This document shows positions 1 to 64,000 of a stretch of 64,000 bases of DNA, piece after piece. Origin of the DNA: Kiritimatiellales bacterium. Its GTDB lineage: Bacteria > Verrucomicrobiota > Kiritimatiellia > Kiritimatiellales > Pontiellaceae. The stretch covers positions 1 through 64,000 of the forward strand of contig QKAU01000007.1 in the NCBI GenBank assembly GCA_003246265.1, written 5' to 3'. Position numbers and translations under genes: made by a program. The notes beneath the pieces are model-generated. The model was not told the DNA's origin, ran no database searches, and saw only the letters and a list, made by a program, of their open reading frames with translations. How positions within the stretch are numbered: the stretch's first letter is position 1; each line of letters begins with the position of its first letter.

Positions 1-449
1 TGAAATTCTACTATTTGTTAACTATCATTTTTTTCATCACAGCATTAGTCCTAGGACTGAAAAAAGGAAAGAAAACTGGTTACACCACACTTGCTTTCCT
101 TGGCCTTGTACTAGCTCTGTTTACATTCAATATTTTTGGAGATTTATCCCACACATTAACGAATAAAGGAATGGGTGCTCCCGAAGTATTGGGGAATGGA
201 TTGGGTTCATTATTAGCAATGGCAATATCCACATCCATTGCACTCGGAATTTATTCCACCCTGTTCATGATCATCAAATTCAATAAAAAAGATATAGTTG
301 CTGAGGTATGCTGTATTGTTATCACATCAGTTATCACGCTTAGTTCACTTCAACTGGTGGGATCTCTATCCAGCTCAGCAAAAGAATATGACACAGTTGG
401 TGTTTCACCCGGATACACAAAGGCAGCTGTTACACTTAAATTAGACTAA
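1..449 (+). CDS. Hypothetical multi-pass membrane protein of partial cassette 0 (probable ATG start straddles the window edge: (a)tg aaa ttc tac tat...)
   Basis: Frame is open to base 1; window starts 'tgaaattctac', consistent with ATG starting one base upstream. Several hydrophobic segments; attC follows the stop. Confidence 0.6.
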   Translation, partial: KFYYLLTIIFFITALVLGLKKGKKTGYTTLAFLGLVLALFTFNIFGDLSHTLTNKGMGAPEVLGNGLGSLLAMAISTSIALGIYSTLFMIIKFNKKDIVAEVCCIVITSVITLSSLQLVGSLSSSAKEYDTVGVSPGYTKAAVTLKLD

Positions 450-451
450 AT

Positions 452-539
452 TCCCAACCAGAAATTGGAGCCTACTTGGACAACGCCCGGTGATTAGGTC
501 AAGGTTGGTTTCCCAAGCGGCTCACTTTTAACGTTCGGT
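452..539 (+). repeat. attC-like recombination site 1
   Basis: TCCCAAC ... AAC|GTTCGGT; inner arms GAGCCTACTTGG / CCAAGCGGCTC form an imperfect palindrome. Confidence 0.75.
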
Positions 540-549
540 GTAAAAAATA

Positions 550-888
550 ATGAAATGTCCACATTGCAAATCTAAGTGCCATATACCACGAGTCCTGAAG
601 ACTACACGCTGGAGACCTTATGAGTGTCCAAGCTGTGGTCAACTATCAAAATTTCGGACATTTGATAATATCGTATCAGGCGGAATTGGAGGGGTAGTAG
701 GAGTACTGTGCATTCATGGACTTAAATATATGTCGTACAGAGGCATTCCCTGGATCTATTCAATTCCTATTATACTCATAATATTGACCGTTATGGTTCT
801 TGCCAGTCTGTTTCTAATGAGGCTTCAACCAATAAATTCACCGAACCAGCGCGTGGACCCTACGCCTGCCGGCGCGGGTCACACGTAA
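550..888 (+). CDS. Cassette 1: zinc-ribbon (CPHC...CPSC) protein with predicted TM helices, C-terminal tail encoded by attC
   Basis: MKCPHCKSKC...YECPSCGQ followed by two hydrophobic segments; last residues NQRVDPTPAGAGHT lie in attC2. Confidence 0.65.
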   Translation: MKCPHCKSKCHIPRVLKTTRWRPYECPSCGQLSKFRTFDNIVSGGIGGVVGVLCIHGLKYMSYRGIPWIYSIPIILIILTVMVLASLFLMRLQPINSPNQRVDPTPAGAGHT

Positions 889-896
889 CGTTCGAT
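840..896 (+). repeat. attC-like recombination site 2
   Basis: ACCGAAC ... AACGTTCGAT; inner arms GTGGACCC / GGGTCACAC pair with one unpaired base. Confidence 0.8.
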
Positions 897-904
897 TAAG
901 AATT

Positions 905-1594
905 ATGATCATGAAATTGTTGATTTTATGCCTAACTATAATGCTGTGTGTTTCCTGTAGCACACCAGATAAACGAAGTTCCTTGCCAGAGTTTATTTCG
1001 CAACATGTACCAAAGAATGATGGTATGTACATGATTGATGGAAGAGGAGTTGGTGCCGGTGGTAGCTTTGGAAAGTTTTTTGCAATTTCCGAAATGATTG
1101 CATCATCCAGCATGAAGGAATTTAATCTAAGAGAGTTGCTTGTCGATCCCGACCCGTGTGTCAGGACAATGGGATTAGTCTGTCTCGCAAAAAGAGGATG
1201 TAAGATCGATGTCATGGATGGAGACGAGACGTTGATCTATGCTCGCCCTAACGGCTGCATCCCTGATTCCATGACAGTTGAAGATTTCTCCAAGATGATT
1301 AATACGAATACTGATTTCCGGATTGATTACGAGATAGAAAGAATTGATGTAGACCTACTGCAACAGGCCTTTGATATGGCGTTTGAGAAAGTTGATGACC
1401 AAGGTTGGAGTGATGATTTGGATACTGACAAAACTTTCTCACATGTTGAGAGCAATTATGTCGATGTATACACCGTCAGACGCTTAGAAGATGGAAGCAC
1501 TACAAATGTCGTTATTCGAGTTAACAAAACATGTGTTACACCATGGACTCCAGGGAAATATGACTGGGCTCCAGCACAGAAAGTAAAACAATAA
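905..1594 (+). CDS. Cassette 2: hypothetical lipoprotein
   Basis: 229 aa, MIMKLLILCLTIMLCVSCSTPDKR: signal sequence with lipobox-like CVSC; starts about 15 nt after the cassette boundary. Confidence 0.65.
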   Translation: MIMKLLILCLTIMLCVSCSTPDKRSSLPEFISQHVPKNDGMYMIDGRGVGAGGSFGKFFAISEMIASSSMKEFNLRELLVDPDPCVRTMGLVCLAKRGCKIDVMDGDETLIYARPNGCIPDSMTVEDFSKMINTNTDFRIDYEIERIDVDLLQQAFDMAFEKVDDQGWSDDLDTDKTFSHVESNYVDVYTVRRLEDGSTTNVVIRVNKTCVTPWTPGKYDWAPAQKVKQ

Positions 1595-1683
1595 TCGAAC
1601 CAGGGCATGGACCTTACGCGGTAAAACGCACTTTCTATCGTGCCAATGTCTATGTCCCGCGCAGGTCACACCAAACGTTGGCC
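1594..1683 (+). repeat. attC-like recombination site 3
   Basis: ATCGAAC ... AAACGTTGGCC; arms TGGACCTTACGCGG / CCGCGCAGGTCACA. Confidence 0.8.
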
Positions 1684-1690
1684 AAAATAA

Positions 1691-1954
1691 ATGACACCAT
1701 TCATCATAGTCAATTTACTGAGCATCTGTCTGTTTGCGGGATCAATAGTTGATTACTTCAAACTGAAGAAACTTCTCCCCGAAGGAACTAAACGAGACAA
1801 AACTTCAATTCCATTTGTGGACGTGTTGTTCAATCCGTCACTGCAAGACCAACCACAAGCAAGAAGAATTCAGAAAAGAGCAATATGGCTATTCTGTGCG
1901 GCGATATTAATGTTGCTACTCTCAAGACAAATACATGGACAACTAATGAAATAA
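1691..1954 (+). CDS. Cassette 3: hypothetical small membrane protein
   Basis: 87 aa with two hydrophobic segments; starts about 14 nt after the cassette boundary and ends just before attC4. Confidence 0.6.
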   Translation: MTPFIIVNLLSICLFAGSIVDYFKLKKLLPEGTKRDKTSIPFVDVLFNPSLQDQPQARRIQKRAIWLFCAAILMLLLSRQIHGQLMK

Positions 1955-1956
1955 CT

Positions 1957-2046
1957 GGCCAACCAGGGCATGGACCTTACGGTGAAAACGCACAATCTAC
2001 CGTGCCTAACGATTGATTCCCGCTCGGGTCACACCAAACGTTCTCT
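1957..2046 (+). repeat. attC-like recombination site 4 (last of array)
   Basis: GGCCAAC ... AAACGTTCTCT; strong similarity to attC3 (CCAGGGCATGGACCTTACG ... GGTCACACCAAACGTT). Confidence 0.8.
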
Positions 2047-2288
2047 TCTAAATCCTGAAGCGGGAGTGTTTGCCCAACGGCTGCCGGATCAATCGCCCGG
2101 CAGCGTCCCGGAAGATACTGCGGTCAACCCTGATGCCACCATCCAGCGAGCAATTGCCAGAACCTATCCCAAAACCTGCACATCGCCCGGTCAGGGGACC
2201 GGGCCTACATCAAATTCCTTAGGAATGCCAACCTTGCAGGCCGCGTCCCCTCACGCGGCGGAGGTTCCGGGATAGATTCTAGAAAAAA

Positions 2289-2365
2289 TGGCGCACCCGG
2301 CAGGATTCGAACCTGCAACCAACTGGTTCGAAGCCAGTTGCGCTGTCCAATTGCGCCACGGGTGC
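2289..2365 (-). tRNA. tRNA-Arg (anticodon TCG), CCA encoded
   Basis: Minus strand GCACCCG...ACTGG CTTCGAA CCAGT...GGTTCGAATCC...CGGGTGCGCCA: acceptor, anticodon and T arms all pair. Confidence 0.93.
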
Positions 2366-2523
2366 GGCAGGGAATGCGCCATGGAATAGCGGCTTCCTGC
2401 CGCCAGGTAAAGCCTGCAGGCGCACTTTCCGGCCGGGGGAACTTTTTTCCAATCCGGGGTTGGACGCTCCGGGGGCATCCTCTATATTCCGACGTTTCCC
2501 AACCCAACAAAGGAAAAGGCTTT

Positions 2524-3396
2524 ATGAACAAACTGGTGATTGGACTGCCCAAGGGAAGCCTGCAGGAGTCTACGTTCGCCCTCTTCAAGAAGGCGGGCTT
2601 CACGATCTCCGGCGGCTCGCGCTCCTATTTCCCGTCGATCGACGATCCCGAAATCGAGATCCGCATCCTGCGGGCGCAGGAGATGAGCCGCTATGTCGAA
2701 CACGGCATGCTCGACGCCGGCATCGCGGGCCTCGACTGGATCGAGGCCAACGGTTCGGACGTGGTGGACCTCTGCAGCCTGGTCTACTCCAAGCAGAGCA
2801 AGCGCCCGGTCCGCTGGGTGCTGGCCGTCCCGAACAATTCCGATATCCAGTCGGTCAAGGATCTCGAAGGCAAGCGGATCGCCACCGAGGGCGTCGGCAT
2901 CGTGGAGCGCTGGCTTGCGCGCAACGGCGTCAAGGCGGAAGTCGAGTTCTCCTGGGGCGCCACGGAGGTCAAGGTGCCCGACTTCGTCGACGCCATCGTC
3001 GACATCACCGAAACCGGCAGCTCGCTGCGGGCCAACAATCTGCGCATCGTCGAAACGCTGATGGAGTCCTACACCAAGTTCTTCTGCTCCAAGGATGCCT
3101 GGGCGGACGCCTGGAAGAAGGCCAAGCTGGAGAAGATCGCCCTGCTGCTCAAGGCCGCCCTCGACGCCGAGGGCAAGGTGCTGCTGAAGCTCAACGTCGG
3201 CGCGGAGAACCTGGAGAAGGTGAAGACCCTCCTGCCAGCGCTCCACGCCCCGACCGTAAACTCCCTGACCGACGAGGGCTGGTACGCCATCGAAACGGTG
3301 GTCGACGAGTCGGTCGTGCGCGAGATCATTCCCGACCTGAAGGCCAGTGGCGCGGAAGGAATTATCGAATTAAGCTTGAACAAGGTCGTGGCGTAA
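2524..3396 (+). CDS. hisG: ATP phosphoribosyltransferase (long form, ~290 aa)
   Basis: MNKLVIGLPKGSLQESTFALFKKAGF..., AGIAGLDWI, DAIVDITETGSSLRANNLRI; preceded by an AGGAAAAGG-like RBS. Confidence 0.93.
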   Translation: MNKLVIGLPKGSLQESTFALFKKAGFTISGGSRSYFPSIDDPEIEIRILRAQEMSRYVEHGMLDAGIAGLDWIEANGSDVVDLCSLVYSKQSKRPVRWVLAVPNNSDIQSVKDLEGKRIATEGVGIVERWLARNGVKAEVEFSWGATEVKVPDFVDAIVDITETGSSLRANNLRIVETLMESYTKFFCSKDAWADAWKKAKLEKIALLLKAALDAEGKVLLKLNVGAENLEKVKTLLPALHAPTVNSLTDEGWYAIETVVDESVVREIIPDLKASGAEGIIELSLNKVVA

Positions 3397-3436
3397 CTAT
3401 TGTAAACGCCCTTTTTGAGAGATAACCGGAGGACAC

Positions 3437-3526
3437 ATGGGTACCATCAAGAAATGGCGCAAGAAGAAGATGTCGAACCACAAGCGGCGCAAGCGCCGTC
3501 GCGCCGACCGCCACAAGAAGAAATAG
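3437..3526 (+). CDS. 29-aa basic microprotein, bS22 / mS38 (AURKAIP1/COX24-domain)-like ribosomal protein
   Basis: MGTIKKWRKKKMSNHKRRKRRRADRHKKK*, RBS GGAGGA; not in the supplied ORF track. Matches the pattern of [25 protein letters not shown]-type proteins. Confidence 0.75.
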   Translation: MGTIKKWRKKKMSNHKRRKRRRADRHKKK

Positions 3527-3547
3527 GCTGATACGCCGACCCATTTA

Positions 3548-3578
3548 GGGGCGGGCCCCTTGCGCCCGCCCCGCTTTT
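3548..3578 (+). terminator. Hairpin terminator downstream of hisG/microprotein
   Basis: GGGGCGGG-loop-CCCGCCCC then GCTTTTAT. Confidence 0.65.
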
Positions 3579-3582
3579 ATTT

Positions 3583-3633
3583 CCAATCCTTGGAAACCCT
3601 TCGGGGATGCGGTTTCCAAGGGTTGGTTTTTTT
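3583..3633 (+). terminator. Second strong hairpin terminator
   Basis: CCAATCCTTGGAAACC-loop-GGTTTCCAAGGGTTGG (16-bp stem, one G-U) followed by TTTTTTT. Confidence 0.8.
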
Positions 3634-3663
3634 GTGCATGCCGAAGGGAACCTGTCCCCCGCG

Positions 3664-4584
3664 CTACGGGAGGGTTTCTCCCCTGGCCAGCGGACGGCCG
3701 TTCAGGAACGCCTCGGCCGGCATGCGCTTCCCCCCGGCGGGTTGGACTTCGCATAGGCGCAGCGCCCCCTGTCCCGTGGCCGCCAGCAGGCGGTCGTCAA
3801 GCAGCTCGCCGGGCATGCCCCGCCCTGCTTCCACCTCTGCGCGCCATACCTTGATCATCTCCCCATCCGGCAAGCGGCAAAAGCTGCCCGGCCAAGGGTC
3901 GAAGGCACGGATGCGGTTGCGGATCGCCTCCGCGGGCAGCGACCAGTCGATCCGGCCATCCTCCTTCGCCAGCTTCCGCACCTCCACCGCCTGCGCTTCG
4001 TCCTGGACCGTCCGCTCCACCGCGCCGCGTCGGATGTCGTCGATCGCCTCGAGCAGCAGCCGTGCGCCGACGACGGCCAGCTTGTCGTGCAGGGTGCCGG
4101 ACGTGTCGTCGCGCGAAACCGGGAACCGTTCCTGGCGGATGATGTCGCCGGCGTCCATGCGCTTCGCGAGGTAGATGATGCTGACGCCCGTCGTTTCATC
4201 GCCGTTGAGCAGGGTCCACTGGATCGGGGCGGAACCGCGGTATCGGGGCAGGAGCGAGGGATGCACGTTGATGGCCTCGTGCCTCGCCAAGCCGATCACG
4301 CGCTGCGGAATGTACTGGCCATAGGCCACCACCACAAGGAGATCGGGACGGAGGGCGGCCAGCGCCGCCACCGCCTGCGGATCGCCTATCCTTTCGGGGG
4401 TCATGACATGCAGGCCCTGCGCTGCGGCGAATGCCTTTAGCGGGCAAGGGGTGGGTTCGCGGCGCCGCCCGGCCGGGCGGTCGGGCTGGGCCACCACGCC
4501 TACGACCTCGTCGACGCCGGCCTCGAGCATGGCCCGGAGCGACGGAATGGAGAGCTCCGCCGAACCCATGAAGACGATGCGCAC
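3664..4584 (-). CDS. fmt: Methionyl-tRNA formyltransferase (GTG start)
   Basis: VRIVFMGSAELSIPSL..., NVHPSLLPRYRGSAPIQW, MDAGDI. Confidence 0.93.
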   Translation of the reverse strand: MRIVFMGSAELSIPSLRAMLEAGVDEVVGVVAQPDRPAGRRREPTPCPLKAFAAAQGLHVMTPERIGDPQAVAALAALRPDLLVVVAYGQYIPQRVIGLARHEAINVHPSLLPRYRGSAPIQWTLLNGDETTGVSIIYLAKRMDAGDIIRQERFPVSRDDTSGTLHDKLAVVGARLLLEAIDDIRRGAVERTVQDEAQAVEVRKLAKEDGRIDWSLPAEAIRNRIRAFDPWPGSFCRLPDGEMIKVWRAEVEAGRGMPGELLDDRLLAATGQGALRLCEVQPAGGKRMPAEAFLNGRPLARGETLP

Positions 4585-4595
4585 GGGAACCTCCC

Positions 4596-6359
4596 CTACT
4601 GCGGTGCGGCGGTCTGCGTCGACCAGCGGTTGCGGTCGCTGAGGAAGAGCTGGTCCTGCCGGTTGAGGGCGATCCCCTCCTTCAGCGGGAAGTCGGGCGG
4701 CAGGCGGCCGCTGACGATCGGAAGCCACGACTGTTCGGGGCCGTCGAGCAGCGACTTCACGAAGGGCTTGTTCTTGGTGATCGTGGTGAAATAGAGGCCG
4801 CTGATGTACTGCTTGTAGTCGTTGATCTCGTAGAACTGGTCGAGGTCCTTGGGCAGGAGGATCGATATGCGGTCGCCGTACCAGGCGGTCGCCCACGGCA
4901 TGTCGGTGCAGACCACTTCGCGCTCGTTGAGCATCTGGGCGACATGGGCGATGATCGGCGCATGGTAGGGCGGATAGGGCAGGTTGGCGTGGGGCGGCAT
5001 CAGCGTGAGGCCGAAGGGGATGACCGAGAGGACGACGATCAGGCACTTGAGCCCGAGGTTGTAGAGGCGCACCCCGAGGTCCAGGCGGTCGATCAGGATG
5101 TAGAAGAAGGAGAGGCCGTAGAGGATGGCGAAGGGCCAGAAGATGCCGATCATGCGGATCGAGCTGTCCGAGAAGAAGCCGGCCAGCCCGGCCGTCAGCA
5201 GGAGGGAGACCCCGATCCCCCACCGCAGGTAGTTAACCTGGGGCCGGACGAAGTGGTAGAAGAAGGTGACGATGAAGAGCGACATGAGGATGCCCCCGCC
5301 CAGGGCCGGCAAGGCGCCGGCGTGCTCGCCGGAATAGTTGAGGATCCATTTCTGCTTCAGGGCGGTGACGGCCGTGCCCATCTCGAAGTCGGGGTGGTAT
5401 TCGCGGGACAGCGCGTTGTCGGGATAGGCCGGGGAGCCGGCCACGGCCGTGTATCCCAGCATGCCGAAGGGGTTCCCGCAGGCCTGGTAGTTCCGGACAA
5501 ACCAGGGCGCGACGAACAGGGTGAAGAGGAAGAGGAAGACCACGGCGTAGCGCGTGCCGCCGCGGAACCGGCCGCCCATCAGCCAGGCGAAGAGGCAGAG
5601 GCCGGGCACGGCGGCAATGGCGATGTAGCGCGTCAGGAAGGCGATCGCCGCGAAGGCGATCGACAGGAGGTACGGCACCATCCAGCGGACCTTGGTCTCG
5701 CCGTCGCGCCTGTTGAGCATGGAAACGACCATGGCGTGGAATGCCGCCGCGACGAAGAAGCCGGCCATCGAGATGTTGAGGCCGGTGATGGCATTGCTCC
5801 AGGCCACGTCGCTCAGGTAGTAGATGGTCATGCCGAGGAAGCCGATCTCCCGGGAGAAGAGGCGCTTGCCGAGGGAGAAGACGATCCAGCCGGTGAGGAT
5901 GGTGAAGAGGTGGTTGAGCGGCAGGATGATCCACTGTTCGGCAGGCATCGCCACTCCGCGCCCCCCCTCCGGCAGGGTGAAGGGATCGACGCCGGCCCAT
6001 TCGAACAGCTTGAAGCCGGCGGCCAGCAGGGCGGGATAGGCCGGCGGATGGAACAGGTCGGGGTGGTCGCCGAGCCGCGGGTTTTCGTTGGGCGTCAGCG
6101 ACTGCATCTTCCACATCGTGAGGGGCCGGATGCACTTGGTCGCCATGCCCTGCTGCAGCGACAGGTTGCGGCCGAGCTGCGCATAGTCCATGGCCTCCTC
6201 GCTCTTGAGCCCGCGGAACTGGGTCGCCGTATAGACCATGACCACGACCAGCAGGAGAAGGATGTAGAGGGCGACCCGGATGATCTTGAGTCCCGTGCCC
6301 GTGTCGATGCTGTATACGATATCGTGTAGCGTCGATTCAAACGACCTGTTGTCCGCCAT
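4596..6359 (-). CDS. Polytopic membrane glycosyltransferase, GT-C/ArnT-like
   Basis: ~587 aa, MADNRSFESTLHD..., many TM segments, DLFHPPAYPALLAAGFKLF motif typical of GT-C loop 1. Confidence 0.65.
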   Translation of the reverse strand: MADNRSFESTLHDIVYSIDTGTGLKIIRVALYILLLLVVVMVYTATQFRGLKSEEAMDYAQLGRNLSLQQGMATKCIRPLTMWKMQSLTPNENPRLGDHPDLFHPPAYPALLAAGFKLFEWAGVDPFTLPEGGRGVAMPAEQWIILPLNHLFTILTGWIVFSLGKRLFSREIGFLGMTIYYLSDVAWSNAITGLNISMAGFFVAAAFHAMVVSMLNRRDGETKVRWMVPYLLSIAFAAIAFLTRYIAIAAVPGLCLFAWLMGGRFRGGTRYAVVFLFLFTLFVAPWFVRNYQACGNPFGMLGYTAVAGSPAYPDNALSREYHPDFEMGTAVTALKQKWILNYSGEHAGALPALGGGILMSLFIVTFFYHFVRPQVNYLRWGIGVSLLLTAGLAGFFSDSSIRMIGIFWPFAILYGLSFFYILIDRLDLGVRLYNLGLKCLIVVLSVIPFGLTLMPPHANLPYPPYHAPIIAHVAQMLNEREVVCTDMPWATAWYGDRISILLPKDLDQFYEINDYKQYISGLYFTTITKNKPFVKSLLDGPEQSWLPIVSGRLPPDFPLKEGIALNRQDQLFLSDRNRWSTQTAAPQ

Positions 6360-6469
6360 CTTGTCTCCAGGGGTTTCGGTTCGGGAATGAATGCAAGGGG
6401 CCGAGTATCCATGAAACGGCCGCAAGTTCAAGTTCCCTCCCACCGGAAAAGGCGGCGGCGGGAAGCGCT

Positions 6470-7384
6470 TCAGCCGTTGGAAAAATGTTCAAACGCCTTG
6501 GATTCCAGCCGTTCCACGGAGCCGTCGCGCCGGCACAGTTCCAGGCACCCCGGACGGTCCGTGACGCTGCCGATGCAGGCCAGCCCGCCACCGAAGCGCT
6601 CCTTCCAGCATTCCATGAGGGCCGGCCCGTGGCAGGGGGGCGCGGCGAGCAGCAGCTCGAAGTCCTCCCCGTCATGGAGCGCCTGCTCGAGGGTTCCGTT
6701 CATGGGAATGGCCTTCTCCACCAGAAGCCCCCCCACCCCGCTCCGCTGCAGGATGTGGCGCAGGTCGGTCGCCAGCCCGTCGCTGATATCCATCATGGCA
6801 TGGACCCACCCCGTCTCGCGCAGGAAGAGGCCCTCCTCCACCCGCGGCACGAAATCGAGGTGCTTCCCGCTCCGGCTGCCCCCCAGGGCGCCGGTGGTGA
6901 AGAGGTGGTCGCCCGGCCGCGCCCCGGAACGCAGCAGCGCCGTACCCGACGGCACCAGGCCGGTACCGAAGAGGTGGAGTTCAAGCACCGGACCCTGCGC
7001 CATGTCGCCGCCGATGATGGTGGCGCCGAACCGGCTGCACAGCCCTCCCAAGCCCGCATAGATCCCCTCCAGCACGGCGAAATCCATCGATCGGGGCGCC
7101 ACGACGTCAACCAGCATCCACTGGGGGTGCGCGCCCATGGCGGCGATGTCGCTGAGCACCCGGCCGGCCGCCTTGTTGCCGATCCTTCGGGGATCGTCGG
7201 TCGGAAGAAAATGCACCCCTTCGATGACGGGATCGGACGTGAAGACCTGGTCGAAGCCCGATCCGGGCAGTGCGGCCACGGCGCAGTCGTCGCCCGTTCC
7301 CAGCACCAGACCATCCGCCGACCCGAGCCGCGCCGTCAACCGCCGGATGGCTTCATGCTCACCGATATCGCCCAAGGAGCCCAT
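6470..7384 (-). CDS. thiL: Thiamine-monophosphate kinase
   Basis: GEHEAIRRL, GDDCAVA, TSDPVIEGVHF, MDISDGLATDLRHI, GEDFELLLA. Confidence 0.92.
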   Translation of the reverse strand: MGSLGDIGEHEAIRRLTARLGSADGLVLGTGDDCAVAALPGSGFDQVFTSDPVIEGVHFLPTDDPRRIGNKAAGRVLSDIAAMGAHPQWMLVDVVAPRSMDFAVLEGIYAGLGGLCSRFGATIIGGDMAQGPVLELHLFGTGLVPSGTALLRSGARPGDHLFTTGALGGSRSGKHLDFVPRVEEGLFLRETGWVHAMMDISDGLATDLRHILQRSGVGGLLVEKAIPMNGTLEQALHDGEDFELLLAAPPCHGPALMECWKERFGGGLACIGSVTDRPGCLELCRRDGSVERLESKAFEHFSNG

Positions 7385-7487
7385 GCCGCGAAGAGTAGCG
7401 CCTGCGCGGATGGAAACAACCCCTTTCGGGTACGGGCGTGCAACGGAAGGGATTGCATGCCGGGAGCCGGATGGCTATGGTGCATGC

Positions 7488-9680
7488 ATGAGAATGCCTC
7501 GCTTGTTCCTGCCGGCCCTCCTCCTGATGCTGCCCGCCACGCGTGCGGAGGAAGGGAAGCGGCCCACGGTCGGGCTGGTCCTGGGCGGCGGGGGCGCGCT
7601 GGGCTTTGCGCATATCGGCGTACTGCAGGAGCTCGAAGCCCTGCGGGTCCCGGTGGACTACATCGCCGGCACCAGCATGGGCTCGATCGTGGGAGGGATG
7701 TACGCCTCCGGCATGTCGCCCGAGGAGATGGAGCGCGCCTTCCTTGGGCTCGACTGGTGGGACGTGCTCAAGGACAAGGCCCCGCACCAGTACCTCACCT
7801 ACCGGAGGAAGGAGGAGGACAAGCGGTTCATGGGCGCCGAATTCGGGCTGCAGGACAGGCGGCTGGTCTTCTCCCCGGGCATGGCCTACGGGCAGAAGCT
7901 CAACAATGTGCTGGGCACCTTTGCCCTGAACAGCGCGGGCATCCATGATTTCGACAAGCTGAACATCCCCTACCGGGCCATCGCCACCGACCTGCGCACA
8001 GGCACCTCGGTGGTACTCGCCTCGGGGGACCTGGCGACGGCCATGCGGGCCAGCATGGCCGTGCCTGGGGCCTTCACTCCGGTACGGCTGGACGACATGG
8101 TGCTCATCGACGGCGGCATCCTCAACAACATCCCCGTGGATGTCGCCAAGGCCATGGGGGCCGACATCGTGATCGCCGTCGACGTCGGCGCCTCTGCCGT
8201 GGCCAAAGGACTGCACAGCGACTTCAATGCGCTGGGCGATGTCGTGGGACGGACCTACACCATCATGCAGCGTCCCGACCAGGAGCGGCAGCTGGCCCTG
8301 GCCGACGTGGTGGTCGCCCCCAACCTGGAGGAGGCCTCGGCGTCGCAGTTCCACAAGGCGGCTTCGATCATCCCCCGCGGCCGGGAGGCAGCGCGGCAGA
8401 TGGCGGCCAGCCTGTCCGCCTATTCGGTCGACGAAGAGACCTACGCGCGCTTCCTGCAACGGCAGCGGGCGAAGAACAACCCGCTGATCGATGTGTCGGG
8501 CATCGTGATCAGCGGCAACGAGGGCGTGCCGGAAGGGGCCATCCGCAGCCGCATCCGAAGCAAGAACGGCCCCCTGCTGCTGGAGGAGGTCTACCGCGAC
8601 CTCAACCGCATCCATGGAACCGGCCTTTTCCAGAACGCCTCCTACGTGCTGCATCCCCAGGACGACGGATCGGACATCCTGGAATTCAGGACCGAGGAAA
8701 AGTTCTGGGGACCCACGCTGCTGCACGTCGGCACCAAGCTGGAGACCGCCTCGGACGCCGCCGTGCTCTGGAGCATCCTGCTGAACTACAACCGCCTCCA
8801 GCTGAATCCCTGCGGCGGGGAGATCCGGGCGGAGATCGAGGCCGGAGGCTATGTGCGCAAGCTGCAGGCGGAATGGTACCAGCCGATCGACCCTGCCGGC
8901 CGGCTCTTCCTGGCACCGTCGGCCGCCTTCTCCTCCGAGGACATCGATTTCTACTGGGGCGAGGACGTCGTGGCGGAGATCGGCCAGGAACTGGTCTTTG
9001 GCAAACTGGACGCCGGGCTGAGCGGATTCGAATATGGCGAATTCCGGGGCGGGATGCTCGTCGGCCACGCCTGGGCCGACGGCAACAGCGGTTTCGTTTC
9101 GCTGGGCAAGGAGGACGATTCCGTCGTGGGCGCAACGACGCGCATCCGCGTGGACCAGCTCGACGACCCCGTCTTCCCGACCAAGGGGTTCCGTCTTTCG
9201 CTGGACGGGCTCTTCGCCCGCGAAGAGATGGGTTCGTCGAAGACCTTCGACCGGATCGAGGCGGAGGGGCTGCTGCCGTTGACCCTCGGGCGGCATACGG
9301 TCACGCCCAAGCTGGCGGGCGGCAGCAGCATGGACACGGAACTGCCCTTCTACGCGCTCTTCGACGTCGGCGGGCTGGACGGGTTTGCCGGTTACGCGCC
9401 CTACCAGCTCTGGGGATACTACTACGGCGTAGCGAGCCTCGGCTACCGATACCGGCTGGGCAAGCTGCCGCCGGCGTTCGGAAACGGACTGTTCGCGCTG
9501 CTGCGCTACGATACGGGTAACGCGTGGCTGGCAAAAGAGGACATCGACATGGACAACCTGGCCCATGGCGGCCTGGTCGGCCTGGCCGCCGACACCATTG
9601 CCGGCAAATGCACCATCGCGCTCGGCAAGGCCGAGGGGCTCAACATTCGCTTCTACTTCTCGATCGGCAACACCTTCTGA
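7488..9680 (+). CDS. Patatin-like phospholipase fused to POTRA and Omp85-type beta-barrel (PlpD / type Vd-like)
   Basis: Signal peptide; GGGGALGFAHIG, GTSMG (GXSXG), IDGGILNN (DGG); VSGIVISGNEGVPEGAIRSRI... POTRA-like region; C-terminal barrel ending IRFYFSIGNTF. Confidence 0.85.
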   Translation: MRMPRLFLPALLLMLPATRAEEGKRPTVGLVLGGGGALGFAHIGVLQELEALRVPVDYIAGTSMGSIVGGMYASGMSPEEMERAFLGLDWWDVLKDKAPHQYLTYRRKEEDKRFMGAEFGLQDRRLVFSPGMAYGQKLNNVLGTFALNSAGIHDFDKLNIPYRAIATDLRTGTSVVLASGDLATAMRASMAVPGAFTPVRLDDMVLIDGGILNNIPVDVAKAMGADIVIAVDVGASAVAKGLHSDFNALGDVVGRTYTIMQRPDQERQLALADVVVAPNLEEASASQFHKAASIIPRGREAARQMAASLSAYSVDEETYARFLQRQRAKNNPLIDVSGIVISGNEGVPEGAIRSRIRSKNGPLLLEEVYRDLNRIHGTGLFQNASYVLHPQDDGSDILEFRTEEKFWGPTLLHVGTKLETASDAAVLWSILLNYNRLQLNPCGGEIRAEIEAGGYVRKLQAEWYQPIDPAGRLFLAPSAAFSSEDIDFYWGEDVVAEIGQELVFGKLDAGLSGFEYGEFRGGMLVGHAWADGNSGFVSLGKEDDSVVGATTRIRVDQLDDPVFPTKGFRLSLDGLFAREEMGSSKTFDRIEAEGLLPLTLGRHTVTPKLAGGSSMDTELPFYALFDVGGLDGFAGYAPYQLWGYYYGVASLGYRYRLGKLPPAFGNGLFALLRYDTGNAWLAKEDIDMDNLAHGGLVGLAADTIAGKCTIALGKAEGLNIRFYFSIGNTF

Positions 9681-10955
9681 CTACTCGTGGCGCAAGGCCT
9701 CGATCGGATCCATGAGCGCCGCGCGCCGCGCCGGATAGATGCCGAAGACGACCGATACCGTCACCGACACGAGGAAGGCGATGGCAAAGGCCGGGAAGGT
9801 CAGCACCGTCTTCACGCCCGTGAGGGCGGTGATCGCCATCGGGATGAGCGCGCCGAAGAGCAGGCCGACCACCCCGCCGGAGATGGAGAGGATCAGCGTC
9901 TCCGTGAGGAACTGCAGCACGATGTCGCGCCGCCGGGCGCCCAGCGCCCGGCGGATGCCAATTTCGCGGGTGCGTTCGCTGACGGTGGCCAGCATGATGT
10001 TCATGATGCCGATGCCGCCGACGATCAGCGAGATCGCGGCGATGGAACCGAGCACGATGTTGAACAGCCGCCGCGTTTCGCGGGCCTGGCGGATCAGCTC
10101 GAGCGGGACGACGACGCTGAAGTCCTCCTTCGCGTGGTTCTTCTTCAGGACGCGGCGCACGGCGTCGACCGCCCTGACGACGTTTTCCTGGTGGTCGATC
10201 GTCAGGATCAGCTCGTGGAGCTCGACCTGCTCGAATGTGCTGCCGCCCTGCGACCATTGGGCGAAAAGGTCCCCGCGCTTCTGCAGGTAGGTGCGCAGCG
10301 GGATGTAGACGTTCTGGTTCTCCCCCTCGAGCCACAGTTCGTTGGACGTCGCGACTTCGCCCTGGGCGATGTCGCCGACCACGCCGACGACGGTGTAGGC
10401 GTCGCCATCGATGGAGAGGGTCTGGCCGATGGGGTCGTAGCCGGCGAAGAGGATGCGCGCGAGGCGCGAGCCGACGACGCAGACCGGCGAACCGAACTCC
10501 ATGTCGGCCCCGGCAAGAAACCGGCCGCGGACCATCCGGTGGTTCTGCACCCGCAGGTACCATGGCGTGGTGGCGACCACGTCGGTCTGCAGCCGGCGGG
10601 CCTTGTACTGGACGTCGAACCGAAGGATCTTCATGGGGGTGCTGGCGACCAGGTTGGGAACGTCGCGGGACAGCTCCTCGGCATCGACATAGGTCAGGCC
10701 GTACCGGGCGAGCATGCGGCGGCTCGATGCATTGTCGCCCTCCTCCTGCGGGACCTTCACGCTCTTGAGCAGGATGTTCTTGCTGCCGAGCCGCTGGATC
10801 TTCTCCTGGATCTCGCGGTTGGCCCCCTCGCCCACGCTGAGCATCGCCACCACGGAGCAGACGCCGAAGATGATGCCCAGCATGGTGAGCCCCGCGCGCA
10901 GCTTGTACTGCCCGAGATTCTTGACGGCCAGCTTGACCATCCGCTCTGGACGCAT
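9681..10955 (-). CDS. ABC transporter permease, MacB/FtsX family
   Basis: LRAGLTMLGIIFGVCSVVAMLSVGEGA...; GGIGIMNIMLATVSERTREIGIRRALGARRRDI. Confidence 0.9.
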   Translation of the reverse strand: MRPERMVKLAVKNLGQYKLRAGLTMLGIIFGVCSVVAMLSVGEGANREIQEKIQRLGSKNILLKSVKVPQEEGDNASSRRMLARYGLTYVDAEELSRDVPNLVASTPMKILRFDVQYKARRLQTDVVATTPWYLRVQNHRMVRGRFLAGADMEFGSPVCVVGSRLARILFAGYDPIGQTLSIDGDAYTVVGVVGDIAQGEVATSNELWLEGENQNVYIPLRTYLQKRGDLFAQWSQGGSTFEQVELHELILTIDHQENVVRAVDAVRRVLKKNHAKEDFSVVVPLELIRQARETRRLFNIVLGSIAAISLIVGGIGIMNIMLATVSERTREIGIRRALGARRRDIVLQFLTETLILSISGGVVGLLFGALIPMAITALTGVKTVLTFPAFAIAFLVSVTVSVVFGIYPARRAALMDPIEALRHE

Positions 10956-10960
10956 GGATC

Positions 10961-11658
<698 letters not shown>

Positions 11659-11662
<4 letters not shown>

Positions 11663-13209
11663 TCCGCCTCCCCGGCACCCTTCCGCTGGCTGGACTCCTC
11701 GGAGAGCGGGCTCTTCTTCAGCTTGGCATCGGCGGCCATCTCCACCTCGGCGTAGAGCAGGACCTCCTCCCCCTCCTCCAGGCCATCCTCGATCTCGATG
11801 TACTGGGTGTTGTACTTCCCGATCCCGACGGGGCGCAACTCCCTGCGGCCGCGCTTCACGGTATAGACGTAATGCTTGCCGTCGCGCGAGGCCACCGCCT
11901 GGATCGGGATGTAGAGCACATCCCGCAGCTGGTCCGTGACGATTTCGACCGTTGCCGACATGCCGGGCTTCAACTGCCCCGCCGGGGGGGTGACGACGTC
12001 GACCATCACCGTATAGGTCTTCACCCCGGAACTGAACCAGTTCTGCGAGTCCGGCACCGCGCTGATCTTCTCCACCTTGCCCCGCAGCACCACGCCCGGC
12101 AGCGCGTCGAGCGTCGAGACGGCCTCCTGGCCCTTCGACACCTTGTCGATCATCGCCTCGGGGATCCCCACCTTGATGTCCCATGCGCTCAGGTCGGGAA
12201 ACGAGAGGATCGGCTGGCGGTAGTTGACGGTCGCCCCTTTCTCGATCTTTTGCTGCGCACCCCATCGATCGATCTTCGGGTAGAAGACCTGCCCGTTGAA
12301 ATCGGCGTAGATCTTCGTGTTGGAAAACTGCGTTTCACGCGTGCCGAGCTGGTTGCGCTCGATTTCGAGGCGCGTCTTCTTCGACGAGATGGAGGCCTGC
12401 TGGCTCTCGGTTTCGGCGGAGATGGTCTTCTCCAGGCGCTTGAGCGCCGCCTTGGCGGTGTCGACATTGTTCTGCAGCTCCTTCAGCCGCTTCACGTGCG
12501 TGTATTCCTGCAGGATCTTGAGGTCGGCCAGCTTGTTGCGCACCTCCACCTCCTTGCGCTGGACGGCCAGGCGGCTGGAGTCGAGGTCGTTCTTGTTGGA
12601 ATAGCCCTTGTCGAAAAGCTCCTGCGTGCCTTCCAGCTCGCTGCGCGCCTTCTTCAATTCCTCTTCGGCGAGCATGATGTCCGATTCCGCCCGGTCCACC
12701 ATCTGCGTATATTCCACCTCGAGATATTTCCTCAGGTCCAGTTCGGCCCAAACCACCTTGAGCTGGGCATTCTCCACATCCGTCGCGTTCTGCAGGCGCT
12801 TGATCTCCAGGTTTTCCATGGCCAGCTTCAAGCCCGCCTCCGCTTCGGCCACGTCGGACTGCGAGTCCAGGTACCGGTCCATCAGTTCGCTCGATTCCAG
12901 CTCGCACAGCAGCTGCCCGTTCGTGACGAAGGCGCCGTCCTCGACGACCCAGGTGATCTTCGCGTCGCGGTTGGCCTCGTTGAGGATGTCGCGGCTCGTC
13001 TTGGCCATCAGTTCGCCCGTCTGGAGGATGCTGATCACGAGATCGCCGCGCTGCACGCGGCTCAGATGCACCTTTTCCGGGTCGACCCGGTCGGTACCCT
13101 TCCCCGGCAGGAGGGGGAGCGCGAGCAGCACCAGCCCGGCGATGGCCACCGCCGCCTTCCCGCTAGGGCGTTCCCACAGGAGCTTGAGTCGTTCCTTCCA
13201 GCTGTTCAT
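11659..13209 (-). CDS. MacA/HlyD-like efflux periplasmic adaptor
   Basis: N-terminal TM, long coiled-coil hairpin, QVFYPKIDRWGAQQKIEKGATV, LKPGMSATVEIVTDQL. Confidence 0.87.
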
Positions 13210-14827
13210 ACCACATTCCCTTCGGGTCGATTTCAAAGCGTTCGATCGCATTCCAGAAACGCAACCGGTTGATGGTGTAGTCCACGAGCGCGACCGTCGC
13301 CTCGTTGCGCGAGCTGAGCAGGTCTTCCTGGGCATCCAGCAGGTCGCGCGTCAACGCCTTGCCCTGCTTGAGCAGCAGCTGCGTGTTTTCCACCCGCCGC
13401 TCGGCCAGCTGCACGCTCAGCAGCCGGTTGTTGTAGATGGAACGGTTGCGCGACAGCCTGCGCCAGAGGTCGCGCACGCCGCGCTGGACGTCCGACTCGT
13501 CCTCCTCCAGGGTCCTGCGCTCGCGGTCGAGATCGATCTGCGCACGGCGGAACTCGTTGCGCTTCTCCGTCCAGTCGAGTGGGAGTTCGAGGGTGACCGA
13601 GAGATCCTGCCGCACATCCGTGTCGCCCGACGTCTCCAACCCCTTCTCAACCCCGTAGCGGGCGTCGAGGTTGGGCAGGAAGTTCCGCTCCTTGATCTTG
13701 AGCTTGCGCGCGCGGTCCTCGACCCGCTGCCGCTCGTTGACCAGGTCGAGCCGGTTGGAGACCGCGCTCGCCAGCGCCTCCTCGATCGTAATGTCCACGT
13801 CTACAAGCCCCCGTCCCGCGAGCGCCTCGAGCTCGACCGGGTCCGGCTCGATGGAGAGGTCGATCGGCAGGCCCAGCGTGAAGCGGAAATCGTCGAGCGC
13901 GCGCTGGTAATCGGATTGGGCCAGCGTCCAGCGGTCGGCCGCGTTCAGCTCGCTCTGGCGCGCCTGCGCGGCCTGGAAGTCGGCGATGCGGCCGGCCTTG
14001 GCGTACGATTCGGTCTGCTCGCGATTGGCGACGGCGCTCTCGTAGTTCTTGCGTTCATTGATGAGCTGGTCGCGCGAGCGGAGCGTGGCGTAGTACTGCG
14101 ACGCGATGTCGATCACGAATTCCTGCTGGTAGCGCTGGAAGTCGCGCACGGCGTAGACCATGTCGCGCTCGGCCTGCCGCAGCGGCTCCATCGCCACCAG
14201 CGGCCCGAAGCCGTTGAGCAGGGGCTGGACCACGCCGAAGGAGAGCGAGTTGTTGAAATCCGACGCGTCGGGATCGGTGAAGCTGTTGACGATGCTCTGC
14301 GAGTAGTTCAGCGTCACCTTGGCCCCCGAAGCCAGAGTCCGGGTCATGGCGGCGCCCAGCCCGCTGTCGATGCCGTTGTCGCCAAAGGTCTCCGCCTGCC
14401 CGTTCTTGAGCGTGGTGTAGGAGGTCCTCGCATCGGCCGACGCGCTGTAGTTCCAGTTGAAATCCTTCTGAGTCTGGGTCAGGGAGAGCGCCTGGAGGAA
14501 AAGGTTCTCCTTGCGCGTCTTGTAGGAGCGGCTGTTGGACATGGCGATCGCCAGCGAATCGGAGAGCGTAAGCAGCGTCGGATCCTCCGACGGGTCTTCA
14601 AGCTCCAGCAGCCGATGGACCAGGGCATCCTCCCCGTTGCCGATCGAAAAATCGACCTCCCGGCCCAGGCCGGCAACCTGCGCACCGCGGATGTTCCCGT
14701 AGGCGGCCCGATCCGCCCGCCTTTCGGCCAGCCGCCCGATGCGCGCACAGGAGGAAAACAGCATCGCCGCGCACAGCGGCACGGCGACTCCGGCAAGATT
14801 CTTTCGGCAGGCGTACATGTTTTGCAT
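13163..14827 (-). CDS. TolC-family outer membrane efflux lipoprotein (start codon uncertain; ORF opens at 14854)
   Basis: Lipobox-like AAMLFSSCARI; two TolC-type repeats with DLVNERQRVEDRARKLKI. Confidence 0.83.
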   Translation of the reverse strand: MQNMYACRKNLAGVAVPLCAAMLFSSCARIGRLAERRADRAAYGNIRGAQVAGLGREVDFSIGNGEDALVHRLLELEDPSEDPTLLTLSDSLAIAMSNSRSYKTRKENLFLQALSLTQTQKDFNWNYSASADARTSYTTLKNGQAETFGDNGIDSGLGAAMTRTLASGAKVTLNYSQSIVNSFTDPDASDFNNSLSFGVVQPLLNGFGPLVAMEPLRQAERDMVYAVRDFQRYQQEFVIDIASQYYATLRSRDQLINERKNYESAVANREQTESYAKAGRIADFQAAQARQSELNAADRWTLAQSDYQRALDDFRFTLGLPIDLSIEPDPVELEALAGRGLVDVDITIEEALASAVSNRLDLVNERQRVEDRARKLKIKERNFLPNLDARYGVEKGLETSGDTDVRQDLSVTLELPLDWTEKRNEFRRAQIDLDRERRTLEEDESDVQRGVRDLWRRLSRNRSIYNNRLLSVQLAERRVENTQLLLKQGKALTRDLLDAQEDLLSSRNEATVALVDYTINRLRFWNAIERFEIDPKGMWYEQLEGTTQAPVGTP

Positions 14828-14943
14828 GATTGGACGCATACGGTACGAAAACATGGACAGTGCGACAATATTTTATCGGACCATTTCCCTGCACCGGGTG
14901 TTCCCAACCCCGGCCGCTTCTGCTACAAAGCCGCCCAACGCAC

Positions 14944-15822
14944 ATGAACCAGGTACTCGTCCTCATCAATCCCAAGTCGGGCATCGGCGGCCCCTACCGC
15001 TACATCTCCGCCATCGAGGAGGTTTGGGACACGCCGGAGAACGACGTCTCGTTCCAGTTCAGCCAGTCGCCGGCCGACGGCGTGGAGAAGGTGCGCCGCG
15101 CCATCGATCGCGGCACCGGCACCGTGCTGGTCGTGGGCGGCGACGGCATGGTCAACTCCATCGGCGGCGTGCTGGTCGGGACCGAAGCCCGCCTCGGCGT
15201 CATCCCGGCCGGCAGCGGCAACGGCTTCGCGCGCCACTTCGGCATCCCGCTCCATCCCAGGGAGTCGGCCGCAGCGCTCCTGGGCGGGACCACCAGGAAG
15301 ATCGATGCCGGGCGCGTCAACGGCCGTCTTTTCTTCGTCACCTGCAGCCTGGCCTGGGACGGGGCCCTGGTGGAGACCTTCGAAAAGTATCCGTTCCGGG
15401 GCCTCGTGCCCTACGTGCTGGCCGGGGCGCAGCAGCTCTTCGAATACAAGGCCCAGCCCTTCCACGCCGAAATCGACGGCGAACGGCTCCACTTCAAGCA
15501 TCCGCTGATCTTCACCGTCGCCAACCTCTCCCAGTTCGGTTCCGACGTCCTTGTGGCGCCCGATGCCAAGGCCGACAGCGGGGACCTGGAGCTGGTGGCG
15601 ATCGAGAAGAAGGACATCCCCCTTGTTCTGGCGCACATCCCGCGCTTCATCGAAAAGACCTTCCACCAGCACCCGCTGGTGGTCAACCGACACTTCAAGC
15701 GCATGACCGTCCAGCGCGAGACCGATTCCCCCGTCCAGATCGACGGCGAGCGCCTGGACGCCGGCCGCGAAATCGAGGTCGAAGTCCTTCCCGCCGCCCT
15801 CAACGTCATCGTCCCTTCATGA
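14944..15822 (+). CDS. Diacylglycerol kinase-family lipid kinase
   Basis: LVLINPKSGIGG, VVGGDGMVNSIGGVL, GVIPAGSGNGFARHFGIP. Confidence 0.9.
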   Translation: MNQVLVLINPKSGIGGPYRYISAIEEVWDTPENDVSFQFSQSPADGVEKVRRAIDRGTGTVLVVGGDGMVNSIGGVLVGTEARLGVIPAGSGNGFARHFGIPLHPRESAAALLGGTTRKIDAGRVNGRLFFVTCSLAWDGALVETFEKYPFRGLVPYVLAGAQQLFEYKAQPFHAEIDGERLHFKHPLIFTVANLSQFGSDVLVAPDAKADSGDLELVAIEKKDIPLVLAHIPRFIEKTFHQHPLVVNRHFKRMTVQRETDSPVQIDGERLDAGREIEVEVLPAALNVIVPS

Positions 15823-16361
15823 GCAGCAGCATGGACCCCCTGACACCGGATATCCTCTACATGCGCATGGCCCTGCGGGAGGCCGAGGCCGCCGCGCGCG
15901 AGGGCGAAGTGCCATGCGGCGCGGTCATCGTGCTGGATGGCGAGGTGGTCGGCAAGGCGCACAACCAGACCGAAACGCTCAACGACCCGACCGCCCACGC
16001 CGAAATCCTGGCCATCACCCAGGCGACGCAGGCGACCGGCAACTGGCGGCTCAACGGCGCGACCATGTACGTGACCAAGGAGCCCTGCCCGATGTGCGCC
16101 GGTGCGCTGGTGCTCGCCCGCATCCAGAAGGTGGTGTGGGGCATGACCGACCCGGTGCGCGGCGGCGCGGTCTCCAAGTTCCAGATCCTCGACCACGCCG
16201 ACCTCAACCATGCGGTCGAGGTCGAAACCGGCTTGATGGAGGCCGAATGCAAGGCGGTGATGCAGGGCTTCTTCCAGGAACTGCGGCAGGCCGCCCGGGA
16301 GCGAAAAAGGAACGGAGAGCAGCCGGAACAGGGGCCGGAAACAGGCCCGCGGAAGCAATAA
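15819..16361 (+). CDS. tadA: tRNA-specific adenosine deaminase
   Basis: MRMALREAEAAAREGEVPCGAVIV, THAEILAI-like PTAHAEILAI, EPCPMCAGALV; 4-nt overlap with previous gene. Confidence 0.92.
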   Translation: MSSSMDPLTPDILYMRMALREAEAAAREGEVPCGAVIVLDGEVVGKAHNQTETLNDPTAHAEILAITQATQATGNWRLNGATMYVTKEPCPMCAGALVLARIQKVVWGMTDPVRGGAVSKFQILDHADLNHAVEVETGLMEAECKAVMQGFFQELRQAARERKRNGEQPEQGPETGPRKQ

Positions 16362-16433
16362 GAGGGAGTTCTTGCTTGCCATGCCGTTCCGGTTTCCCTT
16401 CCATGGGCGGCCATTCAACCCACTCCATTTCCC

Positions 16434-17531
16434 ATGAAAAAAAGCAAAATCACCCTGGTTGCCGCGCTCCTGATCGTCCTGCATGTCCTCCTGTTCGCCG
16501 TCGTCATCGGCAGGCGGAACGACGCGAGGAAGAACACCCCGCCGTCGGCTGCCGTGCCAACCGCGCCCGCATCGGACGGACCCGCGCCCGCATCCCCCGT
16601 TGCCGCCGCGCTGCCCGTGCCGGTGGAGGTGAAGCAGATGCCGGAGGCCGCCCCACGGCCCGCCATTGCGGCACCCGGCACCCAGCCCGGCTACCTCCGC
16701 AACGACCGTCCCGACCGGCGGACCACCAAGGTCTATCCCAGCCTCGTGGGCGATCCCTACCAGGGAGCCATCGTGGTCGATGCGCGGACAGGGAAAATCC
16801 TCTTTGAAAACCGCGCCGGAGCCTACGCCTATCCCGCCAGCGTCACCAAGCTGATGACCCTGCTCGTCGTGCTCGACCAGGTCGACAAGGGCGTGGTCCG
16901 CCTTGCAGACAAGGTGCAGATCACGCGCGAAGGGATGGGTGTCGGCGGGTCCCAGGCCTATCTGGACGTGCGCGAATCCGGCCTTTACAGCGTGAGCGAC
17001 CTGCTCAAGGCCCTTATGATCCATTCCGCCAACGATGCCGCACGCGTCCTGGCGATCCATGTGGCCGGAAGCAAGGAGGCCTTTGTGGCGATGATGAACC
17101 AGAAGGCGCGCGAGCTGGGCATGAATTCGACCACCTACCATTCCGAGCACGGCCTCCCTCCCACGGACGGCTCGCAGCCCGATATCAGCACCCCCTACGA
17201 TATCGCCCTGCTTTCCCTGGCCGTGATGCGCAATCCGAAGACCCTGGAATATACCGGAACCAAGCTCGATTACCTCCCTCCCTCCCCCCTACGGGAAAAA
17301 CCCTTCATGTTGGCCAACCGCAACGCGCTGGTCGAGGGCCCCGACGGCTATCCGGGATGCGACGGGCTGAAGACCGGCTACCATGGCATGGGCGGGTGGT
17401 CGCTTGCCGCGACGGCGGAACACAACGGCCGGCGCGTCGTTTCCGTCGTGCTGGGCGCTCCCGACAAGAAGACCCGCAACGCCATTTCGAGGGAACTGCT
17501 CGACAAGGGCTTCACCGCCCTGGCCAAATAA
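16434..17531 (+). CDS. D-alanyl-D-alanine carboxypeptidase (PBP5/6 family)
   Basis: YPASVTKLMT (SxxK), HSANDAAR (SxN), GLKTGYHGMGGW (KTG). Confidence 0.92.
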   Translation: MKKSKITLVAALLIVLHVLLFAVVIGRRNDARKNTPPSAAVPTAPASDGPAPASPVAAALPVPVEVKQMPEAAPRPAIAAPGTQPGYLRNDRPDRRTTKVYPSLVGDPYQGAIVVDARTGKILFENRAGAYAYPASVTKLMTLLVVLDQVDKGVVRLADKVQITREGMGVGGSQAYLDVRESGLYSVSDLLKALMIHSANDAARVLAIHVAGSKEAFVAMMNQKARELGMNSTTYHSEHGLPPTDGSQPDISTPYDIALLSLAVMRNPKTLEYTGTKLDYLPPSPLREKPFMLANRNALVEGPDGYPGCDGLKTGYHGMGGWSLAATAEHNGRRVVSVVLGAPDKKTRNAISRELLDKGFTALAK

Positions 17532-17532
17532 A

Positions 17533-17556
17533 AAACGCCGCCCGAAGGCGGCGTTT
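17533..17556. terminator. Bidirectional hairpin terminator between convergent genes
   Basis: AAACGCCGCC CGAA GGCGGCGTTT with A-tract/T-tract flanks. Confidence 0.85.
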
Positions 17557-17564
17557 CTCCCGGA

Positions 17565-19097
17565 CTACTGCGTCTCGGCAGGCGGTGGCGGCTCCTGCCT
17601 TGCCACCTCCTCCTGCATCCGCCCGAGGAAGTCGGGCAGGTCGAGCCCCACCTGCCTGGCCAGCTCATGCATGGGCGGCAGCACCCCCATCAGGCGGCCG
17701 CCCAACCCGTTGAGCCCGCCATCCTTGCCGCCGCCATCCCATACGACGATCTTTTCGATCGGAAGATCCTGGATGGCCTGTGCCTGGACCGCGGCGATCT
17801 CCTGCAGTTTTTCGATGAGCAGCAGCGAGGCGGCCTGGTTCGCGGTCTGGCAGGCCTGCACAAGCGCCTCGTAGCCCTTGGCCTTGCCGTCCAGAATGGC
17901 CTTTACGCCAGCACCTTCGGCAGTCATCTTCGCCAGGGTTCCTTCGGCCTGGCCTTCGGCAATGCGAATCGTACTCTCCTTCTGGCCCTGGGCGGAAATG
18001 ATCATCTTCTCCTTTTCACCCTCGGCGGAAATGATCAGCTGCTGCTTGCCCGCCTCCGCAGCGATGATGGTCTTGGCCTTTTCGGCTTCCGCGGCAATGA
18101 TGGTCTGCTTTTTCTCGGCCTCGGCCGACACGATCAGCGTCGCATTCAGGCGGGCGGCTTCGCGCTGGGCGCGGGCCTCTTCCGCCTTCTTCTCGGCATT
18201 TTCCTGGGCCACGCGGATGGCGCCGTCGGCATCCTTGGCGGCGGATTCCTTGCGCCCACGCGCCTCCTGTTCGGCGACGGACTGGTTGGCTTCGTAGGAG
18301 GCCTTCTTGGCCCGCGCTTCGGTTTCGCCCAGCGCAGCTTCCGAATCCAGTGCGGCCGAGCGGGAACGGCGGTCGCGGTCGGCCGTCGCTTCGCCGATCT
18401 CCGCCTCCGCGGTGGCGGCGGCGACGGCAATGCGCTGGTCGCGTTCGCGGATGGCCACGCCGGTCTTGCCCAGCTTCTCCTGCTCGGCAACATCGATCAG
18501 CGCCTGGTTGATGGCCTCCGCCGCGGCGCGGCGGCCGAGCGCCTCGATGTAGCCCGACTCATCGCCGATGTCGCGGATATTGACGTTGATCAGGTAGAGT
18601 CCGATCTTCTCCAGCTCGCCGGATACGGAATCGTTCACCTTGGCCAGGAAGGCCTGGCGATCCTGGTTGATCTCCTCGATCCGCATGGTGGCGATCACGG
18701 CGCGCATCTGGCCCAGGATGATATCCTGCGCCTGGTCCTCGATCTCCTTGCGGGAGAGGCCGAGCAGGCGGACCGCGGCGTTTTGCATGATCCCCTTGGT
18801 GTTCGAGATGGCCGCCGTGACGGTGGTCGGCACGGAGACCCGGATGTTCTCGAGGGAGAGGGCGTTCTTGAGATCGATCGGAACCACGAAGGGTTCGAGG
18901 TCGAGGTAGGCAAAATCCTGGATGAGCGGCCAAACGAAGGCCGCGCCGCCATGGATGCACTTGGCTGCCCCGCTACGGGTTTTCCCATAGATCACGAGGA
19001 TCTTGTTGGAGGGACAGCGTCGATAGCGGCTCAGCACCGCCATTACGGCCCCGATGAATCCGATCGCAACGATGATGATCAATATCAATCCCGGCAT
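17565..19097 (-). CDS. Flotillin-like SPFH/band 7 protein
   Basis: N-terminal TM, SPFH region (NTKGIMQNAAVRLLGLSRKEIEDQAQDIILGQMRAVIATMRIEEINQDR), Ala/Glu-rich coiled coil. Confidence 0.92.
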   Translation of the reverse strand: MPGLILIIIVAIGFIGAVMAVLSRYRRCPSNKILVIYGKTRSGAAKCIHGGAAFVWPLIQDFAYLDLEPFVVPIDLKNALSLENIRVSVPTTVTAAISNTKGIMQNAAVRLLGLSRKEIEDQAQDIILGQMRAVIATMRIEEINQDRQAFLAKVNDSVSGELEKIGLYLINVNIRDIGDESGYIEALGRRAAAEAINQALIDVAEQEKLGKTGVAIRERDQRIAVAAATAEAEIGEATADRDRRSRSAALDSEAALGETEARAKKASYEANQSVAEQEARGRKESAAKDADGAIRVAQENAEKKAEEARAQREAARLNATLIVSAEAEKKQTIIAAEAEKAKTIIAAEAGKQQLIISAEGEKEKMIISAQGQKESTIRIAEGQAEGTLAKMTAEGAGVKAILDGKAKGYEALVQACQTANQAASLLLIEKLQEIAAVQAQAIQDLPIEKIVVWDGGGKDGGLNGLGGRLMGVLPPMHELARQVGLDLPDFLGRMQEEVARQEPPPPAETQ

Positions 19098-19717
19098 TCC
19101 CCGTCTCCTTTCACTTCGTGCTTTTCAACCTTCACCCACGCCTGCCCAACCACCTGCACCACCCGCACCGGCGTACCGGCGGACAGGGCCTCTCCGTTCA
19201 CGCTTTGCGCCTTCACGTGTTCGACAACATCGCCGACGGTGGTCTTGATTTCCCCGAATCCGCCAGCGGGTATGTCCAGATAGACCGTGCCCAGCGCCCC
19301 CTTGCAGGAAGCCATGTTCTTGGTTCCCTCTTCGCCAAGGCGGCCCAGCGCATAGATCACCGACGCGATCAGCAGCATGCCGCACACCCCCCAGATCGAG
19401 GAGATGCCCATTGCTCGCAAAACAGGCATCCCCTCGGTGGTATAAAGGGCGCTTCCCCATGAGAAGAGGGTGAAGAAGATGATGATCGAGCGGAAGCTGA
19501 GTATCTTGAAGGCCTGCGAGGACTCGACGGCGTCCGGATGGCCCACCTCGTCCGGGGCATCCACATCCCCGGCGTCCAGCCCCCCGGCATCGACCTCGTC
19601 CCCGCCGAGGCCGAGAAACGCGGCTATGATCTGCCAGACGAAGAATACGCTGAAAAACGCCGCCATTCCGTAGAAGACCCTTGTCGCGGCACCCAAACCA
19701 TCCCACCATTCCTGCAT
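19085..19717 (-). CDS. NfeD-like (YuaF-type) membrane protein
   Basis: TM segments then OB-like C-terminus (GTVYLDIPAGGFGEIKTTV...EALSAGTPVRVVQVVGQAWVKVE); overlaps flotillin start. Confidence 0.8.
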   Translation of the reverse strand: MQEWWDGLGAATRVFYGMAAFFSVFFVWQIIAAFLGLGGDEVDAGGLDAGDVDAPDEVGHPDAVESSQAFKILSFRSIIIFFTLFSWGSALYTTEGMPVLRAMGISSIWGVCGMLLIASVIYALGRLGEEGTKNMASCKGALGTVYLDIPAGGFGEIKTTVGDVVEHVKAQSVNGEALSAGTPVRVVQVVGQAWVKVEKHEVKGDGECRD

Positions 19718-19733
19718 GGCATCCCCCTTTCAG

Positions 19734-20192
19734 CTATTGGTAGAGCCCCTTTTCGCACGATGACACGAAACTTTCCGCCGTGGATTTGAGCCGCTCCCAT
19801 GCCTGGCGAATCATCTCCGCTTCGGAGAGGTCGATCACCCCGTCGTTTTCGATGCTCGCGGTCAGGACGTCGAGCAGGTCGGAAAATTCGCGTACCACCC
19901 GGCGCGTCATGTGCAGGAGGGGGATGGCGTCGGTCTCCTCCAGCGGCAGGTTGGGCACATAGTAGCCGTTGGCCTTCTGGCAGAGCCATTCGATGGGCCC
20001 CGTGTCCTGGGTCAACGCGTAGACGCGGGCGAGACGGTCGAGCGGATTGTCGGCCCCGCTCGCATCCTCCGAGTCGTTGGGTTGGCACCACTTGTAGATG
20101 AGCGACGTGGAGAGGCCGAGGTCGGCCGCGACCGACTTGACCCCCAGGTTTGCCACCGACTTCTTCAGCACCTCGTACGAATCCATCGCCAT
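19734..20192 (-). CDS. CII-like (CP76-type) phage-regulator family protein
   Basis: DSYEVLKKSVANLGVKSVAADLGLSTSLIYKWCQPNDSEDASGADNPLDRLARVYALTQDTGPIEWLC. Confidence 0.72.
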   Translation of the reverse strand: MAMDSYEVLKKSVANLGVKSVAADLGLSTSLIYKWCQPNDSEDASGADNPLDRLARVYALTQDTGPIEWLCQKANGYYVPNLPLEETDAIPLLHMTRRVVREFSDLLDVLTASIENDGVIDLSEAEMIRQAWERLKSTAESFVSSCEKGLYQ

Positions 20193-20366
20193 GCCCCCGT
20201 TCCGTTGCATGCGGTTTTGCCAGCCTCCGCCCCCGCCTGCCATTACAACCTCCGAAGAATCGTGCAATGGTGCAAAGACAGTCCATTCCATTATGCAAGT
20301 GGACATCCTAGAAAGATGTTGATAGCTTGTCCATCTGCAAAAACACAGCCACCAACGGGGGGAACG

Positions 20367-20741
20367 ATGACCTGTCCAAAATGCGGCAACGAAATGAAAC
20401 CAAACCACTACAAGGGTGTCGAATACGACCAGTGCAGCGAATGCGGCGGCCTCTGGTTCGATGCGCTGGAGGCGGAGGAACTGCTCGACGAAGCCAAGGA
20501 CGCCGCCCAGATCGACACCGGCGATGCCAAGACCGGCAAGCAGATGAACCGCATGTCGGATGCCAAATGCCCCCGTTGCGGCGCGGGCATGCTGCCAGTC
20601 CACGACGTGGAGCAACCGCACATCCAGCTCGATGGGTGCCCCGCCTGCCACGGGACCTTCTTCGATGCGGGCGAATACCGGGATTTCTGCGAGGAAACCT
20701 TCATGGACCGCCTCAAGGACCGATTCGCGCGAAAGGGCTGA
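20367..20741 (+). CDS. Tandem TFIIB-type zinc-ribbon protein
   Basis: CPKCGNEM...QCSECGGLWFDALEAEELL and CPRCGAGM...GCPACHGTFFDAGEYRDF. Confidence 0.88.
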   Translation: MTCPKCGNEMKPNHYKGVEYDQCSECGGLWFDALEAEELLDEAKDAAQIDTGDAKTGKQMNRMSDAKCPRCGAGMLPVHDVEQPHIQLDGCPACHGTFFDAGEYRDFCEETFMDRLKDRFARKG

Positions 20742-20907
20742 CCGAATCCGGTCGAGGCTCCCGCACCCTACCCCCTGCGTCTCTCGGTGGCGGAAGGGTC
20801 CGCCGATGCCCAAACCCCCACCCGGCAAGCTTGACCTCCGCGGCGTTCGCGCGTAGGGTTTCCGCCTTTTACCCCCCTAGGGGAAAACTACAGGAGACCA
20901 TCGGTTT

Positions 20908-22203
20908 ATGAACGTTTCAGTCAAGGATGCAGGCAGCTGCCGCAAGACCATGAGCATAGAGATTCCGGCCGACAAACTGTCGGAGGAGCGCGAGGAAACC
21001 CTCAAGGCCTACGCCCGCTACGCCAATATCCCGGGATTCCGCAAGGGCAAGGCGCCGCGCCACGTGGTGGCCAAGAAGTATGCCAAGGAGATCGACCAGG
21101 ACATCCAGGAGCGCGTCGTGCCCAGATTCTACCACGAAGCCCTCAAGGAGACCGACCTCAAGGTGGTCAACATCGTCGATGTCTCCCCGCTGAACATCGA
21201 TGGCGACCAGCCGCTCACCTTCGAAGTGACCGTCGACGTGGAACCGGAGTTCAAGCTGCCGAAGTACGCCGAAATCGCGGTCAAGGTGGCGAAGCCCGAA
21301 GTGACCGACGCCCAGGTCCAGGAGCAGGTCGATGCCCTGCGCAACCAGCATGCGAACTACGAAGAGGCGGAAGGCAAGGCCGTCGAGAAGGGCGACATGG
21401 CCCAGCTGACCTACTCGGCCACCGTGGACGGAACCCCCCTGCAGGAAGCGATTCCCGAGGCGAAGGGGATCGGCGCCGGAAGCGGCTACTGGGTTTCGGC
21501 CGACGAATACGCCTTTATTCCCGGCATGGGCGAGGCGATCCTAGGCATGAACGTCGGCGACAAGAAGGCAGTCCCCGTCCAGTTTCCCGACACCTTCATG
21601 GTCAAGGAGCTGGCGGGCGCTAAAACGGTCTACCAGATCGAGGTCACTGCCGTGCGCGTACGGACCCTCCCCGCACTCGACGAGCAGTTCCTTGGGCAAT
21701 TGCGCGTGGGGTCGGAGGAGGAGCTGCGCCAGCGCATCCGCGAGGAACTCGAACAGCAGGCCGAAAACGCCGTTTTGCAGCAGAAGCACGAGCAGATCAT
21801 CGAATACCTCATCAAGAAGACGGATCTGGACGTGCCGGAGAGCGTCGTCCAGCAGCAGACCCGCAACGTCATGTACGACATGGCCCACCGCCGCATGATG
21901 ATGGGGCAGACGCAGGAGCAGATCGCCGAGGATCGCGACGCCATCCTGAAAGAGGCCGAAAAACGGGCCTTGGAGAACACCAAGCTGCGCTACATTGGCC
22001 TTGGAATTGCTAAAGAACTGGGGTTGGAAGCCTCTGAAAGCGAGATCGATGAAGAGATTGCGGGCATGGCCATACGGCAGCGCAAGGATGCGCGCGCCCT
22101 GCGCAAGGAGATGGAGCAGGATGATTCCATCGCCGGTGTAGGCGACCAGATCCGCTTCAACAAGGCGCTCGACTACATGGTCGAACACGCCAAGGTCAAG
22201 TAG
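20908..22203 (+). CDS. tig: Trigger factor
   Basis: NVSVKDAGSCRKTMSIEIPADKL..., PGFRKGKAPRHVV; followed by clpP and clpX. Confidence 0.95.
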   Translation: MNVSVKDAGSCRKTMSIEIPADKLSEEREETLKAYARYANIPGFRKGKAPRHVVAKKYAKEIDQDIQERVVPRFYHEALKETDLKVVNIVDVSPLNIDGDQPLTFEVTVDVEPEFKLPKYAEIAVKVAKPEVTDAQVQEQVDALRNQHANYEEAEGKAVEKGDMAQLTYSATVDGTPLQEAIPEAKGIGAGSGYWVSADEYAFIPGMGEAILGMNVGDKKAVPVQFPDTFMVKELAGAKTVYQIEVTAVRVRTLPALDEQFLGQLRVGSEEELRQRIREELEQQAENAVLQQKHEQIIEYLIKKTDLDVPESVVQQQTRNVMYDMAHRRMMMGQTQEQIAEDRDAILKEAEKRALENTKLRYIGLGIAKELGLEASESEIDEEIAGMAIRQRKDARALRKEMEQDDSIAGVGDQIRFNKALDYMVEHAKVK

Positions 22204-22221
22204 TCGGAAACGGAGTTTGGG

Positions 22222-22821
22222 ATGAACGAAAGGGCGCAAATGCTGGTACCCATCGTAGTTGAGCAAACCGGGCGCGGGGAGCGTTCGTACGACATCTACT
22301 CCCGCCTTCTCAAGGAGCGCATCATCTTCCTCGGCACGGCGATCGACGACGACGTGGCGAACCTGGTGATTGCCCAGCTCCTGTTCCTGCAGAGCGAGGA
22401 TCCGGAAAAGGATATCAGCCTCTACATCAACTCGCCGGGCGGCGTAGTGACCGCCGGCCTGGCGATCTATGACACGATGCAGTTCCTGAAATGCGACATC
22501 ACCACCTACTGCGTCGGCCAGGCGGCCAGCATGGGCGCGGTGCTGCTCGCCGCCGGGGCCAAGGGCAAGCGCTACGCCCTGCCCAATGCACGCATCATGA
22601 TCCACCAGCCCCTCGGCGGCGCCCAGGGGCAGGCCACCGACATCAACATCCAGGCGCAGGAGATCATGCGCATGAAGCAGATCCTCAACGAAATCCTGGC
22701 CAACCACTCGGGACGCAAGGTCGAGGACCTGGAACGCGACACCGATCGCGACAACTTCATGTCGGCCCGTCAGGCCGTCGAGTATGGCCTGGTCGACGAA
22801 GTGGTCACCCACGCGAAGTAA
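22222..22821 (+). CDS. clpP: ATP-dependent Clp protease proteolytic subunit
   Basis: [39 protein letters not shown]. Confidence 0.97.
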
Positions 22822-22839
22822 CTCGAACAGGACAAGGCG

Positions 22840-24102
22840 ATGCCCGACAAGCGAACCACCCCCGAATGCTCCTTCTGCGGAAAGACCGAAAAGGAGGTCA
22901 AGCGCCTCATTGCCGGCCCGGGGGTCTTCATCTGCGACGAATGCGTGGGCCTGTGCGACGCACTGCTCGGCCACCGTTCAACATCGCATCCCGAAGAACC
23001 GACTTCATCGCGCGAAATCGGCGTCCTGAGCCCACACGAGATCAAGCAGAAGCTCGACGAGTACGTGGTGGGCCAGGAGACGGCCAAGAAGGTGCTGTCG
23101 GTCGCGGTGCACAACCACTACAAGCGGATGTTCGCCAAGCTGGACGACGACGGCATCGAGATCGACAAGAGCAACGTGCTGCTGGTCGGTCCGACCGGCA
23201 GCGGCAAGACCCTGCTGGCCAAGACGCTGGCCCGCACCCTCAACGTCCCCTACGCCATCACCGACGCCACCACGGTCACCGAGGCCGGCTATGTCGGCGA
23301 AGATGTCGAAAACATCCTGCTCCAGCTGATCCAGAACGCCGACTTCGACGTCGAGCGGGCGCAGCGCGGCATCATCTATATCGACGAAATCGACAAGATC
23401 GGCCGGAAGACCGAGAACGTCTCGTTGACGCGCGACGTCTCGGGCGAAGGTGTCCAGCAGGCGCTGCTCAAGATCCTCGAAGGCACCGTTTCGCGCGTTC
23501 CACCGAAGGGCGGACGCAAGCATCCGCAGCAGGAGTATATCGAGATCGACACCTCGAACATCCTCTTCATCTGCGGGGGGGCGTTCGTCGGCATCGAGGA
23601 GATCATCAAGCGGCGCGCCGACAAGAAGACGATGGGTTTCGGAAAGGCCGCCGAAGAGGAGCTCTCCCCCAATTTCGTCACCATGAACGTCGAATCGGAA
23701 GACCTGCTCAAGTTCGGGCTCATCCCCGAGTTCATCGGCCGCCTGCCGGTGGTCACCATGCTCGACGAGCTGACCGAGCAGGAGCTGGTGCGGATCCTGA
23801 CCGAACCGAAGAACGCAATGGTCAAGCAGTACAAGAAGCTGCTCTCGATGGACGGCGTCGACCTCGAGTTCGAAGAGGACGCCTTGGCCGCCCTGGCCCG
23901 CATGGCCATCAAGCGCAAGACCGGCGCCCGGGGACTGCGGGCGATCATCGAGCACCTCATGCTCGACGTGATGTACGAGATTCCCATGCGCGACAACGTC
24001 AGCCGATGCACCATCACGCGCGAAATGGTGGAGCATGGACTCCACCCGCTCGAGGGGCTCACCCTGCGCGACAAGAGCGACGAGAAGAAGAAGTCGGCCT
24101 AG
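22840..24102 (+). CDS. clpX: ATP-dependent Clp protease ATP-binding subunit ClpX
   Basis: [27 protein letters not shown] zinc finger, [26 protein letters not shown]. Confidence 0.97.
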
Positions 24103-24140
24103 CGCAGTTCACGAATGAGATGCAGCTGCCGTTCTCCACT

Positions 24141-24167
24141 GGAAGGGACGGCTTTCCCCAGCCGTCC
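24141..24167. repeat. Palindromic REP-like element, copy 1 (intergenic)
   Basis: GGGACGGCT-TTCCCC-AGCCGTCC; same core recurs inside thrC at 33170-33191. Confidence 0.5.
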
Positions 24168-24253
24168 ACGGCGGTGCGGGACACACCTCCCTACCCATCA
24201 ACGGCAACTCAACCGTTGTCAGGCCGGGAACCAAGGCTCCGACCCGTTCCCGC

Positions 24254-25837
24254 CTATCGCGGCTTGAGCACCACGAAGGTCGGCAGGCCCTGCACCCCAA
24301 AATACTCCATCACGGCCTTGGTTTCGGGGTCGGTCGGATCCTCGGCCACATACTTCACAAAGGCATAGCCTTCGAGCCTGGCCTTCACGGCTTCGTCGCG
24401 GAACGTGGTCTTGTCCATGGCCTGGCAGTTCTTGCACCAGCTGGCCCAGAAATCGATGAACACCGGCTTGCCCTCGGTACGTGCGCCTTCCAGCACACTG
24501 GAGAAACCGCCGTTGGTCGCGCCATCCACCACCACGTGCCCGCCCGCCGCGCCGGCATCGGCCACATCCAGCGGCCGCAGGGCGCGGTAGCCCAGGTGCC
24601 CGTAGTAGAGGGCGAAGAAGACAATGCCCGCGCCAAAACCGTATTTGACCATCACCATCCACCTGCCAGGTTTGGGCAGGAAGGAGAGGCCGGCGCCCGC
24701 AAAGGGCCACGGCAGGGCCATACCGATACCCAGCACGAACGGCAGCACCAGTCCGGCCGGCCCCACGCTCGTGGCCAGCAGCAGCACGGCAATTACCACC
24801 GGAGCCACGCAGGCCCCCGCCAGGAGTGCCGCAACCGCCCCCATGCCCATCGCCACAAGGAAGCTCCCCGGCTTCTGCGGACCACTGCCCAGCTTCCCTT
24901 GGAACCGCGAAAGGTCGATGTGGATGACATCGAACATGGCCAGGGCCAGCAATATGAAGATCGCGGCGATGACGAAGTTGAACCAGGGGTTGGACTGGAT
25001 CGTGCCGAATTGGGATCCGGTAAGCACCACGACCACGCCCAGCAACCCATAGACCAGTGCAATGCCGAGGCCGTATACCGCGCCCAGCGCAAAGCCCCGC
25101 CCCTTGGAGCCCGCCTGCGCCCCGGCTCCGATGATCGCCAGGTTGATCGGAATCATTGGCAGTACGCATGGGGTGAGGTTGAGCGCAAGCCCGCCAACCA
25201 GAATGAAGAGGATGGTCACGAAGAGGCCCGATTCGCGCACGAACGCAACGGGATCGTTGAGAAAGAGCCGGAACACCCCGGCTTCCTGACCGCCGTGCTC
25301 GGCCTTGTCTAGGAACTGGATGAAGGGCTGCGCCTTGAGGTAGCCCACCGCGGAGTGGAGCACTTCGAATCCCCCCAGCTCGGCGAGCCAATCCTCCGCG
25401 CCCGCACTTGCGGCAACGTTTCCATCCGTCGTTCCGGCGGTGGCGGAGGGAAGTTCGACCACCATGGCCTGGGGAATGAAGCAGACCGAATCGTTGCACC
25501 CCCAGTATTGGACATGCACCGCCGCCGCTCCTTCCGGCCTGGGCTTCCAGGCATACCGCGCCTTGAACGGCTGGTCGTAGACCGGCTTCGGCTCGCCGGT
25601 GTTGGGATCGGTGATGGAGGCCGCCGGGGGAAGCTCGATCGCCTCCTGTTCCGTACCGACCGCGTCGGTCACCTTGAGGTGGTCTGCATAGAGGTAGTGG
25701 TTCCCGGGAACATCGACCTGCAACCGGACTGCGTCGCCGGCCACCTCCACCTGCATGCCGAACGGATCCGCAAGCTGCGACTGCGCAACGATCGGCGTGG
25801 CCACCAGCAACACCAACAACCATCGAAAAAGGATCAT
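24254..25837 (-). CDS. dsbD: Thiol:disulfide interchange protein DsbD
   Basis: DsbD N-domain (YWGCNDSVCFIPQ), polytopic core (LTPCVLPMIPINLAIIG, GACVAPVVIAVLL), thioredoxin WASWCKNCQ. Confidence 0.92.
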   Translation of the reverse strand: MILFRWLLVLLVATPIVAQSQLADPFGMQVEVAGDAVRLQVDVPGNHYLYADHLKVTDAVGTEQEAIELPPAASITDPNTGEPKPVYDQPFKARYAWKPRPEGAAAVHVQYWGCNDSVCFIPQAMVVELPSATAGTTDGNVAASAGAEDWLAELGGFEVLHSAVGYLKAQPFIQFLDKAEHGGQEAGVFRLFLNDPVAFVRESGLFVTILFILVGGLALNLTPCVLPMIPINLAIIGAGAQAGSKGRGFALGAVYGLGIALVYGLLGVVVVLTGSQFGTIQSNPWFNFVIAAIFILLALAMFDVIHIDLSRFQGKLGSGPQKPGSFLVAMGMGAVAALLAGACVAPVVIAVLLLATSVGPAGLVLPFVLGIGMALPWPFAGAGLSFLPKPGRWMVMVKYGFGAGIVFFALYYGHLGYRALRPLDVADAGAAGGHVVVDGATNGGFSSVLEGARTEGKPVFIDFWASWCKNCQAMDKTTFRDEAVKARLEGYAFVKYVAEDPTDPETKAVMEYFGVQGLPTFVVLKPR

Positions 25838-25916
25838 ACCCGAAAACCTCGCTTGAATGTTGCCTTCGACACGACGCGGGAACCATAATTCAATCGAATT
25901 ACGGTTAGAAGCACTT

Positions 25917-27290
25917 ATGAGCGGAATCATCGGGCAGAGGGAATGCGCGTTGCGCGTCGTCGAGCGACTGCAGGGAGCGGGATTCGAGGCCCTGTTCGCC
26001 GGCGGATGCGTGCGCGATCGGTTGCTGGGGCGCGAACCCAAGGACTACGACGTTGCAACCAACGCACTGCCGGACGAGGTGGAGCGCCTCTTCCCCAAAA
26101 CCCTCTCGATCGGCAAGGCGTTCGGCGTCATCGCCGTCGTCGCGGACCGGCAGACGGTCGAGGTCGCCACGTTCCGCAGGGACGTCGGCACCCTGGATGG
26201 CCGGCGGCCGGCATCGGTTGTCTTCTGCGCGGCCGAAGAGGATGCAAGGCGCCGGGATTTTACGATCAACGGCATGTTCTACGACCCGCTCGCCGACCGG
26301 CTGATCGACTACGTGGGAGGGCGGGCCGACCTGGAACGGCGGATCGTGCGTGCCATAGGCCATCCATCCGAGCGGTTCGCCGAGGACCATCTGCGCATGC
26401 TGCGCGCCATCCGATTTGCCCACACGCTGGGCTTCGCGCTGGACCCGGACACCGGAAACGCCATCCGGGCCATGGCCCCGCTCATCGCGAAGATCAGCAC
26501 CGAACGGATCGAGCAGGAACTGACGAGGACGCTCACCGAAGGCCTCCGCCCCGGCGATGCCGTCCGGCAGCTGCTCGATACCGGCCTGCTGGAGCCGATC
26601 CTGCCGGAACTCCTTCCCTTGGCCGGACAGGCGCAACCCCCGCAGTTCCATCCCGAAGGCGATGTCTTTACCCATACCTGCCTGATGCTCAACCTCGCCG
26701 CGGCGCACCGCCCCCCGGAACCTCCGGCCTATTCGCCAAGGGAACTGGCCTATGCGGTCCTGCTGCACGACGTGGGAAAGCCGCCGACCGCGCGCATCGG
26801 CACGGGAGCGGATGGCGAACCGCGCATTCGCTTCGACGGCCATGCGCAGATCGGCGCGGAGATGGCCGAGGAGATCCTGCTTCGCCTGCGGCTCCCGAAC
26901 AGGGATCGGCAGCATATTGTCGAGGCCATCCGGGGGCATATGCGCTTCATGGATGTGCAGAACATGCGGACCTCGAAGCTGCGCCGGATGATCGGCGCAG
27001 AGACGTTCGACCTCGAAATGGAGCTGCACCGGCTCGACTGCCTCGGCTCCCACGAGATGCTCGACAACTACGACTTCATCCGCGACTGCCAGAAGCGGAT
27101 GGCCGACGAACCGGTCCTGCCCGAACCATGGGTCCGAGGCCACGACCTGCTCGACCTGGGCCTGCAGGAAGGCCGACTGGTGGGCCAGTTCCTGAAGGAA
27201 GCGTACGATGCCCAGATTGAAGAGCGCTTCCCCGACCGTGATGCGTTGATGACGTGGCTTCGGCAGGAGGTTGCGCGGCATAACGCTTGA
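25917..27290 (+). CDS. CCA-adding / poly(A) polymerase-family tRNA nucleotidyltransferase with HD domain
   Basis: FAGGCVRDRLLGREPKDYDVATNALPDEV, RRRDFTINGMFYDP, HDVGKPPT HD motif. Confidence 0.92.
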   Translation: MSGIIGQRECALRVVERLQGAGFEALFAGGCVRDRLLGREPKDYDVATNALPDEVERLFPKTLSIGKAFGVIAVVADRQTVEVATFRRDVGTLDGRRPASVVFCAAEEDARRRDFTINGMFYDPLADRLIDYVGGRADLERRIVRAIGHPSERFAEDHLRMLRAIRFAHTLGFALDPDTGNAIRAMAPLIAKISTERIEQELTRTLTEGLRPGDAVRQLLDTGLLEPILPELLPLAGQAQPPQFHPEGDVFTHTCLMLNLAAAHRPPEPPAYSPRELAYAVLLHDVGKPPTARIGTGADGEPRIRFDGHAQIGAEMAEEILLRLRLPNRDRQHIVEAIRGHMRFMDVQNMRTSKLRRMIGAETFDLEMELHRLDCLGSHEMLDNYDFIRDCQKRMADEPVLPEPWVRGHDLLDLGLQEGRLVGQFLKEAYDAQIEERFPDRDALMTWLRQEVARHNA

Positions 27291-27292
27291 AG

Positions 27293-27976
27293 TCAGCCGC
27301 CCTCCACGATCCGGACGTCGGCGGACCGGATAACCTTGAGCTGCGCCCTGCCCTTGTATCGCCCCACCTTTCCCCTGGCCTCGATCCAGTCGCCGACCGC
27401 CGGAGGCCTTTCCAGCTCCAGCCAATGAACCACCTCCAGCTCGCCGGAGGCGTCCCTGAGGATGATCCGGTGCGGCGCGTTCGATCCCTGGCCCGGACAC
27501 CCTAACCGAACCACCTCTCCGCGGACCGTCCGCCAGGTGTCCGGCTCGGCCAGGACGACGGACGAAAGCGTGTCATCGCCGGGATCCGGGCGACTCGGCA
27601 GAAGGGTGGAACGCTCGACGCGGTAGGCCCGCATGCGAAGATCGCGGTTTCTTCCGAAGAGCAGAATGCCTTCGGCCCCTATCCGCTCCCCCGCGGGCGG
27701 CATATCCGCATCGGGCGCCCTATCGCGGAAGACCGGAAGCGTTCCGGTGCCATCGTCGATGAAATAGAGGATGCTTCCGTTCGCGAGCCTGCGCGCATCC
27801 GACTCCAACATCCCCTCGACGCGCACGCGCGCGAAGTTCATGCACGGTCCGATTTGATCCACCCGGACCAGGGGCCAGCCGGCGATCTGCCGGTGCCGGT
27901 GCGCGGCCAGCAGGATCAGACACGCCGCGATGAACATGGCCGAACCGGCTATGATTCGTCGCGTCTGCCGGCGCAC
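27293..27976 (-). CDS. Membrane-anchored hypothetical protein, possible OB-fold domains
   Basis: N-terminal TM; ARVRVEGMLESDARRLANGSILYFIDDGTGTLPVFRDR and DWIEARGKVGRYKGRAQLKVIRSADVRIV resemble OB-fold modules. Confidence 0.6.
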   Translation of the reverse strand: MRRQTRRIIAGSAMFIAACLILLAAHRHRQIAGWPLVRVDQIGPCMNFARVRVEGMLESDARRLANGSILYFIDDGTGTLPVFRDRAPDADMPPAGERIGAEGILLFGRNRDLRMRAYRVERSTLLPSRPDPGDDTLSSVVLAEPDTWRTVRGEVVRLGCPGQGSNAPHRIILRDASGELEVVHWLELERPPAVGDWIEARGKVGRYKGRAQLKVIRSADVRIVEGG

Positions 27977-27978
27977 GG

Positions 27979-29655
27979 CTAGAAGGCTCCGAACAGGACG
28001 CTGCCGAACGAGGTGATCGGCGAAGCTTCGCGCAGGTCGTCGACTGCGGCGCGGACATCCTCGACCAGGAGCGTCGTTTCGTCGTAGAGCTGGGCATCGC
28101 GCACCAGCTTGCCGAGGGTGCCCTCGCCGCTGCTAATGCTCTCGGCAATGCTGCGGGCCGCGGCCAGGGTGGCCTCGAGATCGCCGTAGGCGGTATCCTC
28201 GCCGGACACCAGCTTGCCCAGCGTGCCCTTGCCGTCGGCCAGGTTCTGGGTGATGGTCCGCAGGTTGGCCATGGTGGCCTGCGTGTCGTCGTAGAGCTTC
28301 TCGTCGTCGGCGCTCAGCAGGCGGCCCAGGGTGCCTTTGCCGTCGGCCAGCCGCGACGAGATGCTTTTGAGATCCTCGCTAACGGCGACCATGTTGTTGT
28401 ACATCGTATCGTCGTTGAGCAGCTTCCCGAGCGTACCCCGACCCGCGCTGACGGCGTCGATCATCCGCTGGATGCCCGCCACCGCCTCGCCCAGCTGCTC
28501 AATGACATCGACGGGCGGCGAGCCGAGGATCGTCACGTTGTCGCCCAGCGGCTCGGCATCGTCCGGCCCTTCGGAGATCTTGAGCAGCTTGCCGCCCAGC
28601 ATCGAGGAGTTGACCACCTCGATCCTGTAGCCGCTCCGCAGCTTGAGCGGCACGTCGAGCGTGACATAGACCCGCACGTAGCGGTCCTCGAGCTCGAGCT
28701 GCTTGACGCGCCCGACGCTCGTGCCCCGCAGATAGACGTTGTCCCCCTCGCGCAAGCCGCTGACTTCGGGGAAGACGAACTCGTACTGGTGCGACGGCTG
28801 GAGCAGGTTCTCGCGGCTGAGCACGATCGTGAAGATGCCCAGCGCAATCAGCACCGTGAACATGAAGAGCCCGACGAGGATCTCGATGGTGACTTCGCGC
28901 CCGTATTTATTCATGGCCCATGCCTTCCCATTTGCCTTGCTTGCAAGGAAACTCTGCACCGTCGGATCCTTCGAACGGATGAACCCCGCCGGATCGGCGT
29001 TTTCCACGATCCGCCCTTCATGCAGCATCATGATGCGCGAGCCGATGGCCAGCGCGCTGTGCAGGTCGTGCGTCACGACGACGCTGGTGATGCCGAGCCG
29101 CCGCTGCATATCGACGATCAGGTCGTCGATCTTGCGCGACGTCACGGGGTCGAGCCCCGAGGTCGGCTCGTCGTACAGCACGATCTTCGGATCCATGATG
29201 ATGGCCCGCGCCAGGCCGACACGCTTGCGCATCCCGCCGGATATGTCGGCCGGGAACTTCTCCCGGGCATCGGCCAATCCCAGCATCTCGAGCTTCTCGT
29301 CGACCTTTTCCAGGATCTCGGCTTCGGTCAGGCGGGTGCGCTCGCGCAACGGCAGGGCCACGTTGTCGCGAACGTTCATCCATTGAAGCAGGGCTGCGCT
29401 CTGGAAGAGGACGCCGAACTTGGTGCGTACCCGCCGCAGCGCGCCCCGCCCCAGGTCGTTGATCTCCTCGCCGTCGATCGCCACCGTGCCGGAATCGGGG
29501 CGCAGGAGCCGGATCATGTGCTTCAGCGTCACGCTCTTGCCTGCCCCGGAGAGGCCGACCACGACAAACGTCGCGCCTTCGGGCACTTCGAAGGCGACGC
29601 GGTCCAGCACGGTCTTGCCGGAGAGCACCTTGGTCACGTTGTCGAAGCGGATCAT
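27979..29655 (-). CDS. MlaF-type ABC ATPase fused in frame to MlaD/MCE domain protein (558 aa)
   Basis: MIRFDNVTKVLSGKTVLDRV..., GLSGAGKSVTLKHMI, ISGGMRKRVGLARAI, DEPTSGLDP; continuous frame into MNKYGREVTIEILVGLFMFTVLIALGIF (TM) and MCE domain PEVSGLREGDNVYLRGTSVGRVKQLEL. Confidence 0.88.
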   Translation of the reverse strand: MIRFDNVTKVLSGKTVLDRVAFEVPEGATFVVVGLSGAGKSVTLKHMIRLLRPDSGTVAIDGEEINDLGRGALRRVRTKFGVLFQSAALLQWMNVRDNVALPLRERTRLTEAEILEKVDEKLEMLGLADAREKFPADISGGMRKRVGLARAIIMDPKIVLYDEPTSGLDPVTSRKIDDLIVDMQRRLGITSVVVTHDLHSALAIGSRIMMLHEGRIVENADPAGFIRSKDPTVQSFLASKANGKAWAMNKYGREVTIEILVGLFMFTVLIALGIFTIVLSRENLLQPSHQYEFVFPEVSGLREGDNVYLRGTSVGRVKQLELEDRYVRVYVTLDVPLKLRSGYRIEVVNSSMLGGKLLKISEGPDDAEPLGDNVTILGSPPVDVIEQLGEAVAGIQRMIDAVSAGRGTLGKLLNDDTMYNNMVAVSEDLKSISSRLADGKGTLGRLLSADDEKLYDDTQATMANLRTITQNLADGKGTLGKLVSGEDTAYGDLEATLAAARSIAESISSGEGTLGKLVRDAQLYDETTLLVEDVRAAVDDLREASPITSFGSVLFGAF

Positions 29656-30440
29656 ATGTAGAACAACCTCGTGATCATGTAGCCCACCACCAGGATGACC
29701 AGGAACGAAACGATGACCGACCGGCGCGTGGCGCGGCCGACGCCCACCGCCCCCTCGGTGGTCATGAATCCCTGGTGGCATGCCACGGTCGTGATGACAA
29801 TGCCGAACACGAACGCCTTGAACAGGCCCACATAGAGGTCCTTGTTCTCGGCGAACTGGGTGGCGTTGTCCATGTAGGACTGGACCGAAACGCCCAGCTG
29901 GGTCGTACCCACGATGGCGCCGCCCAGGATGCCGAGGATGTTCGTGTAGACGGTGAGGACCGGCATCATCACCGACAGCGCGAAGAGCCGCGGCATCACC
30001 AGGAAGCGGTTGGGGTTGATTCCCATCACCTCGAGCGCGGAGATCTCTTCGGAAACGGTCATGGTGCCGAGCTGGGCGGCGATGGCCGATCCCACGCTGG
30101 CGGCGATGATGAGTCCGGTCATGAAGGGACCCATCTCGCGGATCATCGAGACGGCGACGGCGGAACCGATATAGACCTCCTGGCCGTAGCGGCGCAGCTC
30201 AAGCCCCGTCTGCAGGGCCAGGATCATGCCGGTGAAGAGCGCGACCACGGTGATGACCCCCAGACTCTTGATCCCGGTGATGTAGAGCTGGGTCACGGTC
30301 TCGTAGCGGCTGCGGCGGCCGAAGGCATGGCGCAGGAACCAAACGGCTTCGGCCAGCATGAACATGGCGTGCCCCAGATCGTGCAGCAGCTGCAGCACTT
30401 CGCCGCCGACATGCTTGGCCGAGCGCGCGGGATAGCGCAT
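29652..30440 (-). CDS. mlaE: MlaE-family permease
   Basis: FTGMILALQTGLELRRYG, REMGPFMTGLIIAASVGSAIAAQLGTM, EISALEVMGINPNRFLVMPR. Confidence 0.93.
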   Translation of the reverse strand: MRYPARSAKHVGGEVLQLLHDLGHAMFMLAEAVWFLRHAFGRRSRYETVTQLYITGIKSLGVITVVALFTGMILALQTGLELRRYGQEVYIGSAVAVSMIREMGPFMTGLIIAASVGSAIAAQLGTMTVSEEISALEVMGINPNRFLVMPRLFALSVMMPVLTVYTNILGILGGAIVGTTQLGVSVQSYMDNATQFAENKDLYVGLFKAFVFGIVITTVACHQGFMTTEGAVGVGRATRRSVIVSFLVILVVGYMITRLFYI

Positions 30441-30460
30441 GGTGTCTATGATGAACCGGG

Positions 30461-31750
30461 CTATGGCTCCTCCTCCCCGCCGAACCGCATGGAGAGCAGG
30501 CGGAACTGGCGGCTTTCCCCGTTTCTTGTATATCCGGCTATCCCCTTGAGCAAGCTCCATTCAAAATGGCCGGACGACCGCTCCTGGCGGTAGAGCCCCC
30601 AGAGCAGGTGGTGCGCGGTCCGCTCGCCCAGCCGTTCCCGGCGGTAGAGCGTCCACCACGGCGCCCAGTTGCGCTCGATGCCGGGCGTATTGCGCAACGG
30701 CCAGAGCTCCACGGTCCGGAAGCGCGATTCGTCGCCGTTCCGTTCCCAGCTCATGAGCGGCCAGATCTTCCAGTAGCGGGAGAGCACCTCCCCTTCGGTC
30801 TGCGATCCCACCGTTTTGCTGGCTACGTCGGATTCGTAGGCGAAGACCGGCACGATGAAACGCCGGTGCTGGTCGTGCCGCGCATACTCGGTCTTGTTGT
30901 TCCAGACGATCGGCCAGAGGACATACTGCCGGGTCAGGGTCCCGAGGTGCTTCTTGCCGTAGACGGGCCAGAAGATTCGCTTGTACATTTCGCCATCGGC
31001 CAGCTGGATGAAGGGCCAGGGCGCATGGACGATCCACTGCACGTCGCTGGTCATGTAGCGGAACAGCGGGGCGACGAACCACCAGTTTTCGGCCTGCTCG
31101 GTCGAGATGTGCCCGTAGACCGGCACGATGATGAATCCTCCGCCGGGATTCCTCTCGTTGGTGTAGCGCACCGAGGTGTAGATGGGCCAGAGCACGAACG
31201 TCTTCTCGAATTCGCCCTCCAGACTGCCGGTTCCGTAGAGCGGCCAGACGCGGACGCGTTCGATCCCCTCCCCCCGGGTCCGGGAATAGATGGGCCAGAG
31301 CACGCTGGTGCTCTTGACGTCGTTGATCTCCGACGTGGCGTAGAGCGGAAAAAGGACGAACGTCACCTTGTCGCGGCCCAGGAACTCGTGGATCGTCCCG
31401 CCGAGCGGAAAGAGCGCCGCGTAATCCTCGCCCTCGGCGGACGTGCCCGAGAACCACAAGGGGATCAGCCAGTTGCGATGGCGGTCGTCGTCGGCCGAAA
31501 AGTCCTGGCTCCAGCCGAAGAAGAGGAAGCGGCCGTATTGCTCGTCCTGGAAGCCCTTGGAGGTATAGATGGGCCAGAGGTAGTCCTTGCGCCAGCGCTC
31601 ACCCTCCACCGAAGCCGAGTAGAACGGGCGCACCGCCAGGAAGGTGGCGCCGTTGGTCGCCGGGCGGGATTCGTAGAGCGGATCCCCGTCGAACCCCGCC
31701 GAAGCCGCCAGCGGCAGCGCCAGCAGGGCGGTCTGGATCCATCGCCTCAT
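30461..31750 (-). CDS. Exported aromatic-rich repeat protein ('LWPIY' repeats), unknown function
   Basis: Signal peptide MRRWIQTALLALPLAASA; recurrent DYLWPIY, FVLFPLY, SVLWPIY, VRVWPLY, FVLWPIY, RIFWPVY, YVLWPIV, WKIWPLM, VELWPLR, HLLWGLY. Confidence 0.8.
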   Translation of the reverse strand: MRRWIQTALLALPLAASAGFDGDPLYESRPATNGATFLAVRPFYSASVEGERWRKDYLWPIYTSKGFQDEQYGRFLFFGWSQDFSADDDRHRNWLIPLWFSGTSAEGEDYAALFPLGGTIHEFLGRDKVTFVLFPLYATSEINDVKSTSVLWPIYSRTRGEGIERVRVWPLYGTGSLEGEFEKTFVLWPIYTSVRYTNERNPGGGFIIVPVYGHISTEQAENWWFVAPLFRYMTSDVQWIVHAPWPFIQLADGEMYKRIFWPVYGKKHLGTLTRQYVLWPIVWNNKTEYARHDQHRRFIVPVFAYESDVASKTVGSQTEGEVLSRYWKIWPLMSWERNGDESRFRTVELWPLRNTPGIERNWAPWWTLYRRERLGERTAHHLLWGLYRQERSSGHFEWSLLKGIAGYTRNGESRQFRLLSMRFGGEEEP

Positions 31751-32976
31751 TCGTACCTCAGGGCGTCCACCGGCTCCATCCGCGCCGCCCGCAGGGCCGG
31801 GAAGAACCCGGCGAACGTGCAGAAGAGCAGGACGAGGCCGCAGACGATCGCCACATCCGATCCCGTGGTGTGGGCCGGCAACTGGCTGAGCTGGTACAGT
31901 TCCGGCGGCAGCAGCTCGAGATTGAACTCGCTCGACATGAACAGCAGCAGCTCGTTGCGGTACTTCAGCACCAGCAGGGCCAGCCCGACCCCGAGTACGT
32001 TGCCGAGCACGCCCTGGACCAGCCCCATCCAGAAGAAGACGCCGGTGATGCCCCCATTGCCGAAGCCGAGCGACTTCAGCAGCCCGATCTCCCGCGTCTT
32101 CTGCACCGTCAGGGTGATGAGCGTGTTGGTGATGCTGAAGGCCGCCACCAGCGCCACGAAGGCCAGCAGGAAGAACATCATGTTCTTCTCCACATGCAGC
32201 GCGGCGAAGATCTGGCTGTGCATCTCCATCCAGGTGCGCGCATAGTAGCCGGGTCCGAGGCGTTCGCGCAGCTGCTGCGCCACCGGCGCGGCCATCATCG
32301 GATCGTCGAGCATCAGCTGCACCGAATGCACCCCCTGCTCCACATCGTAGAGGGAACGTGCCGTATCGAGCGACGTGAAGGCGAAGCCCACGTCGTATTC
32401 GTACATGCCGACGCTGAAGATGCCGGAGACCACCAGCTCCTTCGGCAGCCGGATCTCGTCCTCGGCCACGAAGCTCTGCGGCGAGTAGACGGTGAGCTTG
32501 TCGCCCACCCAGACGTCGAGCCGGTTGGCCAGGTCGCGACCGACCACGATCTGGTCGTCGCCGACGTCAAACGCCCCGGCGATGATGTGCCCGGGCACCT
32601 GGCTGACCGAGGGTTCGTAGCGCGGATCGACGCCACGCAGGATGGGCGTATGCACCCGCTCCCCCGTCTGGATCAGCACCAGCCCCTCGAGTCCCGGGGC
32701 CGCGCCACGCACGCCCGGCACCTGGGCCGCCAGCTCCAGCACACGGTCGGGATTGACCACGATGCCACCGCGCTGCACCACGCTGACATGCGCGTTGAAA
32801 CCGAGGATCTTGTCGCGCCACACCTCGTCGAAACCGGTCATGACCGAGAGCACGACGATGAGCACCGCCACGCCGATCGTCACGCCAAGCATCGACACGA
32901 GCGTAACCGCCGAAATGAAGGAGCGCTTCGGCTTGAGGTACTTGAACGCGAGGAAGAGGGAAAAGGGCAGCTTCAT
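31747..32976 (-). CDS. LolC/LolE-family lipoprotein-releasing/ABC permease
   Basis: LFLAFKYLKPKRSFISAVTLVSMLGVTIGVAVLIVVLSVMTGF; C-terminal FtsX domain. Confidence 0.9.
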   Translation of the reverse strand: MKLPFSLFLAFKYLKPKRSFISAVTLVSMLGVTIGVAVLIVVLSVMTGFDEVWRDKILGFNAHVSVVQRGGIVVNPDRVLELAAQVPGVRGAAPGLEGLVLIQTGERVHTPILRGVDPRYEPSVSQVPGHIIAGAFDVGDDQIVVGRDLANRLDVWVGDKLTVYSPQSFVAEDEIRLPKELVVSGIFSVGMYEYDVGFAFTSLDTARSLYDVEQGVHSVQLMLDDPMMAAPVAQQLRERLGPGYYARTWMEMHSQIFAALHVEKNMMFFLLAFVALVAAFSITNTLITLTVQKTREIGLLKSLGFGNGGITGVFFWMGLVQGVLGNVLGVGLALLVLKYRNELLLFMSSEFNLELLPPELYQLSQLPAHTTGSDVAIVCGLVLLFCTFAGFFPALRAARMEPVDALRYE

Positions 32977-32991
32977 GGCAGCAGTGGCATC

Positions 32992-34374
32992 CTAGCGGAT
33001 ATGTTCAACCAGATAGTCCTTTACGGCATCGACCTCGTTGGCGATGGCGTCGCAGCGGGTTTCGGCATCCGAGAGGGCGTCGAGTACGGGATGGTGCACC
33101 TCCTCGCCGATGGCGTCGACGATGGCCTGCGTGAACTTGGCGGGATGGGCGGTGGCCAGGCAGATGGTAGGGACGGCTGTCCCAGCCGTCCGCTCGGCAA
33201 CCAGCACCCCGACGGCGGTATGCGGATCCAGCACGTAGCCGTGCTCGGCGTGATAGCGGCGGATGGTGTCCAGGGTCGCCGCCGTATCGCCGCGCCCCGC
33301 CGCGAACAGGTCGTCGACGATGCCATTGGCATTGAGCGGGACGCACAGCTCGCCCTCCTGCGAGAATCCGGCCATGAGCGAAACCAGCGCATCGGCATTC
33401 CCGCCGACCTTGTAGTAGAGGTAGCGCTCGAAGTTGCTGGCGACCTGGATGTCCATCGAGGGGCTGATGGTCGGCACGACCGATGCGACCCCGTAGACCC
33501 CGCTATTGAAGAAGCGCGACAGGATATCGTTCTCGTTCGTGGCCAGGATCAGCCGGCGGATCGGCAAGCCCATGCGCTGCGCGAGGTAGCCCGCGAGAAT
33601 GTCGCCGAAGTTGCCGGTCGGAACGGCGAACTGGACCGTCCGGGCACCCGTCCGCTCCATCGTGCGGAAGGCGGAATGGAAGTAGTAGACGGTCTGCGCC
33701 AGTACGCGTGCCCAGTTGACGGAATTGACCGCCCCCAGCGCATGCCGCTCCTTGAACGCCACGTCCGCAAAGGTGGTTTTCATGATGTGCTGGCAATCGT
33801 CGAAGGTGCCGTCGACCGCCAGGTTGAACACGTTGGGGTCGAGCACGCTGGTCATCTGCTTCTCCTGGAGTGGGCTGGTGCGCCCGGCCGGATGCATGAT
33901 GAAGATGTTGATGTTCGGCTTGCCGCGCACGCCGTGGATCGCCGCGCTCCCCGTGTCGCCGCTGGTGGCGCCCAGGATGTTCAGCCGCCCGCCGCGCCGC
34001 TCGAGAATGTAGGCGAAGAGGTTGCCGAGGAACTGCAGGGCGATGTCCTTGAACGCCAGCGTCGGCCCGTGGAACAGCTCCAGCACATGGATATCCCCCA
34101 CCGGCACCGTGGGGGCCACTTCGGGATGGGCGAAGGTGGCGTAGGAAGCGTCGACCAGACTCCGGAGATCGTCGGCGGGAATATCGGTGGCGAACAGGCG
34201 CATCACCTCGAAGGCCAGGTCGGCATAGGCCAGGCCGGCCCAGGCCGGTAGCCGGCCCGACACGTCCGGCAGCGATTCGGGGAGGAGCAGGCCGCCGTCG
34301 GGCGCCAGCCCCGTCATGACGGCATCCTGGAAGCCTATGGGCGCCATCCGCCCGCGCGTACTGATGTATTTCAT
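32992..34374 (-). CDS. thrC: Threonine synthase
   Basis: MKYISTRG, ELFHGPTLAFKDIALQFLGNLF, GATSGDTGSAAIHGVRG, CLATAHPAKF. Confidence 0.95.
   Translation of the reverse strand: MKYISTRGRMAPIGFQDAVMTGLAPDGGLLLPESLPDVSGRLPAWAGLAYADLAFEVMRLFATDIPADDLRSLVDASYATFAHPEVAPTVPVGDIHVLELFHGPTLAFKDIALQFLGNLFAYILERRGGRLNILGATSGDTGSAAIHGVRGKPNINIFIMHPAGRTSPLQEKQMTSVLDPNVFNLAVDGTFDDCQHIMKTTFADVAFKERHALGAVNSVNWARVLAQTVYYFHSAFRTMERTGARTVQFAVPTGNFGDILAGYLAQRMGLPIRRLILATNENDILSRFFNSGVYGVASVVPTISPSMDIQVASNFERYLYYKVGGNADALVSLMAGFSQEGELCVPLNANGIVDDLFAAGRGDTAATLDTIRRYHAEHGYVLDPHTAVGVLVAERTAGTAVPTICLATAHPAKFTQAIVDAIGEEVHHPVLDALSDAETRCDAIANEVDAVKDYLVEHIR
33170..33191. repeat. Palindromic REP-like element, copy 2 (inside thrC)
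   Basis: GGGACGGCTGTCCCAGCCGTCC; near-perfect inverted repeat with the same core as 24146-24167. Confidence 0.5.
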
Positions 34375-34473
34375 GGATTTCTTCCCGCTATGAACGGGCC
34401 GAATCATCCCGAACTAGCCATGGCCATGGAAGAACAAAGTACGGCGAACATGGGCCGGCGACAGGTTGCACCC

Positions 34474-35172
34474 CTACTTTTTGATGGCCACAAAATCCCT
34501 GGTCATTTCGCTGTTGACCGCCATCGATTTGAGCTGTTTCAGATGCTCCCCGTAGTAGCTTTGGTTGGATTCCGTCTGGATCACCTTGCCGTCCTGATCC
34601 TCGATGCAAACCAGATAGCCATGGTACTTGTATCCCCAATTCAGGGTATAGCCCTGCAACGAGCTGATGTTGGCTGCCGCTGAAAATCGGATACTGTCGC
34701 CTCCGGAAAAGGAAAAATCCTTCTCCTCCGTGGCAATCAGCTTAAGTCGATCGCTCTCCTTGCTTTGCGCCAGGACATAGAGGCGCGCCTTGAACGAACG
34801 GTTGCTGGGTTCCCTGTTCACCTTCTCGATCGTGATCCCGACCGAATAGGTTTCCTCTTTCTTCTCAAAATAGTAGCCATCGCCTTGCTTTTGCCGATCC
34901 ACATCGACATCGACGGAAATCTTCATCTTGGGCGGAATGGCACTGACCAGATAGTCGCGATCCGCCTTGCACAACCCGCTTACCGGCACCTGGATCTGCC
35001 GGCCATCGGCCGTCTTAAGGACCACCTTGCTGCCCAGCATGGTGGTGTACTCGGCCTCCACCGTGTCGCCGGAAAGCGATGTCCAGATGCGCATCTCAGC
35101 CCCCGCAACCATGGCGAATACGGCACACGCAAGCACGACAAACTTAATTCTACCATGATATTTCTTAAACAT
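34474..35172 (-). CDS. Exported protein with SHD1 (SLA1 homology domain 1)-like module
   Basis: Signal peptide; RIWTSLSGDTVEAEYTTMLGSKVVLKTADGRQIQVPVSGLCKADRDYL. Confidence 0.75.
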   Translation of the reverse strand: MFKKYHGRIKFVVLACAVFAMVAGAEMRIWTSLSGDTVEAEYTTMLGSKVVLKTADGRQIQVPVSGLCKADRDYLVSAIPPKMKISVDVDVDRQKQGDGYYFEKKEETYSVGITIEKVNREPSNRSFKARLYVLAQSKESDRLKLIATEEKDFSFSGGDSIRFSAAANISSLQGYTLNWGYKYHGYLVCIEDQDGKVIQTESNQSYYGEHLKQLKSMAVNSEMTRDFVAIKK

Positions 35173-35337
35173 TCGATTCCCTCCTTGTTACTCCAACACA
35201 CTCCATGCAAACAAGTACTACGCCCATGCATCCCGTGGCAAGATGTTTGCAGGGTGAATCCGGTTCGGCATATCTCCAATTATAAATTGCCACCCATCCT
35301 GCACCCGGATAGTGTACGTATTCGAATTTCCAATGCC

Positions 35338-36279
35338 ATGAACACGATCCAACAGATAGAAAAGACCGCCGCGGCGCTGCTGCCGCTCTACGCGCAGGAG
35401 GAGGCCGACCTGCCGAACCGCCCGCTCTGGTCGCACCCCGAGCTCGACCAGGTCGTCGAGGCGCTACGCATCCTCTCCGACGTCCTCTTTCCCGGGAAGC
35501 ACATCCCCGAACCGGCGGATTTCCGCGGCTTCTTCATCAAGCAGCTCAAGAACGCGACCGAAATCCTCCTGCCGGAAATCGAGAAGGCGCTCCCCTTCCG
35601 CTGGATGGGCGCGGCCGACCTGCACGAAAAGCGGCCGCCGATCGACAACCTGTTCCTCGCCGCCACGGAGATCATCAACCGCTTCCTAGGCACGATCCCG
35701 CAGATGCGCACCATGCTCGTCGAGGATGTGAAGGCGGCCTACAACGGCGATCCCGCCGCCCTGAGTTATGCCGAAGTGAAGCTGGCCTATCCCGGTCTGG
35801 TGGCGATCACCTCGCACCGCATCGCGCACGAGCTCTATCGCCTCGACGTACCGCTCATCCCCCGCATCATGAGCGAATACACCCACTCGCTAACCGGCAT
35901 CGACATCCATCCCGGGGCAACCATCGGCCGAGGCTTCTTCATCGACCATGGCACCGGCGTGGTGATTGGCGAAACCAGCCACATCGGCGACCACGTCAAG
36001 CTCTACCAGGGCGTGACGCTCGGCGCGAAAAGCTTCCCTCTCGACGAACATGGCCGGCCGATCAAGCATATCCAGCGCCACCCGACCGTCGAGGATGGCG
36101 TGATCGTCTACGCCAACAGCACGATCCTGGGCGGCGACACGGTGATCGGAAAGGGATCGGTGGTGGCGGGCAACGTCTTCCTGATGCAGAGCGTCCCGCC
36201 AGGCAGTTTCGTCTCGCGCGCCGAAGGCGGCGTGGTCATCCGCACCCGCGAGGTGCACGGCCACGGGCTCGGCATCTAA
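35338..36279 (+). CDS. Serine O-acetyltransferase (EpsC/CysE-type)
   Basis: IHPGATIGRGFFIDHGTGVVIGETSHIGDHVKLYQGVTLGAKSF hexapeptide repeats with N-terminal helical domain. Confidence 0.9.
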   Translation: MNTIQQIEKTAAALLPLYAQEEADLPNRPLWSHPELDQVVEALRILSDVLFPGKHIPEPADFRGFFIKQLKNATEILLPEIEKALPFRWMGAADLHEKRPPIDNLFLAATEIINRFLGTIPQMRTMLVEDVKAAYNGDPAALSYAEVKLAYPGLVAITSHRIAHELYRLDVPLIPRIMSEYTHSLTGIDIHPGATIGRGFFIDHGTGVVIGETSHIGDHVKLYQGVTLGAKSFPLDEHGRPIKHIQRHPTVEDGVIVYANSTILGGDTVIGKGSVVAGNVFLMQSVPPGSFVSRAEGGVVIRTREVHGHGLGI

Positions 36280-37331
36280 TCCTCCCCGCTGCGCGGCAGC
36301 TCGATCCAGAAACAGCCTCCGCCCGAGGGCGGCGCGTCGACGCCGAACCGGCCTCCATGCGCCCGGCAGATGTCGGCCACGATCGCCAGACCGAGCCCCA
36401 CGCTCTCCTTCCCCGGCGACCCGGCACGCGCATAGGGCCGGAATACCGCCGCCCGGCGATCGGGTGGAAGTCCCGGTCCCTGGTCGGACACCGACAGCCT
36501 TGCCAGACCCTCTTCCTCTTGCAATAGCGCCACGTCGATTCGCCCTCCGTCGGGAGAGACCTTGAGGGCGTTGTCCAGCAGGTTGGCCAGCGCCTCGCGC
36601 AGCAGTTCGGGTACCCCCACGGCCAGACAGGGCTCCTCCGGAACATCCAGCCGGACTTCAAGCCCGCGCGTCTCCCCGATCGCCCTCCCCTCCCTGGCCA
36701 CCTCGCGGGCAAGCTGAGCAAGATCGACCGTCCGACGCCCCTCTTCGAGCGACCCTCCGGCCGCGCGGGCGAGCAGCAGCAACTGGTTGACGGTCCGGCC
36801 CAACCGCTCCACATCCTCCAGGATGGCCCCCAGCACGGCGCGGTACTCCTCCGGCGACCGGACCTGCTTCAGGCAGACCTCGCCGCGCGTCCGGATGGCG
36901 GCAAGGGGATTGCGCAACTGGTGGGAGGCGTCGTAGTTGAAACGCTGCAACCGGTCGAGAAGCAGCTGGTAGCGGTCGAACGCCTGGTTGAGGGTGGTGG
37001 CCAGCCGCCCGATCTCGTCCCTCGGGTTCTGTACCTCGATCCGCCCCTCCAGGCCGCCGCCACCAATCCGTTCCGCCTGCGCGACCAGCACCTTCCACGG
37101 ACGCAGCAGTCGGCGGGAAACCAGCCAAGCCCCCACCAGGCTCAGGGGGAAGAGCGCCAGCATGGCGGTCGCCACCACCGCGACCTCCTCGAGCTCCGCA
37201 TTCGCCTGCTGGGGGTTCCGGAGCGATTCGACGACATCGAACGAAACCAGCGCCAGGCCGATCGCGACAAAGACGATGGCCGTATGGGCGGCCAGCCAGA
37301 GGAAGAAGCGGGTGCGGATGGATCGGTTCAT
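36276..37331 (-). CDS. Sensor histidine kinase
   Basis: Two TM, HAMP-like region, FNYDASHQLRNPLAAIRT H-box, LLDNALKVSP, DQGPGLP, GLGLAIV. Confidence 0.92.
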   Translation of the reverse strand: MNRSIRTRFFLWLAAHTAIVFVAIGLALVSFDVVESLRNPQQANAELEEVAVVATAMLALFPLSLVGAWLVSRRLLRPWKVLVAQAERIGGGGLEGRIEVQNPRDEIGRLATTLNQAFDRYQLLLDRLQRFNYDASHQLRNPLAAIRTRGEVCLKQVRSPEEYRAVLGAILEDVERLGRTVNQLLLLARAAGGSLEEGRRTVDLAQLAREVAREGRAIGETRGLEVRLDVPEEPCLAVGVPELLREALANLLDNALKVSPDGGRIDVALLQEEEGLARLSVSDQGPGLPPDRRAAVFRPYARAGSPGKESVGLGLAIVADICRAHGGRFGVDAPPSGGGCFWIELPRSGED

Positions 37332-38026
37332 GGCCGTTGCTCCTTCAGGACCAGCCCCACGCCGCGCACCGTGTGCAGGAGCGGCACGAGGCCGGGCAGG
37401 TCCAGCTTTTGCCGCAGGCGCGAGACATGCACATCCAATACATTGTCCATCGACGCCATCGACGAACGCACGTTCCACACCTCGTGCTGGATCATCTGGC
37501 GCGAGGCCACCTCGCCGCGCAGCGAAGCCAGATAGGCCAGGAGATCGAATTCGCGCGGCGTCAGGTCGACCACCTCTCCGCCCCGCGATGCGGTGCGCGT
37601 GGGCAGATCGATCTTCAGGTCGCCGACCTTCCATTGCAGGGCGCCCCGCTCGGAGTGGCGCAATTGGATGCGGATGCGGGCCAGCAGTTCCTCGAACGCA
37701 AAGGGTTTCACCAGGTAGTCGTCCGCCCCGCCCTCCAGCCCGCCCACGCGGTCGGCCAGGCCGGAGCGGGCGGTCGTGATGATCACCGGCAGCCCGGCAT
37801 CGCGCAGGCGAATACGCTTGAGCAGGTCCGCGCCGTCGCCGTCGGGCAGCCCGAGATCGAGCAGGACCAGGGATGGAGGCGAATTCTCCAGGACGTCGGC
37901 AGCCTCCCGAAAGGTCGCCGCGTGGCGGCTGCGGTAACCGGCCTCCTCCAGGCCGAGGACGAGGCTCTCCGACAGCTTGGCGTCGTCCTCGACCACCAGG
38001 ATCAGCGGGCCTGTATCGTTCACCAT
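37328..38026 (-). CDS. OmpR-family response regulator
   Basis: ILVVEDDAKL, LVLLDLGLPDGDG, KPFAFEELLAR, winged helix LTPREFDLLAYL...TVRGVGLVL; 4-nt overlap with kinase. Confidence 0.93.
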   Translation of the reverse strand: MVNDTGPLILVVEDDAKLSESLVLGLEEAGYRSRHAATFREAADVLENSPPSLVLLDLGLPDGDGADLLKRIRLRDAGLPVIITTARSGLADRVGGLEGGADDYLVKPFAFEELLARIRIQLRHSERGALQWKVGDLKIDLPTRTASRGGEVVDLTPREFDLLAYLASLRGEVASRQMIQHEVWNVRSSMASMDNVLDVHVSRLRQKLDLPGLVPLLHTVRGVGLVLKEQRP

Positions 38027-38176
38027 GGGAAACACTCCGGATCGATTGCGGCAAACTACCATCCAACTCGCGGCCGGGGCAATCCCTGAAACCCTACCTT
38101 ACGGGAACTTCAGGTTGAAATTCTTGAACGCCCGCGAGGTTGCCGCCATCTTTCACGCATAACGAAAGGAGCCGAC

Positions 38177-38740
38177 ATGTCCGCAACCAACCTGCGTTCC
38201 ACCCTTCTGGCGGCCACTACCATCCTGGCCCTGGTCCCCCTCCACCTCCAGGCCGAGGAGGCCACGGCCGCCGTGGTCTTCAAGGGAACCTCCACCCTGC
38301 ACGGCTTCGAAGGCACCGTCGCATCCCAACCCTTCGAGATTGAACTCCACGAGGACCCCGCCACCGGACTGATGCACGTTTCGGCCGCCGCCACCGTCAA
38401 CGTCGACGAAATGACGACCGACAACCGAAAGCGCGACAGCAACATGTTCAAGATGCTCGATGCCGCGACCTTTGCCCGGATCGAAGGACGGCTGGTGGAT
38501 GCCGTGCTTCCGGCGGAAGGAACCGCGGAAGCCACGCTCCTGCTCACCATCCGCGGGGTGGCGCAGCCGGTGGCGGCCACCCTTTCGGATTGGCACCACG
38601 AAGAGGGGCAGGTTTCGTGCCGCATGACCTTCCCCGTATCGCTCAAGGCGTTCGGGCTCAAGGCCCCGTCCGTCATCGGCCTCATCCGCGTGGGCGACAC
38701 GGTCGACGTCGAATGCACCATCAGGACCATCCGCCAATGA
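38177..38740 (+). CDS. YceI-family periplasmic lipid-binding-like protein
   Basis: Signal peptide; STLHGFEGTVASQPFEIEL, MTTDNRKRDSNMFKMLDAATFARIEGRL, GLIRVGDTVDVECTI. Confidence 0.82.
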   Translation: MSATNLRSTLLAATTILALVPLHLQAEEATAAVVFKGTSTLHGFEGTVASQPFEIELHEDPATGLMHVSAAATVNVDEMTTDNRKRDSNMFKMLDAATFARIEGRLVDAVLPAEGTAEATLLLTIRGVAQPVAATLSDWHHEEGQVSCRMTFPVSLKAFGLKAPSVIGLIRVGDTVDVECTIRTIRQ

Positions 38741-39891
38741 AAACCTTCATCCACCACATCGAGACCGCGCTTCCGCCCTATGCCTACCGCCAGGACTATG
38801 CCCGCGACCGCATGGTCGACTGGCTTCCCGGCAGGCGGAACCGCCGGCTGATCCACGGGATCTACGACCACTCCGGCATCGAGACCCGCTACAGCGTGCT
38901 CCCCGACTTCGCCCCCGGGGCCGAATCCGTGCTCTTCAAGGAAGACGTCAACGGCCGGATCGTCGAGCCTTCGACACAGGCCCGCAACCGCTACTTCCGC
39001 GAGCGCTCGCGCGAGCTGCTGCTCCAGGCCGGACGGCAGGCGCTGGAGCGGGCGACCGGTTTCGGCGCGGAAGACATCACCCATGTCGTTACGGTCTCCT
39101 GCACCGGCTTCTACAATCCCGGTCCCGACCTCGATCTGGTCCAGGGGCTCGGACTCGCCCCCTCGACGGAACGCTACAACATCGGATTCATGGGGTGCTA
39201 CGCCGCCTTTCCCGCCCTGCGCATGGCCGACCAGTTCTGCCAGGCCCGCCCCGACGCCGCCGTGCTGGTGGTCTGCCTCGAGCTCTGCTCGCTGCACCTG
39301 CAGCTCAGCGAGGAACCCGACAGCCTGCTGGCCAACGCCCTCTTTGCCGACGGGGCGGCCGCCGCCATCGTCAGCGCCCGCCCCCTGCACCCCGGCAAGG
39401 CCGGTTTATCGATCGAATCCTTCGTTTCGGCGCTCGCCCCCGAAGGCAAGGGCGACATGGCGTGGGAGATCGGCGACCGCGGATTCGAAATCCGCCTTTC
39501 CACCTATGTCCCGAACATCATCGCCAGCAGCATCGCCCGGATCGTCGACGATATGCTGGCCGGAACGCCGTGGCACCGCCGGGATATCCACCGATGGGCC
39601 GTACATCCCGGCGGGCGGGCCATCCTCGACCGCATCGAAGGCGAACTCTCCCTGGAACCGGCGCAGATCGAAGATTCGCGCGCAGTCCTGCGCCAGTACG
39701 GCAACATGAGCAGCACCACCGTACTCTTCGTGCTCCGCCGCATGCTGGAGCACCCGGCGGAAGACGGGCCGTTCCCGGTCTGTGCCATGGCTTTCGGTCC
39801 CGGACTGACCATCGAAACCGCCCTGCTCGAATGCGTGCCGGCCCGCATGGAACAACCCAGGAGGACAACCTGTGCAGCGTCCTTGGCCTAG
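38737..39891 (+). CDS. Type III polyketide synthase (chalcone/stilbene synthase family)
   Basis: Catalytic Cys in NIGFMGCYAAFPALRMA, His in WAVHPGGRAILD, Asn in YGNMSSTTVLFVL. Confidence 0.92.
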   Translation: MKTFIHHIETALPPYAYRQDYARDRMVDWLPGRRNRRLIHGIYDHSGIETRYSVLPDFAPGAESVLFKEDVNGRIVEPSTQARNRYFRERSRELLLQAGRQALERATGFGAEDITHVVTVSCTGFYNPGPDLDLVQGLGLAPSTERYNIGFMGCYAAFPALRMADQFCQARPDAAVLVVCLELCSLHLQLSEEPDSLLANALFADGAAAAIVSARPLHPGKAGLSIESFVSALAPEGKGDMAWEIGDRGFEIRLSTYVPNIIASSIARIVDDMLAGTPWHRRDIHRWAVHPGGRAILDRIEGELSLEPAQIEDSRAVLRQYGNMSSTTVLFVLRRMLEHPAEDGPFPVCAMAFGPGLTIETALLECVPARMEQPRRTTCAASLA

Positions 39892-40390
39892 CCTGTTGCT
39901 GGCGGCGTTCCTTGCCGCCCCTTCGCTTCTGGCGGAGACGGTCCTGATGAAGGCCAAGGTCCCCAACGCCGCCATCCCCCAGGGCGAGGTTCGGCTCGTG
40001 CGGCGCGGAGGGGAAGCCGTTGTGCAAACCTGCCTGCAAACGCGTTTCCCGGGGCGGGTGTTCGCCAAGATCTCCGGTAGCGAACGGGAAAACTGGCCCG
40101 GCAGCGCGGAGATGGAAACCTATGTTGGAACCTTGGCCGAGGCCCTCGACCACTACCGGCAGCTGCCGGCCGGATCGATGCTGCTGATCGATTTCGTCGC
40201 CGGCCCGGAGGGGAATCGCGTCGACTTCCTCTTCCCGCCCGCCCCCGTCTGGCGGAGCCTTCCACTCTCGGCGGACTATGTCCGGAAGAACCAGGAGCAT
40301 ATCCTGGCCGATTCGTTCGGCAAGCAAGCCAACGAGGCCATCGCCGCCCTGCGAACCCTCCACGCGAACGGGGAAAGCCATGGAGAATAA
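39872..40390 (+). CDS. Exported hypothetical protein, GTG start
   Basis: AGGAGG RBS; MQRPWPSLLLAAFLAAPSLLAETV signal peptide; overlaps both neighbours. Confidence 0.75.
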   Translation: MQRPWPSLLLAAFLAAPSLLAETVLMKAKVPNAAIPQGEVRLVRRGGEAVVQTCLQTRFPGRVFAKISGSERENWPGSAEMETYVGTLAEALDHYRQLPAGSMLLIDFVAGPEGNRVDFLFPPAPVWRSLPLSADYVRKNQEHILADSFGKQANEAIAALRTLHANGESHGE

Positions 40391-42356
40391 TGTCGCGCGC
40401 CATACCCTCGCCCAGCGCGCCGTGGCGCTGGCCTACGGGCTGGCCTGCCATGCCGCCTTCCTGATGGCCGTTGCGGCCATGGCCGTCTCGCTCTTCACCG
40501 GCCTGCGCTTCGGCCGCGGCCCGTTCCATGGCTGGAGCTCCGCGCTGGCCAACGGGCTGCTGCTGGCCACCTTCCCGCTCTCGCACTCCGGGTTGCTTTC
40601 CCCCGCGGGCCGACGCTTCATGGCCCGGCTGGTTCCGCTCGGTATCGGCAGCAAGATTTCGACGACGGTGTTCGTGGCGCTCTCCTCGCTCCATCTGCTG
40701 GCGGTGTTCGCCTGCTGGTCGCCGTCCGGCGTCGTCTGGTGGCAGGCGGACCCGGCTGCCACGGTGCTCCTCGCGGTTTTGGCCGGGGCTGGATGGCTGC
40801 TGCTGGGCAAGTCGATGGCCGACGCCCAGCTCGACTTCCAGCTTGGGCTGGTAGGCTGGTGGGCCGTGGTCCGCAACCGCAAGGCGGTCTACAGGCCCTT
40901 CTCCACGCGGGGGCTCTACCGCCATGTCAGGCAGCCCATCTACATCTCCTTCGCGCTGCTGCTCTGGCTCACTTCCGCATGGACCCCCGACCAGCTGGTG
41001 CTGGCCCTGGGGTGGACCGCCTACTGCGTGGCGGGCGCCGCGCTCAAGGAGCGGCGCTTCCTGCGCTATTTCGGCGATGGATTCCGAAGCTACCAGCGCG
41101 AGGTCCCCTTCTGGATCCCCCGCCTGCGGCGAAAGGTCGCCGGGACACAAACCCCGGTACACGACACCGACACCATCATCGTGGGCGGAGGCCCGGTGGG
41201 GCTGCTGCTTGCCAGCCTGCTGGGCCGGCGGGGTCTGCGCGTCCTGGTGGTCGAGCGGCGCACCAGGCCGGTTGCCGGCTCCATGGCCATCGGCATTACC
41301 CCCCCTTCGCTCAACATCCTGAAGACGATCGGTCTCGACGGCGCATTCTCGGCGCAGGGCGTACCGATCACCACCGCCAGGGTGTTCGAATACGGGCGGG
41401 TCCTCGGCGACGTGGATTTTTCGAGGTTGCCCGTGGAGCACCGCTACATCCTTTCGCTGCCGCAGTCCGAGACCATCGCCATCCTGCGCGAAAACCTGAA
41501 GACCTACCCCTCCGTCCATCTCATCGAAGGGATGGAGTTCCTCGATTGCCGGGAGGAGGCCGGCTGCGTCCTCGTCCGCCTGCAGGACAAGGAGAGTTCG
41601 GCCTTCAGCGAATTCCGCGCCCCTTATCTTGTCGGTTGCGACGGCCACCGCAGCCGTGTGCGGGCATCGGCCGGCATCCATTTTCGCGGCCGCCACTACG
41701 CGCCGCGCTTCCTGATGGCCGACTTCGAGGACCATACCGCGTTCGGCGCGGAGGCCCGGCTCTACTTCGGCCCCGGCGGTTCGGTGGAATCGTTCCCGCT
41801 CTCGAACGGGCGGCGGCGCTGGATCATCCAGAACCTCGACCCCGCAGGGGCGGAGCCTGCCGAAATCGGCAAGTCCGTGGCCCGGGAGGTGGGGAGGAGG
41901 ACCGGCTTCGACCTATCGACCTCCCGCGTTTCCTTCGAAAGCGCCTTCCATCCCCAGCGGCGCATGGCCGCCACCTACGCCAAGGGACGCATCCTGCTCT
42001 GCGGCGACGCCGCGCATGTCATGAGCCCCATCGGCGGGCAAGGAATGAATACCGGCTTTGCCGATGCCGCCTGCTTGGCCGGGGCGATCGCCGGCGCCAT
42101 GGCCGCACCGCGCGAGGCCCGCGCCCTGTTTTCCGCCTACACCTGCGACCGCCAGCGGGCCTTCCGCGTGGCGGCCACGCGCGCGGCGTGCGGCATGTGG
42201 CTGGGCACGCGGACCGGGACTGTCCTCTCCGGACTGCGCCGACTGTTCATCCGCAAGATTCTCCTCCAGTCCCCCGCCCGCGAGCGGCTGGCCCCCTACT
42301 TCGCCATGCTCACCATTCCCGGCAACCGGCAGCCGGCCGGAGTCGCCACCCCATGA
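40380..42356 (+). CDS. Fusion: N-terminal isoprenylcysteine-methyltransferase-like membrane domain + C-terminal FAD-dependent aromatic monooxygenase
   Basis: N-part TM segments with GLYRHVRQPIYISFAL...KERRFLRYFGDGFRSYQREVPFWIPRL; C-part IIVGGGPVGLLLASLLGRRGLRVLVVER, GCDGHRSRVR, LCGDAAHVMSPIGGQGMNTGFADA. Confidence 0.88.
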   Translation: MENNVARHTLAQRAVALAYGLACHAAFLMAVAAMAVSLFTGLRFGRGPFHGWSSALANGLLLATFPLSHSGLLSPAGRRFMARLVPLGIGSKISTTVFVALSSLHLLAVFACWSPSGVVWWQADPAATVLLAVLAGAGWLLLGKSMADAQLDFQLGLVGWWAVVRNRKAVYRPFSTRGLYRHVRQPIYISFALLLWLTSAWTPDQLVLALGWTAYCVAGAALKERRFLRYFGDGFRSYQREVPFWIPRLRRKVAGTQTPVHDTDTIIVGGGPVGLLLASLLGRRGLRVLVVERRTRPVAGSMAIGITPPSLNILKTIGLDGAFSAQGVPITTARVFEYGRVLGDVDFSRLPVEHRYILSLPQSETIAILRENLKTYPSVHLIEGMEFLDCREEAGCVLVRLQDKESSAFSEFRAPYLVGCDGHRSRVRASAGIHFRGRHYAPRFLMADFEDHTAFGAEARLYFGPGGSVESFPLSNGRRRWIIQNLDPAGAEPAEIGKSVAREVGRRTGFDLSTSRVSFESAFHPQRRMAATYAKGRILLCGDAAHVMSPIGGQGMNTGFADAACLAGAIAGAMAAPREARALFSAYTCDRQRAFRVAATRAACGMWLGTRTGTVLSGLRRLFIRKILLQSPARERLAPYFAMLTIPGNRQPAGVATP

Positions 42357-43141
42357 ACGCATCCGCCCTGCCCCTTGTCGACACCCGACCCTGCCCCTGG
42401 AAGACGGAGCCCATCGATTTTTCGAGGCGAGCCGCCATGCCGGAACTCATGGATATTCCCGGGTGCGACGAAGCCTTCCTGCTGCGGACGGTCGACCAGT
42501 TCGCCTCGATCAACCGGCTCGTCGCCCGCTACCGCACCATCCTCTCCCGGCTCGTGCTCGACGACATGGCCCGGGCGCCCGACCGCCCCTACCACCTCGT
42601 CGACATGGGGGCCGGGGGATGCGACATCGACGCATGGCTCCTGCGGGCCGCCCGGCGTCGCGGCCTCGACCTTCGGATCACCGCCTGCGACATCGATCCG
42701 CGCATCATCCGGCACGCCCGCGCCCGCTTCGGCGACGTTCCCGGGCTCGACATCCGCGAGCAGGATCTCCTCGGGGAACCGCCCGGCGAGGACGTCGACT
42801 ATGTCTTCGCCAACCATTTCCTGCACCATCTCGAAGAGGAGCAGATCCTGCGTCTCGTCCGCCTGTGGCAACCGAGCGTCCGGCGGCGCCTCGTTTTCAG
42901 CGACCTGCTCCGCAGCCGCTGGGCTTACCTGGGCTTTGCCCTCCTTTCGCTGGCCTACCGGCGCAGCTTCGCCCGGACCGACGGGCTCATCTCCATCCGC
43001 AAGGGATTCCTGCCCGGGGAACTGGCCCGATTGGCCGAAAAAACGGCGGGTTCCGGCTCCTTTTCCGTCGGGAAGCGGCTCCCCGGCCGGACGGTGCTTT
43101 GCATCGATGGCGGGGCCTCCGATTTGGCAAAAAAACACTAG
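42353..43141 (+). CDS. Class I SAM-dependent methyltransferase
   Basis: LVDMGAGGCDIDAWLL, ITACDIDPRIIRHARARF, FANHFLHHL. Confidence 0.87.
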   Translation: MNASALPLVDTRPCPWKTEPIDFSRRAAMPELMDIPGCDEAFLLRTVDQFASINRLVARYRTILSRLVLDDMARAPDRPYHLVDMGAGGCDIDAWLLRAARRRGLDLRITACDIDPRIIRHARARFGDVPGLDIREQDLLGEPPGEDVDYVFANHFLHHLEEEQILRLVRLWQPSVRRRLVFSDLLRSRWAYLGFALLSLAYRRSFARTDGLISIRKGFLPGELARLAEKTAGSGSFSVGKRLPGRTVLCIDGGASDLAKKH

Positions 43142-43233
43142 ACTTGCCAGGGGGCTTCCCCTATACATTCCCCTCTTTTGCGCGACCCGGCCGGTCGCCT
43201 TAATCTGCAAATTGACAAAACAAGCGGTGAACC

Positions 43234-43422
43234 ATGCCTAAGACAAAGACCAAGAAATGCGCGGCCAAACGGTTCCGGGTAACCGGCACCGGCAAGCTGA
43301 AACGCAACCACATGGGCGGCAGCCATATCCTGTCGAACAAGAACCGCAAGCGCAAGCGCACCCTCCGCGGTTCCGAGATCGTCGAACATGCGGACATGAA
43401 GCGCATCACCCCTTTCATCTAG
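43234..43422 (+). CDS. rpmI: 50S ribosomal protein L35
   Basis: MPKTKTKKCAAKRFRVTGTGKLKRNHMGGSHILSNKNRKRKRTLRG. Confidence 0.96.
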   Translation: MPKTKTKKCAAKRFRVTGTGKLKRNHMGGSHILSNKNRKRKRTLRGSEIVEHADMKRITPFI

Positions 43423-43439
43423 TTCCCGGAGATTGAACC

Positions 43440-43796
43440 ATGCCAAGAGCAACCAACGCACCGGCTTCGCGCCGGAGAAGAAAGAACCGCCTGAAGCTGG
43501 CCAAGGGCTTCCGCGGATCCCGCAGCAAACTTTTCCGCATGGCGACCGAGTCGGTCGACCGTGCACAGGCGATGGCCTATGTGCACCGCAAGCACAAGAA
43601 GCGCAACTTCCGCAACCTGTGGATCGTGCGCATCAACGCCGCCTGCCGCATGAACGGCATCAGCTACAGCCGATTCATCGAAGGTTGCGCCAAGGCCGGC
43701 ATCGCCCTCAACCGCAAGGTGCTGTCCGAGATCGCCATCCACGATCCGGCCGGGTTCACCAAGGTAGTGGAAACCGCGAAGGCCAAGCTCGCCTAG
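43440..43796 (+). CDS. rplT: 50S ribosomal protein L20
   Basis: MPRATNAPASRRRRKNRLKLAKGFRGSRSKLFRMATESVDRA..., LWIVRINAACRMNGISYSRFI. Confidence 0.97.
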   Translation: MPRATNAPASRRRRKNRLKLAKGFRGSRSKLFRMATESVDRAQAMAYVHRKHKKRNFRNLWIVRINAACRMNGISYSRFIEGCAKAGIALNRKVLSEIAIHDPAGFTKVVETAKAKLA

Positions 43797-43819
43797 GCGT
43801 GCGACCCTGCCTTTTGCGA

Positions 43820-43848
43820 AGAGCGTCCTTCCAGGACGCTCTTTTTTT
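43820..43848 (+). terminator. Rho-independent terminator after rplT
   Basis: AGAGCGTCCT TCC AGGACGCTCT TTTTTT. Confidence 0.88.
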
Positions 43849-43886
43849 GCATCGAGGATCGACGGAATCCTGCCGTCGACGATCCC

Positions 43887-44450
43887 TCAACCGCGCAGCT
43901 CGGTGGAGCTGATGTCTTCCCGGAATTCGGATTCGGGAACGGGGATGAACAGGCTATCGAAACCGGCGGGGATGCGGAGCGCGTCCACCCCGAGGAAACG
44001 GCCCTGCCGGATCCGACCCGCCACCACGAACCGCACCCGCTGCTCCAGGAACCGTTCGAGCATGGCCGGCACATCGGCGTGGTATTGGGGATCGAGCAGG
44101 CGTTCCGCGGTGTCGAACCCCATCGCGAACCATGCCCCGGGAAGTACCCGGGCCTTTTCGGCAAAGGTCGGGGCGCAGGTGAGGAGGACGCGGTAATGCG
44201 CCGGGATCGACGCCAACCGCCGCTCGACCTCCCGGGCATCGAGCGCGGGCTTGTCGACATTGGTGATCGAAAGTTCGAGCAGGCCGGGCCGTCCCGTCGC
44301 CCGCTCCGCCGCCTCCAGCAATCCCGCATGCCCGCGATGGAAGGGGTTGAACGATCCGGGAAGCAGGACCGGTCCGGCAGGCAGTTCCCCGCCTCGGGGA
44401 AGCAGATAGGGGATTCCACCCGCCGCCAGCCGTTCCAACCCGCGTCTCAT
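43887..44450 (-). CDS. Nucleotidylyltransferase (NaMN/NMN adenylyltransferase-like)
   Basis: VLLPGSFNPFHRGHAGLLEAAE (HxGH), EFREDISSTELRG (ISSTxxR). Confidence 0.8.
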   Translation of the reverse strand: MRRGLERLAAGGIPYLLPRGGELPAGPVLLPGSFNPFHRGHAGLLEAAERATGRPGLLELSITNVDKPALDAREVERRLASIPAHYRVLLTCAPTFAEKARVLPGAWFAMGFDTAERLLDPQYHADVPAMLERFLEQRVRFVVAGRIRQGRFLGVDALRIPAGFDSLFIPVPESEFREDISSTELRG

Positions 44451-44935
44451 GGAGCGATTCCCATGCATTCGCCAATGAACAACAACCATGCATCGGACAC
44501 GGCTGCCTCCTGCTCCAGCCGCGGGGCCGGTTCCAGTTCGAGCAACCGCACCTGCTCGGCGGTGCGGGTCCTGACCCCGAACCAGGCCCGGTCGGCTCCC
44601 CGACGTTGGCGGCTGGTCTGCAGCGCCGCCGTACAGGCAATGCCCATGATCGGCACGATGCCCTCGGCGAGGGTAAAGACGAGGGCCCGCTCGTAGGCGC
44701 GGCCCGCCATGGTCTTGGCGGCCTCGGGCGAGCAGGCGGATCCGGGCTGTTCGCCCAGGTAGTCGAACATGGCCCGCACGCTGTACGGCACCTGGGCCTC
44801 CAGCACGAAGCGGCTGGCTCCCGGGTGCGACAGCAGGGCATGGATTGCTCCGGTACCACCCCCGCTGGCTACCAGGCAAGCCCTGTGGCCGGAGGCCTGG
44901 ATCGCTTCGATCAGCTCTTTCCGCTCGTCCGGCAT
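44447..44935 (-). CDS. CinA C-terminal-like (NMN amidohydrolase-related) protein
   Basis: CLVASGGGTGAIHALLSHPGASRFVLEAQVPYSVRAMFDYLG...; 4-nt overlap with nucleotidylyltransferase. Confidence 0.65.
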   Translation of the reverse strand: MPDERKELIEAIQASGHRACLVASGGGTGAIHALLSHPGASRFVLEAQVPYSVRAMFDYLGEQPGSACSPEAAKTMAGRAYERALVFTLAEGIVPIMGIACTAALQTSRQRRGADRAWFGVRTRTAEQVRLLELEPAPRLEQEAAVSDAWLLFIGECMGIAP

Positions 44936-44939
44936 CGGC

Positions 44940-45569
44940 CTATCCGTCGATGACGCTGACTTCCTCGATGACGACCGCCTCTACCGGCACATCCTGGAAC
45001 ATGCCGCGACGCCCGGTGCGCACGCCCTTGATGGCGTTGACGACCTCCATGCCCTCGACGACCCGGCCGAAGACGCAGTAGCCCCATCCATCCTGCCCGG
45101 GATAGTTGAGGAAGGCGTTGTCGTTGACGTTGATGAAGAACTGGGCGCTGGCGCTGTGGGGCGCGGAGGTGCGGGCCATGGCGATGCTTCCGATGGCATT
45201 CTTCAACCCGTTGCTCGCCTCGTTCTCAACCGTGCGCGGGGCGGGCTTCTGGCTCATGGCTTCATCGAAGCCTCCCCCCTGGATCATGAATCCATCGATG
45301 ACCCGGTGGAAGATGGTGCCGTTGTAGTGACCGGACGCCACGTAGCCCAGGAAGTTCTCAACGGTCTTGGGGGCCTTGTCGGGCTCGAGTTCGATCTTGA
45401 TGTCGCCCTCGGAGGTTTTCATCAGAACCATGACGGTATTCCTTTCGGGTTGGGGTTGGGTTGTCGCTTCGAATTCCTGGATCATCTCCAGCGGGTCGCG
45501 CTGGTGGACCGTATGGCAACCGGCCATGACGCCGGCCACGATCAGCAGCAATGCGCAATGTCTGTCCAT
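44940..45569 (-). CDS. Cyclophilin-type peptidyl-prolyl isomerase, probable lipoprotein (alternative internal start at MVLMKTSEG)
   Basis: [10 protein letters not shown] lipobox; [43 protein letters not shown]. Confidence 0.9.
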
Positions 45570-45660
45570 GGCGTCTCCTTTGCTTGCGGTATGGGGTAAA
45601 AAAACTATTGGTCTCCGAGAGGCTTGTCGATACAGTTTCCCGCTCATTTTGGAGCGATGC

Positions 45661-46611
45661 ATGGGAAACGGGAAACAGATCCGCAGGACATTGCGGCGGC
45701 CATTCGAGACGGGCGGCTTCCAGATGCTTCGGCTTCTGGTCCCGTTGCTTCCGCGCCGGGCGGTCGTCGGCCTCTCGCGGCTGGCGGGGAGGATTGCGAT
45801 GGGGCTGCCGCTTCGTGAAAAGCGCATCGGCCTCGCCAACCTCGACGCCGTGTTCGGCGCGACCCGTACACCGACCGAAAAGCGCCGGATCCTACGCTTG
45901 TCGTTCGCGACCTTCTGCCAGACCATGCTCGACGTCTTCTGGTTCTCCCGCAACCCGTCCCGCCGCATCCTCCGTTTCGTTACGTTCGAGAACGGCCCGC
46001 TGAAGGACGCCTTCTTCGCGGAAAAACCGGTCGTGTGCATCACGGCGCACATGGGGAGCTGGGAATTGCTGGGCCAGACCTGCGCCCTGATGGGGATCGA
46101 CCTGGCCAGCATCGCCGCCACCGTCAAGAATCCGATCGTCGACCGCATCCTGATCGGGCAGCGGGAGCGGACGGGACAGACGATCATTCCTCAGAAAGGG
46201 GCCCTCAAGACGCTGATCGCCCGCTTCCGCCGCAACGGGAAGGCGGCCTTCGTGCTCGACCAGAACACCAGCGAACGCGAAGGCGGCATTGTGGTCGACT
46301 TCCTCGGCCTGCCGATGCCGGTCTCCTCCGCCCCGGCGGCCCTGGCCTACCGCACCGGCACCACCATCATGCTCGGCTTCTGCCTGCCTGAGCCGGGAGG
46401 CCGCTACCGCATCCGCATCACCCAGGCCATAGAACCCCCACCCTTCGCCAAGGAAACCGATGCCGACGCGGTGGCGCGGGAGCTGACCCAGCGGATCCAG
46501 GACGGCATCTCGGCCGAAATCCACCGCCGGCCCGAATGCTGGCTTTGGTCCTACAAGCACTGGCGGCGCCTTCCGGGCAAACCTTATCCGGCCAACTACC
46601 CGGCCTACTAA
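45661..46611 (+). CDS. LpxL/HtrB-family lipid A acyltransferase
   Basis: [19 protein letters not shown] (HxxxxE-like), [37 protein letters not shown]. Confidence 0.88.
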
Positions 46612-46672
46612 TAAACTTGGACTTGGCCCGGCCTGGGTCTATGGTCTCGTGGAATTTCCCGGAGTTGCATCC

Positions 46673-48070
46673 ATGTCGACCACCTCCAACCGCATCAAGG
46701 AGCGGATCAATTTCTGCATCAAGGGCGAACTCTGGGAGCAGATCCCCCGGTTCTTCGAGGAGCTGCACCCTGCCGACATCGCGGAAATCATCAACCACGC
46801 CCCCGCCAATGCGCAGAACAAGCTCTTCGAACTGCTGCCCGACGGCATCAAGCCCGACGTGCTGGCCGAACTCGACGACCAGGCCGGCGCCGACATCCTG
46901 GAAGAGCTGACCGACGAGCAAATCTCGGATATCGTCGAGGAGATGGCGCCGGACGACGCTGCCGACCTGCTCGGCGAACTTGAAGGCGAGCGCAGCCAGG
47001 ACATCCTTGAACTGATGCCGGACGCGGATTCCGACGAGGTCCGCGGCCTGCTCCAGTACGAAGAGGATACCGCCGGCGGCATCATGACCACCGACTTCGT
47101 CGCCGCGCGCGCCACCATGACGGCGGCCGAGGCGATCGAGTACATCGGTTCGCTGGAACTCGACGAGCCGGTCTACTACGCCTATGTCGTCGACGAGGAG
47201 GGGCACCTCGAGGGCTTCGTGGAGCTTTGGGAACTGCTCAAGCGGAACCACCGCAACAGGAAGCTCGCGGAACTGGCAAAGCACGAATCGATCGTGGTCC
47301 ATACCGACACCGACCAGGAAGAGGTGGCGCGGCTGGCCTCGAAGTACGACCTGAGCTCGCTGCCCGTGCTCGACTGGCAGAATAAGCTCGTCGGCCGCAT
47401 CACCGTCGACGACATCATGGACGTCATAGAAGAGGAAGCGTCGGAAGACATCTTCAAGCTGGCCGGTTCGAGCGACGTGGAACTGGAGGACACCACTCCG
47501 CTGCAGGCCTGCAAGGCGCGACTGCCCTGGCTGCTCATCACGCTGGTGTCCGGCTTCATCAGCAGCCTCATCCTGAAAAGCTTCGTCAGGCACCTGTCCA
47601 CCGCCGAAATCCTGGCGCTGAGCTTCTTCATCCCGATCATCATGGGCATGGGCGGCAATACGGGCATCCAGTCCTCGACCCTGATCATCCGCGGGATCGC
47701 CCTGGGAATCAGCCACAGCCGCAGGATCACCCGCATCCTGCTCCACGAGATTACCGCCGGCGCCAGCATGGGTGTCATCTGCGGCAGCGTCATCGGTCTT
47801 TGGGCGCGTTTCGTAATCAGCCATGGCGACACGCCGGTGGCCACCAGCCCCTCCTACCTCGCCGTCACCGTGGCCATCGCCCTCTTCACCGCCATGTCGT
47901 TCGCGGCGGTCTTCGGCGCGGTGGTGCCCGTCCTGCTCAACCGCATGCGGGTAGACCCCGCCGTCGCTTCCGGCCCCTTCGTAAGCGCTTCGAACGACAT
48001 CTTCGCCCTGCTGATCTACTACGGCGTCACCCTGCTGATGATCCAGGCGAACCACCTAGCCGGAGCCTGA
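46673..48070 (+). CDS. mgtE: Magnesium transporter MgtE
   Basis: MgtE N domain, CBS pair, PIIMGMGGNTGIQSSTLIIRGIALG, FVSASNDIFALLIYYG. Confidence 0.94.
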   Translation: MSTTSNRIKERINFCIKGELWEQIPRFFEELHPADIAEIINHAPANAQNKLFELLPDGIKPDVLAELDDQAGADILEELTDEQISDIVEEMAPDDAADLLGELEGERSQDILELMPDADSDEVRGLLQYEEDTAGGIMTTDFVAARATMTAAEAIEYIGSLELDEPVYYAYVVDEEGHLEGFVELWELLKRNHRNRKLAELAKHESIVVHTDTDQEEVARLASKYDLSSLPVLDWQNKLVGRITVDDIMDVIEEEASEDIFKLAGSSDVELEDTTPLQACKARLPWLLITLVSGFISSLILKSFVRHLSTAEILALSFFIPIIMGMGGNTGIQSSTLIIRGIALGISHSRRITRILLHEITAGASMGVICGSVIGLWARFVISHGDTPVATSPSYLAVTVAIALFTAMSFAAVFGAVVPVLLNRMRVDPAVASGPFVSASNDIFALLIYYGVTLLMIQANHLAGA

Positions 48071-48072
48071 CC

Positions 48073-48816
48073 GTGATCGTCAAGACCACCGCCATTCCGC
48101 TCGCCTACTATCCCTGGTCCAGCACGTCGCGCATCGTGCATTGGCTGACGCGGACCCATGGCAAGGTCTCGACGCTCCTCAAAGGGGCCCTGCGACCGAA
48201 GAGCCCCTTCCTGGGCGAATACGACCTGTTCGGCACCAGCGAACTCCTCTTCTTCGCCCGGCGCGAGGAAGCCCTGCACACCGGCAAGGAGTGCGCCCTC
48301 CTCCGGCGGCGCGGCGCCTTCCACACCGACTGGCGGGCCATGCAGGCCGCCTCCTACATCGCCTACCTCTTCGACCGCGCAACCCCCGACGAGGCCCCCC
48401 AGCATGGACAGTTCGAATATTGCGAGGAACTCCTGGACCTGGCGGCCGAGCATGGCCGCCACCCCCTCTTCCTCGGCTGGGCGGAACTCGACTTTTGCTC
48501 GCACATGGGACAAGCCCCCCGGCTGGACCGCTGCATCCTATGCGCGGAGACGGCCCCCCAACGGTTTTGCGCGTCGCAGGGCGGCGTCGTGTGCAGCGGC
48601 TGCGCAAAGGTGCGCCAGCTTCCCACGCTCCCCTGCCCGGCCGATGTGCTGGCCATTCTTCGGGGATGGCAGCGGGCGGGGCATCCCGGGCTGGTGGCTC
48701 GGACGCGGCCCGATCCCGGGCAGTTCGCCGCGCTGAACGCCATCATGGCCACGTTCATGGCCTACCAGTTCAACGTGCAGCCCGAGCACAGGGCCGCCGC
48801 CCTCGTCATGCCATGA
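48073..48816 (+). CDS. recO: DNA repair protein RecO (GTG start)
   Basis: GKVSTLLKGALRPKSPFLG, zinc site CILCAE...GGVVCSGC. Confidence 0.85.
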   Translation: MIVKTTAIPLAYYPWSSTSRIVHWLTRTHGKVSTLLKGALRPKSPFLGEYDLFGTSELLFFARREEALHTGKECALLRRRGAFHTDWRAMQAASYIAYLFDRATPDEAPQHGQFEYCEELLDLAAEHGRHPLFLGWAELDFCSHMGQAPRLDRCILCAETAPQRFCASQGGVVCSGCAKVRQLPTLPCPADVLAILRGWQRAGHPGLVARTRPDPGQFAALNAIMATFMAYQFNVQPEHRAAALVMP

Positions 48817-50027
48817 AACCGAACAAGCCCAGAATCGCCTTCATCCACCGCTACGGACTGGAAGGATGGATATGCTGCGGCGGACACGCCGTTCCCGCCA
48901 TCGTCGACCGGCTCTCCGATACCGCGGAGATCCATTTCTACGGCCCGAAAACCACCGAAGCCGCGGACCCCGGCCTGCGCGCCAGGCTCCACATGCACGA
49001 ACTGCCCTACACGTGGAACCGCGCCAACCCGAGGGACAAGATCACCAAGACCCTCCCTTGGTACCTCTTCCTGCCACTCGTCGGCCTCCGTTGCCGTCTG
49101 GATGGGACCGCCCTGGTCTGGAACGATGAAACCGTCCCCTTCACCGCACCGATCCTGCGTCTCTTTTTCGGCCCCAACGTCGCCATTACGGTCATGGACT
49201 TTTTCGCCCGCATATACACCGAGAAGCATCCCCGGCTCCATTGGCTCCGCGATCTTGTCGAGCGCATCGACTTCGCCGCGTGGCGCAAATTGCCCCTGAT
49301 CTTCACCAAGGTGCTCTACACCCAGGAATTCCTCGCCGAACGCGGAATCCCCAAAGAAGTCATGCACCTCTACCGCAACCCCGTAGACCACGCCAAATTC
49401 CATCCGGTCGACGACGCCACGCGCAGGGCGACCCGTACCCGCTTTGGATTCACCGAAGACGACATCGTCCTCACCCACCACGGCATCCTGCACCCCAACA
49501 AGGGCAACGACTGGTTGCTTCGTCGCGTCGCCGAACTCAGGGACACGGCACCCCGTCTCAGATTCCTTCTCATCGGCAACGGGCCGGAGATGGCGAACCT
49601 CCAAACGCTCGCCCGCGGACTCGGCATCGCCGACCGGGTCGTCTTCGCCGGCTGGCTCCCATCCGAAGAGGCATTGAACAACGCCCTCGCCTCCGCCGAT
49701 ATCGGCCTCGTCATGCGGATCGGACAGGAGACCGACCACTTCCATATGACCGACACCCTCGCCCACGAAATGGCCTGCGGCAAGCCGATCCTCGCTGTCA
49801 ACCTCCGTGGCATCGCCGAAGTCATCCGCGACGGCGAAAACGGCTACCTCTTCTCCCACGAATACCCAGAGGATTTCACCGATCGCATTAAGCACCTGAT
49901 AGAGCATTCATCAGAATGCAGGAACCTAGCCATCGCCGCCCATTGGGTTAGTAGTACGGAAAACAATTTCGAAAACATAGCCGAGATAGCGGCAGATCGT
50001 TTAGGGAACCTTATTAAATCTCCATGA
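48813..50027 (+). CDS. Glycosyltransferase family 4
   Basis: HHGILHPNKGNDWLLRRVAEL, FLLIGNGPEMANLQTLA, DTLAHEMACGKPILAVNLRGIAEVIRDGENGYLF. Confidence 0.87.
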   Translation: MKPNKPRIAFIHRYGLEGWICCGGHAVPAIVDRLSDTAEIHFYGPKTTEAADPGLRARLHMHELPYTWNRANPRDKITKTLPWYLFLPLVGLRCRLDGTALVWNDETVPFTAPILRLFFGPNVAITVMDFFARIYTEKHPRLHWLRDLVERIDFAAWRKLPLIFTKVLYTQEFLAERGIPKEVMHLYRNPVDHAKFHPVDDATRRATRTRFGFTEDDIVLTHHGILHPNKGNDWLLRRVAELRDTAPRLRFLLIGNGPEMANLQTLARGLGIADRVVFAGWLPSEEALNNALASADIGLVMRIGQETDHFHMTDTLAHEMACGKPILAVNLRGIAEVIRDGENGYLFSHEYPEDFTDRIKHLIEHSSECRNLAIAAHWVSSTENNFENIAEIAADRLGNLIKSP

Positions 50028-51193
50028 ACTATCTGGATAAATACAAGGTTGGTTCCATGCTTTTCCGAACCCTATCGGAAGGCAGGATGAGACTCAAGGC
50101 ACTGGGCAATGCATTCCTGTTCGATCATGCCCCGCCGGATTTCGTTATCGAAATCAGCCAATATGTGAGTCAACACCGCAATGCGCTTTTATTTACCACC
50201 TTGTCGGGAACTTTTGATCTCAAGGTGCCTGATTCACCCATTATCCCAGAATCAGCCCGGGGCGTGCTTGCCAAGGATGAGCACATCACCTTCCCACAGA
50301 CGTTTGTCGCCAGCATTCCCAATGCCCGAGTCCTAGGCGATGGTACAGTGATCGTTGGTGACAACGCCATTCTATCCAATACGACCACGGATTTCCACCG
50401 GAAGATGGAGCACCACCACTTGCTCTATAGCCTCAAGCTCCCAAAACCGGAAGCATACAACGGCCGGTTAGCCGTGATCGCTTCACCCGGAAGCGACAAC
50501 TATTTCCATTGGACGTTGGACTCCATTCCGCGCTTCCACCTCCTTGAACACTTCAGCAACCATATCGATGGCTATTATGTGAACACGCGGCACTCTTTCC
50601 AACGCGAATGGCTAGAGTGGATTGGAATCCCGCGAAATCGCATTATTCCCGCGTCAGAAAACCGTCACATTATCGCATCGGAACTTATTGTTCCTTCGTT
50701 CGCAGGCCTACCCGGCCTACCTACCGCGCAAGGGATTGATTTTATCAGATCGTTCATGCCTCCTGCTGCCCCCAGCGAAGGACGGCGCATATATGTCTCT
50801 CGAGCAGACGCCCGCCGGCGACGCATCGTAAACGAAGAGCAGATTCTTCCACTGCTTAGAGCGCATCGCTTCGAGGTTGTTAAACCCGGGACCATGACCG
50901 TATGCGAACAAATGAGGGTGTTTGCCGACGCAACAGCTGTCATATCCCCCCACGGTGCGGAACTCACCAACCTGGTCTACTGCCGACCGGGCACAGGTGT
51001 TCTTGAAATCCTATCACCCTATTACCTCAATCCATGCTTCAGGTTGCTTTCGGGCATGACCGGACTGCGACACACGGCCCTGGTTGGCGATGGAGGGGCG
51101 AGCGTTTTGAAGCGTCAACTGGACGCACATCACGTATGGTCAAATATTAAGGTTGATCTCCCGAAGCTGGAGCACGCACTATCGTTGATGTAG
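50024..51193 (+). CDS. GT61-family capsular polysaccharide glycosyltransferase
   Basis: NYFHWTLDSIPRFHLL, RRIYVSRADARRRRIVNEEQILPLL, AVISPHGAELTNLVYCRPGTGVLEI. Confidence 0.87.
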   Translation: MNYLDKYKVGSMLFRTLSEGRMRLKALGNAFLFDHAPPDFVIEISQYVSQHRNALLFTTLSGTFDLKVPDSPIIPESARGVLAKDEHITFPQTFVASIPNARVLGDGTVIVGDNAILSNTTTDFHRKMEHHHLLYSLKLPKPEAYNGRLAVIASPGSDNYFHWTLDSIPRFHLLEHFSNHIDGYYVNTRHSFQREWLEWIGIPRNRIIPASENRHIIASELIVPSFAGLPGLPTAQGIDFIRSFMPPAAPSEGRRIYVSRADARRRRIVNEEQILPLLRAHRFEVVKPGTMTVCEQMRVFADATAVISPHGAELTNLVYCRPGTGVLEILSPYYLNPCFRLLSGMTGLRHTALVGDGGASVLKRQLDAHHVWSNIKVDLPKLEHALSLM

Positions 51194-51211
51194 TCGGTGG
51201 CGGTGAAAAAC

Positions 51212-52357
51212 ATGGATGAAAAATTCAACATTGCAATTGTCGGAGGATCTCTTTCAACCCGCGGCGGAGGAGCTCCGCGCTCCATGGCGCAACAAGCTGC
51301 CATCCTGGACAAGAGCGGACATCATGTTGAACTGTTTGTCGGTTTCAGCCGGAAATACCCCCTTACAAACAATCAGTTCGGATGCGCTGATTGCACTATT
51401 CATGCGTCTCAACTTTGGGGGCCGAGTGTACTCGGCTTTTTCCCCAGATCCCTACTTGCCCTTTGGAAGAAAGCAAGGGACTTCGACTTTATCCACCTGA
51501 ACGGAGCATGGAACCTGACTACAGCCATCGCCTCGAGAATTGCTCGAAGAAGGGGCGTCCCCTATATCATTACGATGCGCGGCCATTTTGGCGCGTACCA
51601 TTTCCGGCGCCTGCCGATGCTAAAAAAGATTATGTTCAGCCTGATTGAGATACCCAACATCAGACATGCGTTCGCAATGCACGCTACCGCGCGCTGGGAA
51701 GTTGAAACATCGAGCACAGTTTTGCGGCATAGTCGCAACACTGTGATCATTCCAAACCCCGTGGACCTTGCCGATTTCAGGCAGCCGCCTACACGGCACG
51801 ATGCTAGGCAACTTCTTGGCTTGCAGGACTCCGACTTCCACATTGTGCATCTCGGACGGCTGGCTAAACAAAAAAACATTCCCTTTCTGATACGGGCATT
51901 TGCCCAGGCCAAGCTCGGCAAAAAGGCCTATCTCACGTTGATCGGCCCGCCCGAAGCCCGCCTGAAGAAAACACTGTTCCGCATGGCGACTCAACTAGAT
52001 GTGCAAGATCAAATCCGCTTCATCGATTTCGTATCGGGCACGGAGCGCTGCAAATGGCTTGCCGCAGCAGATCTTTTTGCACTGCCCTCGTTCGATGAAA
52101 ATTTTTGCATCGTGGCTGTGGAAAGCGTCGCCAGTGGCACCCACTGCCTCCTGTCGCCACACGTTGGCGCGGCAGAATTTCTTCCCCAAGACATGCTCAC
52201 AGTATGTGAACTCGACCTTGGAAAATGGGTTCATGCATTGCATGAGTTGGCGGCTTCACGGAAACTGCAACGAATTCCGCAACCGGGTACATTTACTCAA
52301 TTTTCAACCGGCTCGGTGTTGCAAGCTTGGCAACAGCTGTATCGTTCTGACAGGTAA
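51212..52357 (+). CDS. Glycosyltransferase family 4 (ORF could open at GTG 51197)
   Basis: IVGGSLSTRGGGAPRSMAQQAAIL, HLGRLAKQKNIPFLIRAFA, LFALPSFDENFCIVAVESVASGTHCLLS. Confidence 0.88.
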   Translation: MDEKFNIAIVGGSLSTRGGGAPRSMAQQAAILDKSGHHVELFVGFSRKYPLTNNQFGCADCTIHASQLWGPSVLGFFPRSLLALWKKARDFDFIHLNGAWNLTTAIASRIARRRGVPYIITMRGHFGAYHFRRLPMLKKIMFSLIEIPNIRHAFAMHATARWEVETSSTVLRHSRNTVIIPNPVDLADFRQPPTRHDARQLLGLQDSDFHIVHLGRLAKQKNIPFLIRAFAQAKLGKKAYLTLIGPPEARLKKTLFRMATQLDVQDQIRFIDFVSGTERCKWLAAADLFALPSFDENFCIVAVESVASGTHCLLSPHVGAAEFLPQDMLTVCELDLGKWVHALHELAASRKLQRIPQPGTFTQFSTGSVLQAWQQLYRSDR

Positions 52358-52365
52358 AGTAGCTT

Positions 52366-53214
52366 ATGAGCATCCATATGCCAGATATGAAAACGGTCCA
52401 GAACGAATACGACGCTTTCTTGTCGAAAGCTGTCGAGCTGGATTCACCATATGGATCCAACACCATCGCAACCTATCTTAAGGCTTACAGGGAACGGATA
52501 TGCTCCCAAATCATGGTCCAGCTTGCTGTCGTATGCAAAGCCAGAACCCCAGCCAAACGCATGTTGTCGCTAGGCGGGTGGCCTGGCGTGGCGCCGATCA
52601 TGCTCAACCGGCTAACAGGTATAGAATCGACTTTGGTTGACCATCCGGCCCTATTGACAGGAGTCATGGGCCAGTTTTATTCGGCGCATGGAATCAAAGC
52701 CGTTGAATGCAACTTTTCTGACATTGCCGTAGAGCCACTCCCCCTTTCGGGGGGGTACCAACTGATCGAATGCTGTCAATGCATTGAGCATTGGAATTTC
52801 AGCCCCATCCCCATGTTTAAACAGATCTTCTCCCAGCTTTTGTCAACCAACGGGGTTTTCTTCATTACGGTACCCAACGCGGTCAGCTTGTACCGGAGAG
52901 CGTCCATCGTTGTCGGGCGAACGCCATACCCTGCAATGCAGTCCTTCATCGAAGTGGACGAAAACAAACCTGGCGCCGAAATCTCCCCCCATTGGAGGGA
53001 ATATACGCGCAAGGACATGGAACAACTCATCCTATATTGCGGCGGTCGGAGCATGGACATCCGTACGAAAACGTACTCGATTAACGCAATGAAAAACTGG
53101 CAGCACAGAATTTATTCCCTGTTCAGCAACTTGCACCCCTCACTACGCGAGAATATCGAAGCAGTCTGCTCAACTGAGGCTCGGATATCATTTGATCGCC
53201 TCGATATAGATTGA
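52366..53214 (+). CDS. SAM-dependent methyltransferase-like protein
   Basis: MLSLGGWPGVAPIML, LIECCQCIEHWNFSPIPMFKQIFSQLLSTNGVFFITVPN. Confidence 0.68.
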   Translation: MSIHMPDMKTVQNEYDAFLSKAVELDSPYGSNTIATYLKAYRERICSQIMVQLAVVCKARTPAKRMLSLGGWPGVAPIMLNRLTGIESTLVDHPALLTGVMGQFYSAHGIKAVECNFSDIAVEPLPLSGGYQLIECCQCIEHWNFSPIPMFKQIFSQLLSTNGVFFITVPNAVSLYRRASIVVGRTPYPAMQSFIEVDENKPGAEISPHWREYTRKDMEQLILYCGGRSMDIRTKTYSINAMKNWQHRIYSLFSNLHPSLRENIEAVCSTEARISFDRLDID

Positions 53215-53916
53215 TTGCGGCTTGTAAGCTCCCCCATCTTCGCCAAGGTCGAGCCCTAAAGCACTCCAGCCAACAATATGGCTATGCCGATAATCCATGC
53301 TTTCCACCTTCCTGAAACCCGACTTCAGAAGGATCTCCGCCAGATTGATCTCATCGTACATCCACTGGTGCGTCTCGCCCCTATGACGCGCATCACCGAA
53401 AATTTTGTTTTCCAACCATCGACGCAATGGCTTTTGGCGGCTGGTGCCATAAGATTCCTTTCTGACGCATTGCTCAATTATCCTTCCTATGTATTGGTCA
53501 TGAGTCGCACACAAGGAAGTATCAACCAAGCAAAGAGAGCAATGTTCGACATATTGCATAACCAACGCATGGAAGTCAGGCACGACAATACGATGCACCC
53601 CTCCAGCCTTTAGAACGCGCCGGACATCAGCCATGAAAGGCGCCACATGCTCCCTGTCCAGATGCTCAAGCAAATGGCAGTGATATACTGCATCCACCGA
53701 CCCGTCGGGAAAGGGAATTCCCTTGGATAGATCATGGACAAGAATATTTTCGCCCAACGAAGCGAACTCCCGCAAGCGTTCGCCAGACAGAAAGAGTGGC
53801 GCTATCCCGCTTCCAAAAAATGATCGTCTTAACCGCAAGGCAACTGACCAATCAATGTTGATAACAGCAGGATCGGGAGAAGATTTGCCTCCGCACCCCA
53901 AATTCAATATGCTCAT
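53188..53916 (-). CDS. SAM-dependent methyltransferase
   Basis: LNLGCGGKSSPDPAVINIDW, VDAVYHCHLLEHLDREHVAPFMADVRRVLKAGGVHRIVVPD. Confidence 0.85.
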   Translation of the reverse strand: MSILNLGCGGKSSPDPAVINIDWSVALRLRRSFFGSGIAPLFLSGERLREFASLGENILVHDLSKGIPFPDGSVDAVYHCHLLEHLDREHVAPFMADVRRVLKAGGVHRIVVPDFHALVMQYVEHCSLCLVDTSLCATHDQYIGRIIEQCVRKESYGTSRQKPLRRWLENKIFGDARHRGETHQWMYDEINLAEILLKSGFRKVESMDYRHSHIVGWSALGLDLGEDGGAYKPQSIYIEAIK

Positions 53917-53941
53917 TTGGTCTCCTCCATACACATTCGTT

Positions 53942-54913
53942 TCAATGAAGTGTCCTCGAAAGCACAACCTTGGCTGCCAGAACGAGCTTGGGTATCGCAC
54001 CCCAACCCCAACGATTGAACATCAGGCCCACGGTTCGCAAATAGCTCCTAGGCATAATGTACCTTCGCATGAACGCTTCGAATGCGGCATTTTCCTCGAT
54101 TTCCGTCTCTTGATCAAATGAAGCAGGCCCAACGTCAACAGGTAGATTCAGAAATGGGTCATAGACCTGCGTATTATATCCACCATGGTCACCTATATTT
54201 GAGATCATGTTGCCAGAAGGATAGAGTACCAGGTATTTTTTCTGGAACATGCAGTATGCCCACTGGGCATCCCAACGAAGCAGAGAAAGTTTCCGCATTC
54301 TTCTATACAACTGCTCAAAACGCCGCGCATAGCGCCGAGCAAACAACTCCCCAAGACAACCGGAAGCGATAAAGGATTCCAACTGGTCCATTTTGTGATC
54401 CGCCTGCAACCAGACTCTTCGCCATGTTGCAAGCCCCCATATCTGAGGATAACGGGAAACAATGCAACGGCTGCCAAGTCCCACCCTCCCCTTACTAAAA
54501 AAGGGGACCACGTTGGCTCCTGAAATCATGCCTATTCGCGGATCATCCGAGTATTTGTCCAACAAGCAACGGCAAAGCTCGAAATATCGTGGGCTAGGCA
54601 AACAATCCTCTTCAAGTATTAGCCCCTTGTCTTCATGCATGAAGAACCAGTCCAGGGCTTCCTTTATGAACCGATTAGGCCCCAAGTTTGCTTTCTTGAA
54701 AAGGGTTTCCACGCTGCATGGCCAATCGATGGAATCGCCAAGGTAGCAACGTATTTGCGCATTGGCTTCTTCTTCCTCACGATGTCCTGTTCGGGCGCCA
54801 TCGATGGCCAAGTACAGTCGGGCGGGCTGTTGCTCGCGAATTCGCTCAAAAACCCGCTTCGCGACAGCGAGGCGACTAAATGGGATGAATAGTATCGGTA
54901 AATCTCGGCACAT
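53942..54913 (-). CDS. GT-A glycosyltransferase-like (HlpA-like) protein
   Basis: LPILFIPFSRLAVAKRVFERIREQQPARLYLAIDGAR, NLGPNRFIKEALDWFFMHEDKGLILEEDCLPSPRYF. Confidence 0.75.
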   Translation of the reverse strand: MCRDLPILFIPFSRLAVAKRVFERIREQQPARLYLAIDGARTGHREEEEANAQIRCYLGDSIDWPCSVETLFKKANLGPNRFIKEALDWFFMHEDKGLILEEDCLPSPRYFELCRCLLDKYSDDPRIGMISGANVVPFFSKGRVGLGSRCIVSRYPQIWGLATWRRVWLQADHKMDQLESFIASGCLGELFARRYARRFEQLYRRMRKLSLLRWDAQWAYCMFQKKYLVLYPSGNMISNIGDHGGYNTQVYDPFLNLPVDVGPASFDQETEIEENAAFEAFMRRYIMPRSYLRTVGLMFNRWGWGAIPKLVLAAKVVLSRTLH

Positions 54914-54915
54914 AA

Positions 54916-55920
54916 TCAGTATGCAATTAAAACCAGATCCGCCAATGGCGTCGCCATTTCCGATCGCCGGATGGCAAACCGATAGCCCAAGTCCAACTTC
55001 TCCAGGTATGGCTTTACGTCGAAAAAATCCCGAGCTCTATGGTATATGCATATGCACAAAATTGGTTTCTGCTCCTTGATGGTCGCCATTGCCCCCTCAA
55101 TGGCTTGTGTTTCAAATCCTTCTATATCCATTTTTATCAGCCCTACATCGAGCCGATGCACGCGTACTTCATCGTCAATGGTGCCAATACTCACGGTTCC
55201 GCTACTGGCCTGCGCGGTATCCTTCAATTCCATTCCACTTGAAAAGGCTTGCTTCTCGCAATCGCCCATGCCTTTCCTTACCGGAATTATTTTTCCCTCC
55301 AACCTATTTGAACTGACGAATCGGCAGAGTTGATCATAAGCCTCGCGATTAGGTTCATAGGAAAGTATTTGCTGCGGCCCGAATACTTCCCAGAACATGC
55401 ATGCCGTATCCCCATTGAAGGCTCCCACATCCATAATGACTTTTTTCGACAGGTCGCATCTCATCGCATCCAACAGATCACGCATGCCATATCTGCTAAA
55501 AAACAGGTATGGATCAAAAAAAGCTGAGTTTTTGTAGCTATGGATACTCTTGCGCACGTGCGCTTTGTTCTCCATATACATTGCTTGCTCGGCAAGATCA
55601 TTATGGCACCACGCTTCGTTCAAGGGCAGGAAATACGGGCATTTCCCCCCGATGAGATAGCGTTTATACAGAGCAATGGTTCTGTCTACATAGGAGCACG
55701 AAATCTGGTCGAGCCCGCTTCTTAGGGCGGCGGTTTTTTGCTCTACGGAAAAGAATTTGAAATAATCCTCCCAAAAATCTATCCAAATACTTTTAACCAA
55801 TTCGCGATCCCATATTTTACGATTCCATTCCCTGCGGACAGATGCCCTGGCTTCCAGCAGGAAACGACGGGCCTCCCATGGAAGCAAGGATCGCATCATG
55901 TCTGTTGCCGAATTCATCAT
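54916..55920 (-). CDS. FkbM-family methyltransferase
   Basis: VIMDVGAFNGDTACMFWEVFGPQQILSYEPNREAYDQLCRFV, VGLIKMDIEGFETQAIEGAMATI. Confidence 0.88.
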   Translation of the reverse strand: MMNSATDMMRSLLPWEARRFLLEARASVRREWNRKIWDRELVKSIWIDFWEDYFKFFSVEQKTAALRSGLDQISCSYVDRTIALYKRYLIGGKCPYFLPLNEAWCHNDLAEQAMYMENKAHVRKSIHSYKNSAFFDPYLFFSRYGMRDLLDAMRCDLSKKVIMDVGAFNGDTACMFWEVFGPQQILSYEPNREAYDQLCRFVSSNRLEGKIIPVRKGMGDCEKQAFSSGMELKDTAQASSGTVSIGTIDDEVRVHRLDVGLIKMDIEGFETQAIEGAMATIKEQKPILCICIYHRARDFFDVKPYLEKLDLGYRFAIRRSEMATPLADLVLIAY

Positions 55921-55953
55921 AGATGCCGTGCCTTAAACTACAAACCGGGTCGA

Positions 55954-57993
55954 TTACCAGTGCTTCCTAGGGGGGCTATGCCCATTGCCCCATGGATGCC
56001 GCCTCACTCCCGCAACAATCACTGCCGTCGTGGCGAGCAGGGCCGCCACGTTGGTGGCGAGGGAGAAGCCGATCACGTGGTAGACCGATGCATGGAACCA
56101 GTGGACGCCGGCAAGGTAGGCCAGGCCGCAGGCCACGACAACGGCGAGCTGCTTGAAGCATCGCTGCGCGAGCAGCAGGAAGACATTGATATTGAGTAGC
56201 GTCGCGGCGGCCATGGCCACCGCCATCCAGCGGGTCCAGGAGAGGATTTCCGGACCGGTGCCGGCCTTGGGGAAGAGGATGTGGAGCATGGGGCCGGGCA
56301 CGAGGATGCACAGGAACAGGGAGGCGCCCACCAGGCCTGCCGTGTACAGCTGCGAGCGCAGGTAGATCCGCCGGTGCTCGGCGGTGAACGATTGGGCCGA
56401 CGATACCTTGGGGAACATCGCCATGGCGACGGACGCCGCCATGAAGGCCACCATGCGGCCCAGCGTCGCCGCATAGGCAAAGTCGGTGTTCTCCGGCAGA
56501 TAGTGCTTCACCAGCACCACATCGCCCGTCATGAGGATGGCGGCGCTGACCTGGATGAGGAAGCATTGCGCCAGATAGAGCCGCAGGCTGGGCACGGATC
56601 CTTGCCCGGCATCCTTGTTCCGAAGCATGGACCGCAATGGGATCAACCCGACGAGCAGCGCCAGATACAATCCGCCGACATGACCCAACAGCGCCCAGCC
56701 GCAGGCCGGGACCATCACCGCCACCAGCAGGGCTCCAAGCGCTACCCGGGAAACCGAGTTTCCGATGCTCGCAATCGAAGTCCAATCGAACCGTTGCAGC
56801 CCCAGCAGCACCCCGCCCACGACCGGCGCCACGAAGATGGCGGGAAGCGCCGCCGCGGACACCACCACCGGGGCGATGCGTTCCAGGTGGAAGAATGCGG
56901 CAATCGGCCGGGCAAGCAGGGCGCAGGCCGCGGCGGACACGAAGGATACGCCGCCCGTGATCAGCAGCCATTTCAACAGCAACCGCCCCACCACCCCCAG
57001 GCGCCCTTCCTGCACGAGCAGGGCGACATAGTGGTTCAGCGCCGTGGAGAGCGTACCCAACGGCCGGGCCACGATGGCGAAAAGCGCCAGGAAGGTCGCC
57101 AGCAGAGCGTATTCCGCGCCGGGCAGAGAACGGCCGACCACCATCTGGTAGCCGATATTCGCGAACGAGGTGATGATCGAGGCGCTGAAGAGCAGCGCGG
57201 CATGGCGGAAGAGCTGGTCGCGCAACAGGAATTCCACGGGCTTTGCGAGGAAGCGGTCGTACCAGCCCACAACGAAGCTGAGGGGAGAATAAAGCAACCG
57301 CATGCGCACGACCGCGCAGAACATTTCGAAAGACGTGTTCATGATCCGCACTTTCGAGCCGGCCACATCGTTCCAAACCGTCGGTTCCTCCTGGATGCGA
57401 TAGCCATGCCGCTTCAACTGGTAGAGGAGGTCGACATCGAATGCAAAGCGCGTGATGCCGATCCGGGGCAGGATGGCCTTCCACGCGTCGGCCCTGAAAA
57501 TCTTGGCGCCGCACTGGGTGTCGACATACCGCAGACCCAGCACGACGCGAATCAGCAGATTGAAGAGGCGCGACGAGAGCAGCCGCAGCCCCTTCTGCTG
57601 CACGCTGACCTGCGCGCCCCGCTTCCATCGCGAGGCAACGACCCCGTCGCTGGAGGCAGCCACACGATAGAGTCGCTCGAACTCCTCCGGCGCGGTGGCC
57701 CCGTCGGCATCGACAAAGCCGACCCACTCCCCGCTAGCCGCCTTCGCACCAAGAATGATTGCCCCGCCCTTCCCTATTCGGCCCGCCTCCTCGATCACCC
57801 GGATCTGGGGGAAGTCGCCGGCGATCTCCCGCGCAACAGCGGCCGTGCGGTCCGTTGATCCGTTGACGACGACAAGCAGTTCGAATCTGTCGCCAAGGGC
57901 TCGGGAAAAATGGGTTGCGTAGTGCGTCAGGACCGGCGGCAGCCGCGCCTCCTCGTTGTAGGCGGGAATGATGATGGACAGGAACCTAGTCAT
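55954..57993 (-). CDS. Fusion: N-terminal GT2 (polyprenyl/dolichyl-phosphate glucosyltransferase-like) + C-terminal MOP/Wzx-type flippase domain
   Basis: FLSIIIPAYNEEARLPPVL, VVNGSTDRT, WVGFVDADGATAPEEF, DTQCGAKIFRADAW; then about 430 aa of TM helices with MOP-like layout in one uninterrupted frame. Confidence 0.85.
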   Translation of the reverse strand: MTRFLSIIIPAYNEEARLPPVLTHYATHFSRALGDRFELLVVVNGSTDRTAAVAREIAGDFPQIRVIEEAGRIGKGGAIILGAKAASGEWVGFVDADGATAPEEFERLYRVAASSDGVVASRWKRGAQVSVQQKGLRLLSSRLFNLLIRVVLGLRYVDTQCGAKIFRADAWKAILPRIGITRFAFDVDLLYQLKRHGYRIQEEPTVWNDVAGSKVRIMNTSFEMFCAVVRMRLLYSPLSFVVGWYDRFLAKPVEFLLRDQLFRHAALLFSASIITSFANIGYQMVVGRSLPGAEYALLATFLALFAIVARPLGTLSTALNHYVALLVQEGRLGVVGRLLLKWLLITGGVSFVSAAACALLARPIAAFFHLERIAPVVVSAAALPAIFVAPVVGGVLLGLQRFDWTSIASIGNSVSRVALGALLVAVMVPACGWALLGHVGGLYLALLVGLIPLRSMLRNKDAGQGSVPSLRLYLAQCFLIQVSAAILMTGDVVLVKHYLPENTDFAYAATLGRMVAFMAASVAMAMFPKVSSAQSFTAEHRRIYLRSQLYTAGLVGASLFLCILVPGPMLHILFPKAGTGPEILSWTRWMAVAMAAATLLNINVFLLLAQRCFKQLAVVVACGLAYLAGVHWFHASVYHVIGFSLATNVAALLATTAVIVAGVRRHPWGNGHSPPRKHW

Positions 57994-60412
57994 GCACAGC
58001 ACTTCCCCTGCGGTCCGTGGCGACCACCACCAGACCGCCCAGCGCCAGCACTACCCCAAGCCCCTGGACCATCAGCCCGGGCGACCATGCGGAGCAGCCG
58101 AAACGGACCTCGTGCGCCCCCGCTGGCACCCACACGCCCATCGAGAGCCCGTTGCAGCGCAGCAACGGTTGATCTACGCCATCCACGAGGACCTTCCAGT
58201 TGGCTTGGTAGTATTGCGTAAAGAGAACAATGCCCGGCTTCGCCGCTTCCACATGAAGGACGGCGCCGCCAGCATCGTACCCGGCCGGTTCGAGCGCCTG
58301 GCAGGGGGCGGAAACGGTTTCTGCACAAGGCGGCGCATCGGCATCCGACACCAGTACGCTCGTCAACGGATTGAATTCCGGTCGGACCAGTTGATCGTAG
58401 ACCGCCGATGGATCCACCGTGCGCCATCCGGAAAACAGCGCGAAGCGGGGAATGCTGCCGGCCACTTCCATCACGACCTGGTCCTGGGGCGAGGATGGAG
58501 CCGCCAACGGCTGCACCCCGGTGGACTGGTCGGCGTTTTGGACGAAGCGGTAGTACATCGCCGGTTTGAACATCACGGGGTCAACCTGCCCCGCAATGCC
58601 GGCCGGGCCGAGCGCATAGCGGATGGACGCAAGCTGGAAGAGCCTGCGGTAGTCGCGTCCCACGGTCTCCAGGAACTGCCGATAGTCCGCCTCCATGCGC
58701 GGCATCTGCCAGATGTTGAAGCTATGGATTCCGTGGTACGGAAAGTCCGTGGAGAGCCACTGGTTGTAGACCCCCTGCTGATCGAAGAGATAGATGCGGT
58801 CCTCGCCCTGGTGCTCTTCAAGGAAATCCACAACGGCGTTGCCGTTGCGCAACGCTCCAAGCCGGGTGGTCGAAAAGTAGCGCGAGGTCAACCAAGCACT
58901 GTCGAGGGCCACGGCCGCCAGGGCTGCCAAGCCGATCATCCCGGCAGCGCGACGATCCCACCGCAGCACGGCAAACAGCCCGCCGCCAAACAGCAGGGCC
59001 ATGATGCCGGCGTGGAACCAGGCCGATGCGATGTTGGTTACGATCACCGGCGCATATTGTCCCCACCCCTGCGCCACGAACCGCCGGATCGCCGAATCCG
59101 GCAACGCCCAGTGGATCAGCGCATCGACCAGCATGAGGACCGCCAGGCCCGTTCCGGCGATGGCGGCCCGCTTGAGCGCCTTGCTTCCCAGCGAACCTCT
59201 CACCAGTCCGTCGAGACCTACGGCCGCCAGCAGGCCCGCCACGATCTGGAACACATGGAGGAACTTGATGGGTGCCCGGATGTTGTTCACCAGCGGCAGG
59301 TGGTAGAAAAGGCGGTAGAGGGGCGAATACTTGCCGGCGGACAAGGCAAGTGCCGCCAGGGCGGCTGCACTCCAGAAGAAGACCAGCGGGGCGAGGCCGT
59401 CTCCCTCCTTGCACTTTTTCCAGGCAACTACCAAGGCCAGGGCACAGAACAGGAAGGGCAGGACGCCGATGTAGATGGAGTCGAGCCGGAAGTTGCGGAA
59501 CCCCTGCTTTTGCGCAGCCCACTCGGCGGACTGGCCGACCGCCCCCCAGTAGGGCCCTTCCGGATCGTTGGTGCGCCATCCCGCATAGCCCGGGGCGACG
59601 AGGTCCGGCCACTCGGCCGGAACCATGCTCCATTGGGTGATGAAGTTCCACTTTTCCTGCGGATCGGACTGCACCGCCGCCGCGTCGCCGACATTGCGGG
59701 AATAGGCGTTAAGGGCCGTCGATGCCGAGAGCATCAATGCGACAAGGCCCACGGGCAGCAGAACGGCAATCCAGCGCTTCCAGTCGGCAAGACTGGACTG
59801 GATGAGCCTGAACAGGACATAGGCACCGAGAAAGATCCCGAACAACAGGGCGACATCCTGCTGCTCGAGCAGCATCCATCCCACCGTGCCACCGCCCAGC
59901 ATGGCATAGCCCCATGCCGTGCGCCGCCGTGCGCGAAGGGCCTTTTCGAGCAGGAACAGCGACAAGGTGAAGAGCGCCGCCACGCTGAGTTTCGTGTCGT
60001 GCCCGGCCGGAGCCAGCGTGATGGATCCCATCCAGAAAGCGGTCGTCGCACCGAAGGCCGCCGACCACCAGCCGATGGACCAGAGCCGCAGGAAGGCGAC
60101 CAGCGCCAGGGACCCCGCGACCAGGTAGAGCGGATAGACCAGGTCGTTGACCACGTGGGCCGGCAACAGGCTCAGGAGGATGTTCTTGGTTTGCATCGTG
60201 GCCGTGGCGGCGGTACCGAGCAGCGGCGTGGCGCGATGGAAGCCCGCAAAACCCTGCGGCAGGGCATCCTTCACGGCCTGGAGGATCCCCACGTTCGCGT
60301 CGGAGGCCGAGAAGATCCGGTTCGGTCCCAGGGATTCCCGGAAAACCAGGAGCGACAGGGCAATGAAGAAGAGCGCAACGCCCAATCCCGCTCCCGAGGC
60401 TTTGAGTTTCAT
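57986..60412 (-). CDS. YfhO-family GT-C membrane protein
   Basis: ~808 aa, many TM, FHRATPLLGTAATATMQTKNILLSLLP, NNIRAPIKFLHVFQIVAGLLAAVGLDGL, C-terminal QYYQANWKVLVDGVDQPLLRCNGLSMGVWVPAGAHEVRFGC. Confidence 0.85.
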   Translation of the reverse strand: MKLKASGAGLGVALFFIALSLLVFRESLGPNRIFSASDANVGILQAVKDALPQGFAGFHRATPLLGTAATATMQTKNILLSLLPAHVVNDLVYPLYLVAGSLALVAFLRLWSIGWWSAAFGATTAFWMGSITLAPAGHDTKLSVAALFTLSLFLLEKALRARRRTAWGYAMLGGGTVGWMLLEQQDVALLFGIFLGAYVLFRLIQSSLADWKRWIAVLLPVGLVALMLSASTALNAYSRNVGDAAAVQSDPQEKWNFITQWSMVPAEWPDLVAPGYAGWRTNDPEGPYWGAVGQSAEWAAQKQGFRNFRLDSIYIGVLPFLFCALALVVAWKKCKEGDGLAPLVFFWSAAALAALALSAGKYSPLYRLFYHLPLVNNIRAPIKFLHVFQIVAGLLAAVGLDGLVRGSLGSKALKRAAIAGTGLAVLMLVDALIHWALPDSAIRRFVAQGWGQYAPVIVTNIASAWFHAGIMALLFGGGLFAVLRWDRRAAGMIGLAALAAVALDSAWLTSRYFSTTRLGALRNGNAVVDFLEEHQGEDRIYLFDQQGVYNQWLSTDFPYHGIHSFNIWQMPRMEADYRQFLETVGRDYRRLFQLASIRYALGPAGIAGQVDPVMFKPAMYYRFVQNADQSTGVQPLAAPSSPQDQVVMEVAGSIPRFALFSGWRTVDPSAVYDQLVRPEFNPLTSVLVSDADAPPCAETVSAPCQALEPAGYDAGGAVLHVEAAKPGIVLFTQYYQANWKVLVDGVDQPLLRCNGLSMGVWVPAGAHEVRFGCSAWSPGLMVQGLGVVLALGGLVVVATDRRGSAVHD

Positions 60413-60500
60413 CGGCAATCCCATTGTTCAGCATCGATCCCCGGGTCGCGACACACCGGAATGAACCGGCAGACAGTTAACGCCATTGCACCAAGGCAAG

Positions 60501-62555
60501 TCAACGCAACAGCTCCGCCAGCGTCCACTCTTCGGGCGGCGGTCCGAACAGGACCGGCTGGTTGAACGGGGCCATCCGGAAATGGTTGGTGCCGGGCTGC
60601 ACCGGAAGATCGAACTCGATCTTCTTGTGCGCCAGACGCAGCGGCAGGTTGCAACCGATGTTCGCCAGCTGCCCCAGATCGATCGGCACCGCCGTCCATT
60701 GCTTCCGCTCCGGCACGTAGACCTGGTGAACCGCCTGCTGGACCGACACCATCGTGGCGGTGCCGCCGGCTTCCACCCGCACGGAGCCGGAACCCACCAT
60801 GGCGATCGGCAGCGCGATGTGGAGCGTTGTTGCCGGGCCTGCGTGCAAGACCGTGAAATCGAGCGGCTGCTGCAGTACCCGCAGGGGCTCGCAGCCCCCC
60901 TGGCCATCGCGCACCAGCAGCAACGGCATCCGCGCCGGATAGAGCATCAGCGGCCGGCCCCGGTCGTGGACCCGGGCCAGAAGGTCCTCCCCGTCCAGGT
61001 AGGCGTATTCCATCGTCTTGCCGACCATCGGATTCAGCCCCATGGCATCGAGCTTCGTGGCATGGACGTCGTTTTCGACACGGATGCGGCGCTCCAGCAG
61101 CCCGCCCACCCGGTCGAAGGCGGCCATCGCCGCGGGGCGGCCGAACGAGCTGCGCTTGACGACCAGGTCCGGATAGGTGGCGGCCACTTGGAGCAGCATC
61201 GCCTCGAGGCGCAGCTTGTCGAAATCGTCGTCGCTCTCGTAGACCGGCAGGGCGGCGAAGGTGCAGTTGGTCGGCCACGACGAAGCGAGATGGTGCATGT
61301 CGTAGGTGTTTTCCAGCAGAAGAAGCCGTTCCCCGCCGAGGGCTTCGACGGCCGCCTTTGCGCGGGCGAGGTTCATCCGCTTCGCCTCCATCCGGTAGTA
61401 GTGGCCGAAGGCCGGCGTCATGCAGGCGAGATAGAGGAGGGCCAAGCCGCCTGCAACCGGCCGGTGGAACCGGGTGCCGCGGAACCGCATCCAGAACGCG
61501 CGGAAGCCGGCGGCGGAAAGGATCATGGTGCACCAGGCGATCCAGAACATGTAGCGCACCGACATCATGCTCGCGGGGCGCTGGCCCAGCCTGGGATAGA
61601 CATAGAAGCAGAGCAGGAACGACAACGCGCACAACGTACCGGCAAAGAACATCGCCATCCGGCCGCGGTTGTCCGACAGGACCGCGCCGGCAACGGCAAC
61701 CAGCGCAAAGCAAGCCATTCGCCACCCATTGCCCCAGCTGAAGCGCAGGAAGACGTCGTACATCAGGCTGGGCGGAGGCAGGGGCCGATCGCGCCCCTCG
61801 CCCAGCATGCCCTGCAGCTTGCCGCCCATGTAGTGATTCATTTCCAGATAGCTGAGCACCAGGACGGCCACAAGGACCAGGAAGATCCACAGCAACCGGA
61901 TCCCGTAGACCTTCCCCTGCCCGCGCCCGCGTTCGCGCAGGAACCGGATGGCAAGGATCGCCGCACAGCAAAGGCCCGCCGCCGGGAAGAGCAGCTGCGC
62001 GGCATAATGGAAGCTGCCGGCAAGCACCCCCCACACCCCCAGCAACACCCAGCGCCAGGCGGGAATCCGCGCATCGATCGGCAGGAGCACGGTGGAGAGG
62101 AGCGAGCCCAGGAACAGCCACAAGCCGAGGCCGAAGAAGATGTAGCAGCGAAGTTCCTGGGAATAGTAGACCAGGTAGAACGAGGTCGCCGTGAAGAAGG
62201 CCGCCAGCAGCCCGAAGAGGGGATCGTCCGGTCGCCGGAAGGCAAGGAAGGCGGCCAGCACCATCGCCACGCCAGCCATGGCGCCCGGCAGCTTGGCGGA
62301 GCGGACCGACTTCCCCCGTTCCCAGAAGGCGCGCTGGATCACGTAGCTGAATGGCGGCATGTGGTCGATGCCCTTGATATGCCGCTCCACCAGCTGCGGG
62401 TACGGCATCGAAATGCCGGTCATCTGGATGCTTTCGTCGTTCCACAGCGGAAGGCGGTCCAACCCGTAGAAGCGCAGCCCGGCGCCAAGGCAGAGGATCG
62501 ACAGGAGAATGATCCAGACACCCCGCACCTTTCCCGACAGTCGTCCCTCGACCAC
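60501..62555 (-). CDS. GT-C family membrane glycosyltransferase (GTG start)
   Basis: LRFYGLDRLPLWNDESIQMTG (GT-C loop acidic motif), TSFYLVYYSQELRCY, about a dozen TM segments, C-terminal soluble domain. Confidence 0.78.
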   Translation of the reverse strand: MVEGRLSGKVRGVWIILLSILCLGAGLRFYGLDRLPLWNDESIQMTGISMPYPQLVERHIKGIDHMPPFSYVIQRAFWERGKSVRSAKLPGAMAGVAMVLAAFLAFRRPDDPLFGLLAAFFTATSFYLVYYSQELRCYIFFGLGLWLFLGSLLSTVLLPIDARIPAWRWVLLGVWGVLAGSFHYAAQLLFPAAGLCCAAILAIRFLRERGRGQGKVYGIRLLWIFLVLVAVLVLSYLEMNHYMGGKLQGMLGEGRDRPLPPPSLMYDVFLRFSWGNGWRMACFALVAVAGAVLSDNRGRMAMFFAGTLCALSFLLCFYVYPRLGQRPASMMSVRYMFWIAWCTMILSAAGFRAFWMRFRGTRFHRPVAGGLALLYLACMTPAFGHYYRMEAKRMNLARAKAAVEALGGERLLLLENTYDMHHLASSWPTNCTFAALPVYESDDDFDKLRLEAMLLQVAATYPDLVVKRSSFGRPAAMAAFDRVGGLLERRIRVENDVHATKLDAMGLNPMVGKTMEYAYLDGEDLLARVHDRGRPLMLYPARMPLLLVRDGQGGCEPLRVLQQPLDFTVLHAGPATTLHIALPIAMVGSGSVRVEAGGTATMVSVQQAVHQVYVPERKQWTAVPIDLGQLANIGCNLPLRLAHKKIEFDLPVQPGTNHFRMAPFNQPVLFGPPPEEWTLAELLR

Positions 62556-63664
62556 TAGCGCCCCCCTTCCCGCACGATCTCCTCCAGATAGGCGAGCATC
62601 TCGCGGCTGTTGCGTTCCCAGCTGAAACCGGCCGCCCATTCGAGCCCCTGTTCGACAAGACGGCAGGCGAGCGACGGATCGGCCAGCACCGCGCGCACCT
62701 TGGCGGCGGCATCGTCGAGGTCGCCGAAGCGGTAGAGCAGGCCGGTCTTGCCATCGACCACGCTGTCGCACAGGCCGGTCGTATTGTTGGCCACCACCGG
62801 ACAGCCGCAGGCGTTGGCCTCGATAACGCTCAACCCCCACCCCTCCTTGTAGCTCGATTGGAGGTGGACGGAAGCCTCCTGCAGCAGGCGGATTTTCTCC
62901 GCCTCGCCCACGAACCCGGCCAGGCGGACCTTGTCGCGCAGGCCGTGCATTTCGATGTGCCGCTTGAGCGCAGGCATGTACGGGCCGTCCCCCACAATCA
63001 CCAGTTCCATGCCGGGGAACTCCGGCAGCAGCCTTTCCAGCACGCGGCAGGCGTCGACGGGTCCCTTGTATTTCTGGATGCGGCCCAGCCACACCATGTA
63101 CGGCTTCTTGGGTGCCGGGACCGGCTGGTACCTCGCCAGGTCGGCCCCGTTGTGGATGACGCGGACGTTGCCGGGCGGCACCTTCATCGCCAGCAGTTCC
63201 TTGCGGGTGGAATCGCTAACGACCGAGAAGCGGCACGTGCGGTAGACGAGGCGGATCATCTCTTCGGAAAGCCAGATGAAGAGCGCGAGCGGGAGGGAAG
63301 CCTCGCGGAAGATGGAGGAGCGCCACAGGTGGTGCATCTGGATCGCGAGCGGCCCCTTGTAGACGAGCGGGGAATAGAACGGCAGCTTGTTGAAATCCTC
63401 CACCACGACGTCGGGCCGGTGCCTTTCCACCCAGCCGCGCAGCCTGGCCATGCAGAGGAAGGAGAAGGTGGCGTCGCGGCCCAGCCGATGCACCTCGATG
63501 CCGTCGATATCATCGTCCGGAGCGCACCCCGGGAAGGCGCAGCTGTACAGGATGACCTTGTGTCCCTGCCGGGCCAGCGGGGCATAGACCTGTTGCAGGC
63601 GGAAATCGGCCCCGCCCGCCCGGGGGTGCCTGACATCGCGCCAATTGATTACCAGGATCCGCAT
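62555..63664 (-). CDS. Glycosyltransferase family 4
   Basis: VWLGRIQKYKGPVDACRVLERLL, LVIVGDGPYMPALKRHI, EGWGLSVIEANACGCPVVANNTTGLCDSVVDGKTGLLY. Confidence 0.92.
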   Translation of the reverse strand: MRILVINWRDVRHPRAGGADFRLQQVYAPLARQGHKVILYSCAFPGCAPDDDIDGIEVHRLGRDATFSFLCMARLRGWVERHRPDVVVEDFNKLPFYSPLVYKGPLAIQMHHLWRSSIFREASLPLALFIWLSEEMIRLVYRTCRFSVVSDSTRKELLAMKVPPGNVRVIHNGADLARYQPVPAPKKPYMVWLGRIQKYKGPVDACRVLERLLPEFPGMELVIVGDGPYMPALKRHIEMHGLRDKVRLAGFVGEAEKIRLLQEASVHLQSSYKEGWGLSVIEANACGCPVVANNTTGLCDSVVDGKTGLLYRFGDLDDAAAKVRAVLADPSLACRLVEQGLEWAAGFSWERNSREMLAYLEEIVREGGR

Positions 63665-63672
63665 CCGCCGCC

Positions 63673-63975
63673 TCAGTATTTGAACACCACCAGCTTGCGC
63701 AGCAGGAAGTTGGCGGTGACGCCGAGCGCAAGGACGAAAACGTAGGTATAGGTCATGTGCCAGCCGAACCGCCCCACCAGCAACGCCCCGAGCGAGGTGC
63801 CGCCCAGGAAGATCGCGGCGGAGACGGTGAAGAACAGCAGCACCTCCTTGATCCGGTGGTGCCGGCCACTCTCGAAGACGTAGAGGATGTTGAGCAGGTA
63901 GACCACGCCGTTGGAGAGGAAGAAGCAGATGGACTTGATGATCCAGTAGTTCCGCAGCAGGGTCTCCGCCGACAC
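63673..63975 (-). CDS. GtrA-family membrane protein (5' end may lie beyond the window)
   Basis: FFLSNGVVYLLNILYVFES...GWHMTYTYVFVLALGVTANFLLRKLVVFKY; four TM segments. Confidence 0.78.
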   Translation of the reverse strand: MSAETLLRNYWIIKSICFFLSNGVVYLLNILYVFESGRHHRIKEVLLFFTVSAAIFLGGTSLGALLVGRFGWHMTYTYVFVLALGVTANFLLRKLVVFKY

Positions 63976-64000
63976 CTCGCGGACGGGAAAACCGGCCAGC

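Follow-up and report, generated by a model that had tools for sequence, protein, structure and literature searches.

Organization of the locus

Inspection of ORFs and sequence revealed five overlapping genes joined by four overlapping junctions at positions 38177-43141 of the window (the 64-kb stretch of DNA analysed here), bearing out the five ORFs and four junctions of a first-pass annotation at the same coordinates (Table 1). The yceI gene overlaps the ATG of the type III polyketide synthase (PKS) gene (38737) by the tetranucleotide ATGA, and the PKS gene overlaps the gene for an exported protein (EXP) by 20 nt at a GTG start (39872) preceded by a strong AGGAGG. The EXP gene overlaps the ATG of a fusion gene (40380) by 11 nt, and the fusion gene in turn shares an ATGA with the gene for a SAM-dependent methyltransferase (SAM-MT), whose ATG is at 42353. 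The rpmI-rplT pair (43234-43796) lies directly downstream, and operon-bearing members of the genus share this flank wherever the contig extends far enough to show it. As the same gene set and adjacency are found again in dozens of other genomes, the operon is more than a chance arrangement.

The host is a marine member of the Kiritimatiellales with a 3.0 Mb draft genome, and its closest named operon-bearing relatives are SZUA-494 and the Pontiellaceae isolates B1224 and B12219. Elsewhere in the window, positions 50000-56000 have a GC content of 0.49-0.53 (versus ~0.65), encode glycosyltransferases and methyltransferases and are probably an acquired surface-polysaccharide island; the contig start (1-2000) has a GC content of 0.41 and small ORFs.

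Table 1. Features of the window locus and of related loci
Feature	Coordinates	Strand	Basis or remark
Sensor histidine kinase (HAMP-HisKA-HATPase), regulator partner	36276..37331	-	Pfam HATPase_c, HisKA, HAMP
OmpR/PhoB-type response regulator, divergent from yceI	37328..38062	-	Pfam Response_reg, Trans_reg_C
Direct-repeat box CTTAC-N5-CTTCA, putative response-regulator site	38098..38112	+	Pattern match, conserved position
YceI-family exported lipid-binding protein, putative periplasmic carrier	38177..38740	+	PF04264, signal peptide
Type III polyketide synthase	38737..39891	+	PF00195, PF02797
EXP, exported protein of unnamed family	39872..40390	+	Signal sequence; without Pfam/NCBIfam match
ICMT/MddA-like membrane methyltransferase fused to FAD-dependent aromatic monooxygenase	40380..42356	+	NF045656, PF01494
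SAM-dependent methyltransferase, PRK06202-like	42353..43141	+	Methyltransf_12, NF004851
U32-family proteins inside type III PKS operons	L054:12507-13754; L070:7333-8613; L075:13122-14402; L043:4693-5934		Replace flavin monooxygenase
Balneolia ORF of ~1285 aa	L089:2090-5944; L098:2894-6754; L117:2816-6673		

Encoded enzymes and exported proteins

The PKS carries both the N-terminal (PF00195, 89.6 bits, e-value = 2.6e-25) and the C-terminal (PF02797, 97.8 bits, e-value = 7.9e-28) chalcone/stilbene synthase domains, each well above the cut-off of 27. Its Cys-His-Asn triad is intact (C154, H290 and N323, aligned to PKS18 and 4b0n) and invariant in alignment A1. The best PDB matches include resorcinol-type as well as pyrone-type enzymes, PKS18 among them, so that a pyrone product is conceivable. 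At the three positions that we take to be tunnel residues of PKS18 (T144, C205 and A148), the alignment places T123 and C184, which are kept, and N127, which replaces A148. In the genus member SZUA-127 the PKS is fused to the monooxygenase in one 779-aa ORF (L038:1684-4023). The product of the window PKS is likely of the alkylresorcinol type.

The fusion protein consists of a membrane methyltransferase of the ICMT/NnrU kind (residues ~1-255) and an FAD monooxygenase (residues ~260-600), and the two halves are encoded by separate genes in one sister operon (L064). Residues 12-247 match the MddA model NF045656 (e-value = 6.3e-30) at 104 bits, below the equivalog cut-off of 270, and we therefore regard this half as a homologous membrane methyltransferase and not as the MddA methanethiol methyltransferase. 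The monooxygenase half is UbiH-type (FAD_binding_3, PF01494, e-value = 6.3e-58). The SAM-MT matches Methyltransf_12 (e-value = 3.9e-9) and, below its cut-off, the PRK06202 model NF004851 (e-value = 1e-49); its position next to the type III PKS is conserved in Actinobacteria and Balneolia also. Type III PKS, methyltransferase and FAD monooxygenase are thus present in one operon by domain match, which agrees with the srsABC-type enzyme set originally proposed for the locus.

A search within 7 kb at the 35 homologous loci that carry YceI (see below) found an FAD monooxygenase at 25, a U32-family protein at 8 and both at none (Fisher p = 1.9e-6, kinship ignored). The two loci with neither (L034, L057) are cut by contig ends, and at L067 the monooxygenase match lies ~3.4 kb upstream of YceI and may fall outside the operon. 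The U32 domain (PF01136) scored above cut-off in five sister-operon proteins, and an alignment of the sister-operon U32 proteins contains ten invariant cysteines. UbiU and UbiV are U32 Fe-S proteins required for O2-independent ring hydroxylation in ubiquinone synthesis, where they alternate with O2-dependent flavin enzymes of the UbiH type in the same way (PMC6747719); unlike UbiU/UbiV, the type III PKS operons encode a single U32 protein, whose cysteine spacing was not matched to either the UbiU or the UbiV motif. Of the indirect arguments for hydroxylation of the PKS-derived ring by the flavin enzyme, this interchange is the strongest. The U32 operons do not mark hosts that lack O2 respiration, as 8 of the 9 U32-bearing genomes have a gene of the heme-copper oxidase family (PF00115).

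The same interchange bears on an alternative in which the PKS products are long-chain alkylpyrones modified by O-methylation alone, as with BpsA/BpsB; the monooxygenase would be peripheral or would act on the alkyl chain, and no quinone would be formed. The match to PKS18, an alkylpyrone synthase, speaks for this reading, as does the ICMT-like domain, which recalls BpsB, an O-methylating enzyme of alkylpyrones. We nevertheless consider it unlikely: the either-or distribution of FAD monooxygenase and U32 fits hydroxylation of an aromatic ring, the UbiE-like methyltransferases of sister operons point to a quinone-like ring, and resorcinols were the products of the PKS from the described operon that comes nearest.

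The YceI protein contains the YceI domain (PF04264, 46.5 bits, e-value = 6.5e-12, cut-off 23.7) behind a Sec signal peptide, MSATNLRSTLLAATTILALVPLHLQA, recognized by inspection; no PDB chain was matched by sequence. Structures of the family commonly hold octaprenyl lipids or ubiquinone-8 (PMC9113575). EXP also starts with an evident Sec signal sequence; the window protein has no match in Pfam or NCBIfam, and its homologs have none in Pfam above cut-off. AlphaFold (AF2) models are confident for the window protein (pLDDT 87) and for a homolog (pLDDT 89). The top four fold matches of the window model are CHIL structures, which are plant chalcone-isomerase-like proteins (probability 0.97-1.00, TM 0.46-0.53, E 0.016-0.03). 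The homolog's model has no convincing fold match and no CHI among the matches listed, and a profile-profile comparison with seven Chalcone_3 proteins was negative, so a chalcone-isomerase-like assignment is tentative. We regard EXP as an unnamed exported family on whose fold the searches disagree.

Distribution and probable regulation of the YceI-linked operons

To place the operon among its relatives, we applied iterated profiles to eighty named loci together with loci from relatives' genomes, with 86 distinct PKS loci among them. YceI lies in the PKS neighbourhood at 35 of these, from Kiritimatiellales, Verrucomicrobia, Desulfuromonadales-type genomes and unclassified bins; within this set it is absent from the PKS loci of Actinobacteria, Balneolia/Bacteroidota and Deinococcota, where the usual layout is PKS, SAM-MT and monooxygenase. 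In 28 of the 35 loci the gap between the end of the YceI domain and the PKS domain downstream is at most ~105 nt, and in four (L055, L066, L071, L108) YceI is found past the PKS, at the opposite end of the operon. The two genes are on the same strand in every case, and since the position of YceI varies, the link survives rearrangement. A synteny check of the pairing, suggested when the locus was first described, thus finds adjacency conserved across three lineages. In three Balneolia loci an ORF of ~1285 aa with similarity to histidine kinases lies a few kb upstream and is perhaps another regulator (Table 1).

Sister operons also carry MMPL/RND transporters and UbiE-like methyltransferases. 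The Pontiellaceae order is YceI, PKS, MMPL, ICMT-monooxygenase, UbiE-like methyltransferase and SAM-MT; SZUA-494 has EXP in the place of MMPL, and in several operons of the Desulfuromonadales type EXP comes after MMPL. With Actinobacteria, Balneolia and Deinococcota left out, a UbiE-like methyltransferase occurs at 31/35 loci with YceI versus 4/18 without, and EXP at 16/35 versus 0/18 (statistics inflated by genome relatedness); an EXP homolog was found at 16 distinct loci in total, all with YceI. The window operon itself has neither the MMPL pump nor the UbiE-like methyltransferase, and relocation of either within the genome is not indicated, as only distant homologs were found (27% and 25-34% identity, respectively). 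On a quick PKS tree, YceI presence requires 12 changes compared with ~27 for shuffled labels, a count to which losses and truncated contigs add.

Two genus members (L038; L039 with L040) keep PKS, monooxygenase and SAM-MT, followed by rpmI-rplT; YceI and the kinase are absent from them genome-wide, and the stretches examined showed no EXP, MMPL or ICMT domain. The partners expected from the original reading of the operon are therefore a partial rule at homologous type III PKS loci, holding for YceI at the 35 loci above and failing for YceI and EXP in Actinobacteria, Balneolia and these two genomes. Homologous loci without YceI and EXP suggest that the handling module is an add-on to the core pathway, outside its chemistry. 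YceI and EXP might also have no functional tie to the PKS and simply be carried along at an insertion point conserved close to rpmI-rplT, a reading to which the recurrent rpmI-rplT flank of the genus lends itself. Against it, the genes overlap in operon-like fashion and the association persists where gene order has changed, in genomes of Verrucomicrobia and of the Desulfuromonadales type; we hold it to be highly improbable.

Operons of Kiritimatiellales and Verrucomicrobia keep the response regulator as a divergent neighbour. Within the genus group, orthologs of the window kinase (57-65% identity) occur only in the five other genomes having YceI, so that the kinase is present in 6 of 28 genomes (G000-G027) and the same six have YceI; the odds of an identical choice of six from 28 are 1 in 376,740, phylogeny ignored. 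Three genomes (G006, G012, G023) keep the PKS without kinase or YceI. Alignment of intergenic regions revealed the CTTAC-N5-CTTCA direct repeat. The corresponding pattern, CTTAMNNNNNYTTMA, has a single match in the window (chance mean 0.15) and lies upstream of yceI, on the yceI strand, in 10 of the 12 loci in which YceI and the regulator occur together, with no match elsewhere within those loci; the pattern was drawn up after most of these sequences, except L064, had been seen. The L064 site is palindromic and is matched on both strands. From this co-occurrence, we assign the divergent response regulator and kinase and the box, all absent from the first-pass annotation, to the predicted system, and the operon is probably regulated by its own two-component system.

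The regulator pair is nearest, below cut-off, to the metal-response CopRS/CzcRS subfamily, which could favour another role for the exported proteins: with the same biosynthesis, YceI and EXP would be envelope-stress or detoxification proteins, BcnA-like scavengers of radicals or antibiotics with the lipid as antioxidant, and not transporters. BcnA is a YceI lipocalin that gives protection from lipid peroxyl radicals, and one of its homologs binds ubiquinone-8 (PMC9113575). The presence of MMPL pumps and EXP at the same loci argues for export or handling, and although the roles are not exclusive, we judge the stress reading quite unlikely.

Predicted pathway and relation to known systems

The best explanation of the whole, which we consider fairly probable from comparative sequence evidence, is that the operon synthesises and handles a phenolic lipid under two-component control. 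The type III PKS would add malonyl-type units to a long acyl-CoA and so form an alkylresorcinol-type core, whose ring the FAD monooxygenase half of the fusion would hydroxylate. The ICMT-like membrane half and the soluble SAM-MT would then methylate the ring, giving a methoxylated alkyl-hydroquinone or quinone. Passage of the lipid across the inner membrane would follow, for which sister operons probably use the MMPL pump; in the periplasm or outer membrane, YceI and the exported EXP would then carry the lipid or hold it in position. Conservation of the CTTAC-N5-CTTCA box suggests that the divergent two-component system acts through it. The core idea, synthesis of a phenolic lipid or quinone that is coupled to dedicated periplasmic handling, is well supported by comparative genomics; the carrier role of YceI and EXP is one that we infer.

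The product is likely an alkylresorcinol or alkylquinone that has been hydroxylated and methylated and is handled in the periplasm; quinone formation is plausible. Of the earlier proposal of phenolic-lipid or quinone synthesis with periplasmic handling, the parts touched by comparative genomics (YceI-PKS adjacency, MMPL/RND transporters, UbiE-like methyltransferases and hydroxylase interchange) have gained support. In a more far-reaching and still doubtful version, the operons of Kiritimatiellales, Verrucomicrobia and Desulfuromonadales-type genomes would specify a two-component-regulated non-isoprenoid lipoquinone, a type III PKS alkylquinone completed by interchangeable ring hydroxylases (flavin, O2-dependent, or U32, O2-independent) and deployed outside the inner membrane by YceI, EXP and MMPL as an envelope electron carrier or antioxidant. 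The window genome has cytochrome bd, COX1-family oxidase and UbiA-family genes, one of the last near a UbiE-like gene on contig C22, so that a separate, ordinary quinone pathway is probably present. These genes disfavour an alkylquinone as the sole respiratory quinone.

By enzyme set, the operon resembles SrsABC of Streptomyces griseus and AgqABCD of Actinoplanes missouriensis, which share a type III PKS, a methyltransferase and a flavoprotein monooxygenase (PMC10896814), a core seen here also in Actinobacteria and Balneolia loci. Beyond these systems, the present operons have YceI, EXP, MMPL, the ICMT-monooxygenase fusion and a dedicated two-component system. As cited in PMC10896814, alkylquinones arise from alkylresorcinols by oxidation in the SrsA and FtpA pathways, and polyketide quinones of mycobacteria are electron carriers. 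Methyltransferase, oxidoreductase and type III PKS likewise yield decorated alkylresorcinols in the cyanobacterial hierridin operon HidABC and in planctomycetal three-gene operons (PMC10896814), for which YceI, EXP, MMPL and a two-component module are not described.

Alkylresorcinol synthesis by planctomycetal type III PKSs has been described (Milke et al. 2024, PMC10896814), including a pentacistronic operon of 'Saltatorellus ferox' Poly30 in which a type III PKS gene stands with genes for a lipid/isoprenoid-binding protein, a putative lipoprotein and two methyltransferases. Pentadecyl- and heptadecylresorcinols (C15/C17), some of them methylated, were obtained with this PKS. Unlike the window operon, it has the PKS last and no reported monooxygenase; the YceI-like gene is mentioned without follow-up, and a regulator or box is not described (PMC10896814). 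The BcnA/YceI lipocalins of Burkholderia are likewise secreted lipid carriers of the YceI fold, linked to cytochrome b561 and not to a type III PKS (PMC9113575). In our literature search no paper found paired type III PKS and YceI by name; judged from titles and abstracts, the papers found that pair type III PKS with MMPL concern mycobacteria, and from titles, pairings with Desulfuromonas looked incidental. As read from the genes, the predicted phenolic-lipid operon with its putative periplasmic handling module is a variant of the SrsABC/HidABC kind, in which the carrier, export and regulation module around known-type enzymes looks largely undescribed.

If this reading is true, the lipid- and quinone-binding YceI family, whose function is largely unresolved, would be tied to one biosynthetic product, which would allow a direct test of YceI cargo. 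The findings also suggest a role for O2-independent U32 hydroxylases in phenolic lipids of polyketide origin, besides their role in ubiquinone. The combination of YceI, type III PKS, EXP/MMPL, UbiE-like methyltransferase and hydroxylase forms a recognisable operon type in several lineages that could guide the search for its product.
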